This document shows, piece after piece, positions 1-64,000 of a DNA stretch of 64,000 bases. A model generated the notes under the pieces. It saw nothing but the letters and a program-made list of their open reading frames with translations, did not search any database and had not been told where the DNA came from. Position 1 is the first letter of the stretch. Every line of letters starts with the position of its first letter. Source of the DNA: Bacteroidota bacterium (lineage in GTDB: Bacteria > Bacteroidota > Bacteroidia > M30B66); assembly GCA_027483445.1 (NCBI GenBank), contig JAIXUS010000018.1:1-64000 (forward strand), in the 5' to 3' direction. Made by a program: the position numbers and the translations under genes.

Positions 1-1
1 A

Positions 2-568
2 GAGCTGAACAATCCGGTTCCTGAGGAGCCTGTGTTTTTTATGAAGCCCGACACGGCGGTACTTCGCGACAACGCACCGTTTTATCACCCCGATTTTTCG
101 AATGATATTCACCACGAGGCAGAGCTGGTATTGCGCGTTTCAAAGGCCGGAAAGCATATTGCACCCGAGTTTGCGCATTTGTATGTGGATGGCCTCACGG
201 TAGGCATCGACTTCACTGCACGCGACCTTCAGCAGCAGTGCAAGGCCAAAGGGCTTCCCTGGGAAAAAGCCAAGGCATTTGATGGGAGCGCTCCTGTTGG
301 CCAAATGCTAAGCTTTAACCTCAATGATGCTGTGGAGCCGATTGTATTTTCCCTTACTGTAAACGACGCGCTTCGGCAACAGGGCAGCAGCGCAGAGATG
401 ATTTTCGGGTTTCGGGAGATTATCGCTTATGTGTCGCGTTTCGTTACCTTAAAAACCGGCGATTTGATTTTCACCGGAACACCGGCCGGCGTTGCGCCTG
501 TTAAAATTGGCGACCGTTTAAAGGCTAGCATTGGCGACTTGTGCCTGTTGGACTTTGAAGTGAAGTAG
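2..568 (+). CDS. FAH-family hydrolase (acylpyruvase / oxaloacetate decarboxylase-like), 5' end outside window
   Basis: The reading frame is open from the first bases, so the gene begins upstream of the window; 188 codons are visible. The protein is of the fumarylacetoacetate hydrolase superfamily, most like the short YcgM/FAHD1 type that cleaves acylpyruvates or decarboxylates oxaloacetate. Visible signatures are the substrate-facing MKPDTA stretch, the paired metal-binding acidic residues in HHEAELVL, the later GIDFTARD segment, and the C-terminal FTGTPAGV turn typical of the family. The family usually has about 200-220 residues, so roughly 15-30 are missing. ATG 41 and GTG 32 lie inside the conserved domain and are not real starts. 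The exact substrate cannot be read from the sequence. Confidence 0.9.
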   Translation, partial: ELNNPVPEEPVFFMKPDTAVLRDNAPFYHPDFSNDIHHEAELVLRVSKAGKHIAPEFAHLYVDGLTVGIDFTARDLQQQCKAKGLPWEKAKAFDGSAPVGQMLSFNLNDAVEPIVFSLTVNDALRQQGSSAEMIFGFREIIAYVSRFVTLKTGDLIFTGTPAGVAPVKIGDRLKASIGDLCLLDFEVK

Positions 569-675
569 TTGGGGCTTTTCTGCGAAATTCCTGATAGATT
601 TAATGACTTTCGGATGGGTTCTTGAGAATGGTGAAAAACACTTAACAAGAGATTCTGTAGAATACCGCTTTAGTG

Positions 676-1785
676 CTATTGGTTTAAGAGAGAGGCTATT
701 CTGTAGCTTGTGTTTCTTCCACCGGAATCTTCCTTTTGTAAAATGCCTTTTGCAATCAGGTCGTTGATGTCCCGAATTGCAGTATCCTTTGAGCAATGCG
801 CGATTTTAGCCCATTTAGAGGAAGTTAACTTTCCAGTGAAACCATCCAGCAACCTATCGATGAGTTTTTTTTGCCGGTCATTTATCATGGTTTTTGCGTG
901 ATTTTGCCAGAATTGACCTTTAAACAAAACTCTTTCAAGTGTTTTTTCACTTGAGTTTAGCGCATTGATTAAGCAGTTCAGAAACCAACATATCCAAGGT
1001 GTGACGTTGAGATTGCCTTTTTGCGTTTTTTCAAGAATTTCGTAATACTGTTTTCTCTCCAAACGAATTTGTGCCGACATGCTGTAAAAGCATTGGTTAC
1101 TTTTATCGGATTGAGCCAAAAGCATATCTGTCAACGCTCGCGCAATTCGACCATTTCCATCATCGAATGGATGGATGGTGACAAACCATAAGTGAGCAAT
1201 TGCTGCCTTTATCAATAAGTCTGTTTGTGCAGCTTCGTTAAACCAATTAATAAAGACAGACATTTCCTCTTCAAGTCGACTTGAATTTGGTGCTTCAAAG
1301 TGAACTTTTTCTTTGCCTAGAGCTCCGGAAACCACCTGCATTGGTCCCGTACTATCGTGTCTCCAATCTCCAACAATTATTTTATACATACCGCTTCGGC
1401 CTGTTGGAAACATTGCTGCATGCCAGTCAAATAGCCGGTTTTTACTAAGAGGTTCACAGCAATTTTTCGTGGCAACAATCATCATTTCTACAATTCCTTC
1501 TGTATTTCGATCTGAAACGACTAAGCCTGCTATGTCCATTCCTAGTCGACGGGCAATAGAAGACCGAACTTGTTCCTGATCAAGGATTTCGCCTTCGATT
1601 TCTGAAGTCTTTAAAACGTCGAGGGTTAGGGTTTCCAATAGCGCTTCATTTCTCAGTTCAAAGCCTATCGCTTCCATTTTACCTTTGAGACGTCCTTGCA
1701 GATTACGCGCTTCACCTAAAAGCAATACGATGCTCTCGAGGTCCCATTCAAAGTCCGGCCAATGCGCTTTTTGGTGAATATACAT
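676..1785 (-). CDS. Fic family protein (class II AMPylase-like) with C-terminal winged helix
   Basis: 369 residues from ATG 1785; an upstream ATG at 1809 adds eight residues, but family members normally begin MYIHQ. The N-terminal part resembles DUF4172. TSEIEG (about residues 60-65) fits the class II inhibitory motif [S/T]xxxE[G/N], whose glutamate blocks ATP binding. The catalytic Fic loop HPFDDGNGRIAR is complete at about 205-216, so nucleotidyl transfer (normally AMP onto a protein hydroxyl) is likely. The last ~70 residues look like a winged helix, suggesting DNA binding. No small antitoxin gene is next to it, which agrees with internal inhibition. The region looks somewhat more AT-rich than its neighbours, so acquisition by transfer is possible. 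The target protein is unknown. Confidence 0.93.
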   Translation of the reverse strand: MYIHQKAHWPDFEWDLESIVLLLGEARNLQGRLKGKMEAIGFELRNEALLETLTLDVLKTSEIEGEILDQEQVRSSIARRLGMDIAGLVVSDRNTEGIVEMMIVATKNCCEPLSKNRLFDWHAAMFPTGRSGMYKIIVGDWRHDSTGPMQVVSGALGKEKVHFEAPNSSRLEEEMSVFINWFNEAAQTDLLIKAAIAHLWFVTIHPFDDGNGRIARALTDMLLAQSDKSNQCFYSMSAQIRLERKQYYEILEKTQKGNLNVTPWICWFLNCLINALNSSEKTLERVLFKGQFWQNHAKTMINDRQKKLIDRLLDGFTGKLTSSKWAKIAHCSKDTAIRDINDLIAKGILQKEDSGGRNTSYRIASLLNQ

Positions 1786-1788
1786 GTG

Positions 1789-1833
1789 TATTCGTTGCAA
1801 AATATGCATCGAATATAGCGATTATTCGTTGCA
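1789..1833 (-). promoter_or_regulatory. Three operator-like 11-bp sites in alternating orientation upstream of the fic gene
   Basis: TATTCGTTGCA occurs at 1789-1799 and again, identical, at 1823-1833. Between them, at 1805-1815, lies the inverted copy TGCATCGAATA, which differs at one position. Spacers are 5 and 7 bp. The first site ends 4 bp before the chosen fic start at 1785, so a bound protein would cover the promoter and start region. Autoregulation by the Fic protein's own winged helix is an inference. Confidence 0.55.
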
Positions 1834-1873
1834 CATTCTTTCTCTAACAAGCGCTAACCATCCATGGAATGCT

Positions 1874-3058
1874 TCACAGTCGTTCACCCGCCGGCATTTC
1901 CGCCTTGGCTTTCATGGTAAACAGCTCAACAGATAATTTCATCCAGATTAAAATGAGCGGAAACACCTTCATCACCTTTGGATAAATCCATGTGGATCGC
2001 AAAGAGTAGGGGAAGAGGTCGGTACTGCTAAGTGAGGTGAGCAGCAGGCAAAACAAAATGAGCGCCCAATCGATGCGCTTCTGCTCACTGAGGCTGAACC
2101 ACAGGGCTGCGCCGCAAACGGCAATAACGAGGGTTGGCGACTCCGACATGTGGTTGAAAACAATCACCCACAACAACACCAAAGCCAGCATCCTGTAGCG
2201 GAAGAGCCGGTTACTCCATTTGTTCCATTGAAGTAGGGGAAGGACGAAACTCAGCACGCCCAGCGCCTGAATCAGCAACTTGTTCGGATTAAGCCCGAAC
2301 CAGTAATGGAGCCAGCCAATCATCGAGAAACCGTAATTGTTACCATGGTCTTCGGTGATAATCTTCCACCAACTCTTATACAAGGCTATCAAACCTTCCG
2401 GGTTCACCACAACCAAAGGCACAAGGCTAAAAAACGCGGCCCAGATTAGTCCCCACATGATCATCCGGCCTTTGCCGGGATAAAATAAAAAAAGACTGAA
2501 CGCTACCACACCGAAGATTTTGATATACACGGTGATCATCACGCACAGTACAGCCAGTCCAATGCGCTCTCGCTCGAGGCTGGCAATCGCCAGAATCAGT
2601 AAACCGGCAATCAAACCGTTACATTGAGAGTTTTGAATGCTGGTGAGCATCTCGATGACCGAAAAACCCAGCGCCGTTGATTTGAGTCTTTGCGGCAAAC
2701 CCGGCAAGAGGTGCAAGCCATACACCACGGCTACGGCATTCAACACATTGAAGATGCTCAGGCCTAGCCAGTCGGGTAGAGCATTGAAAAAGCCAAAGGC
2801 CAAAGCAAAGGCTGGACTGTATTTGTAGATATCGAAATGCTCTGCCGGATAGTACGCGTAAAGTTCAATGCCTTGCACAAGGTGACGGAAGGCATATTTG
2901 AAGATGACGTAGTTGTTGTAATGGCTGTGTATGATGCCATGTGTGGTTTTATCGCCCAACAGGATTGATTGAACGGCACTTAGCACTCCGAGTAAGGCAA
3001 ACAAATCAAACCAGAGTGCGGGTTTACCTGCCAGCGACTTTAACTGAGCCGTCTTCAT
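1874..3058 (-). CDS. Polytopic membrane protein, GT87/DUF2029-like glycosyltransferase
   Basis: 394 residues with about ten hydrophobic segments. The long first extracytoplasmic loop contains GIELYAYYPAEHFDIYKYSP, resembling the loop after the first helix in the GT87/DUF2029 family (polyprenyl-phosphate-dependent mannosyltransferase-like, GT-C fold). By family, such enzymes use a lipid-linked sugar donor on the periplasmic face; donor and acceptor here are unknown. The gene starts six bases after the stop of the OmpA-like gene on the same strand and probably shares its transcript. It might glycosylate an envelope or T9SS cargo product, but only proximity supports that. Confidence 0.75.
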   Translation of the reverse strand: MKTAQLKSLAGKPALWFDLFALLGVLSAVQSILLGDKTTHGIIHSHYNNYVIFKYAFRHLVQGIELYAYYPAEHFDIYKYSPAFALAFGFFNALPDWLGLSIFNVLNAVAVVYGLHLLPGLPQRLKSTALGFSVIEMLTSIQNSQCNGLIAGLLILAIASLERERIGLAVLCVMITVYIKIFGVVAFSLFLFYPGKGRMIMWGLIWAAFFSLVPLVVVNPEGLIALYKSWWKIITEDHGNNYGFSMIGWLHYWFGLNPNKLLIQALGVLSFVLPLLQWNKWSNRLFRYRMLALVLLWVIVFNHMSESPTLVIAVCGAALWFSLSEQKRIDWALILFCLLLTSLSSTDLFPYSLRSTWIYPKVMKVFPLILIWMKLSVELFTMKAKAEMPAGERL

Positions 3059-3064
3059 GCGTAC

Positions 3065-5002
3065 TTACTTCGCGAGGATGGTAAATTCAGTTCTCCTGTT
3101 GCGGCTCCGGCCTTCTTCATTCTGATTCGAGGCAACCGGTTTGGCTTCACCATACCCTTTTGCAGCGATTCGGGTTTCGGGGATGCCCTTACCTGTGAGA
3201 AACTGCTTCACGGCCTCAGCTCTGCTTTGCGAGAGTTTCAGGTTGGCCTCGTCGTTCCCAACATCGTCGGTGTGTCCGCCGATTTCAATCTGCAAACTGG
3301 GGTTTTTCTGCAAAAAGCGCAGGAGGGTTTCCAGCTCGGCTTGCGACTTGGCTTGCAACGCTGCCGAGCCGCTTTCAAAAAAGATGTTGTTAAGCACAAT
3401 GCGCTCTCCTTTTTCTACCGGAATCAGGCCCACTTCTACCTCATAAACATCAGTGGGTGATAGCTCTTTTTTCAGGGTATAGTTTTCCGAGTAGAACAGA
3501 AATCCCGGAGCGCTCACATTTAATGCGTAGGAAGAGCCTGCGGGTAAGCTCAACAAAAAGCCGCCGGTAACTGGATCACTGGTACAACGGGCCTTCACCT
3601 CTTTGGTAAACAGGTCGGTGATTTCCACCGAAGCCTCTATCGGATTTTTCATACGGGCATGCTGCACTTTTCCGCGTAAAAAGGTTACGGGCTGTGGGCG
3701 TACCGCCTGATGCAAGGAGAAAGAATACAGGTCGAGCTGCCCCAATCCACCTTCGCGTTCGGCACTTAAGTAAGCCGTTTTACCATCGGCACTGACCACC
3801 AGATAGGTTTCTTCGCCAGCGGTATTCAATGGATAACCTAGGTTTACCGGCTTGCTCCATCCTCCGCCCGCAAGTCGCCTGGAGTAATACAAATCCTTTT
3901 CTCCCATGCCGGGATGACCGTCCGACGAAAAGAACAATGTGCTGCCATCAGGATGTAAAAAAGGTCCCGATTCATCGAATTCCGTATTGAGGCTGTCGCC
4001 AAGATTAACCGCGGTTTCCCAGTTGCCTGATGCATTTCGCTTCGACACCCAGAGGTCTTTGCCGCCTTTTCCACCCGGACGGGCACTGGTGAAAATCAAC
4101 TCCTGTCCGTCGGGCGAAATTGTAGGCTGGCTGTCCCACTTGGGACCGTTAATGGCCTCGCCGAGGTTTACCGGCTTTTGCCATTTTCCGCCTCGTCGCT
4201 CCGAAACGTAGATGTCGCAGCTGCCGAAGCCGCCGGCGCGGTTACAGCCTGTGAAACAAACGTAACGTCCATCAGGCGACAAACAATGGGCGCCCTCATT
4301 TCCATGCGTGTTGAGTGGCTCACCCACTGGAATACTCTTTAACCACTGGTCTCCTTCCCGCGAACTCATGTAGAAGTCTTCTTCAACCCTCGAACCGTTC
4401 TCAGTAAGTGCGTCGGCCGGGCGTAATCGGGTATAAATGAGCGTACCTTGATCAACCGTGATGGCCGGGTGATATTCACTGTTTTCAGTGTTGATGGCCT
4501 CTCCCATGTTTTGGGGCGTGTAGGGAACCGGATTTTTCACGGCACCATCTGCAAACCTTGCATTGGCTAACAATCGACGCGCTTTCTTCTTGCTTTCTTC
4601 GGTAACCTTCGGGTAGCTCATGAATTTCTCCAGGTGCCCGGCGGCATCGCTAAACTTCATTACCTTCAGTTCTGCCTGAGCCCAACGGAGATACATCGCC
4701 GGAAACTTATCTGGAAAAGCCTTCGCAGCAGCCTCATACTTAGGCAAAGCCTCTTCAGGCTTCCCCAAATCAAGACAGATGTCGGCCAGAAAAAGATTCG
4801 CTTCAAAAAACTGAGGATCTTCTTTTAAGGCATCTTGCAGGAACCGATAAGCCTCCTCGGTTTTGCGCTGGTCGTAACGACTTTGGGCTTCCTCGAAAAG
4901 TTTCACCGCCCGGCGGTTAGAAGAGCTAAGTCCCGACTGACTTTTCAAACAGGAGCTAAAGGTGAAAAAGACCAACAGGAGCGCAAAAAGGGGATTCATC
5001 AT
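3065..5002 (-). CDS. PorE-like outer-membrane lipoprotein: TPR, beta-propeller, carboxypeptidase-regulatory-like domain, OmpA
   Basis: 645 residues from ATG 5002 (4999 is equally possible); upstream frame extension gives no better signal. A lipoprotein signal ends in FTFSSC, with the acylated cysteine about 18 residues in. Then come TPR helices (about 35-150), a propeller of PD40/WD40-like blades with repeated SPDG/HPDG turns (about 165-430), a regulatory-like beta domain (about 440-520), and an OmpA peptidoglycan-binding domain with GHTDDVGND and a terminal NRRTEF. This order matches PorE of the T9SS, which ties the outer-membrane machinery to peptidoglycan. Bacteroidota carry several paralogs, so it may be an accessory protein for the adjacent type B cargo rather than PorE itself. 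No porP/sprF gene lies beside it. Confidence 0.88.
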   Translation of the reverse strand: MMNPLFALLLVFFTFSSCLKSQSGLSSSNRRAVKLFEEAQSRYDQRKTEEAYRFLQDALKEDPQFFEANLFLADICLDLGKPEEALPKYEAAAKAFPDKFPAMYLRWAQAELKVMKFSDAAGHLEKFMSYPKVTEESKKKARRLLANARFADGAVKNPVPYTPQNMGEAINTENSEYHPAITVDQGTLIYTRLRPADALTENGSRVEEDFYMSSREGDQWLKSIPVGEPLNTHGNEGAHCLSPDGRYVCFTGCNRAGGFGSCDIYVSERRGGKWQKPVNLGEAINGPKWDSQPTISPDGQELIFTSARPGGKGGKDLWVSKRNASGNWETAVNLGDSLNTEFDESGPFLHPDGSTLFFSSDGHPGMGEKDLYYSRRLAGGGWSKPVNLGYPLNTAGEETYLVVSADGKTAYLSAEREGGLGQLDLYSFSLHQAVRPQPVTFLRGKVQHARMKNPIEASVEITDLFTKEVKARCTSDPVTGGFLLSLPAGSSYALNVSAPGFLFYSENYTLKKELSPTDVYEVEVGLIPVEKGERIVLNNIFFESGSAALQAKSQAELETLLRFLQKNPSLQIEIGGHTDDVGNDEANLKLSQSRAEAVKQFLTGKGIPETRIAAKGYGEAKPVASNQNEEGRSRNRRTEFTILAK

Positions 5003-5044
5003 GATAAAGCTAACGCTGGAAAAGTAAGCAAATTCCAAAGCCCG

Positions 5045-5085
5045 GAAAAAAGAAAACCCCGAAGCCTTAAGATTTCGGGGTTTTC
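5045..5085 (-). terminator. Intrinsic terminator of the 1235-residue T9SS protein gene
   Basis: Perfect 12-bp inverted repeat GAAAACCCCGAA (5052-5063) / 5074-5085 with a 10-nt loop. Read on the minus strand the stem is followed by a T-rich run (complement of 5046-5051). It lies 16 bp past the stop of the gene ending at 5101 and before the OmpA-like start at 5002, so the OmpA gene either has its own promoter or depends on readthrough. Confidence 0.85.
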
Positions 5086-5100
5086 GAAGCGATTGTTCGC

Positions 5101-8100
5101 TTATTTCCGTTTCAGAGTAACATCGCCTGTGATCGTTTCTCCGTTGGAGAGCTTCAGGATGTAGAAGTACACTCCATCAGGCACATCCTCGCCCGACCAG
5201 TTGTTATTGTAGTCGGTGGTGTTGAAGACCTCGTTGCCCCAACGGTTAAAGATGTTCAGCGAGCTTTCGGGGAAGGCCGCTAGACCTTGCACCACAAAGA
5301 AGTCGTTGAAGCCATCGCCATTTGGCGTAAATGAGTTTGGTACAGCAACATTGTTGGCAATCAGATATTTTCTGGAGGTAGTATCGGTACAACCAGCTGC
5401 ATCAGTAACGGTTAGGATAACAGTTACTTCACCCTGAGTAGCATACGCATGACTCGCATTTTGGGTGTTAGCGCCGGTATTGTCGCCGAAATTCCAACTC
5501 CAGCTTACCGGAGCGCCCGTAGAAGCATCGGTAAATACAATTGTACTTCCTGATTGAGCTCCTGTCGATGGATCGGAGGTGAAGGCTGCAACAGGCCCAC
5601 CTGCGGTAATCACAATAACATCTTCAAAAGTACAGCCGTTGTTGTCAATCACTAACAGCGTGTATGTACCGCCCTCTGCGGCAATTGTTTGCTCGGTTGC
5701 TCCGGTGCTCCAGTCGTAAGAGGCCATGCCTGCCGGTCCACTCAAGGTAAATTGCGCGCCTGCGCAGATGGTTTCATCGTCGCCAAGGCTAAATGCAGGT
5801 TCTGTGAATAAGCTAACGGTTACCTGATCGGTGATGGCCGATTCGCAACCATTAAGGCTTGCCGAAAGGGTGTAAACACCCGCCTGAGGATTGTTCAGGT
5901 TCAAGGTCCCGCCTGCCGCTTGTCCCGCCGGAGTGTTCCAGGTGTATACTACACCATTTTGCTGGTTTGAGCTCAGGGCTAAAACCTGGGTTCCGCACAA
6001 TGTAGTGTCGCCACTGATGATTGGCGTTTCAGGTCGTGGCAGAAGAGATACCAATACTGTATCAAAGGTTGAACAGCCGTTGGGGTTTTCTAATTGTACC
6101 CAATATTCACCTGATGCGGTTACCGTGATGGTATTGGCAGTGCTTCCGGTACTCCATGTGTAATCTACATTTCCACCGGCACTTGCATCCAACACCAAAG
6201 AGGTTCCTCCGCAAATGGAGGTATCGTTGAAGGCAAAGTCAAATTCTGGACTTTCTTCGATGGTCAGGTTTACCAGATCAACTTCAGATGGACAACCGTT
6301 GAGTATGTAGAAGAGGCCGAATTGTCCATCATCACCTACGCTTAGGTCATCAATCACAATGCTCGATTCTGAAGTGGCTAAGGTGTCGGTTGGACTAACC
6401 CAATAATAAACACCACCGGGATTTGAGGCTCCACTGAGTGTGAGTGGATTTCCGGCGCATACTACAGCCTGAGTCACATCATTACCGTTGGTAAGGATGC
6501 TAATGGCCGGGGGGCTGCTTGAGAATACCAGGTCAACAGAATCGCGACGGCTACAGCCTTCCAGGTTAAGTACTTCTACCCAGTAGGTTCCCGATTGTGT
6601 AACGGTAAAGGTTTGTTGGGTTGAGTTGTCTTGCCATAGGTACGTGTATCCGTTTCCTTCACCTGCATCGAGCAGCACTGTACTTTGGTCGCAAACGGTA
6701 TCCGATAAACCGATGTATACTTCCGGGCTTGGTCTCACGAAAATGTCCAAAGTATCGAAGAAAGATTCACAACCTGCGTCGGTAACAAAGGCCAGGAATT
6801 TTCCGGATTGCTGTGTTGTGATAGCGGCAATGTCGAGGTTTTGGCCATCATAAAGGGTGTTGTTCGGCCCTAGCCATGCATAGGAATCCGCTCCATCAAC
6901 GGTCGTCATGCTTAGGGAAAGCGGTTCTCCGGCGCAGAGTGTGTCGGTGGTAACAGCCGCAGAGAATGGATTGATGTTCGCCACTGGTGAAAGTGGTCTC
7001 GGGGAAGTCCAAATTTGAATGGAATCTCTGGCGCGACACCCCTGGAAATCGGTTACTTCAACAAAATAGGTTCCTGAATCCGAAACGATGAAGAAAGGAT
7101 TTGTGGTACCATCTTGCCATTCGAAAAGATAAGTTCCCGGAACAGTTAACAGGAGCTGGGTTCCTTCGCAAATGGTGTCGCGTGCAGCCTGAATGTTTAC
7201 AGGTGGCGTGTAGTAGGAAACATTGATGGTGTCGGTTGCTGAACATTCGTTTCCGCTAAGTACATCAACGTAATAGATTCCTGGGTCAAAAACGGTGATT
7301 TTCTGTGTGGTGTCTCCGGTGCTCCAGAGGTAAGATGTTTTTCCCGGACCGGCATCTAATACCGCAGAGTCGCCTAGACACAATTCACGGTTAATGCCTA
7401 ATTCGAGATAAGAGAAGTTAGAGAAGTAACCGTAATTGCAGCTGGCACCTTGCTGATAGGTAAGACCCATGTGGAAAAGTTCTCCACTAAAATTCTGGAT
7501 TAGCGACCCTTGGCCAGGTGGGACTTGCGCCGTAGTAAAGGCCTTTCTACAATAAACCCATTGTCCGTTGGTTCCGGGTACGGGAAGGAAGTCGGCTGCA
7601 GTGATGTGAGTATTGCTACCATTAAGGGTGAACCCCCCTTCAAACCCCGCCTTTATGGTGAGGTTTAATTTAAAGTTGGCCGAGCCGGTGCGGGTAAAGC
7701 CAATTTGGTTTGAACCGGTGCATTCCAATGATGGAATCACTGCTCCGGCAATTTGGTCACCTACCCCCGAAAGATGCAGTACATAAATGGGCTTGGAGCC
7801 TTCGATAAATCCGGCATTGTCGGTAAAAGAATACATGTATTGCTCTCCCTCGTTAAGGGTTGCTACCGGAGTTGTATTGCCATCAATAAAAATATCGGTT
7901 CCGTCTTCGGTAGCCAATGCATAAATCTTATCGCTGGGTTCGGTTAGGTCTCCTTTAACGACAATATGTTTAAGACCGCAGTTTTCAACAGAAATCAACT
8001 GGTCAGCAGCAAGGTCTGCGCCCCCTTCTGTTCCAATTGGGGGTGGATTCAAATCCAGCATGTCATCCTTAATGGTAACCGTGATTGGCCTGTCTGACTC

Positions 8101-8808
8101 GATTTTTGTCCCGGCGGGCTTTGAAGCTGGAAGGTAATCCAAAGCTTCACAATAATAAGTTTGCCCTCTATGAAGAAGCACAGTAAAGGGGACTCCGGCC
8201 GGATGGTTTAAGATATCTATTGCCGGAGTAATGGTTACGTTGGTGGTATCGTCGGTAGCGACAATCACAAACCCTGCCCTAGGCTGTGGAATGTATGGAC
8301 TACCTCCTAACGTTCGTGCATTTTCCCAAAGGGTTTGAAAAGGAGTGAAAAATAAAGTTCCGGTTCCGTTTCTTCCCTTAAGAGCCACAAGGTCTCGGTT
8401 AGCCGCAGCTCCCAACTCATAATAAGCAGTAATTGGTGCTGTAGCCCTCACTAAAATACCGGTATTCATTACTGAATCCGGGAAGCGGGTCTCAATTTGG
8501 TTTATCCAGGGTGTGAGGTTTACCGTTTGGGTTGCGCTGGCATTGATGTTCACCACTATGGGTGTAAACGACAAATTGGCCGGTTGCCAAATGGTTACCT
8601 GCGCAGGGTCGGTGAGCGTTGAAAGCACAAGCTGAATTGGCCGGTCACGAAAAGCATTCCCATTAATTTCCCCTTGGGTTCCTTGTGTCAGATCGGGAGG
8701 GGCAAACCAAAACTCCTGATCAATTTGTGCCTGACCAATTTTTCCGAAACACAACAATGCCAAAAAGGCTATTGAACCGCGGAACCACTGTGTAAGTGTT
8801 TTATTCAT
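5101..8808 (-). CDS. Large T9SS type B cargo protein (IgGFc-binding-like N-terminus, Ig-like repeats, PKD, CHU_C sorting domain)
   Basis: 1235 residues. A signal peptide ends near GKIGQAQ. The N-terminal ~400 residues resemble the IgGFc-binding N-terminal domain, with LFFTPFQTLWENA and FVIVATDDTTNVTITP. At least five Ig-like modules follow, each with a pattern such as LWSTGDTTQKITV...GIYYVDV and cysteine pairs. A PKD domain has SWNFGDNTG. The end is the gliding-motility-associated C-terminal domain: VPNSFTPNGDGFNDFF, FNRWGNEVF, DGVYFYILKL, VTLKRK. That domain sends proteins through the T9SS to the surface or medium. A role in adhesion is plausible; the ligand is unknown. The 'IgGFc' name comes from mucin-like proteins and does not imply antibody binding. 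Confidence 0.92.
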   Translation of the reverse strand: MNKTLTQWFRGSIAFLALLCFGKIGQAQIDQEFWFAPPDLTQGTQGEINGNAFRDRPIQLVLSTLTDPAQVTIWQPANLSFTPIVVNINASATQTVNLTPWINQIETRFPDSVMNTGILVRATAPITAYYELGAAANRDLVALKGRNGTGTLFFTPFQTLWENARTLGGSPYIPQPRAGFVIVATDDTTNVTITPAIDILNHPAGVPFTVLLHRGQTYYCEALDYLPASKPAGTKIESDRPITVTIKDDMLDLNPPPIGTEGGADLAADQLISVENCGLKHIVVKGDLTEPSDKIYALATEDGTDIFIDGNTTPVATLNEGEQYMYSFTDNAGFIEGSKPIYVLHLSGVGDQIAGAVIPSLECTGSNQIGFTRTGSANFKLNLTIKAGFEGGFTLNGSNTHITAADFLPVPGTNGQWVYCRKAFTTAQVPPGQGSLIQNFSGELFHMGLTYQQGASCNYGYFSNFSYLELGINRELCLGDSAVLDAGPGKTSYLWSTGDTTQKITVFDPGIYYVDVLSGNECSATDTINVSYYTPPVNIQAARDTICEGTQLLLTVPGTYLFEWQDGTTNPFFIVSDSGTYFVEVTDFQGCRARDSIQIWTSPRPLSPVANINPFSAAVTTDTLCAGEPLSLSMTTVDGADSYAWLGPNNTLYDGQNLDIAAITTQQSGKFLAFVTDAGCESFFDTLDIFVRPSPEVYIGLSDTVCDQSTVLLDAGEGNGYTYLWQDNSTQQTFTVTQSGTYWVEVLNLEGCSRRDSVDLVFSSSPPAISILTNGNDVTQAVVCAGNPLTLSGASNPGGVYYWVSPTDTLATSESSIVIDDLSVGDDGQFGLFYILNGCPSEVDLVNLTIEESPEFDFAFNDTSICGGTSLVLDASAGGNVDYTWSTGSTANTITVTASGEYWVQLENPNGCSTFDTVLVSLLPRPETPIISGDTTLCGTQVLALSSNQQNGVVYTWNTPAGQAAGGTLNLNNPQAGVYTLSASLNGCESAITDQVTVSLFTEPAFSLGDDETICAGAQFTLSGPAGMASYDWSTGATEQTIAAEGGTYTLLVIDNNGCTFEDVIVITAGGPVAAFTSDPSTGAQSGSTIVFTDASTGAPVSWSWNFGDNTGANTQNASHAYATQGEVTVILTVTDAAGCTDTTSRKYLIANNVAVPNSFTPNGDGFNDFFVVQGLAAFPESSLNIFNRWGNEVFNTTDYNNNWSGEDVPDGVYFYILKLSNGETITGDVTLKRK

Positions 8809-8962
8809 TGAGTTTAGCGTTAGTACTTAAATGTATTTCGCATTCGTTGAAGCAATTGGAGCCGAAGCCCTTTTTTGCCTGCATACTTACTGATATTAAA
8901 ACGCAAAGGTTACAGAAACATCCGAAATTTAGTAGGGGTTAACCACTCATTTAACGAACAAT

Positions 8963-10927
8963 TTAAGCTGAGTTCTTACGCCCAAGTAATCGGAACGATT
9001 TAATAATCAGCAAGAAATCATTCATCATCCGGTAATCTTTCGCATACAAAATATTCCTTTGTAAGCCGGTTTGGGCATCATTGCGAAAATCAGGGTAGAG
9101 GTCAAATGGATTAAGTACCCCTTTTTTTAATTTTGGTAGGGATGGATGCATGAACTCCGGAATGTAGCCTACCCATGTCATCCGCCCGGCTAAGCAAAAC
9201 CATGCATTTTGTAAAGCCCCAACAGGTTGCTTACACAATAAGCTCAAAGGCGAAATCACCAGTAAAAGCAACGATAACATTACATCTAAGGTTCGTTTTT
9301 TACGCCTGTTTTCCGGCTTATTCACCGCATTCAAGCCAATAGCGTAAAGCTCTCCTGATGTTTGAATAGAGTTGCTTCCGATAATAAACAAACTTTCGGG
9401 CGGCGCAATTTTATACTCAAGTTCAGGATGATTAATACGCATCATGTGGGTCATTATCTCACTGCTGCTCAAATCTTTACCGCAAAAAATAAGCTCATTA
9501 ATTCCAAAAACTTCAACCATCTCTTTCAAACGGCTAAGGTTTCCGGCAAACGTTGCATTGTTTTCCGCTCCCGGCTTTGGGTCGATAAATCCTAAGTATG
9601 CAGTTTTTACTGGGCTCTGGTGAATGAGTTGCTGAACTCTTAACCCTTCCTCCTTACGCCCAATCACCAATATGCGTTTCTGCTCCAAATGCTCCGGATA
9701 CAAGGTGCGATAAATGCCTAAATTCAATAGCGACCGAAGTAAGGCGGCGGCCACAACCGCCCAACCCGAACCTACTACAGTTAGAAAGCGTGAGAAACGC
9801 AAGTGCTCAGGGAGCAGCGCATATACTGCCAAAATAATCACAGTACCGGTAAAAACACCTCTGAAAACGCGGGCTAGCCGATATGGCCTTTCATAAGCCC
9901 CATAAATCCAGATACAAGCAACCCAAACGGCAACGTAAAGAGGCACGGAAACCCATAAAAAGGTATATGGATAGAATATCCCGCTTTTGTGAGCCCAGTA
10001 ATCTTTTAAAACGAACAGGCCTCCAAACATCAGCGATGCATCGAGCAGCGGCAATGCTAAACTTCGCCCCAGCCGTTTTAATACCGAAAGACCGGCGCGT
10101 AAATACACCGCAAGCTGAATCAAAACCGAAAATAACCGCGCACGTTCCGGTGAGAAATGCTTCCGGGCGAAAATAATCATGGCCTGATAAAAGATGAATA
10201 CGTAATTCAGGCTGCTCTTTTTCGTGCTTTCGCCCCGGTAATGAATGGTGCGCGTGCGCGGATGGTAATAAATCTTATATCCGGCTTGCGTAATGCGATA
10301 ACTCAGGTCAATGTCCTCTCCATACATGAAGAAAGCCTCGTCGAGAAGCCCCGCCTTATCTAAGGCCTCTTTTCGAATAAACATGAAAGCTCCCGAAAGC
10401 ACTTCAATACTATGGGTTTGCTCCGCATCAAGATAACCCAAGTGGTATTTCCCAAAGCGCCTTGAACGTGGGAAAAACTTGCTGAATCCGAAAATCTTGT
10501 AAAACGCCACCTCAGGCGTTGGAAGTCCCCGCTTGCTTTCCGGTAAAAAATTCCCTTTCCCGTCGATCAGCTTCACTCCGCACGCTCCTGCGTCGCTGTG
10601 GGCATCCATAAATGAAATGCAAGTACTAAAGGTGTCTTCCTCCACCACTGTGTCGGGATTGAGCAGTAACACATACTCTCCACGCGAAACCTTGATAGCC
10701 TGATTGTTGGCCTTGGAAAAACCGGTATTCTCCCGGTTGGCAATGAGATGCACCTGAGGAAATTTCTCTCTGACCATTTCCACCGAGCCATCCACCGAAA
10801 AATTATCGACTACAAACACTTCCCCGGAAATACCTTCAAGGGCCTTGAACACCGACTTTAAACACTGCTCAAGGAAATGAACCACATTGTAGTTCACAAT
10901 CACCACCGACAGCTTTATGGGTTCCAT
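8963..10927 (-). CDS. GT2 glycosyltransferase fused to membrane, Rossmann-like and degenerate polyprenyl-phosphate sugar-transferase modules
   Basis: 654 residues. Residues 1-230 are a GT2 domain starting LSVVIVNYNVVHFLEQCLKS, with FVVDNFSVDGS and the NPDT acidic motif near 90. Hydrophobic segments follow (about 265-400), then a Rossmann-like nucleotide fold beginning RILVIG near 419. The last ~110 residues resemble an initiating sugar-phosphate transferase (WbaP/PglC type): KRTLDVMLSLLLLVISPL resembles the membrane re-entrant helix and TWVGYIPEF resembles the usual VGPRP turn. The basic KFR segment and catalytic DE pair of that family are not visible, so this part is probably not catalytic. 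A role in surface polysaccharide or glycan assembly is inferred. The start overlaps the queE stop by 1 nt (TGATG). Confidence 0.85.
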   Translation of the reverse strand: MEPIKLSVVIVNYNVVHFLEQCLKSVFKALEGISGEVFVVDNFSVDGSVEMVREKFPQVHLIANRENTGFSKANNQAIKVSRGEYVLLLNPDTVVEEDTFSTCISFMDAHSDAGACGVKLIDGKGNFLPESKRGLPTPEVAFYKIFGFSKFFPRSRRFGKYHLGYLDAEQTHSIEVLSGAFMFIRKEALDKAGLLDEAFFMYGEDIDLSYRITQAGYKIYYHPRTRTIHYRGESTKKSSLNYVFIFYQAMIIFARKHFSPERARLFSVLIQLAVYLRAGLSVLKRLGRSLALPLLDASLMFGGLFVLKDYWAHKSGIFYPYTFLWVSVPLYVAVWVACIWIYGAYERPYRLARVFRGVFTGTVIILAVYALLPEHLRFSRFLTVVGSGWAVVAAALLRSLLNLGIYRTLYPEHLEQKRILVIGRKEEGLRVQQLIHQSPVKTAYLGFIDPKPGAENNATFAGNLSRLKEMVEVFGINELIFCGKDLSSSEIMTHMMRINHPELEYKIAPPESLFIIGSNSIQTSGELYAIGLNAVNKPENRRKKRTLDVMLSLLLLVISPLSLLCKQPVGALQNAWFCLAGRMTWVGYIPEFMHPSLPKLKKGVLNPFDLYPDFRNDAQTGLQRNILYAKDYRMMNDFLLIIKSFRLLGRKNSA

Positions 10928-11565
10928 CAGGGAATATGCATGTATTTATGGGTTTGCAACGATACCCGCCATTGAGGATTACGCTTCACATACTCAATAA
11001 TTTCAGGCAGCAATTGCTCACATTTACTCCATTCGGGCTGCAGAAACAAGGCACAATCAGGACGAACAGCACTCGCATGCTTCTCGGCCCACTCGAAATC
11101 GCTTTTGTTGAACACAATCACCTTCAGTTCGTCGGCCCGCTCCAGCATGTCGGGCCTCGGGGCCTTAAACTTCTTCGGCGATACACATACCCAATCGAAA
11201 TGCCCACTCATGGGGTAGGCCCCGGAAGTTTCCAGAAAAATCGAAACATTCTCACGGTGTAAAGTAGTGGTTAAGGGCTCCAGATTGTACATCAGCGGCT
11301 CGCCGCCGGTAATTACTATGCTTCGCGCTGTATGACGCATGGCCTCGCTCACAACCTCATCAACAGGGCGCAAGGGATGGCGTTCTGAGTCCCACGATTC
11401 TTTCACGTCGCACCAATGGCAGCCCACATCGCAGCCTCCCAAACGGATAAAATAAGCTGCGTAACCGGTGTTTCGGCCTTCTCCCTGGATGGTATAAAAA
11501 TCTTCCATCACCGGAAGCAAATGCCCCTGGTCGAGTTGTTCCTGAATTTCGGGACTTAATTTCAT
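10927..11565 (-). CDS. queE: 7-carboxy-7-deazaguanine synthase
   Basis: 212 residues from ATG 11565; the longer frame to 11667 lies inside folD and its extra residues do not resemble the family. QueE is the radical-SAM enzyme that makes CDG from 6-carboxytetrahydropterin on the queuosine pathway. The iron-sulfur cysteines are at C45, C49 and C52 in CDVGCHWC (CX3CX2C). Before them is YTIQGEGRNTG, which contacts substrate, and afterwards VITGGEPLMY. The ATG overlaps the folD stop by 4 nt (ATGA), indicating translational coupling. The partners queD, queC and queF are not in this window. Confidence 0.95.
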   Translation of the reverse strand: MKLSPEIQEQLDQGHLLPVMEDFYTIQGEGRNTGYAAYFIRLGGCDVGCHWCDVKESWDSERHPLRPVDEVVSEAMRHTARSIVITGGEPLMYNLEPLTTTLHRENVSIFLETSGAYPMSGHFDWVCVSPKKFKAPRPDMLERADELKVIVFNKSDFEWAEKHASAVRPDCALFLQPEWSKCEQLLPEIIEYVKRNPQWRVSLQTHKYMHIP

Positions 11566-12455
11566 GCTTGCTTTAATCCTTGTCGGCGGAGGCTGGCCTC
11601 GAGGGTGTTTTGCATCAGGGCCGCAATGGTCATCGCCCCAACACCACCAGGAACCGGAGTTATCCACGAGGCTTTTTGTGCCACCTCTTCAAAGGCTACA
11701 TCACCCACAATTTTGTAGCCTTTAGGGCTTGAAGTATCGTTTACACGGGTAATCCCCACATCAATTACAACTGCTCCCGGTTTCACCATATCGGCTTTTA
11801 AAAATTCCGGTTTGCCCAAAGCCGCAACAATAAGGTCGGCCTTTGTGGTATAGGCTTCGAGGTTTTTGGTTTTACTGTGACAAAGGCTCACCGTGCAGTT
11901 GCCGGGCTCTGTGTTGCGACTTAACAAAACACTCATCGGACTACCAACAATGTGGCTCCGACCGATGACCACAGCTTCCATGCCGCTGGTTTTGATTTGG
12001 TAATGCTCAAGAAGCATCATAATGCCTTTGGGCGTTGCAGGCAGAAATCCGGGCAAACCGAGCATCATGCGGCCTAGGCTTCCGGGGTGGAAGCCATCTA
12101 CATCTTTCTCCGGGTCGATGGCCAGGGTTACCGTGTGCTCGTTGATGTGCGCCGGTAAGGGCAGCTGCACCAACAAGCCATCTACCTCAGGTTGATTATT
12201 TATTTTCTGAATGGTTTCCAGCAATTCAGCTTCCGTAACGCTTTCCGGAAATCGAAGGAGTGTTGACTCAAACCCAATTTCTCCGCAGGTTTTTACCTTC
12301 GAGGCAATGTAGGTTTCGCTGGCTCCATTGTTACCCACTAAAATGGCCGCCAAATGTGGCTTTCTTCCGCCACTGTTTAAAATCTGCTGTACTTCCTGCG
12401 CAATATGTGCCTTGTAGGCCGCCGCGCAAGCCTTTCCATCGAGAATTGCTGCCAT
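11562..12455 (-). CDS. folD: Methylenetetrahydrofolate dehydrogenase / methenyltetrahydrofolate cyclohydrolase
   Basis: 297 residues from ATG 12455 (the frame opens one TTG earlier, not preferred). FolD interconverts 5,10-methylene-, 5,10-methenyl- and 10-formyl-THF in the cytosol. Visible motifs: TYIASKVKTCGEIGF with the catalytic lysine, DGLLVQLPLP, DVDGFHP, the NADP-binding VVIGRSHIVGSPMS, and the C-terminal PVPGGVGAMTIA. The start overlaps the ffh stop by 1 nt (TGATG) and the stop overlaps the queE start, so it sits in the middle of a tightly coupled chain. Length is normal. Confidence 0.97.
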   Translation of the reverse strand: MAAILDGKACAAAYKAHIAQEVQQILNSGGRKPHLAAILVGNNGASETYIASKVKTCGEIGFESTLLRFPESVTEAELLETIQKINNQPEVDGLLVQLPLPAHINEHTVTLAIDPEKDVDGFHPGSLGRMMLGLPGFLPATPKGIMMLLEHYQIKTSGMEAVVIGRSHIVGSPMSVLLSRNTEPGNCTVSLCHSKTKNLEAYTTKADLIVAALGKPEFLKADMVKPGAVVIDVGITRVNDTSSPKGYKIVGDVAFEEVAQKASWITPVPGGVGAMTIAALMQNTLEASLRRQGLKQA

Positions 12456-13789
12456 CAACGCTTCATTTTGGGCATGTTGCGCATCATCGACGACATGGCT
12501 GCCGGGTTGCTCATCATACGCATCACCTTGCGGGTTTCTTCAAACTGCTTGAGCAGTTTATTAACGTCCTGTATCGTTGTTCCACTGCCTTTGGCAATCC
12601 GTACGCGCCGGTTGCCATTAATGATGGCCGGGTCTTCACGTTCCTGTGGGGTCATCGACATAATAATGGCCTCCACACTCTTAAAGGCATCGTCGTCAAT
12701 ATCCATATCCTTCATCGCCTTTCCGGCGCCGGGTATCATTCCAATCAAATCTTTGATGTTACCCATCTTTTTGATTTGTTGGATTTGCTCATAGAAGTCG
12801 TTGAAATTGAAGGTGTTTTTGGCCAGCTTCTTTTGAAGTCTTCGCGCTTGTTCTTCGTCGAAGTTCTCCTGTGCGCGCTCAACCAACGAAACAATATCGC
12901 CCATTCCGAGAATTCGGTCGGCCATCCTGTTGGGGTAAAACACATCCAGGGCTTCCATCTTCTCGCCGGTACCTACAAACTTGATGGGCTTGTTCACCAC
13001 CGAGCGAATCGTGAGGGCCGCCCCACCGCGGGTGTCGCCATCCAACTTGGTAAGCACAACACCATCGTAATCAATGCGCTCGTTAAAGGCTTTGGCGGTG
13101 TTCACGGCATCCTGACCAGTCATCGAATCCACCACAAACAACGTTTCTTGTGGCTCAACGGCACGCTTCACCTTGGCAATCTCGGTCATCATCTCCTCAT
13201 CAACGGCCAAACGACCGGCCGTATCGATAATGATTACCTGTTTACCCGAAGCTTTTCCGTAGGCAATCGCCGCTTGCGCAATGCCCACCGGATCTTTACT
13301 CGCCTCGTCGGCAAATACCTCCACACCAATTTGTTCGCCCAATACCTTCAGCTGTGTAATCGCAGCCGGTCGGTAAACGTCGCCGGCAACAAGCAAAACA
13401 TTCCTGTTTTTCTTGGTTTTAAGGTAGTTGGCCAGCTTCCCCGAAAAGGTCGTCTTTCCCGAGCCTTGCAAACCGGCAATCAGAATAACTGCCGGACTTC
13501 CATTGATGTTTATTTCGCTCTTATCTCCACCCATTAACTGGGTTAACTCATCATGGGTAATTTTTACAAGCAACTGCCCGGGCGATACCGCTGTAAGAAC
13601 ATTCGCTCCTAACGCTTTTTCCTTTACCTTATCGGTAAAATCCTTGGCAATCTTGTAGTTAACGTCGGCATCCAATAAAGCCTTCCGAATCTCCTTGACC
13701 GTTTCGGCCACATTGATTTCGGTAATTTTTCCCTGACCTTTGAGCACCTTAAATGCCCTATCGAATTTTTCACTAAGATTTTCAAACAT
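12455..13789 (-). CDS. ffh: Signal recognition particle protein Ffh (SRP54)
   Basis: 444 residues. Ffh binds signal sequences and SRP RNA and delivers ribosome-nascent chains to FtsY at the membrane. The N domain begins MFENLSEKFDRAF. GTPase motifs: G1 GLQGSGKTT, DVYRPAA, G3 DTAGRLAVDE, G4 TKLDGDTRGG, G5 region GTGEKMEALD. The methionine-rich M domain ends with MRMMSNPAAMSSMMRNMPKMKR-type composition. It heads the chain ffh-folD-queE-GT2. The 97 bp before it contain no perfect TAnnTTTG box; TAATTTCG on the minus strand is a near match. Confidence 0.98.
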   Translation of the reverse strand: MFENLSEKFDRAFKVLKGQGKITEINVAETVKEIRKALLDADVNYKIAKDFTDKVKEKALGANVLTAVSPGQLLVKITHDELTQLMGGDKSEININGSPAVILIAGLQGSGKTTFSGKLANYLKTKKNRNVLLVAGDVYRPAAITQLKVLGEQIGVEVFADEASKDPVGIAQAAIAYGKASGKQVIIIDTAGRLAVDEEMMTEIAKVKRAVEPQETLFVVDSMTGQDAVNTAKAFNERIDYDGVVLTKLDGDTRGGAALTIRSVVNKPIKFVGTGEKMEALDVFYPNRMADRILGMGDIVSLVERAQENFDEEQARRLQKKLAKNTFNFNDFYEQIQQIKKMGNIKDLIGMIPGAGKAMKDMDIDDDAFKSVEAIIMSMTPQEREDPAIINGNRRVRIAKGSGTTIQDVNKLLKQFEETRKVMRMMSNPAAMSSMMRNMPKMKR

Positions 13790-13887
13790 ATAGAATACCG
13801 CTTGCTGAAAAGGACTGCGAAATTACAAAATTGCAGCCCTCAAGGCACAGCATTTGTAAAGCGGCGCGCGCCAAATTCTAAAACCGT

Positions 13888-14871
13888 ATGAAACACCTTG
13901 TTTTCGCAGCATTCACGTTGGTTTCAATTTTCACTCATGCCCAAACCAACACGAATTTATTTCCGGTTCGTGGGCAAAAAGCCTGGTATTATTCCGATGC
14001 TGATGGACGAATTGCCATCGAAGAGCGCTTCACCGTTGCCCGCGCATTTAAAAATGGCCTCGCTGTAGCATCCGACAAATCCATAGGTATGTTCGATCCA
14101 CTGTTGGGCCTCATTCGTACCGATGGATCATGGCTGGTTCAGCCTGAATTTGAAGTAATTGGCTCTTTTACCGACGATGTGGCACCCTTCAAACGCAAAG
14201 GCAAATGGGGCTTGCTCAATGTTGAGGGCAAAACATCTATGCCGGCCACTTTCCAGGAAACAGGCTTCATCGGTGATGGTTACTGCGGAATCGAGACCAA
14301 CTTCAAATGGGGCTTTGCCGATTATTTCGGAAACATCCGCATCGCAGAAGTGTATAACCAAATTACGCCTTTCGAAGGCGGTCGCGCCATGGTTCGCCTT
14401 GGAAGTCGTTGGATTATGATCGATAAAAACGGCCGTCAGAGCGTTAAAGGCGATTGGGATTTTGCCGATGCCCTCTCCGAAGGCCTGGCGCCGGTGCGTT
14501 ATTCGGGCGGCCTCTGGGCTTACGTCGATACCTCCGGACGGCGTGTGATTCAACCGGCTTACAAAGATGCTCGCCCATTCCGCGAAGGCCGCGCTGCAGT
14601 GCGCATCGATGACTACTTTGGGTTTATCGACCGTAGCGGTAAAGAGGTCGTTAGCGCCGTGTACGCAAAGGTGGCCGATTTTTCCGAAGGCTACGCAGCC
14701 GTTTATTATCGCGGCAAATGGGGCTATGTTGATCGTAACGGAAAAGTAATCGTTCGGGCCATCTATAACGAAGCAGAACCCTTTCAGGGCGGATTAGCGC
14801 GGGTGAAAGACAGCTCCGGTCGTTTCTTTTATATCAATCCTGAAGGACTCGTGGTGCTCAGCGGGCGGTAG
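13888..14871 (+). CDS. Secreted WG-repeat protein
   Basis: 327 residues. A signal peptide ends near FTHAQ. The rest is a series of WG (KWG) repeats of about 25-45 residues: KGKWGLLNVEGK, FKWGFADYFGN, SRWIMIDKNGR, GLWAYVDTSGR, YFGFIDRSGK, GKWGYVDRNGK, FFYINPEG. Such repeats form beta-rich units in many exported bacterial proteins and give no specific function. It has no sorting domain, so it probably stays in the periplasm or outer membrane. It diverges from ffh and is followed by a GC-rich palindromic element rather than a plain terminator. Confidence 0.85.
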   Translation: MKHLVFAAFTLVSIFTHAQTNTNLFPVRGQKAWYYSDADGRIAIEERFTVARAFKNGLAVASDKSIGMFDPLLGLIRTDGSWLVQPEFEVIGSFTDDVAPFKRKGKWGLLNVEGKTSMPATFQETGFIGDGYCGIETNFKWGFADYFGNIRIAEVYNQITPFEGGRAMVRLGSRWIMIDKNGRQSVKGDWDFADALSEGLAPVRYSGGLWAYVDTSGRRVIQPAYKDARPFREGRAAVRIDDYFGFIDRSGKEVVSAVYAKVADFSEGYAAVYYRGKWGYVDRNGKVIVRAIYNEAEPFQGGLARVKDSSGRFFYINPEGLVVLSGR

Positions 14872-14886
14872 GTCAATCCCTAAGAT

Positions 14887-14995
14887 GGTTTTTTGGGGCG
14901 TTCCCCTGCGGGTCGCGTCTTCGGGCTGCATCCGGGGTTCCACCCCGGGCTGACTTGCCCTCAACCGCTAACGCAGCTTCCGGTAAGCCCCAACC
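14887..14995. repeat. GC-rich intergenic palindromic element (copy 1)
   Basis: Fills the gap between the WG gene and argS, which converge. The ends are complementary: TTGGGGC at 14893-14899 and GCCCCAA at 14987-14993, extending to GG/CC at the outer edges. Inside is a hairpin CCGGGG (14932-14937) / CCCCGG (14943-14948). The wording TTTTTTGGGGCGTTCCCCTG resembles dispersed intergenic repeats I know from other Bacteroidota genomes. The element at 42328-42560 has a similar start and the same end-to-end complementarity. It may end transcription from both sides. Confidence 0.65.
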
Positions 14996-15015
14996 TTCAC
15001 ACAATCTTAGAAAAC

Positions 15016-16896
15016 TCACATTCTCTCCGGCATTTCTATGCCTAGCAAAGCCATAGAAGCCTTCAAGGTTTCGCCGGTTTTCCGGGCCAATTCAAGCCGC
15101 AAAGAAGCCCAATTGGAATCTTCCTCCTTCAAAATGCTGAATTCATGGTAAAACTGATTGAATAGCTTCGCCAATTCGTAGGCATAATTTGCTACCAACG
15201 AAGGATTGTAGCTTTCTGCTGCGGCCTGCACTGTTGGTGAGTATTGCTCCAGTGTTCGAATCATCAGCCTATGCTGTTTATCGTTAGTCAAAGCCTGTGC
15301 ATCATAGTGCGGATTCACCACGCCATGAGCTTTCCTCAAAATACTTTGAATACGGGCGTAGCTGTATTGAATAAAAGGGCCTGTATTCCCGTTAATATCA
15401 ATCGATTCTGCCGGGTTGAAAACCATTCGCTTCTTGGGGTCAACCTTCAAAATGAAGTACTTCAAGGCGGCCATCCCAATTTGCTCATACAGGCCTGCCA
15501 GCGCGGCGCTGTCGCTCACTTCGGTTTTCCCCAGCTCCTCCGATTTTTTGCGAGCCTCTGCCACCACCTCATCCATCAAATCATCCGCATCGACTACTGT
15601 ACCTTCCCGCGATTTCATCTTGCCGGTAGGCAAATCCACCATGCCATACGACAAATGGTACAAGCCCTCGGCCCAGGAATAGCCCAGCTTGAGGAGTACC
15701 AGTTTTAGTACCTTGAAATGGTAATCCTGTTCATTACCAACCACATACACATAATTCCCGGCTTTAAATTCTTCATGACGCTGAACGGCAGTGCCCAAAT
15801 CCTGCGTCATATAGACCGAGGTGCCGTCAGAGCGCAACAATAGCTTCTCGTCGAGCCCTTCGTTCCGCAAGTCAATCCAAACCGAGCCATCTTCTTTGCG
15901 AAACAAAACGCCCTTCTGAAGCCCCTCATCAACCAGCTGCTTCCCCAAAAGGTAGGTTTCCGATTCGTAGTATATCTTATCGAAACTCACTCCCATTCGC
16001 CGGTATGTTTGCTCAAAGCCTTCGTAAACCCAAGCATTCATCTGTTTCCAAAGCGAAATGGTGTCGTTATCGCCGGCTTCCCAGAGGCGAAGCATTTCCT
16101 GTGCTTCTTTCATCAAGAGCGTAGCGCTGTTGGCCAGCATTTTTAATTCCCCCTTCAACTCATCGGCTTTTTCGCCTTCGCTTTGTTGGAGCTTGTTCCA
16201 GAGTATTGAGGCCCTCTCGGCCTGCCGCTCATCGAGTGCCGAGAAATCACCCGCCAGTATAGCCTGTAGTATTGGGTCTGACTGGGCCTTTAAGGCTTTG
16301 TCGAATTCTACATAATACTTTCCTACCAGGTGATCACCTTTCAATCCGCTGCTTTGTGGAGTTTCCCCTTTGCCCGAATGCTTCCAGGCTAGCATCGATT
16401 TACAAATGTGAATACCGCGGTCGTTCACCAGATTCACTTTAATCACCTTTCTCCCGGCTGCTTCGGCAATCCGGGCCATCGAAACACCCAGCAAATTATT
16501 CCGCACATGACCTAAATGCAAAGGTTTATTGGTGTTTGGCGATGAGTATTCGATCATCACCGGTTTCTGGTTTAAATCCGACGCACTTACATTCCCTCCA
16601 AATTGCTGAAGGTAATTCACCCAAAACTGAAAAGTTAAGCTAATGTTAAGAAATCCGTTTATCACCGAATGGCCGGCAAGCTCTGCGTTGTCTTCTTGAA
16701 AAGCTTTGGCGATTTCACGGGCCGTATCGGCCGGACTTTTCCCGGAAAGCTTTGTTAATCCAAAGCAAACCAGGGTAAAGTCGCCCTCCACATCTTTGCG
16801 TGTGGGTTGAAAAACGAGAGCAGCATCAGCGGCGTTTGGGTAAAGCTTCGTGAGGGTTTCTTTGAGTTTGCCCTTAAGCCATTGTTCGGGGTTCAT
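15016..16896 (-). CDS. argS: Arginyl-tRNA synthetase
   Basis: 626 residues, class I. The N-terminal additional domain (1-110) is followed by VMIEYSSPNTNKPLHLGHVR, carrying the HIGH-type motif HLGH. GKMKSREGTVV occupies the KMSKS position. The DALR anticodon-binding domain is at the C terminus and ends in ERM, as most ArgRS end with RM. It is somewhat longer than average because of a charged helical insertion (about residues 225-265). The ATG overlaps the arginase stop by 4 nt (ATGA), so the two are translationally coupled. Confidence 0.97.
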   Translation of the reverse strand: MNPEQWLKGKLKETLTKLYPNAADAALVFQPTRKDVEGDFTLVCFGLTKLSGKSPADTAREIAKAFQEDNAELAGHSVINGFLNISLTFQFWVNYLQQFGGNVSASDLNQKPVMIEYSSPNTNKPLHLGHVRNNLLGVSMARIAEAAGRKVIKVNLVNDRGIHICKSMLAWKHSGKGETPQSSGLKGDHLVGKYYVEFDKALKAQSDPILQAILAGDFSALDERQAERASILWNKLQQSEGEKADELKGELKMLANSATLLMKEAQEMLRLWEAGDNDTISLWKQMNAWVYEGFEQTYRRMGVSFDKIYYESETYLLGKQLVDEGLQKGVLFRKEDGSVWIDLRNEGLDEKLLLRSDGTSVYMTQDLGTAVQRHEEFKAGNYVYVVGNEQDYHFKVLKLVLLKLGYSWAEGLYHLSYGMVDLPTGKMKSREGTVVDADDLMDEVVAEARKKSEELGKTEVSDSAALAGLYEQIGMAALKYFILKVDPKKRMVFNPAESIDINGNTGPFIQYSYARIQSILRKAHGVVNPHYDAQALTNDKQHRLMIRTLEQYSPTVQAAAESYNPSLVANYAYELAKLFNQFYHEFSILKEEDSNWASLRLELARKTGETLKASMALLGIEMPERM

Positions 16897-17849
16897 AGAG
16901 ATTCTTTACTTAATGCTGCATCGGTCGCAGCTTCCAGAATTTTAAATGCCGTTTCGGCCATCGAGTTCTCAGTGTCGAGCGTTGGGTTGATTTCAACGAC
17001 TTCGAAGCAACATACTTTTGGGTGCCCGCATAGCCCGACCATAAGCTCGCGGGCTTCTTTAATGCGCAGGCCATTGGGAACAGGAGTTCCGGTTCCGACG
17101 CTGATTTTGGGGTCGAGGCTGTCGACATCAAACGAAACATAGATTTTGTCGCAATGGTCGAGGTAGGCGATCGCTTCCTGAATTACTTCTTCAGCGCCTT
17201 TCATGCGCAGCTCACGGGTGGTAATGTTGCGGATGTTGTGTTTGGTCATCAGGTAATCTTCCTGAGCCTCGGTGTCGCGCACTCCTATATATAAGAGGTC
17301 GCGGTACCCGATTTTAGGTTGAATGCCCCCTGAATTTTTCAGTTTTTCCCAGAGTTCCACCGTTTTATCATCAATGTCATTGCTTTGCTGGTCGAGGTTG
17401 TCTTCGGCCAATGCCGTTGCAAGTGGCATTCCGTGAATATTGCCCGACGGTGTTGTATAAGGCGAGTGCAAATCGGCATGGGCATCTATCCAAATAACCC
17501 CAATTCGGTCTTCAGGAAAGGCCAGCTTAATGCCGGCAATTGTGCCTCCTGCAGTGCTGTGGTCGCCCGCAATTACAATCGGAAATACATCTTTACTCAG
17601 CAACTTAGAAACGGTCTTCGACAGCCGCTCATAAATCTTAATAATGCCACGTATCCGTTTGGCATATTTGAATTTAATCTTTTCCAGGAGCAGCCAGTTC
17701 TCATCAGAAACTTCAACAGTATCGTACCGTTTGAAGTAATCACTCTTGAGGTCGATGGCTGCAATTTTCAGCGCATCAACACCGAGGCTTGCACCGCGGG
17801 TTCCTGCACCCAGTTCTGATCGGAGCAAAACAAGCTTTGCTTTTCTCAT
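16893..17849 (-). CDS. rocF: Arginase (ureohydrolase family)
   Basis: 318 residues. The binuclear manganese site is complete: GDHS, DAHAD, SFDVDSLDP, and the EINP motif near the C terminus. SGNIHGMPLA is the form found in arginases; agmatinases usually have HGT at this point. The predicted reaction is arginine to ornithine plus urea. The gene is coupled to argS downstream and diverges from a biosynthetic arginine decarboxylase, so two arginine-consuming routes and the arginine-charging enzyme share one control region. Agmatinase remains possible, since the neighbour would supply agmatine, but the motif argues against it. Confidence 0.85.
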   Translation of the reverse strand: MRKAKLVLLRSELGAGTRGASLGVDALKIAAIDLKSDYFKRYDTVEVSDENWLLLEKIKFKYAKRIRGIIKIYERLSKTVSKLLSKDVFPIVIAGDHSTAGGTIAGIKLAFPEDRIGVIWIDAHADLHSPYTTPSGNIHGMPLATALAEDNLDQQSNDIDDKTVELWEKLKNSGGIQPKIGYRDLLYIGVRDTEAQEDYLMTKHNIRNITTRELRMKGAEEVIQEAIAYLDHCDKIYVSFDVDSLDPKISVGTGTPVPNGLRIKEARELMVGLCGHPKVCCFEVVEINPTLDTENSMAETAFKILEAATDAALSKESL

Positions 17850-17886
17850 AGATTCTGGTTTAGTTACTTCTGCATGATTTTCGTAT

Positions 17887-17906
17887 AAGTAAGTTACTTA
17901 CTTTTG
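17887..17906 (+). promoter_or_regulatory. Palindromic operator overlapping the speA -7 box in the divergent rocF/speA region
   Basis: AAGTAAGT-T-ACTTACTT at 17887-17903 is a perfect 8-bp inverted repeat around one base. It overlaps TACTTTTG (17899-17906), a perfect match to the Bacteroidota -7 consensus TAnnTTTG for the decarboxylase. AGTTACTT occurs at 17862-17869 and again at 17892-17899, exactly 30 bp apart. No clear -33 element was found. A repressor sensing arginine or polyamines could bind here; that is inference. Confidence 0.55.
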
Positions 17907-17946
17907 CAAACACGAATTTCAAAACAAAGCCACGTTTCCCATTTCC

Positions 17947-19353
17947 ATGAAAAACAAATACATAGACCTGATTCGCCAGACCTTTGAATTCCCTCAACCC
18001 GGTTTCGACGTTCAGGAAGATGAGCTTTATTTTAACGATATTCCATTGATGGATATCATCAATCAATATGGAACCCCGCTGAAAATCACGTATTTGCCCA
18101 AAATCAGTGAGCAGATTCAGAAGGCAAAAATAATGTTTAATGTGGGAATGGCAAAGGCCGATTACAAGGGAAAATACTACTACTGCTACTGTACAAAAAG
18201 CTCACAGTTCTCCTTTGTACTCGAAGAAGTTTTGAAAAACGATACCCATATCGAAACGTCGTCGGCCTACGATATGCCCATTATCAAAGAGCTGCATGCA
18301 AAAGGGCTACTTACAAAAGACCGATTTATCATCTGCAATGGTTATAAACGACCAATGTACCAAGAGTTTATCGTAGAACTCATTCAGGATGGCTTCACCA
18401 ATCTGGTGCCTATCCTCGATTCCAAAAACGAAATCAACTACTACAAGGAGCACCTCACCCAAAAAACGAAAATCGGAATTCGCATTGCCTCCGAAGAAGA
18501 GCCAAACTTCGAGTTTTACTCCTCACGACTGGGTATTCGGTACAAAGACATCCAGCAGTTTTATGAAACGCAAATCAAAACCGATGATCGCTTCGAACTG
18601 AAAATGCTGCATTTCTTCATCAACTCCGGCATTAAAGACACCGTTTACTACTGGAGCGAGCTTAGCAAATGCCTTCAGGTTTACTGCGATTTGAAAAAGG
18701 TTTGTCCGGAACTCGACTCCCTCAATATCGGTGGTGGTTTACCCATCCGCAACTCCCTCGCCTTCGAATTCGATTATGAATACATGGTCGAAGAAATCAT
18801 CCGCCAGATTAAAACCTTCTGCAACCAACAAGGCGTTGAAGAACCCAACATTTTCACTGAGTTTGGCTCGTTTACCGTGGGCGAAAGCGGAGCTACCTTA
18901 TTCTCGATTATCGACCTCAAACAACAAAACGATACCGAAAATTGGTACATGATCGACAGCTCCTTCATTACCACCCTTCCCGACACCTGGGGAATCAATC
19001 AGCGGTTTATTTTGTTGGCCATCAACCATTGGGACCACGAATACAAGCGCGTAAACCTGGGCGGGCTCACGTGCGACAGCCTCGATTATTACAATGCCGA
19101 AGCCCACATCAGTCAGGTGTTTTTGCCCAAAGTCGAAGAATCTGAAATTGGAAACGATCCGCTGTATATCGGGTTTTTCCACACCGGGGCTTACCAGGAA
19201 TCACTCGGTGGTTATGGTGGCATCCAGCATTGTCTCATTCCGGCCCCCAAGCATGTAATCATCAATCGCGACGAGAACGGAGAGTTTAGCACTTACATTT
19301 TTGGTAAGGAGCAGAGCTACAAGTCGATGCTGAAAACACTGGGGTACTACTAA
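17947..19353 (+). CDS. speA: Arginine decarboxylase, short fold-type III form
   Basis: 468 residues, PLP-dependent, alanine-racemase-like barrel. The cofactor lysine is K84 in YCTKSS. ETSSAYDMPII and LNIGGGLPIRN (phosphate-binding glycine-rich loop) are typical of biosynthetic arginine and diaminopimelate-type decarboxylases. FHTGAYQESLGGYGG near the C terminus corresponds to the active-site segment supplied by the second subunit, although the usual cysteine is not at its expected place. It is much shorter than the ~650-residue E. coli SpeA, as I expect for Bacteroidota versions. Product would be agmatine, leading to putrescine and spermidine. It diverges from arginase-argS across 97 bp. Confidence 0.85.
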   Translation: MKNKYIDLIRQTFEFPQPGFDVQEDELYFNDIPLMDIINQYGTPLKITYLPKISEQIQKAKIMFNVGMAKADYKGKYYYCYCTKSSQFSFVLEEVLKNDTHIETSSAYDMPIIKELHAKGLLTKDRFIICNGYKRPMYQEFIVELIQDGFTNLVPILDSKNEINYYKEHLTQKTKIGIRIASEEEPNFEFYSSRLGIRYKDIQQFYETQIKTDDRFELKMLHFFINSGIKDTVYYWSELSKCLQVYCDLKKVCPELDSLNIGGGLPIRNSLAFEFDYEYMVEEIIRQIKTFCNQQGVEEPNIFTEFGSFTVGESGATLFSIIDLKQQNDTENWYMIDSSFITTLPDTWGINQRFILLAINHWDHEYKRVNLGGLTCDSLDYYNAEAHISQVFLPKVEESEIGNDPLYIGFFHTGAYQESLGGYGGIQHCLIPAPKHVIINRDENGEFSTYIFGKEQSYKSMLKTLGYY

Positions 19354-19454
19354 ACAAGGCACGAGCCCATCGATAACCATTTATTGAACGCAGCTTAATT
19401 TCCTCAGTAGGCTTTCTCCACGCTACGCGTGGATGACACCCGACTATTCTGAAA

Positions 19455-19480
19455 CCCCAATTACGCTGTGGGGCTTTTCT
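19455..19480 (+). terminator. Possible terminator after speA
   Basis: CCCCA (19455-19459) pairs with TGGGG (19469-19473) around a 9-nt loop, followed by CTTTTCTTT. The stem is short. A second hairpin, CCACGC-TAC-GCGTGG at 19418-19432, precedes it. Together these account for most of the 270-bp gap after speA. Confidence 0.5.
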
Positions 19481-19585
19481 TTGAAACCCAAGAAGGTAGA
19501 GCTTCCGAATAGAATTGGTCAATTCGTTTCGTCGAATGTGTGCAATAAATTCGGCTCACGCGGATTTCCATTTTCCGACTTTAAA

Positions 19586-19593
19586 TACCTTTG
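19586..19593 (+). promoter_or_regulatory. -7 box of the DUF4412 gene
   Basis: TACCTTTG matches TAnnTTTG exactly, 33 bp before the ATG at 19627. No TTG is found at the expected upstream distance. Confidence 0.5.
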
Positions 19594-19626
19594 ATTGTTT
19601 TTTAATTCATCCTCATAATTCTCAAC

Positions 19627-20286
19627 ATGATTAGAACTTTCTCCTTTTGGGCGCTCCTTCTTTGTTCGTTTACCCTTTTTGCTCAGGATTTTGAAGGCAA
19701 AGTGGTTTATTCCATTACAGTTCCTTCTACGCTCGATCCACAAGTAAAAATGATGATGCCCAAAGAGGCAACGGGTTTTTTTAAAGATGGTCGAGTGCGA
19801 ATGGAAACTCAAGCCGGAATGGGAATGACTACCACTTCAATTGCGAATGGAAATACCGGAGAATCGGTGGTTCTCATGAATGTGATGGGCTCGAAATATG
19901 CAATTAAAGGAGGTGGAAATGAGCAAGAAGAGAAGGAGATGATGGAGAAAACCGAAGTTAAACTCCAAGATTCCACACGAACCATTGCTGGCTACAATTG
20001 CAAAAAAGCAGTACTTTCTTTTCCAACCAAGGAGACCAAAGAAAAGGTTACCATGAATGTTTGGTATACCAATGAAATTAAGGCTTCTAACAAACATGTT
20101 TCCGGACCGATGGGGAAAATCGATGGATTTATTCTCGAGTACTCTTTCAGCCAGCAAGGAATTGATATGATGTTTACGGCTTCGGCAGTTACAAAACAAA
20201 CTGTGGAGGACAAGCTTTTTGATGTGCCTTCCGATTACAAGTTCATGACCCAAGAAGAACTCCGAAAAGCCTTTGGAGGCCAGTAA
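19627..20286 (+). CDS. Exported DUF4412 protein
   Basis: 219 residues. A signal peptide is cut near TLFAQ. The mature part starts DFEGKVVYSI and contains KMMMPKEATGFFKDGRVRME and later TRTIAGYNCKKAVLSF, both typical of DUF4412, a periplasmic lipid-binding-like beta fold related in outline to LolA/LolB. Function is not known. It lies upstream of ftsK and lolA on the same strand but is separated from them by a strong terminator. It has its own -7 box. Confidence 0.85.
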   Translation: MIRTFSFWALLLCSFTLFAQDFEGKVVYSITVPSTLDPQVKMMMPKEATGFFKDGRVRMETQAGMGMTTTSIANGNTGESVVLMNVMGSKYAIKGGGNEQEEKEMMEKTEVKLQDSTRTIAGYNCKKAVLSFPTKETKEKVTMNVWYTNEIKASNKHVSGPMGKIDGFILEYSFSQQGIDMMFTASAVTKQTVEDKLFDVPSDYKFMTQEELRKAFGGQ

Positions 20287-20378
20287 GCGAGGCTTCTCGG
20301 TAAACATCGTTGCACTGTTTTGTAAATCCGATAACGGCCGTTTTCGCCTAGCCACAAATACTGTTGATAAACCTGTAG

Positions 20379-20406
20379 AAAAGCCTTCTTCGTGAAGGCT
20401 TTTTTT
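20379..20406 (+). terminator. Strong intrinsic terminator between the DUF4412 gene and ftsK
   Basis: AAAAGCCTTC (20379-20388) pairs with GAAGGCTTTT (20394-20403) around TTCGT, and the T run continues to 20406. An ATG at 20407 follows directly. Confidence 0.88.
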
Positions 20407-20457
20407 ATGGACACGGCAAACGAATTTTGTACGTTCCGTTCAGACCGAAATCCAATC

Positions 20458-23007
20458 ATGGCTGCAAAACCAAACAAGCCCCAATCCTCTAAATCTACCG
20501 ACACTCAGGCCGGCGAAAACCAGCAGAGCGGCGGACGGCTTGCTGCAATTGGAGAAGCACTGTTCAATGAACGTAATCAAAGAATCTCCGGCTTATTCCT
20601 GATTCTGTTTTCGGTTTTCCTTTGCTTTGCTTTTGTTTCGCATTTGTTCAACTGGCGTAGCGATTTCGCCACAGTGAGTCAGCACTCCTGGTTTGAGCTA
20701 ATCTCCGATCGGGTGAATGAGGTAAACAACAGTATGGGCGAGTTTGGCGCCTTGTTTTCCTATGTGTTTTTCCACCAATGGTTTGGTGTAGCCTCGTTTC
20801 TCATTCCATTCTTCCTTTTTTTACTGGGGTTTAAGTGGTTCTTTTCGGTTAGCCTGCTGCCTTTGGGCAAAACTTTTCGATACTCCCTGTTCACCCTAAT
20901 TTTCGTTTCGGTGTCTACCACCCTTTTTACCGACAACGATTTGGTGTATGGAGGTTTTGGTTACCATTTGTACGCTTACCTGAAAAGTATAGCCGGCGTT
21001 GGTGGTGTTGTGTTGATTCTCTCGTTCTCGTTGATTCTGTTTTTGATGTTGGGCTTCGATTTTCAGTTCCGTTTGCCTGAACGTAAACCCCAATCAACCA
21101 AGGCTCAACCTGATGTGGCAGCCGCCATCACGGGCAATCAGCCGATTCAGCAAGCCGCAACAGCGATGGGTGTTTCGGAGGCTGATGATGAAGAACTTGA
21201 TGACGAAGCACTCGACGAAGCGGAGGCCATCGACCCATCGGCCTTTGAGTTCACCGTTCGCACAGAGAAAGATACACGATCTGCCTCGCTGGCCGGAAAG
21301 GGTTTAGTTCCCGAGCTGGAAATCAATATGCCTGAGCTGCCCGACGAGCCCGAGCCCGAACCGCCGGCAACCTTTTCAAATCCACTATCTGTAGTAGATT
21401 CTTCAAACACCGCTGCTGAGGGGCTTTCGGAAGAAGAGAAGGCACGCATGAATCTAACCGAGGTCCTATCTGAAAACCAAGAGTTTGACCTCGGCGAATA
21501 CGACCCTACACTCGATTTATCGAGCTATGTTTTCCCGGAATCTGAACTTCTCGAAAACCACGGCTCAAATAAAGCTAAGGTTGAAAAGGCTGAACTAGAG
21601 GCGAACTCCAACCGGATTATCGATACCCTGAAAAGTTACGGAATCGAAATTGCCAAAATCAGCGCCAGCATTGGGCCAACGGTAACCTTGTACGAGATTA
21701 TTCCCGCCGCCGGTGTGCGCATTTCCAAGATAAAGAATCTGGAAGACGATATAGCCCTAAGTCTTTCAGCGCTTGGAATCCGGATTATTGCCCCAATGCC
21801 GGGCAAGGGCACCATTGGTATTGAAGTTCCCAATCAACACCCTGAAGTGGTGGCGATGAAAACCCTCATCACCAGCGAGAAGTTTGCAAATACTTCGATG
21901 GATTTGCCAGTGGCACTAGGGAAAACCATCTCCAATGAGAATTTTGTGGCCGATTTGGCCAAGATGCCTCACTTACTCATGGCCGGGGCTACCGGACAAG
22001 GTAAGTCGGTGGGGTTAAATGCCATCCTTGTTTCGCTCCTGTACAAGAAGCATCCATCCCAAATCAAGTTTGTGTTGGTCGACCCTAAGAAGGTTGAACT
22101 CACGCTTTTCAACAAGATTGAACGCCACTTTTTGGCCAAGCTGCCCAACAACGAAGAAGCCATTATTACCGATGTGAAGAAAGTGGTTTACACCCTCAAT
22201 TCGCTCTGCGTTTTGATGGATCAGCGTTATGAGCTCCTCAAAATGGCCATGGTGCGTAACATTAAGGAATACAACGCTAAGTTCCTTGGCCGTAAGCTCA
22301 ACCCGAAACTTGGTCACCACTTCATGCCTTACATTGTTTTGGTGGTGGATGAGTTTGCTGATTTGATTATGACCGCCGGCAAGGAAGTAGAGTTGCCCAT
22401 CGCGCGTTTAGCGCAGCTCGCCCGGGCAATTGGCATTCACCTGATTATCGCTACTCAACGGCCTTCAGTAAACATCATCACCGGTACCATTAAAGCCAAC
22501 TTCCCGGCACGGATTGCATTTCGGGTAACGTCGAGAATTGACTCGCGAACCATTCTCGATTCGGGTGGAGCCGATCAGCTGATTGGGCGAGGCGACTTGC
22601 TGTTTTCAACCGGCAGCGACCTGATTCGCTTGCAATGTCCTTTTGTGGATACCCCCGAAGTTGAGAAGATTTGCGAGTTCATCGGCAATCAGCGAGGGTA
22701 CCCGTCGGCTTTCATTCTGCCGGAGTACATCGATGAGAATGCCGACATTGAGGAGGATTTCGATATTGGAGAACGCGATTCGATGTTCGATGAAGCGGCT
22801 CATATTGTGGTAACTCATCAGCAAGGCTCGGCTTCATTGCTGCAGCGCAAGTTAAAATTAGGCTACAACCGCGCCGGTCGAATCATAGATCAGCTCGAAA
22901 AAGCCGGTATTATTGGGCCTTTCGAAGGAAGTAAGGCCCGAAAAGTTTTGATTAAAGATTCAATTTCACTGGAACAGTTTTTGAAAGGTTCTGATTCCGA
23001 ACTTTGA
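20458..23007 (+). CDS. ftsK: DNA translocase FtsK
   Basis: 849 residues from ATG 20458, which gives MAAKPNKPQ. The frame is open further back, but the GTG at 20392 is in the loop of the terminator and the ATG at 20407 is at its T run. Four to five N-terminal membrane helices (about 45-195) anchor it at the division septum. An acidic linker follows (about 220-330). The motor has Walker A GATGQGKS and Walker B IVLVVDEFADLIM, with RPSVNIITGTIK downstream. The C-terminal gamma winged helix (RAGRIIDQLEKAGIIGP) normally reads KOPS/FRS sequences that orient chromosome pumping. It runs straight into lolA, 3 bp later. Confidence 0.96.
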   Translation: MAAKPNKPQSSKSTDTQAGENQQSGGRLAAIGEALFNERNQRISGLFLILFSVFLCFAFVSHLFNWRSDFATVSQHSWFELISDRVNEVNNSMGEFGALFSYVFFHQWFGVASFLIPFFLFLLGFKWFFSVSLLPLGKTFRYSLFTLIFVSVSTTLFTDNDLVYGGFGYHLYAYLKSIAGVGGVVLILSFSLILFLMLGFDFQFRLPERKPQSTKAQPDVAAAITGNQPIQQAATAMGVSEADDEELDDEALDEAEAIDPSAFEFTVRTEKDTRSASLAGKGLVPELEINMPELPDEPEPEPPATFSNPLSVVDSSNTAAEGLSEEEKARMNLTEVLSENQEFDLGEYDPTLDLSSYVFPESELLENHGSNKAKVEKAELEANSNRIIDTLKSYGIEIAKISASIGPTVTLYEIIPAAGVRISKIKNLEDDIALSLSALGIRIIAPMPGKGTIGIEVPNQHPEVVAMKTLITSEKFANTSMDLPVALGKTISNENFVADLAKMPHLLMAGATGQGKSVGLNAILVSLLYKKHPSQIKFVLVDPKKVELTLFNKIERHFLAKLPNNEEAIITDVKKVVYTLNSLCVLMDQRYELLKMAMVRNIKEYNAKFLGRKLNPKLGHHFMPYIVLVVDEFADLIMTAGKEVELPIARLAQLARAIGIHLIIATQRPSVNIITGTIKANFPARIAFRVTSRIDSRTILDSGGADQLIGRGDLLFSTGSDLIRLQCPFVDTPEVEKICEFIGNQRGYPSAFILPEYIDENADIEEDFDIGERDSMFDEAAHIVVTHQQGSASLLQRKLKLGYNRAGRIIDQLEKAGIIGPFEGSKARKVLIKDSISLEQFLKGSDSEL

Positions 23008-23010
23008 GCC

Positions 23011-23658
23011 ATGAAAAATTTTCTCTTCATAGTATTGTCCATGCTTCTTGCAATGCCCCAGCTAGAGGCTCAGCAGGACAAAAAAGCAAAGCAAATTCTC
23101 GATAAACTCAGTGCGAAAACACGCTCATACAGTGCAATTCGGACTGAGTTTTCTTATTCACTGGTAAACAAGGATCGGAAGATTAATAAAGTGCAAAACT
23201 GGAAGCTTTGGCTAAAAGGCGACAGTTATCGGCTCGACATGGGTGATCAATTATTGATTAGCGACGGGAAAACAGTTTGGAAAGTGCTTCGTGCGGATAA
23301 AGAAATCGAAGTGTCGAACCCAACAGAGGGCGAAGATGCCATCAACCCTAAAAATATATTTACGATGTACGAAAAGGGATTCAAAAACAAGTACATCAAA
23401 GAGACCAAAGTGGGTTCAAAGTTGGCTCACCTCATTGAGTTGTACCCAATTAACCCTAAGTCTAAAGACTACAGCATCATTCGGATTTACATAGATAAGG
23501 TGGCCAATCAAATCATCAAGTCGGAAATACAAGGCAATAACGGCAACCTTTACACCTACGAAATCAAGAAGTTTGCGGTAAACGAAACCACCGAGAACGG
23601 GTTTTTTACCTACAGAAAAACGGAATTTCCGGGTTTTGAGCTGAACGATTTACGGTAA
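23011..23658 (+). CDS. lolA: LolA-family outer-membrane lipoprotein carrier
   Basis: 215 residues. A signal peptide ends near PQLEAQQ. The mature protein starts with DKKAKQILDKLSAKTRSYS and has the LolA layout: an antiparallel half-barrel with FSYSLVNKDRKINKVQNWKLWLKGDSYRLD and LLISDGKTVWKV. LolA ferries lipoproteins across the periplasm. In Bacteroidota it commonly follows ftsK, as here. It ends 30 bp from the convergent hemF stop, with no clear terminator between them. Because LolA, LolB and DUF4412 share a fold, assignment rests on the start region and context. Confidence 0.85.
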   Translation: MKNFLFIVLSMLLAMPQLEAQQDKKAKQILDKLSAKTRSYSAIRTEFSYSLVNKDRKINKVQNWKLWLKGDSYRLDMGDQLLISDGKTVWKVLRADKEIEVSNPTEGEDAINPKNIFTMYEKGFKNKYIKETKVGSKLAHLIELYPINPKSKDYSIIRIYIDKVANQIIKSEIQGNNGNLYTYEIKKFAVNETTENGFFTYRKTEFPGFELNDLR

Positions 23659-23688
23659 AGTATATTCATCAAGGCGTAGCCGTAGCGT

Positions 23689-24588
23689 TTATTCGCTAAT
23701 CCAGTCGATGCCCTTTCGGAGTAAACTGAGGGTTTTGGCTTCCTCACTGTTGGGTTTTGGAACATGATTGTATTCCCAGGATGCCAGGGCGGGTAAGCTC
23801 ATCAGGATGGACTCAATTCGCCCTCCTGTATCCAATCCGAAGCGTGTACCACGGTCATAAACAAGGTTAAACTCCACATAGCGTCCGCGACGAATCAGTT
23901 GCCACTGCTTTTGCGCTTCGGTGAAGGGCAGGCTTGCAAGTTCCCTCATGAAATGGGTATAGATGGGAAGAAAGGTTCTTCCTACGGCAAACACAAATTC
24001 CTGAAGATGACTTTTGGAGTACCCTGATTCTTTCTCGTTGAGACGGTCGAAAAAGATTCCACCAATGCCGCGTGTTTCTTCACGATGCTTGATGAAAAAA
24101 TAATCGTCGGCCCAAGCCTTAAATCGTGGATAAAAATGAGGGTCGAAGCGGTCGCAGGTTTCTTTGAGCTTTTGGTGGAAGAAGATGGCCTGATCTTCCT
24201 GAATATAATGTGGCGTTAGGTCGATACCCCCACCAAACCAATACATTCCGCCTTCAGTTTCGAAATATCGAACGTTCATGTGAATGATCGGCACCATTGG
24301 ATTGTGCGGGTGGAGGACAATGGAAACGCCGGTGGCAAAAAAATGATGGGCTTCTACCCCCAGCGATTTGGCCACATTCGGTTGCAATGGCCCTTCAACA
24401 GCCGAGAAATTTACACCACCTTTTTCGAGAATTGCGCCCTGGCTCAGCACCGCACTTCGGCCACCTCCGCCTTCAGGCCGTTCCCAATGGTCAAAATGAA
24501 ACTTTTTTCCCCCATCGGCACGCTCTAAGCCTTCGATGATTTCTTGTTGAAGCAGTTGAAATGCCCCGGCAATTTCGTTTGCTGTCAT
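23689..24588 (-). CDS. hemF: Oxygen-dependent coproporphyrinogen III oxidase
   Basis: 299 residues, full length. The enzyme turns coproporphyrinogen III into protoporphyrinogen IX using O2, late in haem synthesis. Visible blocks: GGGGRSAVLSQGAILEKGGVNFS, MVPIIHMNVRYFE, WFGGGIDLTPHY, RGIGGIFFDRLN, VEFNLVYDRGTRFGLDTGGR and ESILMSLPALASWEYNH, all classic HemF signatures. The start overlaps the LysM gene stop by 4 nt, so it is the last gene of guaA-LysM-hemF. Its presence implies an aerobic or microaerobic life. Confidence 0.97.
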   Translation of the reverse strand: MTANEIAGAFQLLQQEIIEGLERADGGKKFHFDHWERPEGGGGRSAVLSQGAILEKGGVNFSAVEGPLQPNVAKSLGVEAHHFFATGVSIVLHPHNPMVPIIHMNVRYFETEGGMYWFGGGIDLTPHYIQEDQAIFFHQKLKETCDRFDPHFYPRFKAWADDYFFIKHREETRGIGGIFFDRLNEKESGYSKSHLQEFVFAVGRTFLPIYTHFMRELASLPFTEAQKQWQLIRRGRYVEFNLVYDRGTRFGLDTGGRIESILMSLPALASWEYNHVPKPNSEEAKTLSLLRKGIDWISE

Positions 24589-26237
24589 GGAGTGTTTAAT
24601 CTGCGGTGTTCAAAATCGTCGAGCCGGATCACGTTCACAAAACGGTTCTCTAAACCACTGCCTTTTTCAATAGGCCTGAATTGATAGCACGAATTAAAGC
24701 CTTTAATGGCGGGGAAGGATGGCATGCATGCGGCCTCAGGTTTTCCGTACTGACTGATGGTTTTTACAAAAAACTGGAGCGCGTCAAAGCCATGAAAGGC
24801 ATAAAGCCCGGGCTCACCTTTGAACTCCTCGCGGTATTGCTGTTGGAAGCGCTTTGATCCACTCGATTGAAAGTCGGTAAGAACTGCACTGGCATACGTG
24901 AAGTTGAGGTTGTTGAGGTGATCATATTCAATGTTCTCAAACTGATTCCATTCATTGAGTCCAACGAGTGTAATGCGTTTTCCAAGGCGGGCTGAATTAA
25001 GGCGCGATGCTACGTCAATTACCTGAACCTGAACGGTTGTCGGGAAAATGAGGATGTTCTCCTGTGCTTCGCTGAGGCCTTCTACCAGATCGTTAACGCC
25101 AGAGAAATTCACTTCCCGGAAGCGCTTGTCGTTGGTATCGGCTTCGGTTCTAAACACTTCTGCAACCCAATCACACAGCTCCGCATCTTTTGCATGGGCA
25201 TTTCGAATGAGTACAAAACGGGCGTTTTTCTTTTCCTTAATCAGGAAGCGGGTCAATTCTTTTATTTGGGTTTCCTGATCGGGTGTAATTTTAAACGCAA
25301 AGGGATTGTCGAGAATAATGGCATCGCTTTGTGAGAAAGGCGAAACTGCCCAAATACCTTTCTCCTTGGCCAACAAGGCAACCTGGCGGAAATCGGAAGC
25401 GTAAAGTGGGCCAATAACCACGTCGCTTTCCAGTAGCTCCTTCTTTTTTAAGATGCGCTGGATTTCCATGGAATCGGCTTGTGTATCGAAAACGTTCACC
25501 TCCATGGAGTAGCCCGCCTTCTTGAGCGAGTCGAGCGCCAGTCGCGCCCCGCTGAAAAACTCAAGTCCAATCTTAGCCTTCGCGGGTAGGTCCTCGCCAG
25601 AATTGCTAAACAATGGGAGTAGCATCGACACCTTAACCTTTCGCTTGCCCGGTGCTTCGGGCGTTGATTTACAGGGCAGTGCTTTCGGCTCAGGTGTAGT
25701 TTCAGAAACCGGCTGGTCGGGATCTAGTGGTGTGGCTGTTCCCTTGGCCGGCGCATCTGTGATGGTCGGTTTTGTAGGTCTTTCCGGTGGTTTTGGATAA
25801 ATCAACAGTTTACTTCCGGTTTTTAATCCCGACTGCGCATCGGGGTTTTGCATCAACAATTCTTCGGTTGTTAGTCCGTATTTCTTGCTGATGCTGAACA
25901 GGGTTTCGCCTTTTTGAACCTCATGGGTGATGGCACTTTTGCCTTTGATTATGGTTGATTGCTCGGGTTCTGATTTGGATAAGGCCGTTTTTACCGGAAT
26001 TCGAACCTTCATTCCGGTTTTTAGTCCTTGCGAAAGCTCAGGATTCAGTAATAAAAGCGAATCCTGACTTACCCGATTTTCTCGAGAAAGCGAATACAGT
26101 GTTTTTCCTTTTTCAATTACAATATATTTTACCTGAATGCCTTGGTAATCGTACACTTTTGAGGTGTCGGTCTGTGCCCGAAAAGCGTGAGCAGTTAACA
26201 GGAGACCTAATAAAAGAAGCGCGCGAATCATTCCCAT
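24585..26237 (-). CDS. Exported protein with two LysM domains and a periplasmic-binding-fold domain
   Basis: 550 residues from ATG 26237; ATG 26231, which overlaps the guaA stop as ATGA, is equally possible. The signal peptide ends near HAFRAQ. Two LysM domains follow (about 30-80 and 105-155; [15 protein letters not shown] and [15 protein letters not shown]), then a Pro/Thr-rich linker. From about residue 200 comes a type I periplasmic-binding fold ([42 protein letters not shown]). No membrane transporter is adjacent, so it is probably not a transport protein. LysM binds peptidoglycan and LpoA of enterobacteria has the same binding fold, so a part in regulating wall synthesis is a reasonable guess only. 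Confidence 0.85.
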
Positions 26238-27754
26238 TCGATTGTAGCAGGTGGTTTGGAGCTGATGTCATACACCACACGGTTAATTCCTTTCACTTTA
26301 TTGATGATTTCTGAGGATATCTTTGCCAGCAGGTCGTGTGGCAAATGTGAGAAATCGGCCGTCATTCCATCGTGCGAGGTTACTGCGCGCAGGCAGATGA
26401 CATGCTCGTATGAGCGCTCGTCGCCCATCACCCCAACGCTTCTTACCGGTAAAAAAATCGCTCCGGCTTGCCATACATGGCCGTACTGCCCCGACGATTT
26501 GAGGTTTTCGATAAATATCGCATCGGCTTCCTGAAGTATGCGAACTTTCTCTTCATCAATAGCTCCCAGAATTCGAATGGCTAAGCCGGGCCCGGGAAAT
26601 GGGTGGCGGTTCAGGATTCCCGGTTTTAATCCCAGTGCCCTGCCTACCTTTCGTACTTCATCTTTGAACAATGAACGCAGCGGCTCTACAATTTTCAGCT
26701 TCATGAAATCGGGCAGCCCACCCACATTGTGGTGCGATTTAATGGTTGCCGACGGACCCTTTACCGAGACAGATTCAATTACATCGGGGTAGATTGTGCC
26801 TTGCCCAAGCCAGGCTACATCTTCGATTTTATGGGCTTCTTCTTCAAAAACTTCGATGAAGGTGCGGCCGATTATTTTTCGCTTTTGCTCAGGATCTTCC
26901 ACACCGCGGAGGGCTTCAAGAAAGCGTTTTCCGGCGCTCACACCATGGATTTGCAACCCCATTTCCATGTAGTCGTGAAGTACTTGCGCATATTCATCCT
27001 TGCGGAGCAAGCCATTGTCTACAAAAATGCAAAACAGCTGATTTCCAATGGCTTCGTGCAGCAGTAGTGCCGCCACTGAGGAGTCGACGCCACCGCTTAA
27101 CCCTAAAACTACGCGCTCTTTACCAATGGTATTCCGCAGCGAATCGATGGTGCTTTGAATGAACGAGTCGGGTGTCCAATTTCCACTGCAACCGCAAATG
27201 TCGAGTACAAAGTTGCCAATGAGTGTGCTGCCATCAGCCGAGTGTGTGACTTCGGGGTGGAATTGAATTCCGTAAACCGGCATTGCTTGGTGTTCAAAAG
27301 CAGCTACCGGAATATCTTCCGTTCCGGCTGAAACCAGAAAGCCTTCGGGAACATGTAGAATCGAATCTCCGTGCGACATCCATACTTGTGAATGAGTTGG
27401 TATGTTTTTCAGCAGGCGGCTTTCTCTGCGGGGTAACAAAAAGCTTCGTCCGTATTCTCTGATTTGCGAGCGTGCCACCTCACCACCCAGGCGATCAGCC
27501 ATATATTGTGCGCCATAACATACGCCCAGGATGGGCAGTTTTCCCATGTTGCCCGCAAGGTCGAACTCAGGTGCTCCGGATTCTTTAACTGAGTGAGGGC
27601 TTCCCGATAAAACAATACCTTTTACTTCGGGGCCGGGTTTTTTGTAGTTGTTGTATGGATGGATTTCACAATACACATTTAACTCGCGTATTCTTCTGGC
27701 AATGAGTTGAGTATATTGAGACCCGAAATCAAGAATTAGTATGGTTTCCTGCAT
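26228..27754 (-). CDS. guaA: GMP synthase (glutamine-hydrolysing)
   Basis: 508 residues from ATG 27754 ([13 protein letters not shown]); the open frame further upstream does not fit the family. The glutaminase domain has [10 protein letters not shown] with the nucleophile cysteine and [10 protein letters not shown] with the catalytic histidine. The ATP-pyrophosphatase domain has [14 protein letters not shown], and the C-terminal dimerisation domain ends PPATIEWE. It converts XMP to GMP. It leads an operon with the LysM protein and hemF by a 4-10 nt overlap. TATATTTG lies only three bases before the ATG. Confidence 0.98.
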
Positions 27755-27757
27755 GTG

Positions 27758-27801
27758 CAAATATAGAATCTGACAGCATGCCAGCACATGCGAGTTGGCA
27801 T
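27758..27801 (-). promoter_or_regulatory. guaA upstream elements: -7-like box at the start codon and an inverted repeat
   Basis: On the minus strand TATATTTG (27758-27765) fits TAnnTTTG exactly but is three bases from the ATG. If used, the message would have almost no leader. Further up, ATGCCA / TGGCAT (27778-27783 and 27796-27801) form an inverted repeat with a 12-nt spacer. No purine riboswitch fold is apparent. Confidence 0.35.
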
Positions 27802-27940
27802 TTCCTGTTACATTCAATAATTCATTCTTACAACAGATATTAATCGTGTTCTACGCTGAGCTTAATTCTCTGTGAATTATCCACACTCCTGCAAGTCGAA
27901 ACAATCATTCCTTTAAATTCGCCCTCCTTATTCGTTTTTG

Positions 27941-30247
27941 ATGTTTCGATTGTTTATTGTCCTTCTCATTGGAATTGCATATTGCGCAGCACCTGCCAAG
28001 GCGCAGGTAAATACGTGTTTCGAGATACGTTCCATTTATGTGGATGCCTGCGGTTCGGGTCAGCAAGAAGGCCTGAATGAATTTGTGATCTTCGAAACAG
28101 GTCCAACACCCTTAAATGCCGCCGATTTACAGGCTACCTTTCCCAACAACCCATGGAGTGGGGTTTGTCAGAATTCTGCCTCTCAGGCGAAAGTAGCGGC
28201 CATCAACCAAACCATTACATCGTGTGGGATTTTTCTTGAACCTCCGGCCGGCATTATTCCTCCGTTCAGTATCGTTTACTTGTTTACCAGTATTTCATTC
28301 GACCCTACTACCTTCAGTTTCGCCGGTCTCAGCGAGCAGGTGTATGCCCTGTTTCATTGTGGAAATAATGCCTCAGGTAATTTTGCCAATTTTGGTACAG
28401 GCACAAGAACCTTGAGTTTGTCGTTTGTGAATCCAGCCAATTGCAGCGACCAAGCGACTTACGACCGGGCGTTGCTGGTTAATGAGACGGGGCAAAGTGC
28501 TGCCGGTAATGGGGCTCGCGTTGAGTTTAGCGACAATGGTGAAGCTACCTACGCCAATGTTGGCTGTGCAATTCCAGCCGGTTCGGGTGTTCCCTCTTCT
28601 AACTGGACAGTCCCGGCTCCGCTGTGTTCTAACGCCAATCCCATCAACCTAAATACACTGGTAACCGGAACTCCCGGCGGAACATGGTCTGGCGAGGGCG
28701 TCAACAACGGGTTTTTCAGTCCTGGGGGTCTGTCGGGACAAATTTCGATAACCTACACGGTGGGCCCCGCAGCATGCGAATCGTCGAGCGAACAAGCCAT
28801 TACTGTAAATGAAGCCGGAAATGCATCATGGGAAGCACCAGCATTACTGTGCAATCCTCAAAGTCTGATTGACTTAAACGCATGGGTAACCGGAACTCCG
28901 GGCGGCACATGGTCGGGGGCTGGAGTGAATGGAAGTACTTTTTCTGCGGCCGGCCTGAACGGAATCATTATCCTTACTTATTCGGTGGGCAGTGGGTTGT
29001 GTGAGGCAAGCCTTGAGCAGTCGTTTCCAATCCTCAGCGAAGTAGTATCGCCAACAGTGTCGGGCGAAACGGAGTTGTGCGAAGGCGAGAATTCCACATT
29101 CACAGCCGAAGTTTTACCAGATGCCGTTGTAACATGGTATTCCGATGCCGCCTTGACCCAGGTAGTTAACAGTGGAGCTACCTACAACCTAACCGGCCAA
29201 GAGTCGACGGTTCTCTACGTAACTCAAGGGTTTCCGGGTTGTGTAAGCGAGCCCTCTGCAGTGGAACTCACAGTTACCCCGATTCCGGCGGTTCCCATAA
29301 CCCTTTCGTCGGTTCCCTATTGTGAAGGTGAAGCCATTCCGCAGCTCACGGCTATCTCTTCACTTCCGGTGCTATGGTTTGATGATGCAGACTTAAACAA
29401 TGCCTTACAAGCCGGAGCCACCTTCACTCCAACTGAATCTGCCCTGCCCGATGTTTTTGTGGTTTCTGTGGCCGGCATCGATTGTTACAGCAATCCGGTT
29501 GAGGTTACGCTCAACGAACAGCCGGCTGCTCTGGCCGAAATTGTAAATACAGCGCCTTTGGAGACCTGCGATTTTGAGCCTTTGATTTTAGGGGCATCCG
29601 GAAATGGTACTTTTTCGTGGTCGACCGGCGAAAATACTGAGGCCATCACCATTACCCAGCCCGGAACCTACGTTCTCACTGCAACAGCCTGCAATGTAGC
29701 CACCGACACAATCACCTTCGTTTCGAATGCCTTAACGGCCAATTTTGAGCTGAGTGCCACCGAAGGCATCGCTCCACTCACGGTTACGGCGGTTTCATCG
29801 AGTGTGAATTCCGACAATTGCGTGTGGTTTCTAAACAGCGAAGAAGGCTTGGTAGATGACAATGTTCCATTTACTTTGACTGATGAAGGCCTTTACACCT
29901 TGCGCCTTGTTTGTTCGAACAACGAAGGGTGCAGTGCCGAATTTTTAAGAACCATTACTGTTACCTCAGGTGTTCTTTCGGTTGCGATTCCCAATTCTTT
30001 TACCCCTAACGGGGATGGCTTTAACGACAGCTTTAAGCCGATGTTAAAAGGAATTCAGGACCTTAGCTTTACCATTTTTAATCGTTGGGGAAATCAAGTG
30101 TTCACCTATACCGATCCTCAGGGTGTTTGGGATGGCTTTGTGAATGGGAACCCTTCTCCAGACGGGGTTTACTTTTATTTAATGAAGGGCCGTGATTTAA
30201 ATGGAAATGCAATAGAGAAGGCCGGAAGCATTACCGTAAAGCGGTAG
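27941..30247 (+). CDS. T9SS type B cargo protein with two tandem repeats
   Basis: 768 residues from ATG 27941 (a TTG directly before it is not needed). The signal peptide ends near APAKAQ. Residues ~20-210 form a cysteine-containing domain (IYVDACGSGQQEGLNEFVIF) that may be lamin-tail-like; I am not sure. Two near-identical modules follow, each with VTGTPGGTWSG and a GVN turn. Then come Ig-like modules with EGENSTFTAEV and CEGEAIPQLTA. The C-terminal sorting domain has VAIPNSFTPNGDGFND, FNRWGNQVF, DGVYFYLMKG and ITVKR. It is likely a surface or secreted adhesin-like protein; the ligand is unknown. It diverges from guaA. Confidence 0.9.
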   Translation: MFRLFIVLLIGIAYCAAPAKAQVNTCFEIRSIYVDACGSGQQEGLNEFVIFETGPTPLNAADLQATFPNNPWSGVCQNSASQAKVAAINQTITSCGIFLEPPAGIIPPFSIVYLFTSISFDPTTFSFAGLSEQVYALFHCGNNASGNFANFGTGTRTLSLSFVNPANCSDQATYDRALLVNETGQSAAGNGARVEFSDNGEATYANVGCAIPAGSGVPSSNWTVPAPLCSNANPINLNTLVTGTPGGTWSGEGVNNGFFSPGGLSGQISITYTVGPAACESSSEQAITVNEAGNASWEAPALLCNPQSLIDLNAWVTGTPGGTWSGAGVNGSTFSAAGLNGIIILTYSVGSGLCEASLEQSFPILSEVVSPTVSGETELCEGENSTFTAEVLPDAVVTWYSDAALTQVVNSGATYNLTGQESTVLYVTQGFPGCVSEPSAVELTVTPIPAVPITLSSVPYCEGEAIPQLTAISSLPVLWFDDADLNNALQAGATFTPTESALPDVFVVSVAGIDCYSNPVEVTLNEQPAALAEIVNTAPLETCDFEPLILGASGNGTFSWSTGENTEAITITQPGTYVLTATACNVATDTITFVSNALTANFELSATEGIAPLTVTAVSSSVNSDNCVWFLNSEEGLVDDNVPFTLTDEGLYTLRLVCSNNEGCSAEFLRTITVTSGVLSVAIPNSFTPNGDGFNDSFKPMLKGIQDLSFTIFNRWGNQVFTYTDPQGVWDGFVNGNPSPDGVYFYLMKGRDLNGNAIEKAGSITVKR

Positions 30248-30255
30248 TTGATGTA

Positions 30256-30319
30256 AGAAAAACCAAAGAAACTGAAGTTGATTTCCACATCTCTGGAGAA
30301 TTTAAACGTTGGTTTTTCT
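30256..30319 (+). terminator. Long-loop inverted repeat after the T9SS protein gene
   Basis: AGAAAAACCAA (30256-30266) is perfectly complementary to TTGGTTTTTCT (30309-30319). The 42-nt loop is long for a simple terminator, though the right arm supplies a T run. It could instead be a processed 3' structure. Confidence 0.4.
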
Positions 30320-30435
30320 TCAATAGAGCATGTGTTTGCGGAAAAGGGCTGGATTTTTCGCTTGTTGAAATCTGGGTAAGAACACTCAATATTCTGTTAA
30401 AACTAATCCATAGAGGCGGCGTAAATTCCGATGTC

Positions 30436-30443
30436 TAAATTTG
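30436..30443 (+). promoter_or_regulatory. -7 box of the FIST signalling operon
   Basis: TAAATTTG matches TAnnTTTG exactly and lies 30 bp before the ATG at 30474. No TTG sits at the expected -33 distance, so activity may depend on an activator or an alternative sigma factor. Confidence 0.5.
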
Positions 30444-30473
30444 ATTAGATATCGAAACTAAATCTACCCCGCA

Positions 30474-31607
30474 ATGATTATTGAGCAATCTGTTTGGCAA
30501 AACGCCACTTGGCGCATACTAAAGCCCAAGGCGGAAATCCACCCACAACTCGTTTTTGTTTTTGGTAGTTCCGGCCAATTCAAGCAAGCCTTATTTCTTC
30601 CATCGTTGAAGGAACGTTATCCTAATGCACTGCTTGTTGGTTGCTCTACGTCGGGCGAAATCATCGACACTCAGGTTCTCGACGATTCTGTGGTGGCCAC
30701 GGCCGTTCAGCTGGAGCATTCTCATTTCACCTTCGTTTCAACAAAAGTGAATCATTCAAAAGACAGTGAGCAGGCCGCTTCAGAGCTTATTGCTAAACTA
30801 GAAACTAAAGGACTGAAGCACGTATTTGTACTTTCCGAAGGATTGCAGGTAAACGGTTCGCAGCTGGTTAAGGGAATGCGCAAGCAGTTGCCTCCGGGCG
30901 TTACCGTAACAGGAGGCTTAGCCGGCGATGGAGCTGATTTTCAATCGACTTACACTTTGTTGGGTGATGCCGGAATTCAGTCGCAGGCTGTATGCGCTAT
31001 TGGTTTTTATGGCGAGCGACTCGATATCTCCTACGGCTCTTTTGGAGGCTGGGACTCTTTCGGCATTGACCGTAAAGTAACCCGAAGCGAAAACAATGTA
31101 TTGTATGAAATTGATGGCCAGCCGGCATTGGAACTTTACAAGTCCTTTTTGGGAGAGCAGGCCGCGGGTTTACCGGCTTCAGGCCTGTTGTTTCCACTCA
31201 GTTTGCGCACCGCTGCTGATGAGCAGCCTGTTGTGAGAACAATACTTGCCGTAAATGAGCAAGACCAAAGCATCACCTTTGCTGGCGATTTGCCCGAAGG
31301 TTCATTTGTTCGTTTGATGAAGGCCAATACCGATAGGCTTATTCAGGGTGCTGTGAAGGCTTCGGAATTAATTCGAAAGCCTAACAATGTTCATCAGGGT
31401 TTGGCCATATTGATTAGCTGCGTAGGCCGTAAATTGGTGCTTAAGCAAATGGTTGAAGAGGAGGTAGAAGGTGTTCGGGAAACACTCGGAAACGGCTATG
31501 CGCTTACCGGATTCTATTCTTACGGAGAAATCTCTCCCTTTTCGGAGAATGCCTCCTGTGAGCTACACAATCAAACAATGACCATCACTTCAATTTGCGA
31601 ACTTTGA
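30474..31607 (+). CDS. FIST-domain sensor protein
   Basis: 377 residues, no signal peptide or membrane helix, so cytosolic. FIST_N spans about 20-215, with ALLVGCSTSGEI, VFVLSEGLQVNGSQLVKGM and VTGGLAGDGADF. FIST_C follows (about 225-365), with YEIDGQPALELYKSFLG and the closing ALTGFYSYGEISP block that is the family signature. FIST domains are proposed to sense small ligands such as amino acids. As a free-standing protein it has no output domain, but a PAS kinase gene starts 14 bp downstream, so it probably feeds that kinase. It is the first gene of a four-gene signalling locus. Confidence 0.9.
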   Translation: MIIEQSVWQNATWRILKPKAEIHPQLVFVFGSSGQFKQALFLPSLKERYPNALLVGCSTSGEIIDTQVLDDSVVATAVQLEHSHFTFVSTKVNHSKDSEQAASELIAKLETKGLKHVFVLSEGLQVNGSQLVKGMRKQLPPGVTVTGGLAGDGADFQSTYTLLGDAGIQSQAVCAIGFYGERLDISYGSFGGWDSFGIDRKVTRSENNVLYEIDGQPALELYKSFLGEQAAGLPASGLLFPLSLRTAADEQPVVRTILAVNEQDQSITFAGDLPEGSFVRLMKANTDRLIQGAVKASELIRKPNNVHQGLAILISCVGRKLVLKQMVEEEVEGVRETLGNGYALTGFYSYGEISPFSENASCELHNQTMTITSICEL

Positions 31608-31621
31608 TAACTGAGCTTTAC

Positions 31622-33703
31622 ATGCACCGTTTACTCAAACGACAAATTGCGAAATTCCTCCCGGAGGAAGTTCTGAATGATGACCGTTTTGCGGCCTTTC
31701 TTAAGGCTGTTGATGACGCTTACCTCGCCTATGAAAATGATTATGCGCAGGTTGAACGGACCTTAGAGCTTAGCTCGAACGAATTGTTCAAGTCGAACCA
31801 ACAGTTGAGTGCCATCAATCAATCGCTCGAAGTAAAAGTTTCTGAACGGACCACACAGCTAGAGCAGCGTAATGCTGAACTGCTTGATGCACAGAGAATT
31901 TCACGAATGGGTTCGTTTGAAATTGACTTTGTAAATGGATTTAGTCAGTTTACCGACCAAAGTGCCGAGCTCCTTGGCTTATCTAACGAGGAACTTAAGT
32001 TTGATGCTGATCTCATCCGGCGGTTACGCCGCAGAGTAATACGCGACGACATTCCGGCAATCGACCAACTTTGGGCTAAGTCTATGGCCAATAGGGAAGA
32101 TGTGAGCATGGATTTTCGGGTAAGAGACAATGAAGGTAACGTGGTGTATTTGCATTGGAAAGTAAAGAACGAATTCAATAGCAAGGGTAATTTATGCAGA
32201 CTTTCCGGCACATTGCAAGATGTAACTGAGCGAAAGCTGCTCGAAGAGAGAGCCCGTTTAGCCAGCGTAATAATCGAGAATAGTCCGACGATTTTGTTTC
32301 GCTGGAGGATTTCAGAAAGCTGGCCTGTTGAATATGTGTCTGGAAACGTGTCTCAGTTTGGCTTTAACATCGAGGATTTTCTTTCGGAGAAAATCAATTA
32401 TGCCGATATTATCTACAAAGATGACTTGGCAAGGGTTCTCGAGGAACTGAGTCAGTTTAGCGAATTGGGCCAAACCTCCTATGTGCAACGCTATCGGATT
32501 GTAACTGCGAATGGTGCTATTCGTTGGGTTGAAGACCGCACTACCGTTGAAAAAAACGTAGTAGGTGAAGCTACTCACCATCAAGGGCTTATAACCGATA
32601 TTACCGACACCATTAATGCTGAGCAGGCACTGCAAACCAGCGAAAAGCGTTTCCGCACCCTGGTGCACAATGCCTCCGATATTACTACTATTTTGGGTGG
32701 TGATGGCTCCATTGTTTACGAAAGTGCTTCGTTTTACAGGCAGTTTGGCTACACGCCGGAGGAGGTAATCGGTAAGAATGTTTTTCAATTTTTACATCCA
32801 GACGATCTCGAGCCTGTTCAGGCGGCGTTTATAGAAGTATTGAATGGGCGCGAAGATATGCCTATCGTGTTTCGGTTTAAGTCGGCCGACAATCGATGGA
32901 TTTACCTCGAAGCCATTGGTAATAACCAACTCAACGAGCCGGCCATCCAGGGAATTGTGGTTAACTCACGCGATGTTTCAGAGCGGGTGGAGCATCAAAC
33001 GGCTTTGCAGGACTATGCTGCGAACCTCGAGAAAATCAACAAGGAGTTAGACCAATTCGCTTACATTGTTTCGCACGACTTAAAGGCTCCGCTTAGGGCC
33101 ATCAATAATCTATCTCAGTGGATTGAGGAAGATTTGGAAGGCAAGCTTGAGGGCGATACTCAACGAAATTTTGAATTACTCCGTGGGCGCATTCACCGCA
33201 TGGAAGCCCTTATTAACGGAATTCTTCAATATTCTCGTGCCGGAAGGGTGAAAAGTGAGAATGTAACCATTGATGTGCAGTCTTTTGTGAAGGATATTAT
33301 TTCGAATCTGGCACCTCCGGCGCACTTTAATGTTGAAATTGATCCAAACTTGCCTGTTATCCAGGCCGAAAAGATTGCTTTAGATCAAGTCTTTTCGAAT
33401 TTCATCAGCAATGCCATCAAATACAACAATAACCCTAAACCTGAGATTCAGGTTACCGGAAAAGATTTGGGGAAAGAGTATCAGTTTGGCATTGTAGACA
33501 ATGGCCCGGGAATTCCACCGGAGTTTCATGAAAAGGTATTCATGATTTTTCAAACCTTGCAAGCCCGCGATACGGTAGAAAGCACTGGAGTAGGCTTGGC
33601 CATTGTGAAGAAGATCGTCGAAGAAAAAGGCGGCAGGGTTTGGATTGAAAGTGAAGCTGGAAAAGGTTCTGCCTTCTACTTCACGCTGCCAAAAGAAGCA
33701 TAA
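31622..33703 (+). CDS. Soluble histidine kinase with coiled coil and three PAS domains
   Basis: 693 residues from ATG 31622 (the TTG at 31595 overlaps the FIST gene). The N-terminal ~90 residues are helical and coiled-coil; this segment, with FLKAVDDAYLAYENDY, looks like one I associate with kinases encoded beside FIST genes. PAS domains lie at about 95-205, 213-335 and 340-460. The phosphoacceptor histidine (about 485) is in IVSHDLKAPLRAINN. The ATPase domain has FSNFISNAIKYNN (N box), VDNGPGIP and TGVGLAIVKKIVEEKGG. It has no membrane segment and no receiver. The Rcp1-like receiver 30 bp downstream is the obvious phosphate acceptor, as with phytochrome-type kinases. Confidence 0.93.
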   Translation: MHRLLKRQIAKFLPEEVLNDDRFAAFLKAVDDAYLAYENDYAQVERTLELSSNELFKSNQQLSAINQSLEVKVSERTTQLEQRNAELLDAQRISRMGSFEIDFVNGFSQFTDQSAELLGLSNEELKFDADLIRRLRRRVIRDDIPAIDQLWAKSMANREDVSMDFRVRDNEGNVVYLHWKVKNEFNSKGNLCRLSGTLQDVTERKLLEERARLASVIIENSPTILFRWRISESWPVEYVSGNVSQFGFNIEDFLSEKINYADIIYKDDLARVLEELSQFSELGQTSYVQRYRIVTANGAIRWVEDRTTVEKNVVGEATHHQGLITDITDTINAEQALQTSEKRFRTLVHNASDITTILGGDGSIVYESASFYRQFGYTPEEVIGKNVFQFLHPDDLEPVQAAFIEVLNGREDMPIVFRFKSADNRWIYLEAIGNNQLNEPAIQGIVVNSRDVSERVEHQTALQDYAANLEKINKELDQFAYIVSHDLKAPLRAINNLSQWIEEDLEGKLEGDTQRNFELLRGRIHRMEALINGILQYSRAGRVKSENVTIDVQSFVKDIISNLAPPAHFNVEIDPNLPVIQAEKIALDQVFSNFISNAIKYNNNPKPEIQVTGKDLGKEYQFGIVDNGPGIPPEFHEKVFMIFQTLQARDTVESTGVGLAIVKKIVEEKGGRVWIESEAGKGSAFYFTLPKEA

Positions 33704-33733
33704 CCAACAACACACACATAAATTCTAACCAAC

Positions 33734-34162
33734 ATGAGCGAGAAAACCATTAACATCTTATTGGTCGAAGACGATGAAGTGGATGTGATGAATGTAAAAC
33801 GGGCATTTCAGAAAAATAACCTCAGCAATCCGATTTTTCATGCCGGTAATGGCATTGAAGCCTTGGCATTGTTGCGTGGTGAAACCGAAAAGGGGCCAAT
33901 TCCTCTTCCTCGAATCATTCTCCTCGATTTGAACATGCCTCGCATGGGTGGCATTGAATTTCTGCACGAGCTGCGCAGAGATCCGGCGCTGAAGAATTTG
34001 AGCGTATTTGTAATGACTACCTCCAATGAAGATAAGGACAAGGTAGACGCTTACAACCTAAACGTTGCCGGATACATCCTGAAACCGCTCTCTATGGAGA
34101 ATTTTGTTAGTGCAGTTTCTATCCTGAAAAACTACTGGACACTATGTGAGTATCCGGAGTAA
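33734..34162 (+). CDS. Single-domain response regulator, Rcp1-like
   Basis: 142 residues, a lone receiver domain. Acidic pocket EDDE at 12-15, phospho-acceptor D65 in LLDLNMPRMGG, the conserved threonine in FVMTTSNE, and lysine in GYILKPLS. The extra residues after beta-3 (GETEKGPIPLPR) and the tail NYWTLCE are typical of the Rcp1 type that partners phytochrome and other soluble kinases. With no output domain, it may relay phosphate or act by protein contact. It sits between two kinase genes, so it may join them in one relay. Confidence 0.93.
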   Translation: MSEKTINILLVEDDEVDVMNVKRAFQKNNLSNPIFHAGNGIEALALLRGETEKGPIPLPRIILLDLNMPRMGGIEFLHELRRDPALKNLSVFVMTTSNEDKDKVDAYNLNVAGYILKPLSMENFVSAVSILKNYWTLCEYPE

Positions 34163-34219
34163 TTTGTTGAAACTCTACTTGCAAACTGCCGTAAAGGCAC
34201 ACACTCACAAACCATCACT

Positions 34220-34235
34220 CCGCCTGTTTAGGCGG
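34220..34235 (+). promoter_or_regulatory. Hairpin directly before the hybrid kinase start codon
   Basis: CCGCC-TGTTTA-GGCGG, followed by four A's and then the ATG at 34240. It lacks a T run on either strand, so it is not a terminator. In the message it could set translation rate or mark a processing site. Confidence 0.4.
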
Positions 34236-34239
34236 AAAA

Positions 34240-36237
34240 ATGAGAACCATGCTACAAAACAATACAATCCGAATACTGCTGGTCGATGATGATGAAATCG
34301 ATGCCATGTCATTTGAACGGGCATTGAAGAAATCCGGAATCGATGCCCTCCTTTCCCTGGCCATTCATGCCGATGACGCTATGGTGAAAATCCAGTCGAT
34401 GGAATACGATTGTATTTTTCTCGACTATCAATTGCCAGGTACCGACGGGCTTGCATTGCTAAAGCGGTTCAAGGAAATGAAGATTACCTCGCCAATCGCG
34501 GTGATGACTTCGCAAGGTGACGAGAAAATCGCCGTGGAAATGATGAAAGCCGGAGCGTTTGATTATTTCCCCAAAGCTGAGGTGAACCCCGAAAACATTA
34601 ACCGCATTGTTAGAGCGGGTATGCGATTAAGGGAAATGGAGCTTCAGAAAGCCTTTGCAGAAAAAGCGCTTAAAGAAAACAACCTTAAGCTGAGCGCCAT
34701 TCTCGAAAGTACCAATGCACTCATCTTTTCTGTCGATCAGCAGTTGAACTATTCGGCATTCAACACCGCGTTTAAACTGGCCATCCAGCAAATTTATGGT
34801 ACCGAGCCTTGCCTCGGAAGGCCAGCCGCTGAAAACTTCCTTTACGAAGTCGACAGGGCAAGAATTACTGCCGCTTTTGAACGCGCCCTCTCGGGTGAAC
34901 AAGATGTTCAGCTTCTTGAAGAATTTGGCGAAGACGAAGATCGCCGAACTTATTACGATTTCCTGATGAATCCCATTCAAGGTGCCAATGGAAAAGTAAA
35001 TGGAGTTGCCGTTTATGGTCAGGATGTTACAAAACGCAAGAAAGACGAATGGACCATCTGGCAATCAAAAATTGAAGCTGAACGCACTGCCAAGGCAAAG
35101 TCGGAGTTCCTTTCTAACATGAGCCATGAGATTCGAACGCCCATGAATGCGATTATCGGACTTTCGGAGCTTTTGCTCAAAGAAAGTCTGAACGACAAAC
35201 AACTGGAAAATGTAAGGTCGATTAAGTATTCGGCCGACAATCTTCTCGTTATCATAAACGATATTCTCGATTTTTCGAAAATAGAATCGGGGAAAATGGA
35301 GTTCGAAAACATCAACTTCGACCTTCAGCTGAAAGTTCAGGAAATACGCAAAACCTTTGTCTTTAAAGCAGAGGAGAAAGGCATCGGACTCAAATTCAGA
35401 GTCGACGACCGAATCCCTCAATTTGTTATTGGAGATCCATTCCGGCTAAATCAGATTCTTCTCAATCTACTTAGCAATGCTATCAAATTTACCAAAGAAG
35501 GCACCGTAAGCCTTAACATAAACCTCTTATCTGACAATGGAGACGATATACTCTTGGAGTTCAATGTTTCCGATACCGGAATTGGTATCCCCAAAGAAAA
35601 ACTAGCCAGCGTTTTTGAATCATACACGCAAGCCTATACCGATATCACACGTCGTTTTGGTGGAACAGGCCTTGGTCTTGCCATCACACGGCAGTTGGTT
35701 ACCATGCAAAATGGCGAGATTTCGCTCGACTCTGAAGTTGGAAAAGGAACAACCTTTACTGTTCGATTGCCCTTAAAGAAAGGGGTTATTGAAGAGGCAC
35801 AAACCGCCGACGAAATGATTGCCGAGCTGCTGGAGAAACGCGACTTCGAAGGAATGCCGGTACTTTTGGTTGAAGACAACCCCATGAACCAGTTCGTGGC
35901 GAATCAGGTGCTTGAACTGTGGAACATCAAGGTCGATTTTGCCGAAGATGGATTGAAGGCAGTTAAGTTGCTCCAGGAAAACGATTATGCCTTGGTGCTC
36001 ATGGATCTCCAAATGCCGGTAATGAGCGGCTATGAAGCAACCGAGTTTATCCGCGACCGAACCAATAAGGTGCGTAATCCCGACATTCCCATCATTGCCC
36101 TTACCGCCGATGCTTTCCCCGAAACGAAGAAAAAAGTACTGGAATCTGGCATGAACGACTTTGTGACCAAGCCGCTCGAGCAAAACGATCTTTATCAGAA
36201 AATTAAGTTGCATGCGCTGCGGACCGTGAAAGTCTGA
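34240..36237 (+). CDS. Hybrid histidine kinase: REC-PAS-HisKA-HATPase-REC
   Basis: 665 residues, soluble. The N-terminal receiver (8-125) has D62 in FLDYQLPGTDG. A PAS-like domain follows (about 140-265), then a helix to HisKA with H296 in FLSNMSHEIRTPMNA. The ATPase domain has LLNLLSNAIKFT, VSDTGIGIP and GGTGLGLAI. The C-terminal receiver has D589 in LVLMDLQMPVMSG, with a TADAF switch region and TKPL. The layout suggests input by phosphorylation of the first receiver and output through the second. No Hpt or DNA-binding output protein is in the locus, so the final target lies elsewhere. A strong terminator follows. Confidence 0.93.
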   Translation: MRTMLQNNTIRILLVDDDEIDAMSFERALKKSGIDALLSLAIHADDAMVKIQSMEYDCIFLDYQLPGTDGLALLKRFKEMKITSPIAVMTSQGDEKIAVEMMKAGAFDYFPKAEVNPENINRIVRAGMRLREMELQKAFAEKALKENNLKLSAILESTNALIFSVDQQLNYSAFNTAFKLAIQQIYGTEPCLGRPAAENFLYEVDRARITAAFERALSGEQDVQLLEEFGEDEDRRTYYDFLMNPIQGANGKVNGVAVYGQDVTKRKKDEWTIWQSKIEAERTAKAKSEFLSNMSHEIRTPMNAIIGLSELLLKESLNDKQLENVRSIKYSADNLLVIINDILDFSKIESGKMEFENINFDLQLKVQEIRKTFVFKAEEKGIGLKFRVDDRIPQFVIGDPFRLNQILLNLLSNAIKFTKEGTVSLNINLLSDNGDDILLEFNVSDTGIGIPKEKLASVFESYTQAYTDITRRFGGTGLGLAITRQLVTMQNGEISLDSEVGKGTTFTVRLPLKKGVIEEAQTADEMIAELLEKRDFEGMPVLLVEDNPMNQFVANQVLELWNIKVDFAEDGLKAVKLLQENDYALVLMDLQMPVMSGYEATEFIRDRTNKVRNPDIPIIALTADAFPETKKKVLESGMNDFVTKPLEQNDLYQKIKLHALRTVKV

Positions 36238-36256
36238 TCCTTGCTATACATATCTT

Positions 36257-36291
36257 GCCCGGTGAAAACGCTATCTTCACCGGGCTTTTTT
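36257..36291 (+). terminator. Strong intrinsic terminator of the signalling operon
   Basis: GCCCGGTGAA (36257-36266) pairs perfectly with TTCACCGGGC (36276-36285) around a 9-nt loop, then TTTTTT to 36291. The ATG of the next gene follows with no gap. Confidence 0.92.
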
Positions 36292-36762
36292 ATGCCTGTA
36301 AATCTACGTCCGCTATTGCCTTCCGATTGGCCTTTACTCAAAGCCATCGAGTTGGATGAAGAAAGCAAACGCTTTGGCGATGATCAGGCCTTTACGGAGG
36401 AAGAGCTGTATGCCTTTCTCGTGTCGGAACACAACCTGAAGAAACACGAACAATTTCGATGGGTAATTTGTAGGCCCGGTGAGTCTACCGGACTTGGGTT
36501 TATTGATGTATTTGAAGCAGATTTTGAGCAGCGGTCGGCTTGGATTGGCATTCTTCTCTTGCCCGCTGCACGTCGGATGGGCATCGGTTCGGCGGCCTTA
36601 AAATCCCTTTCCCAACAATTGCCCGAGCTGGGAATTGATACCTTGTTTGCCGAAGTGCAGCCCGACAATGCGGCATCTGTGGCATTTTTTCAAAAGAACG
36701 GCTTTCAGAAACATGCGACCAAAGGGGAAAATTGGGTTTTTATCCAAACCTGCTTTCCCTAA
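36292..36762 (+). CDS. GNAT-family N-acetyltransferase
   Basis: 156 residues from ATG 36292. The frame is open back to a TTG at 36241, but that would code through the terminator. The acetyl-CoA loop is RRMGIGSAALKSL, preceded by the strand AWIGILLLPA and followed by AEVQPDNAASVAFFQKNGFQKH, as in RimJ/RimL-like enzymes. The substrate (amine, antibiotic, polyamine or protein N terminus) cannot be told. Its start codon directly follows the terminator's T run, so the message must begin inside the terminator hairpin or the hybrid kinase gene, or arise by readthrough. Confidence 0.85.
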   Translation: MPVNLRPLLPSDWPLLKAIELDEESKRFGDDQAFTEEELYAFLVSEHNLKKHEQFRWVICRPGESTGLGFIDVFEADFEQRSAWIGILLLPAARRMGIGSAALKSLSQQLPELGIDTLFAEVQPDNAASVAFFQKNGFQKHATKGENWVFIQTCFP

Positions 36763-36781
36763 ATTTGCCTGAAAGAACACA

Positions 36782-38773
36782 TTGGTGAAATCCTGGCTGG
36801 TTATTGTTGCGGTTGGACTGTTTGCGGTGCTGGGGTATTATTGTTCGGGTGGGCAGAATGCTGCAGAACCAGGCTATCTAAACCTTCACGATTCGGTGCA
36901 ATATGTGGGTATGCAAACTTGTATGCAATGCCATTCGGGCATTCATGCAGACTTTGTGGAAACCGGAATGGGAAAGTCGTTCGACAAAGCCACACGCCAA
37001 AAGTCGGCGGGCGACTTTAGTAAGGCGCACACCGTTTACGACCCTGAACTCGACTTGTACTACAGCCCACAATTTGTAAACGATTCGCTGCACATCACTG
37101 AGTTTAGACTCAGCGGCAATGATACCATTCACAAGCGAACACAGCCGATACAATACATTGTAGGCTCGGGGCAGCACACCAACTCACACCTCTTTCTTTC
37201 GGCCGGTTATCTCTTTCAGGCGCCGCTTACCTATTACACCCAAAAGGGAATCTGGGATTTGCCTCCCGGGTATGAAAAAGGCGCAAGTTCGCGGTTTAAC
37301 CGACAAATTGGATTGGAATGCATGAGCTGTCACAATGCTTACCCCGGCTTTGTGCAAGGTTCGGAAAACAAATACTTCAAAGTACCCAATGGCATCGACT
37401 GTGAACGCTGTCACGGGCCGGGAAGCATTCACGTGCGGGAGAAGCAAGCCGGAAATATAGTCGACACCTCCAAATACATCGACTACACCATTGTAAATCC
37501 CGGAAAACTCCCGGTCGACCTGCAATTCGATCTTTGCCAGCGCTGCCATTTACAAGGTAACGCCGTATTGGCCGAAGGAAAGTCGTTCTACGATTTTAAG
37601 CCCGGTATGAAGCTTAGCGATGTTATGGAAGTGTACCTGCCCCGCTACAGCAACGATGAAAATCAATTCATCATGGCCTCCCATGCCGATCGACTCAAGA
37701 AGAGTGCCTGCTTCAAGGTTATGGCTGAGCGACATGCCGACGACAAGGGGCTTAGGCCCTACAAAAACGCCCTTACCTGCGTTACTTGCCACAATCCGCA
37801 TGTGAGCGTTAAGAAAACCGGGCCTGAAACTTTTAACAATACCTGTAAGTCGTGCCACTCTTCGGCCAAAAAGCCCGAGTGTTCCGAGCAGCTTGCCATT
37901 CGAAAGGAGAAAGCCGATAACTGCGTTTCTTGCCACATGCCTGTTTCAGGTTCGGTAGACATTCCTCATGTTACGGTGCACGATCATTATATCCGAAAGC
38001 GGCCTGAGGTGATGAAGGAAGTGAGCGACCGGGGCACTTTCAAAGCACTCAGCTGCATCAACAATCCATCGCCCTCCACAGCTTCACGCACCAAGGCCTT
38101 CGTGCAACAATTCGAAAAGTTCGACCCCGAAAACCGTTTGCTGCTCGATTCGGCGCTTGCCCTCTCGCGCCAGCTGAAAAATGCCCCGGAGGCCCATTTC
38201 GCCCTGCTTGTACACCTGTATTTTGCCCGTGGCGAATTTGCCGAAGTAACCACCTTGGTGAATAAACGAGGCGTTCAGACATTGCTCAACGAGGTACTCA
38301 CCCGCAAAAACTGGAGTAACGACGACGCCTGGACAGCCTACCGAATCGGCGAAAGCTATGTGCAGCAAGGACAAGCCGCCGCAGCACTGCCTTTTCTTCA
38401 GTTGGCCAACACCCTGGCGCCGTATCATTTCGACTTTAGCAATAAGTTGGGTACTGCTTTTATTGCCGCCGGGCGGATGGCCGAAGCCGAAGCCTTATTT
38501 CTCAAGCTTACCCAAAGCACTCCAGATTTTGCAGCAGGTTGGAATAATCTCGGTTACCTTCAGGCCCTCAAAGGCAATTTGCAGCAGGCCGAACAGAATT
38601 ATCGAAAAGCACTTTTGCTCAACCCCGATTATGGTCAAGCCATCGTTAACCTGAGTGGACTATTTATGATGCAAGGCCGAAAAACCGAAGCTCTAACCTT
38701 GGTTAACCGGTATTTAAAGCGCTTTCCGAACGACGAAACCATGAAAAATATCCTCAAACGGATTCAAGCATAA
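36782..38773 (+). CDS. Seven-haem cytochrome c with C-terminal TPR domain
   Basis: 663 residues. There is no ATG at the 5' end: TTG 36782 or GTG 36785 must be used. An N-terminal hydrophobic helix ends YYCSGG, so it is exported and may be a lipoprotein. Seven CxxCH haem sites lie in the first ~400 residues: CMQCH, CMSCH, CERCH, CQRCH, CVTCH, CKSCH, CVSCH. Extra histidines could be axial ligands. The spacing resembles cytochrome c554-like/NrfB-like proteins but I cannot assign a reaction. From about 450 there are four to five TPR units (AAGWNNLGYLQALKGNLQQA). Haem attachment must take place in the periplasm. It is 20 bp after the GNAT gene. Confidence 0.88.
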   Translation: MVKSWLVIVAVGLFAVLGYYCSGGQNAAEPGYLNLHDSVQYVGMQTCMQCHSGIHADFVETGMGKSFDKATRQKSAGDFSKAHTVYDPELDLYYSPQFVNDSLHITEFRLSGNDTIHKRTQPIQYIVGSGQHTNSHLFLSAGYLFQAPLTYYTQKGIWDLPPGYEKGASSRFNRQIGLECMSCHNAYPGFVQGSENKYFKVPNGIDCERCHGPGSIHVREKQAGNIVDTSKYIDYTIVNPGKLPVDLQFDLCQRCHLQGNAVLAEGKSFYDFKPGMKLSDVMEVYLPRYSNDENQFIMASHADRLKKSACFKVMAERHADDKGLRPYKNALTCVTCHNPHVSVKKTGPETFNNTCKSCHSSAKKPECSEQLAIRKEKADNCVSCHMPVSGSVDIPHVTVHDHYIRKRPEVMKEVSDRGTFKALSCINNPSPSTASRTKAFVQQFEKFDPENRLLLDSALALSRQLKNAPEAHFALLVHLYFARGEFAEVTTLVNKRGVQTLLNEVLTRKNWSNDDAWTAYRIGESYVQQGQAAAALPFLQLANTLAPYHFDFSNKLGTAFIAAGRMAEAEALFLKLTQSTPDFAAGWNNLGYLQALKGNLQQAEQNYRKALLLNPDYGQAIVNLSGLFMMQGRKTEALTLVNRYLKRFPNDETMKNILKRIQA

Positions 38774-38819
38774 CCTCCCGAAGGCCGCTCATTTGCATTG
38801 AATTTTTATTTTTGGCGCC

Positions 38820-39908
38820 ATGCCCTCCAAACCTAAAAGCAAGGCCCGAAAAAAACGGAAGTCATTCTCCGGAGGAGCCCTGAAGAAAACCCTCATTGCA
38901 CTTGCCGTTGTTTTGGCCTTAAGTTTAGGCGCCGCCTCCTTTTTCTTTTATCAGAAGGCATTCAGAAGCAACACCTTAAGCGAGGCCTTGCTAGACGACC
39001 CTTTTGTTTACATCCGCAATGCCGATACGTTCGATGATGTAGTTTCCCAGCTAAAAGCGCGTGGTTTGCTTCGCGACATTGAGTCGTTTCGATGGCTGGC
39101 GGAGTTTCTGGAGTACGACAAACAGGTTCGTCCCGGTCGATACCGCTTGAGCAAAGGCATGAGCAACAAAGACCTCATCTTGTTGCTACGCTCGGGTAAG
39201 CAGGAGCCGCTGCGCATAACCTACAAAAGCATACGAACCCTGGAGGAGTTCTGCGGGAAAACGGGCGCGCTCCTCGAAGCCGACAGTGCATCGCTCATGG
39301 AGGTATTTGGCTCTTCCGAATTCCTCGAAAAGTATGGCCTCAACCGGCGAAATGCCCTTAGCCTGATTTTACCCGATACCTATGAGTTTTACTGGAATAC
39401 CGGCGCGGAGACCTTCGTTGAAAAGATAGGCGGGTATTACCTCGAATTCTGGAACGAGGAGCGTAAGGCTCTTGCAGTCGCACTGGGATTGAGCAGGGCT
39501 GAGGTTGCGGTACTTACCTCGATTGTACAACAAGAGTCATCTAAACCCGACGAATGGCCTGTAATTGCCGGTGTGTATCTGAATCGCTACCGCAAAGGCA
39601 TGAAGCTACAAGCCGACCCGACGGTGGTTTTTGCCAACAACGACTTTAGCATTCGGCGTGTACGGGCCAGGCATCTTTCCATCGATTCGCCTTACAACAC
39701 CTACAAATATGCCGGTTTGCCGCCCGGTCCAATTTATTTGCCCTCGAAGGCGTGCATGGATGCAGTTTTACGTGCCGACTCTCATTCCTATTTTTACTTT
39801 TGTGCTCGACCCGATGGTTCGGGTTATCACGATTTTGCCAAAACCTTTGAAGAACACCTCCGCAACGCTCGCCAATACCAAAAACGCTTAAACGAACGCG
39901 GAATATAA
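38820..39908 (+). CDS. mltG: Endolytic murein transglycosylase MltG
   Basis: 362 residues. A very basic cytosolic N terminus (KSKARKKRKS) leads to one membrane helix (about 24-47), and the rest is periplasmic. The YceG core has PDTYEFYWNTGAE, then SIVQQESSKPDEWPVIAGVYLNR carrying the catalytic glutamate, LQADPTV, and SPYNTYKYAGLPPGPI. MltG cleaves nascent glycan strands and so sets their length. TATTTTTG (38807-38814) is a -7-like box five bases before the ATG. The phosphohexomutase gene starts 8 bp later. Confidence 0.95.
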   Translation: MPSKPKSKARKKRKSFSGGALKKTLIALAVVLALSLGAASFFFYQKAFRSNTLSEALLDDPFVYIRNADTFDDVVSQLKARGLLRDIESFRWLAEFLEYDKQVRPGRYRLSKGMSNKDLILLLRSGKQEPLRITYKSIRTLEEFCGKTGALLEADSASLMEVFGSSEFLEKYGLNRRNALSLILPDTYEFYWNTGAETFVEKIGGYYLEFWNEERKALAVALGLSRAEVAVLTSIVQQESSKPDEWPVIAGVYLNRYRKGMKLQADPTVVFANNDFSIRRVRARHLSIDSPYNTYKYAGLPPGPIYLPSKACMDAVLRADSHSYFYFCARPDGSGYHDFAKTFEEHLRNARQYQKRLNERGI

Positions 39909-39916
39909 ACAAGCTT

Positions 39917-41317
39917 ATGACAGCAATTAAATTTGGAACCGACGGCTGGAGAGCCATCATTGCCGAAGATTTTACCGTTGAAAATGTAGCCCGGGTTACT
40001 GAGGCAACTGCAGATTGGCTTAAAAAGAATTTCCCGAACCCCTCCGTGGTAATTGGCCACGACTGCCGCTTTGCCGGCGAATTGTTCGCAGAGACGGCTG
40101 CCAAAGTGATGATTGCCAAAGGCGTGAAAGTGTACCTCGCCAAAGGCTTTGTTTCTACTCCAATGGTTTCGCTCGGTGCACGGAATTACGAGGCCAGCTT
40201 AGGCATTGTACTCACTGCGAGCCACAACCCGCCGTCTTACAATGGGTATAAGCTGAAAGGCCACTATGGAGGGCCTTTGCTTCCTGAGAAAATTGAAGAA
40301 ATAGAAGCGCTTATTCCCGCCGTTTCTGCTGGCTTGCACAACAGCACATCACTAAGCAATGCCGGTGAACTCCTGCAATGGGTGCCGCTCGAAGACGATT
40401 ATTGCAAGCACGTGGAGGCCTCATTCGACATGGACGCCATCCGCAATTCGAGCCTCGAACTCGCCTACGACGCCATGTATGGAGCGGGCCAGAATGTCAT
40501 CCGCAGGTTACTGCCCGAAACTACATTACTGCATTGCGACTATAACCCCTCATTTGATGGTCAGGCTCCCGAGCCCATCGCCCGTAACCTTACGGAGTTT
40601 GCAGAAATGATTCGCATTGCTGAGAACATCGACTGTGGTTTGGCTACCGATGGCGACGCCGATCGAATCGGGCTTTTTGATTCCAAAGGAAACTTTGTGG
40701 ATTCTCACCACATTATTCTTTTGCTCATCCATTACCTGAAAAAGTATAAAGGTTACGATGGCAAGGTGTGCACGGCTTTCTCTTCATCGGTGAAGGTGCA
40801 GAAACTCTGCAATCATTACGGCCTGGAGCTCGAAACGGTGAAGATTGGCTTCAAATACATTGCTGGCATTATGATTAAGGAAGATGTGCTGCTGGGCGGC
40901 GAAGAGTCTGGCGGTATTGCCATCAAAGGACACATACCGGAACGCGACGGCATTTGGATGGGGCTGGTAATTTGGGAATTCATGGCCAAGTCGGGGAAAA
41001 CACTCGAGGAACTCATTCAAGAAGTGTACGACATTGTTGGAGCCTTTGATTTCGACCGCAACGATGTGCATCTGCCGGAGGCGCAGAAACAAGCCATCAT
41101 TGCCGATTGTAAAGCGAGAAAATTCAATGCTTTCGGGCCGTTTACCGTGCAGCGTGTGGAAGACCTCGACGGATACAAGCATTTTCTGTCTGACGATTCC
41201 TGGGTGATGATTCGCCCTTCAGGAACAGAGCCTCTGCTGCGCATTTATGCCGAAGCGCCCACCAAAGAAGAAGTTCAGGCTATTTTGCAGTCCACCCGTT
41301 CAGTATTGGGTGTATGA
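39917..41317 (+). CDS. Phosphoglucomutase/phosphomannomutase family enzyme
   Basis: 466 residues, alpha-D-phosphohexomutase superfamily. FGTDGWRAIIAEDFT starts the protein. The phosphoserine loop is LTASHNPPSYNGYK, the Mg-binding loop DGDADRIGLFD, the sugar-binding loop GEESGGIAI, and the phosphate-binding loop RPSGTEPLLRIYAEA. All four active-site loops are intact. It interconverts hexose 1- and 6-phosphates for glycogen or envelope sugar synthesis; glucose versus mannose preference cannot be told. It lies between mltG and a SIMPL-like gene, which it overlaps by 4 nt (ATGA). Confidence 0.92.
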   Translation: MTAIKFGTDGWRAIIAEDFTVENVARVTEATADWLKKNFPNPSVVIGHDCRFAGELFAETAAKVMIAKGVKVYLAKGFVSTPMVSLGARNYEASLGIVLTASHNPPSYNGYKLKGHYGGPLLPEKIEEIEALIPAVSAGLHNSTSLSNAGELLQWVPLEDDYCKHVEASFDMDAIRNSSLELAYDAMYGAGQNVIRRLLPETTLLHCDYNPSFDGQAPEPIARNLTEFAEMIRIAENIDCGLATDGDADRIGLFDSKGNFVDSHHIILLLIHYLKKYKGYDGKVCTAFSSSVKVQKLCNHYGLELETVKIGFKYIAGIMIKEDVLLGGEESGGIAIKGHIPERDGIWMGLVIWEFMAKSGKTLEELIQEVYDIVGAFDFDRNDVHLPEAQKQAIIADCKARKFNAFGPFTVQRVEDLDGYKHFLSDDSWVMIRPSGTEPLLRIYAEAPTKEEVQAILQSTRSVLGV

Positions 41318-42261
41318 GAGCTTCTCTAAATCTCCTGGCCTGTGCGGCAATGGTATTGCTGTGCCTGCCTCTGTTTTCTCAGTCGGTGATTGAGGTCGAA
41401 GCCCGTGGCACCATCACGTTTAGTCCAGATAGCTTCGTAGTGATGATTCGAATCGATGAAGACCGCATCAGTTTGGAAAACAGGCCCGTTGTTAAGCCTA
41501 GCGATTCTCCAATGCGCGCAGAAGAGGAGATCCACGATGTTGTAGCTGTTGAAGAGAGTGAATTTGGAGGTTGGAATACTGTAGTGGAGGAGGTTGAAGC
41601 TCCGCCCCCTCCGGTTCAGGAGGAAAGCCCTGATGTGCGACGTGCGCGCCTTCAAAGAGAACGTGAGCTCTACAGAGCCCGCGAGGATTCACTCAGGCGT
41701 TTGCGTAAAGTGCGGTTGGCAGAGTTTAATGGAAAACTGGCTAAAATGAACATAAAGCCTCTGATTGTAGGGCTTGAAGAGATGAAAGATCCTTACGGAT
41801 ACAACCGTGGGAGCAACCGTTCGGAGTGGCCGGCTGTGTTAAGTCCCGCGCAAATGAGTAAAATCGACTCGCTCAGTCAGATCTATGGCCGGCCGCTGAG
41901 TTTCGAAATCCTCACCATACGCATGAGAAATCACGATGAGGTGAAACGCAAGGCTTACAAAGTCGCCATGGAAAATGGGCGCAACGAGGCTACAGTACTG
42001 GCTTCGTCGATGAACAAGAAGTTGGGCAAACTGCTCGAGGTGCAAACCCAGTCTATGGACATTGAAGATCTGTTGCCTGTGGTGATGCGCAAGGAGCTCA
42101 GCCGCGAAATTCGCCGCAACGACGGCATGCGCCCCGAATTGTACCAGCTCATGCAGGAGTTCAATTGGATTACAGAGTTACCCAAAGGCCGCGAAGAACG
42201 CGAAGTGTTACAATACAGCTGGACCGAAAGCGTGAAGTTGCGTTACGAAGCTTTGCCCTGA
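41314..42261 (+). CDS. Exported SIMPL (DUF541)-like protein with a charged insertion
   Basis: 315 residues. The signal peptide ends near LPLFSQ. The mature protein begins SVIEVEARGTITFSPDSFVVMI, matching the first strand of SIMPL proteins. Later KAYKVAMENGRNEATVLASS and KLGKLLEVQTQ match the helix and following strand, and VKLRYEAL the last strand. Between the two halves is a ~110-residue insertion rich in E, P and R (VEEVEAPPPPVQEE, RRARLQRERELYRARED) that I do not recognise. SIMPL proteins are periplasmic and of poorly known function. It is translationally coupled to the mutase gene. Confidence 0.65.
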   Translation: MRASLNLLACAAMVLLCLPLFSQSVIEVEARGTITFSPDSFVVMIRIDEDRISLENRPVVKPSDSPMRAEEEIHDVVAVEESEFGGWNTVVEEVEAPPPPVQEESPDVRRARLQRERELYRAREDSLRRLRKVRLAEFNGKLAKMNIKPLIVGLEEMKDPYGYNRGSNRSEWPAVLSPAQMSKIDSLSQIYGRPLSFEILTIRMRNHDEVKRKAYKVAMENGRNEATVLASSMNKKLGKLLEVQTQSMDIEDLLPVVMRKELSREIRRNDGMRPELYQLMQEFNWITELPKGREEREVLQYSWTESVKLRYEALP

Positions 42262-42327
42262 ATCAGCCCAGTCGCTTAGAACAGAGTGTTTCAACACAAC
42301 AACAGGACGAGGAATAACTCGGGATTT

Positions 42328-42560
42328 GTTTTTTGGGCGCCTGCCTCGCTGAGCCTTTCGGTGAATTGAGCGCCCTCGCCGGGCACCCGGCTTTACGCCT
42401 TAGCCCCGCCGCCCCTCACGCCACAAAAGCGCCACGCACCGCGTCGGGGGCTGCCGGCTTCAATCCGTGGCGCTGGTTAAATGCAATAGGCTTGGGCGAT
42501 TGCCGAATTCCCTTAGGCATTTTCTTTCTAGAATTGAAAGGATGTGGTTTGCCCAAAAAC
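42328..42560. repeat. GC-rich intergenic element with inverted ends (copy 2), MITE-like
   Basis: Occupies most of the 350-bp gap between the SIMPL-like gene and rplS. The ends are GTTTTTTGGGC (42328-42338) and GCCCAAAAAC (42551-42560), complementary apart from one extra T. Inside are GGGCGC...GCGCCC arms near the left end and a very GC-rich middle (GCCCCGCCGCCCCTCACGCC). The frame 42333-42590 is open by composition only. Its GC content is well above the surrounding genes. The right end merges with the rplS terminator. Confidence 0.6.
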
Positions 42561-42584
42561 AAAAACCCCGGTTTGTGCCGGGGT
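42552..42584 (-). terminator. rplS: Terminator of rplS
   Basis: ACCCCGG (42565-42571) / CCGGGGT (42578-42584) with a 6-nt loop; on the minus strand followed by TTTTTGTTTTT. Confidence 0.85.
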
Positions 42585-42611
42585 CTTTGATATGGTTGAG
42601 AGCAATTTTGC

Positions 42612-42959
42612 TTATGCCAGCTTTTCCTTGATACGGGCTTTCTTGCCTTTCAGGTCGCGGATGTAGAAAATACGTGCACGACGTACAACACCACGCTTGT
42701 TCACATCAATTTTATCGATAAATGGCGAATTGTCGGGGAACACACGCTCCACTCCAACACCATTTGAAATTTTACGCACGGTAAAGGTGCGGGTAACGCC
42801 GGTACCTTTGCGCTGAATTACAACGCCCTGATACTGCTGGATACGCTCTTTGTCGCCTTCCTTGATTTTGAAGTGAACGGTAATGGTATCGCCGGCTTTG
42901 AATTCGGGAAGCTCGCGTTTCTCTGTGAGCTGAGCGGCTATGTTGGCAAGAATATCCAT
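42612..42959 (-). CDS. rplS: 50S ribosomal protein L19
   Basis: 115 residues, normal length. [20 protein letters not shown] and [13 protein letters not shown] are the L19 signatures, followed by [17 protein letters not shown] and the basic tail. L19 sits at the 30S-50S interface. It follows trmD on the same strand after 108 bp, as in many bacteria, but rpsP and rimM are not in front of trmD here. Confidence 0.98.
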
Positions 42960-43067
42960 GAGATTGTGTATCTGTAGGGGGTTCTAAAAAAGGACTGCAA
43001 TATTAGGGATTCTTTCTCAATATCCGACAGTGGAGCTCAAAAATTTTTGGAAAACCATTTAAAAGCT

Positions 43068-43763
43068 TTATTCTGTATCAAATCCGCTGCGGGCAAACAG
43101 GTCGGGCCTTCGCGTTCGGGTGCGCATCAGGGCTTGCTCGAAACGCCATTTCTCCACCGCCGGTGTATTGCCCGAAAGCAAAATGTCGGGAACCTTTAAG
43201 CCACGGAATTCAGCCGGCCTTGTGTACACGGGCGGAGCCAGGAGATTGTCTTGAAATGAATCGGTAAGGGCCGAGGTTTCATCGTTCAGCACACCCGGAA
43301 TTAAGCGAATAATGGCATCGCACACCACCGCCGCAGCCAGCTCGCCGCCCGATAGCACATAGTCGCCAATCGAAATTTCTCGGGTTACAAAATGCTGCCT
43401 GATGCGCTCGTCCACACCTTTATAATGACCGCACAATACCGCAATATTGCCCTTTAACGAAAGGCTGTTGGCCATGGTTTGGTTAAAGGTTTCGCCGTCG
43501 GGTGTCATATAAATAACCTCTTCAAAAGGCTCATGCTCCTGCAATTTTTCCAGGCAGTTTACTATAGGCTCCATCATCATTACCATGCCCGCACCACCGC
43601 CAAAGGCATAATCGTCCACACTCTTGTGCTTGTCGCTGCTGTAATCGCGAAGGTTGTGTACCTGCAAATCAACCAGCCCTTTTTGTTGTGCCCGTTTAAG
43701 GATGGAATGCCCGAAAGGACTTTCCAGCAGCTCCGGAAGCACTGTAATGACGTGGATTTTCAT
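43068..43763 (-). CDS. trmD: tRNA (guanine37-N1)-methyltransferase
   Basis: 231 residues from ATG 43763 ([20 protein letters not shown]); the six extra residues to 43781 are not typical. TrmD uses SAM through a deep trefoil knot: [27 protein letters not shown] and [19 protein letters not shown] are its hallmarks. It methylates G37 next to the anticodon and prevents frameshifting. It diverges from bioB across ~100 bp. Confidence 0.97.
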
Positions 43764-43781
43764 GCTGCGAAAGTAAGGCAT

Positions 43782-43845
43782 TTTGCATCAAGCCACGAAT
43801 CGATACCTTTGCCACCGGCTTCATTCACCGGAAGCTTTATATTTG
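43782..43845 (+). promoter_or_regulatory. bioB: Two candidate bioB promoters
   Basis: P1: TTTG (43782-43785), 18 bp, then TACCTTTG (43804-43811), both exact. P2: TATATTTG (43838-43845), an exact -7 box without a TTG at the right distance, 19 bp before the ATG. TTGTCAACC just after P2 resembles a left half-site of BirA operators, but no right half follows. Confidence 0.5.
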
Positions 43846-43864
43846 TCAACCATAGCCTTCAACC

Positions 43865-44869
43865 ATGAGCGAAATCCGCCACAACTGGACCACCGAAGAA
43901 ATCCTCTCCATCTACAATACACCTTTACTGGAACTGGTTTACAGAGCCGCAACTATTCACCGGCAATTTCACAATCCAAACGAAGTACAGGTAAGCTCAC
44001 TGATTTCAATTAAAACAGGAGGCTGCCCCGAAGATTGCGCTTATTGTCCACAAGCAGCACGCTACAACACTAAAGTGAAGGTGCACAAGCTTATGGAAGT
44101 GGAAGAAGTGGCTGAGCTGGCCGGTAAGGCCAAGTCAGGCGGTGCCTCACGGGTTTGCATGGGTGCCGCATGGCGCGAGGTGCGCGACAACCGAGACTTC
44201 GACCGGGTACTCGACATGGTAAAAGCGGTAAACGCCTTAGAGCTGGAAGTTTGCTGCACCCTTGGTATGCTTTCCGAAGAGCAAGCTAGTAAGCTCGCCA
44301 ACGCCGGCCTGTATGCCTATAATCACAACCTTGATACTTCTGAAGAAAACTACAGCAACATCATTGGAACCCGCACTTACGACGACCGCTTGAATACGCT
44401 GAACCACGTCCGCAAAGCAGGCATCACAGTGTGTTCTGGTGGAATTATTGGTATGGGCGAAAGTATTTCCGATCGGTGCGGAATGTTGAAAACCCTCGCC
44501 AATTTGCCTGTTCACCCCGAATCTGTTCCCATCAATGCCCTTGTTGCTGTAGAAGGTACTCCGCTCGAAGAGCAGCAACCGGTAGAAATCTGGGAAATGG
44601 TGCGCATGGTTGCTACCGCGCGCATTGTAATGCCCAAAACAGCCGTTCGTTTGAGCGCTGGTCGCTTGGGTATGTCGATGGAAGGACAAGCATTTTGTTT
44701 TATGGCTGGCGCTAATTCCATTTTTGCAGGCGATACTCTTCTTACAACGCCTAACCCGGAGTTCAATCAGGATATGGAGATGTTCCGAATTTTGGGCATT
44801 CAGCCAATGGCGCCTTTTCAACACGGAAAGCCACAAAATCAGTCCCTGGCTGAGGGCGTTAATGTCTAA
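43865..44869 (+). CDS. bioB: Biotin synthase
   Basis: 334 residues. Radical-SAM cysteines are in [14 protein letters not shown] (CX3CX2C). [23 protein letters not shown] and [11 protein letters not shown] are conserved blocks, and RLSAGR holds the arginine that binds the [2Fe-2S] sulfur donor cluster. It inserts sulfur into dethiobiotin. It is followed after 3 bp by a TPR gene and then bioF, so this is a partial biotin operon; bioA, bioC and bioD are not here. Confidence 0.97.
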
Positions 44870-44872
44870 ACT

Positions 44873-45694
44873 ATGAAGGCGACAGGATGGCTACTGGGAT
44901 TGCTACTGGCGGTTCTTCCTGCGCTGTGTCAGACCGAAACCGATTTGCTGAATGGCATCATTGCCCGCGAAGAAGCCTTGGCGGAGGCCATTGAGCTCAT
45001 CCGTTACGGAAATCCCGAAGGAGCCATTCGTCTCATCAAATCGCTGCCCGATAAAACCAAACGCACCTTCGAAGCCGAGTTTCTATTGGGCTATGCCCAT
45101 AAAATTAGTGGGAACCTCGACGAGGCCATCGACTACTTCTCGAAAGCTACCCGATACGAATCGCTTAGCCTACCGGCCTTCTTTGAACGCGGAAACTGTT
45201 ACCTAATTCGGAAGAATTTTAACCTCGCGGTTTTCGACTATGATCGGGTTATTTTAATCGATTCAACCTTTGCACCGGCATACAATAACAGGGCTTATGC
45301 CCGAATTCGAAACTACGGCGAACAGAAGTTGCCGGTAACGCAGCTTAAGTTTGCCCGGCGCGATATGGAAAAAGTGCTGCGGCTAACCGAAAAAAGCCGC
45401 CCGATTGGTTTTGAATACCATTACAATTTGGCCTTACTCGATTTGTATATGTCGGAATACGAGCTGGCCATTTCGGGTTTCAATGAGGCCATTTCGGCCG
45501 ATAGTTCGGTGCCTAAAGCCTATTATTTTCGAGGCGCAGCGCATTTTTTAGCCCAGTATTACGATAAGGCCAGGGCCGATTTTACGCAGGCCACTAGTTT
45601 TGGTTTTCAAAGCAACCAAACTCCAGAGTTTATGCGGGTGCTGGAATTGATTCGGGCGCATGAAGAGCGCACTGGCGAAAAAGCCGGAAAGTAG
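44873..45694 (+). CDS. Exported TPR protein between bioB and bioF
   Basis: 273 residues. The N-terminal MKATGWLLGLLLAVLPALCQ looks like a signal peptide. Five or so TPR-like helix pairs follow (FLLGYAHKISGNLDEAIDYF, FERGNCYLIRKNFNLAVFDY, AYNNRAYARIR, LALLDLYMSEYELAISGF, YYFRGAAHFLAQYYDKARADF). A biotin role is doubtful, since the protein appears exported. Spacing of 3 bp on one side and 2 bp on the other means it is co-transcribed with bioB and bioF. Function unknown. Confidence 0.85.
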   Translation: MKATGWLLGLLLAVLPALCQTETDLLNGIIAREEALAEAIELIRYGNPEGAIRLIKSLPDKTKRTFEAEFLLGYAHKISGNLDEAIDYFSKATRYESLSLPAFFERGNCYLIRKNFNLAVFDYDRVILIDSTFAPAYNNRAYARIRNYGEQKLPVTQLKFARRDMEKVLRLTEKSRPIGFEYHYNLALLDLYMSEYELAISGFNEAISADSSVPKAYYFRGAAHFLAQYYDKARADFTQATSFGFQSNQTPEFMRVLELIRAHEERTGEKAGK

Positions 45695-45696
45695 AT

Positions 45697-46818
45697 ATGG
45701 ACGTTTCGTTTCTTCAAGAGGCCATTCGGCAAAGAGCTATGCAGGGACTTTTCAGAACCTTTGCCGGGCCTGGAAAGGGTATCGATTTTTGTTCGAACGA
45801 TTACCTGGGCTTATCGCAGTTGCAGCCTGAACCTCAATCGTTAAATCCAATCTTGGGTTTAGGCTCCGGGGCTTCAAGACTCATCAGCGGAAATCATGCA
45901 CTGGCCGAAGAAACCGAAGCCTGGGTAGCCGAGCACTTTGGTGCAGATTCAGCGCTATGGTATGGCTCAGGCTACCTGGCCAATCTTGGTCTTTTCTCCT
46001 GTTTGGCCTCCCGTGGCGATACCTATTTATACGACGAGTTCATTCATGCCTCAATCCGCGATGGCCTTAGGCTTTCTCAGGCTCATGCTTATTCATTTCG
46101 GCATAACGATTTAGAAGCACTGCGCCAAAAAGCCTCTGTGGCGCGAGGTCGGGTGTTTGTGGTAATCGAGTCGGTATATTCGATGGATGGCGATACGCCC
46201 CCACTGGAAGCAATCGTTAAGCTATGCAGAGACTTGGGTTGGTATCTAATTGTGGATGAGGCCCATAGTTTAGGTGTTTTTGGCAATCGTGGCGAGGGGC
46301 ATACGTTTTCTCAAGGTTGGGATGACGTGCTGCTGGCCCGGGTGCTCACCTTTGGCAAGGCTGCCGGCTTCCATGGGGCCATGGTTTTGGGCTCACCAGT
46401 ACTAAAGGAGTACCTCACCCAGTTTTCACGTCCCTTAATTTACACGACAGCTTCGAGTCGGGCCGATTTTATAACACTCAGGTTCAAGCTCGAAAAGCTA
46501 TTGATGGCCGAAGAAGCACGGTTGAGCCTTTTTCGAAATGTTGAGCAGTTTATCCGCGGCATGACCCAAACCTCGTTGGCCTTGATGCCGTCGGTTTCGC
46601 CCATTCAGTCGGTGCTCTGTGATGGTAACGATGCTGCAGTGCGCCTTGCAGAATTGCTCAGTGCCGAAGGTTTTGAGGTGCGGGCAGTGAGGAGCCCAAC
46701 CGTACCGAAGGGAACCGAGCGTATTCGGATTATTCTCCACAGTTTCAATACCCAAGAACAAGTGGGAGCTTTGGTTTCAGCCCTGAGCCACCACGAGGCA
46801 CTCATGAAAATTTCATGA
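45697..46818 (+). CDS. bioF: 8-amino-7-oxononanoate synthase-like enzyme
   Basis: 373 residues, alpha-oxoamine synthase family (PLP, fold type I). FCSNDYLGLS starts the core, then GSGASRLISGNHALAEETE, DEFIHASIRDGLRLS, SVYSMDGDTPPL, DEAHSLGVFG, and the cofactor lysine in TFGKAAGFHGA. It joins pimeloyl-ACP or -CoA with alanine. Close relatives include 2-amino-3-ketobutyrate CoA ligase, but position two genes after bioB supports BioF. Confidence 0.92.
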   Translation: MDVSFLQEAIRQRAMQGLFRTFAGPGKGIDFCSNDYLGLSQLQPEPQSLNPILGLGSGASRLISGNHALAEETEAWVAEHFGADSALWYGSGYLANLGLFSCLASRGDTYLYDEFIHASIRDGLRLSQAHAYSFRHNDLEALRQKASVARGRVFVVIESVYSMDGDTPPLEAIVKLCRDLGWYLIVDEAHSLGVFGNRGEGHTFSQGWDDVLLARVLTFGKAAGFHGAMVLGSPVLKEYLTQFSRPLIYTTASSRADFITLRFKLEKLLMAEEARLSLFRNVEQFIRGMTQTSLALMPSVSPIQSVLCDGNDAAVRLAELLSAEGFEVRAVRSPTVPKGTERIRIILHSFNTQEQVGALVSALSHHEALMKIS

Positions 46819-46834
46819 TTTTTTCATGTATCGG

Positions 46835-46864
46835 TTGGAAATTTCAAAAATCGTCCTACTTTTG
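46835..46864 (+). promoter_or_regulatory. rpmH: rpmH promoter, complete Bacteroidota form
   Basis: TTG at 46835-46837, exactly 19 bp, then TACTTTTG at 46857-46864. The -7 box ends 20 bp before the ATG at 46885. Confidence 0.75.
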
Positions 46865-46884
46865 CGTTCCCAATTTTTGAGGTC

Positions 46885-47043
46885 ATGGTAAGAACGTTTC
46901 AACCCTCCATCCGGAAAAGGAAGAACAAGCACGGATTCCGTGAACGCATGTCAACAGCCAATGGCCGTCGTGTGCTGGCAGCCCGCCGTGCCCGTGGCCG
47001 CAAGCGTCTTACAGTTTCCAGCGAGAAGCTGCACAAGCGTTAA
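46885..47043 (+). CDS. rpmH: 50S ribosomal protein L34
   Basis: 52 residues. The protein reads [18 protein letters not shown], then [19 protein letters not shown] and [14 protein letters not shown]: a complete, standard L34. It has its own promoter and a terminator right after. In many bacteria rpmH lies with rnpA, yidC or dnaA; here it is alone between bioF and a hydrolase gene. Confidence 0.98.
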
Positions 47044-47062
47044 TTGTTGATTCCTGAACTTG

Positions 47063-47905
47063 TTAAGCGGCCCCAAAGCCGCTTTTTTCATGTGTATGGG
47101 TTTGAACCCATTTTCGCACAGCTTTTTCCGACAGTAAATTATGTCCTAACTCAAGGCTGAAAGTGCGACAAGCTACCTGGTGTTTTTTCAGGTATAGCAT
47201 GGTTTCTTTTGGCGGTAAAACGGCGTCGTATTGTCCCAAATAAATTTCTACACCACCTTCGATTTGTTGCGCCAAAACGGCTAAATCACTGGCCGAAAGC
47301 TGGCAGTTGCGGTAAAACATCCAGGTGTTAAACAACTGCTCCCGCTTGGCTTTACTGGCAATCTCAAAGCGATAAAACGAGGCGGTCTTTCCTGAAATAA
47401 GCCTAAGCCTCTCGGCCACAAAAATTCCCGAGTAGGCAATGTGGGGTAAATGCACAAAGGCCTTGAATAGCCAATTTCCCATAAGGGTTTGGGTAATCAA
47501 ACGGTAACCTTGGCGAACCGGAAGGCCATCAGGCGCGAGTAGCGCCAACCTACCTACATGCTGCACATTATGGTGCGCTACAAACTGAGCCACCCGGGCG
47601 CCAATCGAATAGGCCAACAGGTCAATTTGAGTTGCACCAACGCACTGCAATATGGCCTGAAACCACGCTTTAGCATACTGCGCATCAAAGGTGTCCGCGA
47701 ATGAGCCTAAGGCATTTTGGCCATGAAAAGCCAGATCAACCTGCACAAAGGTATACCGCTCGGCCAACACCTCCTCCCAATATTTAAACGACTCACATCG
47801 CTGTCCATAGCCATGAAACAACAGTAAGAACGCTTTCCCGGAGCCCTTTACAGTGAGGTTCCATTGGTCTTGATTCACCCGAAATGTAAATGGTCGACTT
47901 TCCAT
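47063..47905 (-). CDS. Alpha/beta hydrolase
   Basis: 280 residues. LLLFHGYGQRCESF holds the oxyanion-hole HG motif. The nucleophile elbow is LAYSIGARVAQFV (serine in a small-x-S-x-G turn), the acid is probably in IYLGQYDAVLPP, and the histidine in LELGHNLLSEKAV. No signal peptide, so cytosolic. The triad is complete, but substrate cannot be predicted. It converges with rpmH, sharing its terminator, and diverges from the membrane protein gene at 47943 with only 37 bp between the starts. Confidence 0.88.
   Translation of the reverse strand: MESRPFTFRVNQDQWNLTVKGSGKAFLLLFHGYGQRCESFKYWEEVLAERYTFVQVDLAFHGQNALGSFADTFDAQYAKAWFQAILQCVGATQIDLLAYSIGARVAQFVAHHNVQHVGRLALLAPDGLPVRQGYRLITQTLMGNWLFKAFVHLPHIAYSGIFVAERLRLISGKTASFYRFEIASKAKREQLFNTWMFYRNCQLSASDLAVLAQQIEGGVEIYLGQYDAVLPPKETMLYLKKHQVACRTFSLELGHNLLSEKAVRKWVQTHTHEKSGFGAA
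47065..47088 (+). terminator. rpmH: Terminator of rpmH, overlapping the 3' end of the convergent hydrolase gene
   Basis: AAGCGGC (47065-47071) / GCCGCTT (47078-47084) with a 6-nt loop and T run to 47088. The stem also codes the last residues of the alpha/beta hydrolase on the other strand. Confidence 0.88.
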
Positions 47906-47942
47906 TGTCCGGTTTACCGGTTGAAAGTAATAATTTTAGCGC

Positions 47943-49265
47943 ATGGCCGAAGGCGTTTTGCTCCTGCTGTATTTCCTTTTTTTCGGGTTGCTCGTTTTTT
48001 TGAGCCCATGGTTTCGTGTACCGGGCTTTAATGGCACCTGGAGCCTCGGGCTGTTCATGCTTAAGTTTGCAGCCGGAATGGCTGTAGCCTGGATTTACAC
48101 GCACATCTACAGCGATCGGAGTACGGCCGATGTGTACAAACTTTTCGACGACTCACGATACCTCTATGAAGCACTCGAGAAAAACCCGGGCGATTATTGG
48201 CGGATGATTTTTGGCCTGGATGAAAATGCGCCTTACTACGATGTGTACTACAACCGCATGAACAACTGGTTTAACAAGTACACCTTTAACCCTTCTTTTT
48301 TTAACGATACCCGAACAATCATCAGGGTAAATGCGCTCATTCGCCTGTTTTCCTTTGGCTATTATTCCATACATGTTATGGTATGGTCATTTGTCTCGTT
48401 GCTAGGAACGGTAATGATTTCACGAGCCGTTTTCCCACTGCTCAACATAAACCGTTACGCCCTGCTGGCCGCCTTGTTTGGCATTCCTTCGGTGCTGGCC
48501 TGGGGTTCTGCATTGCTCAAAGAAGGCTTGTTGCTTCTTTTTATGGGTGCGTTACTGCTCGGCTTTTTTAAATCACTCACTTCTGGAGTTTCAATCAGTA
48601 GCCTTGCCTTATTGCTCTTCGGTACAGCCGGATTTTTTGTGCTTAAGGTGCATGTTTTTCTAGCGCTTTTGCCGGCTCTCGCCGGATGTCTTCTCGCCTT
48701 CCGCCTAAAGAAAATTCCGGTACACTGGTGCTTTGTTATTGTGCTTTCGGCAAGCACATTGGCCTTTGGACTGTTCAGTTGGCTTTATCCTCAAATCGAC
48801 TTACTCGAGTGGATGGCCCACCGCCAACAAGCGATGCTTCGGTTAGCCCATTACACCGACTCAGGAAGCATGCTCTTTGTCAATCCGCTGGATGGCACAT
48901 GGATGTCGGTGTTGCGTAATCTGCCCGAAGCCTTACTCAGTGCTTTCTTCCGCCCATGGGTAACCGAAGCCGATGGTGCCCTGCAATGGCTCGCAGCCTT
49001 AGAAAACTTGATGCTTGCCTTGCTCATTTTACCGGCCATACTGTTCCGAAAAACGTGCAGCCGCGAACAAATAATCTTGGTAGGCTTTTGCTTCACCTTT
49101 ACGTTCGTATTGTTTGCTTTTATGGGGCTTACCACACCTGTATTAGGCACTTTGGTTCGTTACCGTATGCCGGCTTTGCTGTTTTTTGTGCTGGGCATCG
49201 TCCAGCTCACCGATTACAGAGCCTTCGTTTCACAACTCAAAATCTGGTTCCGATATGACAACTAA
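47943..49265 (+). CDS. Polytopic membrane protein of unknown function
   Basis: 440 residues with about ten hydrophobic segments. After two N-terminal helices comes a soluble loop (about 50-120) with DDSRYLYEALEKNPGDYWRMIFG and many aromatic residues. The overall look, with a large loop after the first helices, resembles GT-C glycosyltransferase-like proteins and O-antigen-related membrane proteins, but I see no diagnostic motif. The last 11 bases overlap the SDR gene start, so the two are co-translated. Confidence 0.7.
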   Translation: MAEGVLLLLYFLFFGLLVFLSPWFRVPGFNGTWSLGLFMLKFAAGMAVAWIYTHIYSDRSTADVYKLFDDSRYLYEALEKNPGDYWRMIFGLDENAPYYDVYYNRMNNWFNKYTFNPSFFNDTRTIIRVNALIRLFSFGYYSIHVMVWSFVSLLGTVMISRAVFPLLNINRYALLAALFGIPSVLAWGSALLKEGLLLLFMGALLLGFFKSLTSGVSISSLALLLFGTAGFFVLKVHVFLALLPALAGCLLAFRLKKIPVHWCFVIVLSASTLAFGLFSWLYPQIDLLEWMAHRQQAMLRLAHYTDSGSMLFVNPLDGTWMSVLRNLPEALLSAFFRPWVTEADGALQWLAALENLMLALLILPAILFRKTCSREQIILVGFCFTFTFVLFAFMGLTTPVLGTLVRYRMPALLFFVLGIVQLTDYRAFVSQLKIWFRYDN

Positions 49266-50019
49266 TACCTACCTGATTACCGGCGCAAGCTCGGGCATTG
49301 GGCAGGCCTGTGCCGAAATATTGGCAGGTCAAGGCGTTCGCCTTATTCTTACCGCCCGCCGGGCTGATCGCCTCAATGCCCTCAAGCAGAAACTCGAGGC
49401 TAAAGGTGCCCTGATACATACAGCCAGCTTCGATATCCGTAGCCGAAAGGCCTGCGAAGATTTTGTGGCCGGAATACCCGAGCCTTTTCGTGCTGTACGT
49501 GTTTTGGTCAATAATGCTGGACTGGCGGCCGGTTTAGACCCAATACAGCGTGGAAATCCCGACCATTGGGACCGCATGATTGATACCAATCTCAAGGGTT
49601 TGCTCTATTTAAGTAGAGCGGTTGTTCCATTGTTACAAGCTGTTGAGGGAGCTCAAATCATTAACATCGGTTCGATAGCCGGAAAGGAAGTTTACCCCAA
49701 TGGAAATGTATATTGTGCTTCCAAGCATGCGGTAGATGCCCTTACACGGGGCATGCGTATGGATCTTCAGCCACTGGGAATCAGGGTGAGTTCGGTAAGT
49801 CCGGGCATGGTCGAAACTGAGTTCTCGCTTGTTCGGTTTGATGGCGATGCACAGAAAGCAGCTTTAGTCTATAAAGGGCTTGAGCCTTTGATGGCCGAAG
49901 ACATTGCCGCTCAGGTGAAATACATTGCTCAACAACCTTTCAGAATTACCATTGCCGATGTGGTAATTTTTCCGGCAGCACAGGCCTCTTCACGCGATGT
50001 GTTACGCCGCAACGAGTGA
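49255..50019 (+). CDS. NADP-type short-chain dehydrogenase/reductase (YdfG-like)
   Basis: 254 residues from ATG 49255; the longer frame lies in the upstream gene. Cofactor motif TGASSGIGQ with the basic RRAD after beta-2, which favours NADP. NNAGLA, catalytic serine in INIGSIAGKEVYPNGNVY, and YCASKHAVDAL with the Tyr/Lys pair. DLQPLGIRVSSVSPGMVETEF is typical of the YdfG/3-hydroxy acid and serine dehydrogenase group. The 3' end overlaps the convergent AlkB-type gene by 18 bp. Confidence 0.9.
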   Translation: MTTNTYLITGASSGIGQACAEILAGQGVRLILTARRADRLNALKQKLEAKGALIHTASFDIRSRKACEDFVAGIPEPFRAVRVLVNNAGLAAGLDPIQRGNPDHWDRMIDTNLKGLLYLSRAVVPLLQAVEGAQIINIGSIAGKEVYPNGNVYCASKHAVDALTRGMRMDLQPLGIRVSSVSPGMVETEFSLVRFDGDAQKAALVYKGLEPLMAEDIAAQVKYIAQQPFRITIADVVIFPAAQASSRDVLRRNE

Positions 50020-51066
50020 GGAAGAACCTCTGCCATCACCGTCAATTCTTGGATTCATTACTTTAAACCATAGCGGTGGAATGGTGCTGAGCAACATCAT
50101 TGCAGGGTAACCGGCCGGAAGCTGAGGGCTATCGTCGAAATGCCTCAAAACTTGATACTTTCGTGAGGCTTTATAGTGGTGATCAGCGTGTCGGGTGAGT
50201 TCGAAGAGCATGACTCTCCCCAAGGTGTAATTCGAATTCCACGAATGGCTCGGGAGCACCTTTTCATAAACACCGGGCGATCTTTCTTTTCTCGATAAGC
50301 CATAATGCTCGATGTAATTAATGGTTTCCAGTAAAAGAATACCAATCAAGGCTGTAATTACAAATAGCATCAGGGTTTGGAGTCCGAATGATAACCCGAT
50401 TCCGAAAAGCAGAGCAATTTGAGCCACCTGAAACCAAAGCATAGTGTTGGGCCAACTCAGAAAACGGTGGCCATCCTTGCGTAGCAAATCTCCCTGAATG
50501 CGCCAGGCAGAAAGGTAGCTGCCCATGATCGACCGAATCCAAAAGGCATATAGCGATTCATGTTTGCGGGCTGTTGCCGGGTCGTGCGGAGTGGCTACAT
50601 ACCGGTGGTGGCCTCGGTTATGCTCCACATAAAAGTGAAGGTAAAGCGACGATAACAAGAGCATCCAGGCCATAACCCGCTCAGATTGTGCAGCCCTGTG
50701 TCCAAGCTCATGGGCCACGTTAATGCCTAATACACCAGAACAAATGCCGGTTGCACTAATCATCCCGATAAGCTGTAAAGTGCTGAAGCTACCTGTACTT
50801 ACGCGAAACAAAAACAATCCAATGATGAACCATTGAAGTGGCACGCTCAGGTAGAGCACATAATCGTACAACTTGTCTTTGAGGGCAGAGTTTTCTTCGT
50901 TTTCGTTGAGGTTTTCCGTGCTGATGGGGAGCCATTGTTCCAGGGCAGGAATAACCACAAAGGCGTAGATAAGGGTTAGAAACGCGAACCATTCCGGCCT
51001 CCAAAGTGCCAGTACTGCTGTTGCTGGTATGGTGTACCCGCTCAGATATTTCAATTCACGCAACAT
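50002..51066 (-). CDS. AlkB-type membrane di-iron monooxygenase (alkane 1-monooxygenase-like)
   Basis: 354 residues from ATG 51066; the 27 extra residues to a TTG at 51147 are not family-like. All histidine boxes of AlkB-type hydroxylases are present: HELGH, EHNRGHHR, NYIEHYGL and LTRHADHH, between six or so membrane helices. Family enzymes hydroxylate terminal alkyl carbons using rubredoxin electrons; no rubredoxin gene is in the window. Fatty-acid or other membrane substrates are possible. The 3' end overlaps the SDR gene by 18 bp, and 92 bp separate its start from the divergent T9SS protein gene. Confidence 0.93.
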   Translation of the reverse strand: MLRELKYLSGYTIPATAVLALWRPEWFAFLTLIYAFVVIPALEQWLPISTENLNENEENSALKDKLYDYVLYLSVPLQWFIIGLFLFRVSTGSFSTLQLIGMISATGICSGVLGINVAHELGHRAAQSERVMAWMLLLSSLYLHFYVEHNRGHHRYVATPHDPATARKHESLYAFWIRSIMGSYLSAWRIQGDLLRKDGHRFLSWPNTMLWFQVAQIALLFGIGLSFGLQTLMLFVITALIGILLLETINYIEHYGLSRKERSPGVYEKVLPSHSWNSNYTLGRVMLFELTRHADHHYKASRKYQVLRHFDDSPQLPAGYPAMMLLSTIPPLWFKVMNPRIDGDGRGSSSLVAA

Positions 51067-51158
51067 ATCCAGGTTTTTCAGTGTCTGCTCAAAATTAATG
51101 AAAATCGCTTTTTTACCCAAGCCATGGCCCTTACCTTTGGGCACCAACCTGATAGTAG

Positions 51159-53696
51159 ATGAAAAATCGTGTGCTGTTGTTATTTACCGTAGTTCAAATT
51201 GGTCTATCCGCATTCCTGTTCACAAGGGAAAGTGAGGAGGAGCGTGAACGGTCGAATCGTTTTTTACCGGTTCCTGGCGATACCCGGGTATTGCGAAAAG
51301 AAGAGGAGAGTGAAGCCGAGGAACACCGCAAGCGGATGGAGTGGATCGAGCGCATTCACCGCGCAGCACCCGGTGTTGATTGGAGGGCCATCGACCGAAA
51401 TACGCGTTATACCAAATACCTCGCAGCGGCCGGTCAGGGCAATCGCAGTAGTGGAGGTTCGGCCAGCGTAGCCAATGGTTTGTTGGAAGGTATGTGGATT
51501 GAAAAAGGGAGCGGAAACCTGGCCGGAAGAACCCGCTGGGCCGATTACGATACCTTGAGCGAAAAGATTTATCTCGTAAGCGATGGGGGAAATGTATGGA
51601 GAGGGAATTTGGATGGCACTGCGTGGGAGGTGCTCAACGACCGACTTCAATTCGATAATCCATGCATGATTCGGGCAATTAGACGCGAAGGGTTGTTTAG
51701 AATTTTAGTAGCCACATGGAGCCAAATGGCGTATTACAGCGACGATGCCGGCGAGACCTGGCAGGTAGTTCAGGGCTTCGAAAACCTCAATGGAGGTTCT
51801 CAGCGCATCGAACGAATGGTTGTGGCCGACGATGCCTCGGCAACAGTGTACGCATTGGTTTCGTCGCCAATTTCTGGTCAAAGTGGAACACATCATGTTG
51901 TTTACCGCTCCACCAATCAGGGAGCCAGTTTTTCCCAGTACTTCGTTGTTCCGGGTTCGCAAAATGTGTCTATTGGTCCGGGCGATTTATGGGCGGCACA
52001 TTACGGAGAATCTGCTCCTTATGTGCTTTTCAACAATTCGCTTTACCGCATCAATACAGCCGACAGCACCCTTGAATTGCGGGGGCAGCTTGCTCCTTCA
52101 GGAGCTACCGACTATGTAATGTTGGCCGGTTATCGTTCTGAAGCTTCCGAAGTACTTCTTTATGCCTATTTCGACCGTTCTGTCTATCGCTCAGCCGATG
52201 AAGGTCAGACCTGGACACTTCAAATGAATCTGGATCGCGATCCATTCTTTAAAACCAGCTTCTCTGCCTCTGTTAATACACCCGATGTGTTGTATTTCGG
52301 CGATATTGAGTGCTACCGAAGCAACAACGGCGGGCAAGGTTTTCAGCGAATAAACGAGTGGTTCGAGTATTACGACAATGTGACTTTTATGCTCCATGCC
52401 GATATTCCTTCGGTGAACTGCTTACGCCGCGACGATGGCTCCGAATTTCAGCTCATCAACACCGACGGTGGCGTGTATTATTCAAACAACAACCTCATTC
52501 AGGTAAGGAATATTTCCTTACAGGGCTTACACATCAGCCAGTATTACTCCTCACTCACCGCCATTTACGATACCTCTATGTTGTTTTTGGGGTCTCAGGA
52601 TCAGGGGTATCAGCGTTCGCTAAGCGAAAATGGAGGCATTCGAAACTTTGAGCAGGTCATTAGCGGCGATTATGGCCATCTGGTGAGCTCGAATGAAGGA
52701 GCCAGCGTTTGGATGGTGTATCCCGGCTTTGCCATTTTTTACCCCAATTCTTCCAGTGATGTTTCGGCGAGCTGGGATTTTGATGGAGGAAATATTTATT
52801 GGATGCCACCCATCATGGCCGATCCCTTCGACGAAGCACAGTGCTATCTGGCCAATGGTTCGCGAATCATGAAGCTACAATATGGGGGCGACCAGATTAA
52901 TGCCAGCCAATTGCCCGGTAATTTCTTGGGTGGAATTTCGGCTATGGCCTACTCGCCGGTCGACAATAACCGATGGTATGTGCTCACAGAGAGTGGACGG
53001 TTTTATACCTCAACAGATGGAGGCGACACATGGACATTCACTACCATCAGCGGCGCCCCGGGAGCCAACTATTTATATGGGAACTGCATTTTGCCTTCTA
53101 CTGTGAATCCTGATGTGGTGTACATTTCTGGCAGCGGTTACTCCAATGCTCCGGTGTTTAAGTCGACCAACAATGGGGCGAGCTTTACACCAATTGCTGC
53201 CGGTTTGCCATCCACTATGGCTTTCCGCCTCGCGGCAGCACCGAACGACGAGTTTATATTTGCGGCCACCGAAGTTGGGCCTTATGTGTATGTGCCATCC
53301 GACAATCAATGGTACGACTTAAGCGGCAACATTGCACCCGATCAGGCATATTGGTGGGTAGAATATATTCCGGCAATGAAAACAGCCCGCTTTTCGACTT
53401 ATGGACGTGGCGTTTGGGATTTCCGCATAAACAGTCCGCTGAACATAAATACAGCTGCTGCCCAAACTCTGCAAGTTTATCCGAACCCTGCAACCAATCA
53501 GGTTCAATTGCGTGGACTTTCTCCAGGCCTTACAGCGGTTCGGCTTTACGATTTAAGCGGTAAATTGATGTTCTCCCAAACCGTTTCAGCACAGGAAGCC
53601 ATATTGACGGGCTTAGGCAATCTCCCGCGCGGAATGTATGTACTGGTTACCGAGCAAGGCAAAACACGGCAGGGCCAGAAACTTATTTTACGGTAG
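51159..53696 (+). CDS. Large secreted beta-propeller (VPS10/BNR-like) protein with T9SS type A sorting domain
   Basis: 845 residues. An N-terminal hydrophobic segment (4-20) is the export signal. A charged helical stretch follows (25-70; EERERSNRF, EEESEAEEHRKRMEWIERIH). From about 110 the protein has many sialidase/VPS10-like blades with Asp-box-type turns: SDDAGETWQVV, STNQGASFSQ, SADEGQTWTL, STDGGDTWTF, STNNGASFTP. The C-terminal ~80 residues are a type A sorting domain: LQVYPNPATNQVQL, VRLYDLSGKLM, LPRGMYVLV, KLILR. It is probably secreted or surface-anchored. Similar proteins are called sortilin-like or glycosyl hydrolase-like; catalytic activity is not shown. Confidence 0.92.
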   Translation: MKNRVLLLFTVVQIGLSAFLFTRESEEERERSNRFLPVPGDTRVLRKEEESEAEEHRKRMEWIERIHRAAPGVDWRAIDRNTRYTKYLAAAGQGNRSSGGSASVANGLLEGMWIEKGSGNLAGRTRWADYDTLSEKIYLVSDGGNVWRGNLDGTAWEVLNDRLQFDNPCMIRAIRREGLFRILVATWSQMAYYSDDAGETWQVVQGFENLNGGSQRIERMVVADDASATVYALVSSPISGQSGTHHVVYRSTNQGASFSQYFVVPGSQNVSIGPGDLWAAHYGESAPYVLFNNSLYRINTADSTLELRGQLAPSGATDYVMLAGYRSEASEVLLYAYFDRSVYRSADEGQTWTLQMNLDRDPFFKTSFSASVNTPDVLYFGDIECYRSNNGGQGFQRINEWFEYYDNVTFMLHADIPSVNCLRRDDGSEFQLINTDGGVYYSNNNLIQVRNISLQGLHISQYYSSLTAIYDTSMLFLGSQDQGYQRSLSENGGIRNFEQVISGDYGHLVSSNEGASVWMVYPGFAIFYPNSSSDVSASWDFDGGNIYWMPPIMADPFDEAQCYLANGSRIMKLQYGGDQINASQLPGNFLGGISAMAYSPVDNNRWYVLTESGRFYTSTDGGDTWTFTTISGAPGANYLYGNCILPSTVNPDVVYISGSGYSNAPVFKSTNNGASFTPIAAGLPSTMAFRLAAAPNDEFIFAATEVGPYVYVPSDNQWYDLSGNIAPDQAYWWVEYIPAMKTARFSTYGRGVWDFRINSPLNINTAAAQTLQVYPNPATNQVQLRGLSPGLTAVRLYDLSGKLMFSQTVSAQEAILTGLGNLPRGMYVLVTEQGKTRQGQKLILR

Positions 53697-53824
53697 AGAT
53701 TGCCCGAAGAGTCTCAAAGGCACTAAAGTCTTTGTAGTAAGTTAAAGTGTTCGGCACGGAAAGATGCGTAAAAGGGTGCAAAGTCCCTTCCTGAGGTACA
53801 TTGCAGCTTCTAAATCAAAAAGGC

Positions 53825-54037
53825 TTACTCTTCGCAGGTATAGCTCCCTGAAATGAGTAAGGCCTGATCGCGGGCTTTGTCTTTGGCCAAGTCTCTATCT
53901 TCCCGACTTCCGCAGGTTTCTTCCTTATCAACCAACACATTTCCATTGCTGTCGGAAACTGTACAGATTACACATTTTCTGCAGGCGCCAAGGCTAATCA
54001 GCAGCACGAAGGCTGGGAGGATGAAGGCTTTTTTCAT
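53825..54037 (-). CDS. Tiny cysteine-rich lipoprotein A
   Basis: 70 residues. Lipoprotein signal MKKAFILPAFVLLISLGAC; after the acylated cysteine come RKCVICTV, then ETCGSRED and a C-terminal SYTCEE. Besides the lipid cysteine there are four cysteines, two in a CVIC pair. It starts 3 bp after the stop of its neighbour, with which it shares the CRKCxxCT start and the ETCG block. No family name known to me. Confidence 0.8.
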   Translation of the reverse strand: MKKAFILPAFVLLISLGACRKCVICTVSDSNGNVLVDKEETCGSREDRDLAKDKARDQALLISGSYTCEE

Positions 54038-54040
54038 GGT

Positions 54041-54256
54041 TTAATCGCGGGTGCACTTAAGGGTGAGTGAATCGGGAAGCGTACTTCTGTAAGTGAGTTC
54101 CTGCGCATCGAGTGTAGCTTTTCTGCCACAGGTTTCTGGGTAGGTATCAATAGTTGCTCCAGATGAAGTAACCGTGGTTGTGCAAGTCATGCATTTACGG
54201 CATGAGGCCTGAAACAAACCAATAAATAGAACAAAGAGAAGCGCGATATTTTTCAT
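54041..54256 (-). CDS. Tiny cysteine-rich lipoprotein B
   Basis: 71 residues from ATG 54256 (GTG 54262 possible). Lipoprotein signal MKNIALLFVLFIGLFQASC, then RKCMTCTT, PETCGRKA and a final LKCTRD. The cysteine layout matches lipoprotein A: lipid C, RKCxxC, ETCG, C near the end. Likely a duplicated pair in one transcript. Four non-lipid cysteines could form two disulfides or bind a metal. No known family. Confidence 0.8.
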   Translation of the reverse strand: MKNIALLFVLFIGLFQASCRKCMTCTTTVTSSGATIDTYPETCGRKATLDAQELTYRSTLPDSLTLKCTRD

Positions 54257-54424
54257 GACCACAAAAAAACAACGCTTTCACATTCCAGTTGTTGAATAAA
54301 GAGGGAAATAATCTTCATGTAGTCCAAAAAATTATGTACCAATTACTTGCAAGTCTTTGATTTTCTAAAATATAGCCCAGATGGCCACGGTTTTAACTTT
54401 TTTTGGTTTATGAAATGTTTGAGA

Positions 54425-54454
54425 TTGCATCTTTGGTTTTTTACCCTACATTTG
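54425..54454 (+). promoter_or_regulatory. Promoter of lipoprotein C
   Basis: TTG (54425-54427), exactly 19 bp, then TACATTTG (54447-54454), a full consensus match 25 bp before the ATG. Confidence 0.75.
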
Positions 54455-54479
54455 TCAAAACTCAAACAATCAAATTACA

Positions 54480-54677
54480 ATGAAAAAAGTATTTGCCGTT
54501 GTAGCCGTTGTGGCTCTGCTTGCTTCTTGCAAGAAAGATTACACTTGCAAGTGTACTGCTGCTGGTGTTACTACTAACATCGAAATCAAAGACGCTAAGA
54601 AAGCTGATGCTGAAGATGCTTGCAATGCATCAGGCGTTACTTACGGTCTTTTGGGTGGTTCTTGCACCCTCGAGTGA
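54480..54677 (+). CDS. Tiny cysteine-rich lipoprotein C
   Basis: 65 residues. Lipoprotein signal MKKVFAVVAVVALLASC, then KKDYTCKCTAAG, a charged middle (EIKDAKKADAEDAC) and a final GGSCTLE. It has four non-lipid cysteines: a TCKC pair, one in the middle and one near the end, the same order as lipoproteins A and B but with one more residue between the lipid cysteine and the pair. It has its own strong promoter and terminator, so it is expressed as a single gene, perhaps highly. Confidence 0.85.
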   Translation: MKKVFAVVAVVALLASCKKDYTCKCTAAGVTTNIEIKDAKKADAEDACNASGVTYGLLGGSCTLE

Positions 54678-54691
54678 TTTTAAAATAACTC

Positions 54692-54727
54692 AAAAAAAGC
54701 TGGCTAGTCTTAGTCAGCTTTTTTTTT
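54692..54727 (+). terminator. Terminator of lipoprotein C
   Basis: AAAAAAGCTGGCTA (54693-54706) pairs with TAGTCAGCTTTTTT (54711-54724), one G-U pair, 4-nt loop, T run to 54727. Confidence 0.9.
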
Positions 54728-55130
54728 GTCCATGTTTCACTAAAACTTGCTTCATTTCTCATTCCATTTATCTGACTCGCATTGTTTTAGCTCACAAAGC
54801 GCATGGCTTGCAGGTGTCAATTGTTGCTAAAGCGTAATTTACTGGTGCTTTTCCATCGACGCATTTGTGTAATAACATATCTAGGGCTTACTCAAAAGCC
54901 GGTTTTGCTGGCTAAGTAAAAATCAGGTTGGTAAAAACAGAGATACACAGTATTTACACATCTCACTAATAAAGCCAAACATCGAGTTTAGTTTTAATAA
55001 AGGCTCGGGCGTAGTGTGTTAAACCATTAAAAGTTTTTTGTTAGCACTAAGCAAAAATGCCTCAGGTTTCAGCCCAAGTTCATCTGCAAAATCCCATTTC
55101 TAACGAACAGGGTACAATTCATTTTTAAGT
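54728..55130. other. Gene-free stretch with one inverted repeat
   Basis: About 400 AT-rich bases without a convincing gene. The only structure I see is a nested inverted repeat at 54888-54919: TTACT / AGTAA outside and AGCC / GGCT inside, with a 9-nt loop. I found no complete promoter for the following membrane thioredoxin gene, although it must lie here. Confidence 0.5.
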
Positions 55131-56063
55131 ATGCAAACAGGAATAAAACTGCTCCACTGTCTCCTTCGTATAGTTCCGGCGCTTGTTACTGGAGCTATAT
55201 TTTTTTGGGGCGCCGATAACATCGATTTTTTCGACTACACCATCAATGAGTCTGGGCTCGGCGGCTTTACACTTTCTACATACATTTCGCGCCTTGCGGT
55301 GGGTTTTGTATTCGGCTCTGCCATGGTTCTTCTCTTTAATCCGCCTAGTCGACTCTGGTTGTGGCTGTATCGTTTCCCTTTACTGATTCTCATTTATGTC
55401 GCCCTTTACCAGGCGATTTGGATTCCACTCGAACGTTGCTATTTCTGTTTTTGGGAAGTTTTTGAATTTAGCCCGTGGCAAGGGTTTTTTGTGTGGATGA
55501 CTTTACTCGCGTGGAGCTGGCTTCCAACCTACCAGAAAACCATATTCAATTTCAAAGTTCCCAAAGTTGTCTCTATCCTTATTTTACTGCTGAGCATATC
55601 AGTACCTTTCATTCTGAATTATCCGGCGCATTGGATGATTTATGGGGAATATGTTACGCGGCCAGTAAACAAACAGCTGCAGCTCGACTCATTGCAGCAT
55701 TTCGATCTGCAATACCAAAACATCCAGCCGGATGCCTCACTCTCAGATGGAGAAATATTGGTGTGTTTTTCCTCGCTTACTTGTCCGTTTTGTACCCGAG
55801 CTGCCTACAAGCTTCACCTCATCAAAAAGGCTAACCCTGAGCTTCGATGTTTGCTGGTGCTCACCGGTGATGCCAAGCTTGTTGAGGCATTTCAACGCAA
55901 GACACAAAGCGCCAACGTTCCAACTGTAATGCTCAATAACGATTGGTTTCATAGGGCAACAGGTGGAAGTGTTCCGCAGATTTTCCGGGTGAAAAATGAT
56001 CTCGCCTTTGAGAAGGTTTCCTACTGGGCGTTGGATGCCAAACATTTGGGAACAAATCCCTAA
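55131..56063 (+). CDS. Membrane protein with C-terminal thioredoxin-like domain (CPFC)
   Basis: 310 residues. Four membrane helices (about 8-25, 50-67, 75-93, 110-165 region) form a DoxX/MauE-like N-terminal half with a Cys pair CYFC in a helix-flanking loop. After another helix the C-terminal ~120 residues look like a thioredoxin fold: ILVCFSSLTCPFCTRAAYKL with the redox motif CPFC, then LLVLTGD, VPTVMLNN and a cis-Pro-like SVPQIF. The CYFC pair near the membrane could pass electrons to CPFC. Orientation suggests a periplasmic thioredoxin half. It may belong with the cysteine-rich lipoproteins next door; that is inference. Confidence 0.75.
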   Translation: MQTGIKLLHCLLRIVPALVTGAIFFWGADNIDFFDYTINESGLGGFTLSTYISRLAVGFVFGSAMVLLFNPPSRLWLWLYRFPLLILIYVALYQAIWIPLERCYFCFWEVFEFSPWQGFFVWMTLLAWSWLPTYQKTIFNFKVPKVVSILILLLSISVPFILNYPAHWMIYGEYVTRPVNKQLQLDSLQHFDLQYQNIQPDASLSDGEILVCFSSLTCPFCTRAAYKLHLIKKANPELRCLLVLTGDAKLVEAFQRKTQSANVPTVMLNNDWFHRATGGSVPQIFRVKNDLAFEKVSYWALDAKHLGTNP

Positions 56064-56071
56064 CAGCCATC

Positions 56072-56101
56072 TTGGCCGTTTCAGTCATAGTCGTATTTTT
56101 G
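56072..56101 (+). promoter_or_regulatory. Promoter of the acyl-CoA ligase gene
   Basis: TTG (56072-56074), exactly 19 bp, TATTTTTG (56094-56101). Full consensus match; the ATG at 56112 follows after a run of A. Confidence 0.75.
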
Positions 56102-56111
56102 AAAAAAAACC

Positions 56112-57878
56112 ATGAGTATGGAGGTTAAAAGAATCCCCGATATTCTCCCGTATATCCGCGAGAAATATGGTCGGGCCGATGTACTGAATGCTAAGATTCA
56201 GGGTCAATGGACAAGTTGGAGCATCCAGCAGTTTTGTGAAATTACTGATGCCGTGAGTTATGGGCTCATGGACCAAGGAATAAATCCCGGCGATACGGTG
56301 GCCATCATTTCAGCCAACCGGCCCGAGTGGAATTTCAGCGACTTCGGTATTGCAGCAATAGGCGCAGTGAGCGTTCCGGTTTACCCAACCATGGGAAACA
56401 GCGAAACAGCCTTCATCCTTAAAGATGCCGGGGTGAAAATTGCCCTGGTTGCCGACGAAGCACTCTACAATAAAATTCAAGCCATCCGCGCTGAGCTACC
56501 CGAGCTTAAAGAAGTTTATACCTTCGACAAAGTGAGTGGAGCTAAACACTTCAATGCATTGATTGAAGCGGGAAAAGCAAATCCCCAGCCGGAGCAACTC
56601 AAGACTTATACAGAAAACATTCGCCCCGACGATCTTCTAACGCTCATCTATACTTCTGGCACAACCGGTGTTCCCAAAGGCGTAATGCTCACCCACAACA
56701 ATTTGATTTCAAATGTGCACGGGTCGAGAGGCGCTTGTCCGGTTACCAACGAGCACAAAGTGCTGAGCTTCTTGCCGCTTTCCCACATTTTTGAGCGAAT
56801 GCTCGTTTACCTATACTTATATGTAGGAGCCGGTATTTATTATGCCGAAAGCATGGATACCATCGGCGACAATCTCAAGGAAGTGAAGCCATTTGCCTTC
56901 TCTACCGTGCCCCGACTCTTGGAAAAAGTGTACGATAAAATTGTGGCCAAAGGCACCGAGCTCACTGGTATCAAGCGAAAGCTCTTTTTCTGGGCGCTTG
57001 ATTTGGGCCATCGTTATGAGCTCAACGGGGCCAACGGTGCTTGGTTTGAGTTACAGTTGAAGTTGGCCAATAAACTGATTTTTAGCAAGTGGCGTGAGGC
57101 TTTAGGCGGTAACGTTGGAGTTATAGTTTCGGGTGCTGCCGCATTGCAACCCCGTTTAGCGCGCGTGTTTACAGCCGCACAAATCCCTGTACTTGAAGGG
57201 TATGGGCTTACTGAAACTTCGCCGGTGATTTCTGTTAACCGACTGGTTAAAGGCCACAGAGCCTTTGGTTCGGTTGGTTTAATGTTGGATGACGTTTCGG
57301 TTAAAATTGCCGAAGACGGCGAAATTCTTTGCAAAGGTCCTAATGTGATGAAGGGCTACTACAAGCGGCCCGACCTCACAGCAGAGGTAATGAAAGACGG
57401 TTGGTTCTACACCGGCGATATTGGAAAACTTGAGCATGGATTGTTATGGATTACAGATCGTAAGAAGGAAATCTTCAAAACATCAGGTGGGAAGTATATC
57501 GCGCCTCAAGTGCTCGAAAATAAGTTCAAGGAGTCGATTTATATCGAGCAAATTATGGTGGTTGGAGAAGGCCAAAAACATGCTTCCGCACTCATAGTTC
57601 CGTCATATGATGCTCTCAAAAAGTGGTGCGACGACAATGGTTTGACCTTAAGCCGCAGCCAAATGGCCAGTCATCCGAAGGTTGTATCATTATTCCAATC
57701 TGAAGTTGACCGTTACAATGCCGATTTTGGTCAGTGGGAAACCGTGAAGAAGTTCTGTATTCTTGAGCATGAGTGGACCATCGACGGTGGCGAGCTCACA
57801 CCCAGTCTGAAGCTGAAACGAAGAATCATCTCCGAAAAGTTCGCTGCACAGATTGCCGAATTCTACAAGGAAGCGTAA
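56112..57878 (+). CDS. Long-chain fatty-acid-CoA ligase (AMP-forming)
   Basis: 588 residues, ANL superfamily, FadD15/FAA1-like. ATP loop LIYTSGTTGVPKGVMLTHNN, A5 motif EGYGLTETSPV, A8-region WFYTGDIGKL, and the C-terminal lysine region KTSGGKYIAPQ. The linker FSTVPRLLEKVYDKI is typical of long-chain members. It activates fatty acids by adenylation and then forms acyl-CoA, for lipid synthesis or beta-oxidation. No other fatty-acid genes adjoin. The stop codon is within a hairpin shared with the convergent kup gene. Confidence 0.93.
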   Translation: MSMEVKRIPDILPYIREKYGRADVLNAKIQGQWTSWSIQQFCEITDAVSYGLMDQGINPGDTVAIISANRPEWNFSDFGIAAIGAVSVPVYPTMGNSETAFILKDAGVKIALVADEALYNKIQAIRAELPELKEVYTFDKVSGAKHFNALIEAGKANPQPEQLKTYTENIRPDDLLTLIYTSGTTGVPKGVMLTHNNLISNVHGSRGACPVTNEHKVLSFLPLSHIFERMLVYLYLYVGAGIYYAESMDTIGDNLKEVKPFAFSTVPRLLEKVYDKIVAKGTELTGIKRKLFFWALDLGHRYELNGANGAWFELQLKLANKLIFSKWREALGGNVGVIVSGAAALQPRLARVFTAAQIPVLEGYGLTETSPVISVNRLVKGHRAFGSVGLMLDDVSVKIAEDGEILCKGPNVMKGYYKRPDLTAEVMKDGWFYTGDIGKLEHGLLWITDRKKEIFKTSGGKYIAPQVLENKFKESIYIEQIMVVGEGQKHASALIVPSYDALKKWCDDNGLTLSRSQMASHPKVVSLFQSEVDRYNADFGQWETVKKFCILEHEWTIDGGELTPSLKLKRRIISEKFAAQIAEFYKEA

Positions 57879-57887
57879 GGCTTCCTT
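57867..57887. terminator. Hairpin shared by the convergent acyl-CoA ligase and kup genes
   Basis: AAGGAAGC (57867-57874) / GCTTCCTT (57880-57887), perfect, 5-nt loop containing most of the ligase stop codon; the kup stop begins at its right edge. T runs are poor on both strands, so termination may be weak. Confidence 0.5.
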
Positions 57888-59836
57888 TAGGGAATTCGCT
57901 TGAGGTGAATATCGCGCGTCGGGGCAATGATTAATGGCACCTTCTCCACATGCACTGAGCTGGTGTCCAGTCCAAAGGCCTTTTCTTCCGACAGACTGAC
58001 ATCTTTCAATAAGAAGTAAAGATCGAGTACAATCTTCTCGTAGAATGGTAAATCGTTTTCGTTCGAGAGGAATTTCTCCAATACGATGAAGCGGAAGTCG
58101 CCAATAATCTGGTTCTTGTTGAGCGATTCATACCGTGATACAATATCTACTTCCTGCGCCTTCACCAGGTCTTGTACAATTTTTCGAAACATCACATTTA
58201 TCCGCGGAGCTACACGGAACCCAAGCAGAAAATCGACGCGGATCACGGCATCATTCACAATTTCCTTCACCTTGTACTCCATTCTGTAGGGTTCATCAAC
58301 CACATCTACGTGCAAAAACCAATAGATATCGGCCCGTTTGGGCTGTTTTTGCAAAATCGAGTAGATGATTTTCGATTCTACTTGCTCCTCATCGTTAGCA
58401 CTGGTGAGGAAAACAAGGTGAGTCGCATATTTAGGAACGCTTAAGTCTTTCTTCAGTTCGCAAAGCAATTCCAGATAATCTTTCAAGTGCACAAACTCAA
58501 CATACGAGTTTCTGATTTTGCGGGCATCATACCAAACCCACATCACCAATGCAATTACGGCCGCTATGATTAAGGAGATGAATCCGCCTTCTGGTATTTT
58601 TTCAATATTAGCGATGAGGAATGCCGATTCTACGGTAAGGTAAACAATGATGAACCCATAGATCAGCGGCGTCCGGTAACGCTTCATGCCCATATAATAC
58701 ACCAGCAAAGTAGAGGTCATAAGCATACCCACAATAATGGTCATCCCATAGGCCGCTTCCATAGCGCCCGACTCTTTGAAATACAAAACGACCCCCGCGC
58801 ATCCTATAAACAAAAGCCAATTAATTGAAGGAATGTAAAGTTGCCCCTTCATGATCGTTGGATAGGCAATTTTTACCTTCGGCCAAAGATTCAGTCGGAT
58901 GGCCTCGTTAATCAAGGTGAAAGAACCGGAAATTAAGGCCTGACTTGCAACAACGGTAGCAATGGTGGCAATACTAAAACCGATTAGGAAGAACCATTCG
59001 GGCATAATCTCATAAAATGGATTTTTACCGTCGAGCATTTGTCCTTCTCGGGCCAGCAACCAAGCTGATTGCCCCAAATAATTGATTACCAAGGCAGTTT
59101 TTACGAAAATCCAGGATGCCTGTATGTTGGTTTTTCCGCAATGCCCTAAATCAGAGTAAAGCGCCTCCGCTCCAGTGGTACACAGAAACACAGCACCCAG
59201 CAACCAAAATCCTTCGGGATAGGCCGTTAGCAATTGGATGGCGTAATGTGGACTTAAGGCCTTGAAAACTTCCATATTCTGGCTTACCTGCGCAAGACCC
59301 AGAACAGTGAGCATGAAAAACCAAATAAACATTACCGGACCGAAAAAACGGCCAATGAAAGTGGTGCCGAATTGCTGAATCGCAAATAACAGAAAGAGAA
59401 TGCCCAGAATAATAGGAATCGTTTCAATTTCGGGGTAGTTCGACTTAAGTCCTTCAATTGCCGACGATACAGAGATTGCCGGAGTAATAATTCCGTCGCC
59501 CAGCAATGCCGCTCCTCCAATAATTGCCGGAAACAGGAGCCACTTCACCTTTGTGCGCCGAACCAGGGCGTACAAGGCGAATATTCCGCCTTCACCTTTG
59601 TTATCGGCCCTCAGGGTTAATACGATATATTTAAGGGTGGTTTGAAGGGTGAGCGTCCAAAAGATGCACGACATTCCTCCAAGTATCAGTTCTTCACTGA
59701 TAGGACGATCGCCCACAATGGCCTTCATTACATAGAGTGGAGAAGTGCCAATGTCTCCGTAAATGATTCCAAGTGTTACCAGTAAGCCTGCTAAACCAAA
59801 TTTAGGGATGTGTGAAGCGTATGAATGATCTCCCAT
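57887..59836 (-). CDS. kup: Kup-family potassium transporter
   Basis: 649 residues from ATG 59836 (MGDHSYASH); the 34 residues further upstream do not fit. LGIIYGDIGTSPLYVMKAI is the Kup hallmark, with LRADNKGEGGIFALYALV and LGDGIITPAISVSSAIEGL next. Twelve membrane helices are followed by a ~170-residue cytosolic C-terminal domain (from about 480), which in relatives binds regulators. It imports potassium by proton symport. TACATTTG (59860-59867, minus) is an exact -7 box 23 bp ahead of the start. Confidence 0.97.
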   Translation of the reverse strand: MGDHSYASHIPKFGLAGLLVTLGIIYGDIGTSPLYVMKAIVGDRPISEELILGGMSCIFWTLTLQTTLKYIVLTLRADNKGEGGIFALYALVRRTKVKWLLFPAIIGGAALLGDGIITPAISVSSAIEGLKSNYPEIETIPIILGILFLLFAIQQFGTTFIGRFFGPVMFIWFFMLTVLGLAQVSQNMEVFKALSPHYAIQLLTAYPEGFWLLGAVFLCTTGAEALYSDLGHCGKTNIQASWIFVKTALVINYLGQSAWLLAREGQMLDGKNPFYEIMPEWFFLIGFSIATIATVVASQALISGSFTLINEAIRLNLWPKVKIAYPTIMKGQLYIPSINWLLFIGCAGVVLYFKESGAMEAAYGMTIIVGMLMTSTLLVYYMGMKRYRTPLIYGFIIVYLTVESAFLIANIEKIPEGGFISLIIAAVIALVMWVWYDARKIRNSYVEFVHLKDYLELLCELKKDLSVPKYATHLVFLTSANDEEQVESKIIYSILQKQPKRADIYWFLHVDVVDEPYRMEYKVKEIVNDAVIRVDFLLGFRVAPRINVMFRKIVQDLVKAQEVDIVSRYESLNKNQIIGDFRFIVLEKFLSNENDLPFYEKIVLDLYFLLKDVSLSEEKAFGLDTSSVHVEKVPLIIAPTRDIHLKRIP

Positions 59837-59859
59837 GTGAGGGGTGGTTAAAATCTGCC

Positions 59860-59867
59860 CAAATGTA
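59860..59867 (-). promoter_or_regulatory. kup: -7 box of kup
   Basis: On the minus strand TACATTTG, exact match to TAnnTTTG, 23 bp before the ATG; no TTG at the standard -33 distance. Confidence 0.5.
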
Positions 59868-60130
59868 TCAAAACAACACCATGTTCTTCGAGCATTTAGC
59901 CTTACTTGAGTAGGTCTCAATGAATTTTTTGAGAACATTTTTGGAACATGGGAGTTAATACTAAATTAAACTTGGAATACTTTAATAAACAGAAAATCAA
60001 ATAGATGAGAGAATTGCTATTGATTTCCAATGTTAAATATTAAGCCAATGTTACCAAAAAGTGATGTGCGAATGAATTAATGCGTAACTTTGTGTTATTG
60101 AAAGACGTTAAACTGGTAAAGGATACTAAC

Positions 60131-60529
60131 ATGAAAACACTGCTTGCATTCATTTTTTTTGGACTTGGGCTAACTTTAAATGCTCAGCAGGAGTTGAAGA
60201 CATACCATGATAATGGTTCACTTAAAAGCGTGTACGTTTACACGGATTCTCAGAACTACACTGTAAAGAATTACTTTCAGAATGGCAAACTCAAGGAAGT
60301 AGGAGCTTTTGCTCAGGGTAAAATGAACGGAACATGGATCAACTTCCACGAAAATGGCCTTAAAGCTGGAGAGGCAAATTATGAAAATGGCCTTAAAGTA
60401 GGCGAATGGAAGGTCTACGACCAGGATGGCTTGGTTCGTTATAAGGTGAATTACAAAGACAATAAAATGATTTCTGCGGTAAGCCTTGATCAGCAAGGGC
60501 AACAAATCGCGGAAACCATTTCACGATAG
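60131..60529 (+). CDS. Exported YwqK/MORN-like repeat protein
   Basis: 132 residues from ATG 60131, which gives a clean signal peptide (MKTLLAFIFFGLGLTLNAQ). An ATG at 60080 would mask it. The mature part has MORN-like repeats: YHDNGSLKSVYVY, YFQNGKLKEVGAF, GTWINFHENGLKAGEANY, GEWKVYDQDGLVRYKVNY. Database entries often call such proteins 'YwqK family antitoxin'; the signal peptide and lack of a toxin gene speak against that role here. TAACTTTG (60085-60092) is a -7-like box. Function unknown. Confidence 0.8.
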   Translation: MKTLLAFIFFGLGLTLNAQQELKTYHDNGSLKSVYVYTDSQNYTVKNYFQNGKLKEVGAFAQGKMNGTWINFHENGLKAGEANYENGLKVGEWKVYDQDGLVRYKVNYKDNKMISAVSLDQQGQQIAETISR

Positions 60530-60546
60530 TTTAATTTTTGATTAAG

Positions 60547-60574
60547 AAAACCCGGTGAACAGCCGGGTTTTTTT
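60547..60574 (+). terminator. Terminator after the YwqK-like gene
   Basis: AAAACCCGG (60547-60555) / CCGGGTTTT (60563-60571), 7-nt loop, T run to 60574. Confidence 0.9.
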
Positions 60575-60587
60575 ATTTCCGTCTCGG

Positions 60588-60616
60588 TTGAATGGCAAGG
60601 CGAATAACTAAATTTG
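60588..60616 (+). promoter_or_regulatory. Promoter of the serine operon
   Basis: TTG (60588-60590), 18 bp, TAAATTTG (60609-60616). The ATG of serC is 25 bp on. Confidence 0.65.
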
Positions 60617-60641
60617 GTCCGTTCAACTTAGAATATTTTTC

Positions 60642-61703
60642 ATGGTACATAACTTTAGTGCCGGACCGGCCATACTCCCGGCTGAAGTGCTGCAACAAGC
60701 CTCAGCAGCTTGCCTTTCTTTTAACAATACCGGACTTTCTCTGCTCGAAATTTCGCACCGCGGCAAGGATGTTATCGCTGTTTTTGATGAAGCAGCTGCC
60801 CTTACCAAAAAGCTACTCAACCTCAGTGATGATTATGCTGTAATTTTCCTTCAAGGTGGGGCATCTACACAATTCGCCATGGTTCCACACAATTTCCTGA
60901 ACCAAAAGGCCGCGTACCTCAATACCGGCGTCTGGGCCACCAGAGCCATTAAAGAGGCAAAACACTATGGCGAAACGGCAGTCGTGGCCAGTTCTGAAGA
61001 TCGTAATTTTTCATACATACCCAAAGGATTCCTCATTCCGGAAGACGCCGATTATTTCCACTACACCTCAAACAATACCATTTATGGCACGCAAATCAGA
61101 ACCGTACCCCAGTCGCCGGTTCCTTTAATCTGCGATATGTCGTCCGACATTTTCTCCTACACCTTCGACGCCAGCAAGTTTGACCTTATTTACGCCGGAG
61201 CTCAGAAAAACATGGGGCCCGCCGGCGCCACTATGGTCATCCTTAAAAAATCGGCGCTACAACGCATTCAGCGGAAAATGCCTACCATGCTCAATTATGC
61301 CATCCACGTTGAAGGAGAATCGATGTACAACACCCCTCCGGTGTTTGCAGTGTACGTTTCGATGCTCACGCTTCGTTGGCTCGATGCTATGGGCGGCGTT
61401 GCCGTGATGGAAGCCCGTAATGAAGAGAAATCACGACTGTTTTACACCGAACTCGACCGCAACAGCCAATTCAAAGGCACCGTTGATGTAGAAGACCGCT
61501 CGCGGATGAATGCCAATTTCGTCATGAACGATCCTTCCAAAGAACCACTATTCAATGCAATGCTTAAGGAAGCCGGAATCTCTGGTTTGGCCGGACATAG
61601 ATCAGTAGGTGGTTATCGCGCTTCGATGTATAACGCACTGCCACTATCAAGCGTGCAGGCCCTTGTGGAGGTGATGCAAGCTTTCGAAAAAAATCACGGT
61701 TAA
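60642..61703 (+). CDS. serC: Phosphoserine aminotransferase
   Basis: 353 residues. The protein starts VHNFSAGPAILPAEVLQQA, a SerC signature. FLQGGASTQFAMVPHN, CDMSSDIFSYTFD, and the cofactor lysine in YAGAQKNMGPAG follow. The C terminus has GLAGHRSVGGYRASMYNALP. It converts 3-phosphohydroxypyruvate plus glutamate to phosphoserine. It is the first gene of serC-serA-DUF1015-yggS, with a promoter and an upstream terminator marking the operon start. Confidence 0.97.
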   Translation: MVHNFSAGPAILPAEVLQQASAACLSFNNTGLSLLEISHRGKDVIAVFDEAAALTKKLLNLSDDYAVIFLQGGASTQFAMVPHNFLNQKAAYLNTGVWATRAIKEAKHYGETAVVASSEDRNFSYIPKGFLIPEDADYFHYTSNNTIYGTQIRTVPQSPVPLICDMSSDIFSYTFDASKFDLIYAGAQKNMGPAGATMVILKKSALQRIQRKMPTMLNYAIHVEGESMYNTPPVFAVYVSMLTLRWLDAMGGVAVMEARNEEKSRLFYTELDRNSQFKGTVDVEDRSRMNANFVMNDPSKEPLFNAMLKEAGISGLAGHRSVGGYRASMYNALPLSSVQALVEVMQAFEKNHG

Positions 61704-61715
61704 TTCAACGCGATT

Positions 61716-62681
61716 ATGGTAAAAATTTTGGCAAATGATGGCATCGATGCCATTGGAAAAAACCTCTTGGAAAATGCCGGTTTCTTCGTTGAAACAAGTA
61801 AAGCCCCCGAAGGTAAACTGATTCAAACCATCAACGAAGGGAATTTCGAGGTCGTGTTGGTGCGTAGTGCCACAAAGATTACCTCCGAAGTTATGGATGC
61901 ATGTCCTGGGATACGCCTCATTGGCCGTGCAGGCGTCGGACTCGACAACATAGACACGCGCCACGCCGAAGCACGCAGTATTCAGGTGTTTAATACGCCT
62001 GCCGCCTCATCGCAATCGGTCGCAGAGCTTGTTTTTGCTCACCTTTTTGCCGGTGTTCGTTGGCTGCAGGATGCCAACCATACCATGAGAACTGTTGGCA
62101 ATACTCAGTTTAACGGGCTGAAAAAAACCTATTCAGCCGGAATCGAACTGCAAGGCAAAACGCTGGGAATTATTGGCTTTGGTCGAATTGGTCAAGCAGT
62201 TGCCCGAATGGCCATCGGTATGGGTATGAAAGTAATGGCCGCCGACCCCTTCATTCAGGAAGTTACTTTAGAACTCCATATTGCCCAAACTGGCAATAAA
62301 CTTAGCATTCCAATCCAAACCGCACCTTTCGATACTGTAATTGCGCAAAGCGATTTTCTCAGTTTACATGTCCCTGGAAAGGTGAATGGTAAAGCGGTAC
62401 TCGGGGCCGACGAGTTATCACGCTTGAAAAAAGGAGCCGGAGTGGTCAATGCCGCCCGGGGCGGGGTGATCGACGAAGATGCACTGCTCCAGGCCCTCAA
62501 TTCGGGGCATCTGAGCTTTGTCGGTCTCGACGTGTTTGAAAATGAGCCTACACCCCGTGAAGATTTACTCACTCACCCCAAAATCTCCGTGAGTCCTCAC
62601 ATCGGCGCATCTACAGCCGAAGCTCAGGAACGCATTGCCACCGAATTGGCACAGTATATCATTCGGTATTACACCCGCTAA
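61716..62681 (+). CDS. serA: D-3-phosphoglycerate dehydrogenase, short form
   Basis: 321 residues. NAD motif LGIIGFGRIGQAVARMA. Catalytic arginine in NAARGGVIDEDAL, glutamate in FENEPTPRE, histidine in SPHIGASTAEAQ. VRSATKITSEVMD and GRAGVGLDNID are early signatures. It lacks the ACT and intervening domains that give serine feedback in longer SerA, so control is likely at another level. It starts 12 bp after serC, and the two enzymes catalyse consecutive steps. Confidence 0.93.
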   Translation: MVKILANDGIDAIGKNLLENAGFFVETSKAPEGKLIQTINEGNFEVVLVRSATKITSEVMDACPGIRLIGRAGVGLDNIDTRHAEARSIQVFNTPAASSQSVAELVFAHLFAGVRWLQDANHTMRTVGNTQFNGLKKTYSAGIELQGKTLGIIGFGRIGQAVARMAIGMGMKVMAADPFIQEVTLELHIAQTGNKLSIPIQTAPFDTVIAQSDFLSLHVPGKVNGKAVLGADELSRLKKGAGVVNAARGGVIDEDALLQALNSGHLSFVGLDVFENEPTPREDLLTHPKISVSPHIGASTAEAQERIATELAQYIIRYYTR

Positions 62682-62683
62682 TT

Positions 62684-63934
62684 ATGGGGTTTATTCATCC
62701 ATTCCGCGGACTTGTTCCGGCGAAGCATCGGGTTGAAGCTGTCATTTCAAAACCCTTCGACACCTATTCCTCCAAAGAGGTGGAAACGGTTGTGAAGGCC
62801 AACCCTGAATCTTTCCTTAATATCATTAAGCCCGAGTTGGCCAACGGTAAGCGTACTCGTCCCGACAACCCTGAGGCTCAGCAAAAAAGCCGACATAAAT
62901 TTTTGCGGTTTTTGCAGGATGGCATTCTCGAAAAACAACCTGAGCCGGTGTATTACATCTACCGCCAGGTAAAGCCTCACTTTGTTTACACAGGTTTAAT
63001 CGCCACCATCGACGCAAGTGCCTACCGCGATGGACGAATAAAGATTCACGAACAAACGCTGGCTCCCAAGGAAGAAAAGTTGAAGGATTACCTCAGCATT
63101 GTTGGCATAAATGCCGAACCGGTGATGTTTACTTATCCACATAAGCAGGAGATCGACGAGTTGATGAATCGGCTTACCGCCAATGAACCGTATGCGCAGT
63201 TTCATTTTGATGGCAAGGATCATCTACTCTGGGTGGTAAGCCATCATGAAGACATTTCGGTTATTCAGCGAGAGTTTGATAAACTAAGCACTGTTTACGT
63301 GGCCGATGGACATCATCGCTCAGCCTCTTCGGTGCTGCTGGCCGAAGAGTCACCCGAAAACACTCCGGCGAAAAGGTTCATGGGAATTTTTCTTCCCGAT
63401 CACAACCTGCAGCTTTTCGAATTTAACCGTCTGGTGAAGGATACCGGAGAACTGACCCTCACCCAAATTTTGGGTCGTCTCGAAGAAGATTTCGAGGTAG
63501 ATGTGGTGAATGCGGAGGTGTTTAAGCCAAGCCGATTGCACGAGTTTTCCATGTACATGGATGGCAAATGGTTCAAACTCAACCTGAAGCTGGCCGCCCA
63601 AAACAATCAGTTAGGCGATAAGCTCGATGCCAATATTCTCACCCAACGGATTTTGGCGCCCTTGTTTGAAATCAGCGATTTACGAAACGATACACGCATA
63701 GGATTCCTGAGCGGATTGAAAGGCCCCGAAGAAATGAAAGCTCAGGTCGATAGCGGTCGATATGCTCTGGCCCTCGGACTTTTCCCTGTGAGCTTCCAGC
63801 AGTTTTTTAGCTTCAGCGATCAAGGAAAAATGATGCCGCCCAAAACAACCTGGTTTGAGCCCAAGTTATTGAATGGATTGGTGATTTACGATTTGGAGAA
63901 CGAAGCGCATGGATACCATCGCAAAACGACTTGA
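62684..63934 (+). CDS. DUF1015 protein in the serine operon
   Basis: 416 residues, no signal peptide. It starts FIHPFRGLVPAKH and has LRFLQDGILEKQPEPVYYIY, YVADGHHRSASSVLL, and a C-terminal TTWFEPKLLNGLVIY, all hallmarks of DUF1015. The DGHHR segment recalls the phosphoryl-transfer loop of ParB/Srx-fold proteins such as archaeal serine kinase SerK; I hold this as a hypothesis. It starts 2 bp after serA and overlaps yggS, so it is clearly part of the operon. No serB gene is in the window. A link to serine metabolism is inferred from position. Confidence 0.85.
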   Translation: MGFIHPFRGLVPAKHRVEAVISKPFDTYSSKEVETVVKANPESFLNIIKPELANGKRTRPDNPEAQQKSRHKFLRFLQDGILEKQPEPVYYIYRQVKPHFVYTGLIATIDASAYRDGRIKIHEQTLAPKEEKLKDYLSIVGINAEPVMFTYPHKQEIDELMNRLTANEPYAQFHFDGKDHLLWVVSHHEDISVIQREFDKLSTVYVADGHHRSASSVLLAEESPENTPAKRFMGIFLPDHNLQLFEFNRLVKDTGELTLTQILGRLEEDFEVDVVNAEVFKPSRLHEFSMYMDGKWFKLNLKLAAQNNQLGDKLDANILTQRILAPLFEISDLRNDTRIGFLSGLKGPEEMKAQVDSGRYALALGLFPVSFQQFFSFSDQGKMMPPKTTWFEPKLLNGLVIYDLENEAHGYHRKTT

Positions 63935-64000
63935 GGCCATACGGGCCGAATTACTTCCAGGTGTTAGCCTTGTAGCGGTTTCAAAAACGAAACCGGTAGA
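63909..64000 (+). CDS. yggS: YggS-family PLP-binding protein, 3' end outside window
   Basis: Only the first 30 codons are visible. The translation MDTIAKRLEAIRAELLPGVS then LVAVSKTKPV is characteristic: LVAVSKTK contains the PLP-binding lysine of the YggS/PROSC (PLPBP) family, which keeps pyridoxal phosphate balanced. The ATG at 63909 lies inside the DUF1015 gene, giving a 26-bp overlap. Serine aminotransferase upstream is PLP-dependent, which may explain the grouping. Confidence 0.88.
   Translation, partial: MDTIAKRLEAIRAELLPGVSLVAVSKTKPV

Follow-up and report, generated by a model that had tools for sequence, protein, structure and literature searches.

The most interesting part of this analysis is FNT, a previously uncurated module that links FIST sensors to many outputs. 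In the 64,000-nucleotide stretch of DNA that was analyzed (the window), FNT opens the first of two kinases encoded in a four-gene operon with the order FIST, HK1, Rcp and HHK. The chances are about even that FNT is a dedicated FIST-docking module, that the FIST subfamily linked to it is an interchangeable sensor acting in trans on kinases, SpoIIE phosphatases and c-di-GMP enzymes across many phyla, and that the version in the window drives a kinase that acts on a receiver-controlled kinase, with HPt and output provided in trans. If the link between FNT and FIST is one of physical docking, FNT would predict with which partners hundreds of orphan FIST proteins signal, and would show how the wiring of a single sensor is changed to serve kinase, phosphatase or c-di-GMP outputs. 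The novelty of the operon lies in a FIST-FNT kinase that would feed a REC-controlled hybrid kinase, together with an Rcp branch; the underlying principles are already established.

FNT and its association with FIST

A FIST-FNT system is defined here as a FIST gene followed directly by a gene that begins with FNT. This is the arrangement found in the window, where FNT starts 14 nt past the FIST stop codon (Table 1). Among 297 genomes of the phylum, 37 copies of FNT were found, 34 of which follow a FIST gene at a distance of no more than about 65 bp. The FIST-associated helical N terminus proposed by the earlier reading of the sequence alone is real and tightly linked to FIST. Seen from the other side, 37 FIST genes in these genomes have a score better than 1e-100, and FNT stands directly behind 34 of them, while none of the weaker FIST genes (about 1e-61 and below) has an adjoining FNT. 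The exceptions are three FNT kinases without a FIST neighbor (L258 6586-8739, L259 6806-8623 and L260 1762-4056) and three FIST genes of the FNT-linked subfamily without an FNT gene. In a second set of loci, spanning Bacteroidota, proteobacteria, cyanobacteria, Planctomycetota and others, FNT is directly behind FIST in 68 of 76 cases, this set having been collected with the FIST profile and being, therefore, not an unbiased sample.

The model of FNT (pLDDT 94.4) has helices at residues 3-12, 15-18 and 21-66, and the alignment contains an invariant L-L-x-R-Q motif. There is no FNT family in Pfam or NCBIfam, and searches of the PDB by sequence and by fold gave no credible relative. The proteins that carry FNT comprise HisKA and HisKA_2 kinases, hybrid kinases with or without HPt, SpoIIE phosphatases, and GGDEF-EAL and GGDEF-HD proteins. 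FNT is inferred to be where the FIST signal arrives, as a putative docking or signal helix. In five loci (L027, L028, L029, L094 and L108) FIST is followed by an FNT-SpoIIE phosphatase, which suggests that FIST governs a partner-switching (anti-sigma) pathway.

The FIST protein of the window is the only one encoded in its genome (4.26 Mb in 87 contigs). It belongs clearly to the FIST domain proteins (PF08495/PF10442), with 165.4 bits for FIST_N (cut-off 23.2; Pfam FIST E-value 1.7e-48) and 130.2 bits for FIST_C (cut-off 28.5; E-value 6.9e-38), and Pfam finds no output domain in its 377 residues. The AlphaFold model (pLDDT 89.4) matches the fold of the FIST structures of FBXO22 (E 8e-11). Structures of chorismatase and of cyanuric acid hydrolase match weakly (E about 1e-5, TM about 0.39), which hints at a small-molecule pocket. 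This likeness also raises the question of an enzymatic ancestry for FIST.

Judged by its sequence, the protein is a member of the FNT-linked FIST subfamily, distinct from the NosP equivalog. Membership in the latter (NCBIfam NF041558) was rejected given that the score is 73.8 bits versus a cut-off of 450, and that the kinases adjoining the best NosP-like genes (371-413 bits) lack FNT and have only a short N terminus. In other genomes of the phylum (L247, L248, L249 and L250), two to four FIST genes stand in tandem, with a short FNT-less HisKA kinase and then large kinases behind them; these arrays are a distinct branch of FIST with an architecture of their own.

Organization of the operon

The four open reading frames were confirmed at 30474-36237 of the window, all on the forward strand and separated by gaps of 14, 30 and 77 nt, a spacing from which co-transcription may be expected. 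HK1 has the architecture FNT-PAS3-HK and HHK that of REC-PAS-HK-REC, so that the soluble, FIST-headed, operon-like set with two kinases that the sequence-only reading had recognized is borne out, and with it a second kinase that has intact receivers at both ends.

Table 1. Position of the features of the operon in the window
Feature	Coordinates	Strand	Details and evidence
Stand-alone FIST sensor (FIST_N + FIST_C, 377 aa)	30474..31607	+	Pfam, alignment, AlphaFold model
HK1, soluble histidine kinase FNT-PAS-PAS-PAS-HisKA-HATPase	31622..33703	+	Pfam, comparison with relatives
FNT, 67-aa all-helical N terminus of HK1	31622..31822	+	Alignment, FIST linkage, model
HK1 HisKA	33047..33241	+	Phosphoacceptor His codon 33074-33076
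HK1 HATPase_c	33374..33697	+	N, G1 and G2 boxes intact
Rcp, Rcp1-like single-domain receiver (142 aa)	33734..34162	+	Phosphoacceptor Asp codon 33926-33928
HHK, hybrid histidine kinase REC1-PAS-HisKA-HATPase-REC2 (665 aa), no HPt	34240..36237	+	Pfam
HHK REC1	34255..34623	+	Phosphoacceptor Asp codon 34423-34425
HHK kinase core (HisKA + HATPase_c)	35095..35778	+	His codon 35125-35127, H+4 Thr
HHK REC2, terminal receiver	35860..36207	+	Phosphoacceptor Asp codon 36004-36006
Intrinsic terminator closing the operon	36257..36292	+	10-bp stem, 9-nt loop, U tract

The longest reading frame of HK1 begins at a TTG at 31595 and overlaps FIST, and the start is probably the ATG at 31622, because this is where the start of its relatives matches. 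Besides the HisKA and HATPase_c domains, Pfam finds three PAS_3 stretches in HK1 and no periplasmic domain. The three PAS domains noted previously are thus present, but their number does not define the protein: the input domains of the orthologs range from FNT-PAS up to FNT-GAF-PAS3 (one to three PAS, with or without GAF), while FNT and the kinase core are constant.

Rcp contains a Response_reg domain (1.5e-19) and, according to Pfam, no second domain. Its best PDB matches include RcpB (1.6e-21), RcpA (2.8e-20) and RCP1 (9.8e-20), which agrees with the Rcp1-like character that it had been assigned, and bacteriophytochrome response regulators are also among them. HHK has the HisKA, HATPase_c and C-terminal REC of a hybrid kinase, with intact catalytic residues. 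Its REC1 retains D62, T90 and K112 in all 13 sets compared, as an N-terminal phosphorylatable receiver of the LvrB type.

The hairpin at 36257-36285 with its U tract has a stability of -20.5 kcal/mol (z -4.7), which was equaled by none of 200 shuffles, in line with the strong terminator that had been proposed to end the operon. It was overlooked by the pattern scanner because of its 9-nt loop; the terminator scan of the window gave output at chance level, and the promoter scan of the window gave no match above that level. The likely ATG of a GNAT gene, at 36292, sits right on the tail of the terminator and, therefore, GNAT would be expressed by read-through or from another start. The upstream gene (27938-30247) encodes a CHU_C (type IX secretion) Ig-domain surface protein, which is syntenic across the family and varies in length, relatives having between about 767 and 1085 aa.

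Conservation of the operon

The order FIST-HK1-Rcp-HHK recurs in five loci of the same family (L021, L022, L023, L024 and L026), and in a sixth (L033) the operon is interrupted by the end of the contig. In a separate collection, the same order was found in five Dyadobacter genomes (L056, L057, L064, L075 and L078). The proposal had been made to depend on co-conservation of the four genes, and these two groups of genomes uphold it. Identity between the window and Dyadobacter is 54-55% for FIST, 39-45% for HK1, 71-73% for Rcp and 38-39% for HHK. The operon is also present in the named strain Dyadobacter crusticola DSM 16708, where it offers a compact model of one kinase controlling another, and through it the ligand of non-NosP FIST domains becomes open to testing. 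Its distribution is patchy, given that a 100% complete member of the family (G008) does not have it.

The kinase boxes and phosphoacceptors are intact in 13 of 13 sets, that is, 12 four-gene operons and the output-bearing cousin L034. Versus the closest relative (L021), dN/dS is 0.058 for FIST, 0.026 for HK1, 0.005 for Rcp and 0.023 for HHK, and by identity, too, Rcp is more conserved than the other three proteins (65-100%). Over the 13 sets, divergence is correlated between Rcp and HHK (r=0.97) and between HK1 and HHK (r=0.87), values that are inflated by shared phylogeny.

The search for an output

A hybrid kinase whose chain ends in its C-terminal receiver is an ordinary hybrid kinase awaiting an HPt. 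Pfam finds no HPt in the operon of the window, and no dedicated HPt or output lies within or beside the operon in its own family or in Dyadobacter. GNAT and multiheme cytochrome genes stand behind the operon in the family (L022, L024 and L026). They were rejected as outputs since the Dyadobacter operons are not followed by these genes and their adjacency reflects general synteny, guaA and CHU_C on the other side of the operon being likewise syntenic in the family.

The cousin L034 contains FIST, a short first kinase without an FNT match at the threshold used, Rcp, and an HHK with a fused C-terminal HPt, followed by a sigma-54 regulator. The receiver tree separates Rcp, REC1 and REC2 into three groups that run through all the operons compared, and the receivers of L034 join their positional counterparts; the REC1 group is split off with a support of 0.96, the placement of the L034 REC1 being weak internally. 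Further FIST-FNT cousins have NtrC regulators with HPt-bearing hybrid kinases (L030, L272-L274, L277 and L279) or HPt with LytTR regulators (L270, L271 and, by architecture, L281). The claim that the set is a complete relay is thus not supported, and its end point need not be new.

The genome of the window has one HPt domain, in a stand-alone protein of 118 aa (G000:C9:175013-175252; L122 7984-8340) that adjoins a ClC channel gene. It has orthologs throughout the family, with the AHKIKPS motif intact, and is kept in G008, and it is thus not dedicated to the FIST operon. The genome has about two other hybrid kinases, and this HPt is perhaps a hub that these few kinases share. No conserved output gene lies beside the stand-alone HPt genes of the family. 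Dyadobacter genomes contain five or six HPt domains each, so that no unique partner stands out there; one has an OmpR-type regulator and a hybrid kinase as neighbors, and others adjoin unrelated genes. LuxO is a sigma-54-type regulator, and luxU is encoded elsewhere. Given the HPt domains and regulators of L034 and the other cousins, and the single stand-alone HPt of the genome itself, the missing output would most simply be an HPt and a regulator in trans, by analogy with VpsS, LuxU and LuxO (PMC4398556).

Proposed mechanism and alternatives

About half of our confidence is placed in a chain running from FIST through HK1, Rcp and/or REC1, HHK, REC2 and an HPt in trans to a regulator, in which the ligand, the contact between FIST and FNT, the hand-off to HPt and the direction of each phosphotransfer are all predicted. 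Cytosolic FIST would bind a ligand and act in trans on HK1 through the helical FNT, setting its autophosphorylation. HK1 would then phosphorylate Rcp, and probably REC1 of HHK too. The sequences of a locus without FIST (L287), where a core of HK1 type (49% identity over the core) lies beside an Rcp homolog (51%), point to HK1 and Rcp as a cognate pair. Phosphorylated REC1 would switch HHK, as in a REC-controlled kinase like LvrB, and HHK would autophosphorylate and pass the phosphate to its own REC2, from which it may reach the single stand-alone HPt of the genome and a response regulator. Rcp would be a branch, serving as phosphate sink or buffer, or acting by protein contact.

The presence of three receivers makes the wiring ambiguous, and it is conceivable, if rather unlikely, that Rcp is the end point, acting through protein contact, and that HHK drains HK1 and Rcp as a regulator or phosphatase (a kinase switch or phosphate sink) instead of feeding an HPt relay. 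Threonine or asparagine at position H+4 of histidine kinases is associated with phosphatase activity (PMC12570481). HK1 has alanine there in 13 of 13 sets and HHK keeps threonine in all 13, which fits this alternative, as do the strong conservation of Rcp and the lack of a dedicated HPt or output in either lineage. Nonetheless, HHK has all the kinase boxes and REC2, and its homologs have a fused HPt, which favors the forward relay.

The genes can also be found apart. The FIST-less locus L286 (9659-15932) encodes a PAS kinase, a second kinase, an Rcp that is 63% identical to that of the window, another small receiver and an HHK with HPt, and the pair in L287 has no HHK. This would agree with two independent systems, FIST-HK1-Rcp and a separate HHK, kept in one operon by chance or by shared regulation, which is improbable given that two lineages far apart, and L034 as well, have the same four-gene order, and that the divergence of the proteins is correlated, even if inflated as stated. 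That the operon is a NosP-type nitric-oxide/heme sensor is very improbable: FIST acts in trans with a partner kinase in NosP/NosK as well (PMC12570481), but both the equivalog score and the FNT-less kinases of the NosP-like genes speak against it.

Comparison with known systems

No description of the arrangement of the operon or of FNT was found in the open-license literature. The claim that the system is undescribed holds for these two features and does not extend to FIST acting on a partner kinase, which is known from NosP/NosK and VpsV/VpsS. NosP controls the autophosphorylation of NosK (PMC12570481), and the NosP-NosK-NosR and NosP-NahK-NarR systems share with the window a stand-alone FIST and a soluble kinase as operon partner, whose autophosphorylation is modulated in those systems (PMC12570481, PMC8846402). 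Unlike these systems, which have a c-di-GMP regulator, the window has a FIST of another subfamily, a partner kinase that carries FNT, an additional Rcp and, as second kinase, a hybrid one that has a receiver at its N terminus, and no c-di-GMP output gene. In Vibrio cholerae, the FIST protein VpsV is encoded upstream of the soluble hybrid kinase VpsS, which signals via the HPt LuxU to LuxO (PMC4398556). This system has only one kinase, without an N-terminal receiver, and no Rcp.

The control of one kinase by another has a precedent in Leptospira, where LvrA phosphorylates the N-terminal REC of LvrB and activates this second kinase (PMC13269768). The window likewise encodes a first kinase and a second one with an N-terminal REC. 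In contrast to HHK, LvrB (REC-DHp-CA) lacks both a PAS domain and a C-terminal receiver; there is no FIST, and the output is LvrC, an anti-sigma factor. As in Cph1-Rcp1 and with the bacteriophytochrome response regulators, a receiver of Rcp1 type lies beside a HisKA kinase, but in the window the kinase input is FNT and PAS in place of a phytochrome, and a hybrid kinase follows. An output-bearing arrangement of the same class is that of L034, with the same four genes in the same order and receivers that group by position; L034 differs from the window in the HPt fused to its HHK, its adjoining NtrC-type output and its first kinase.
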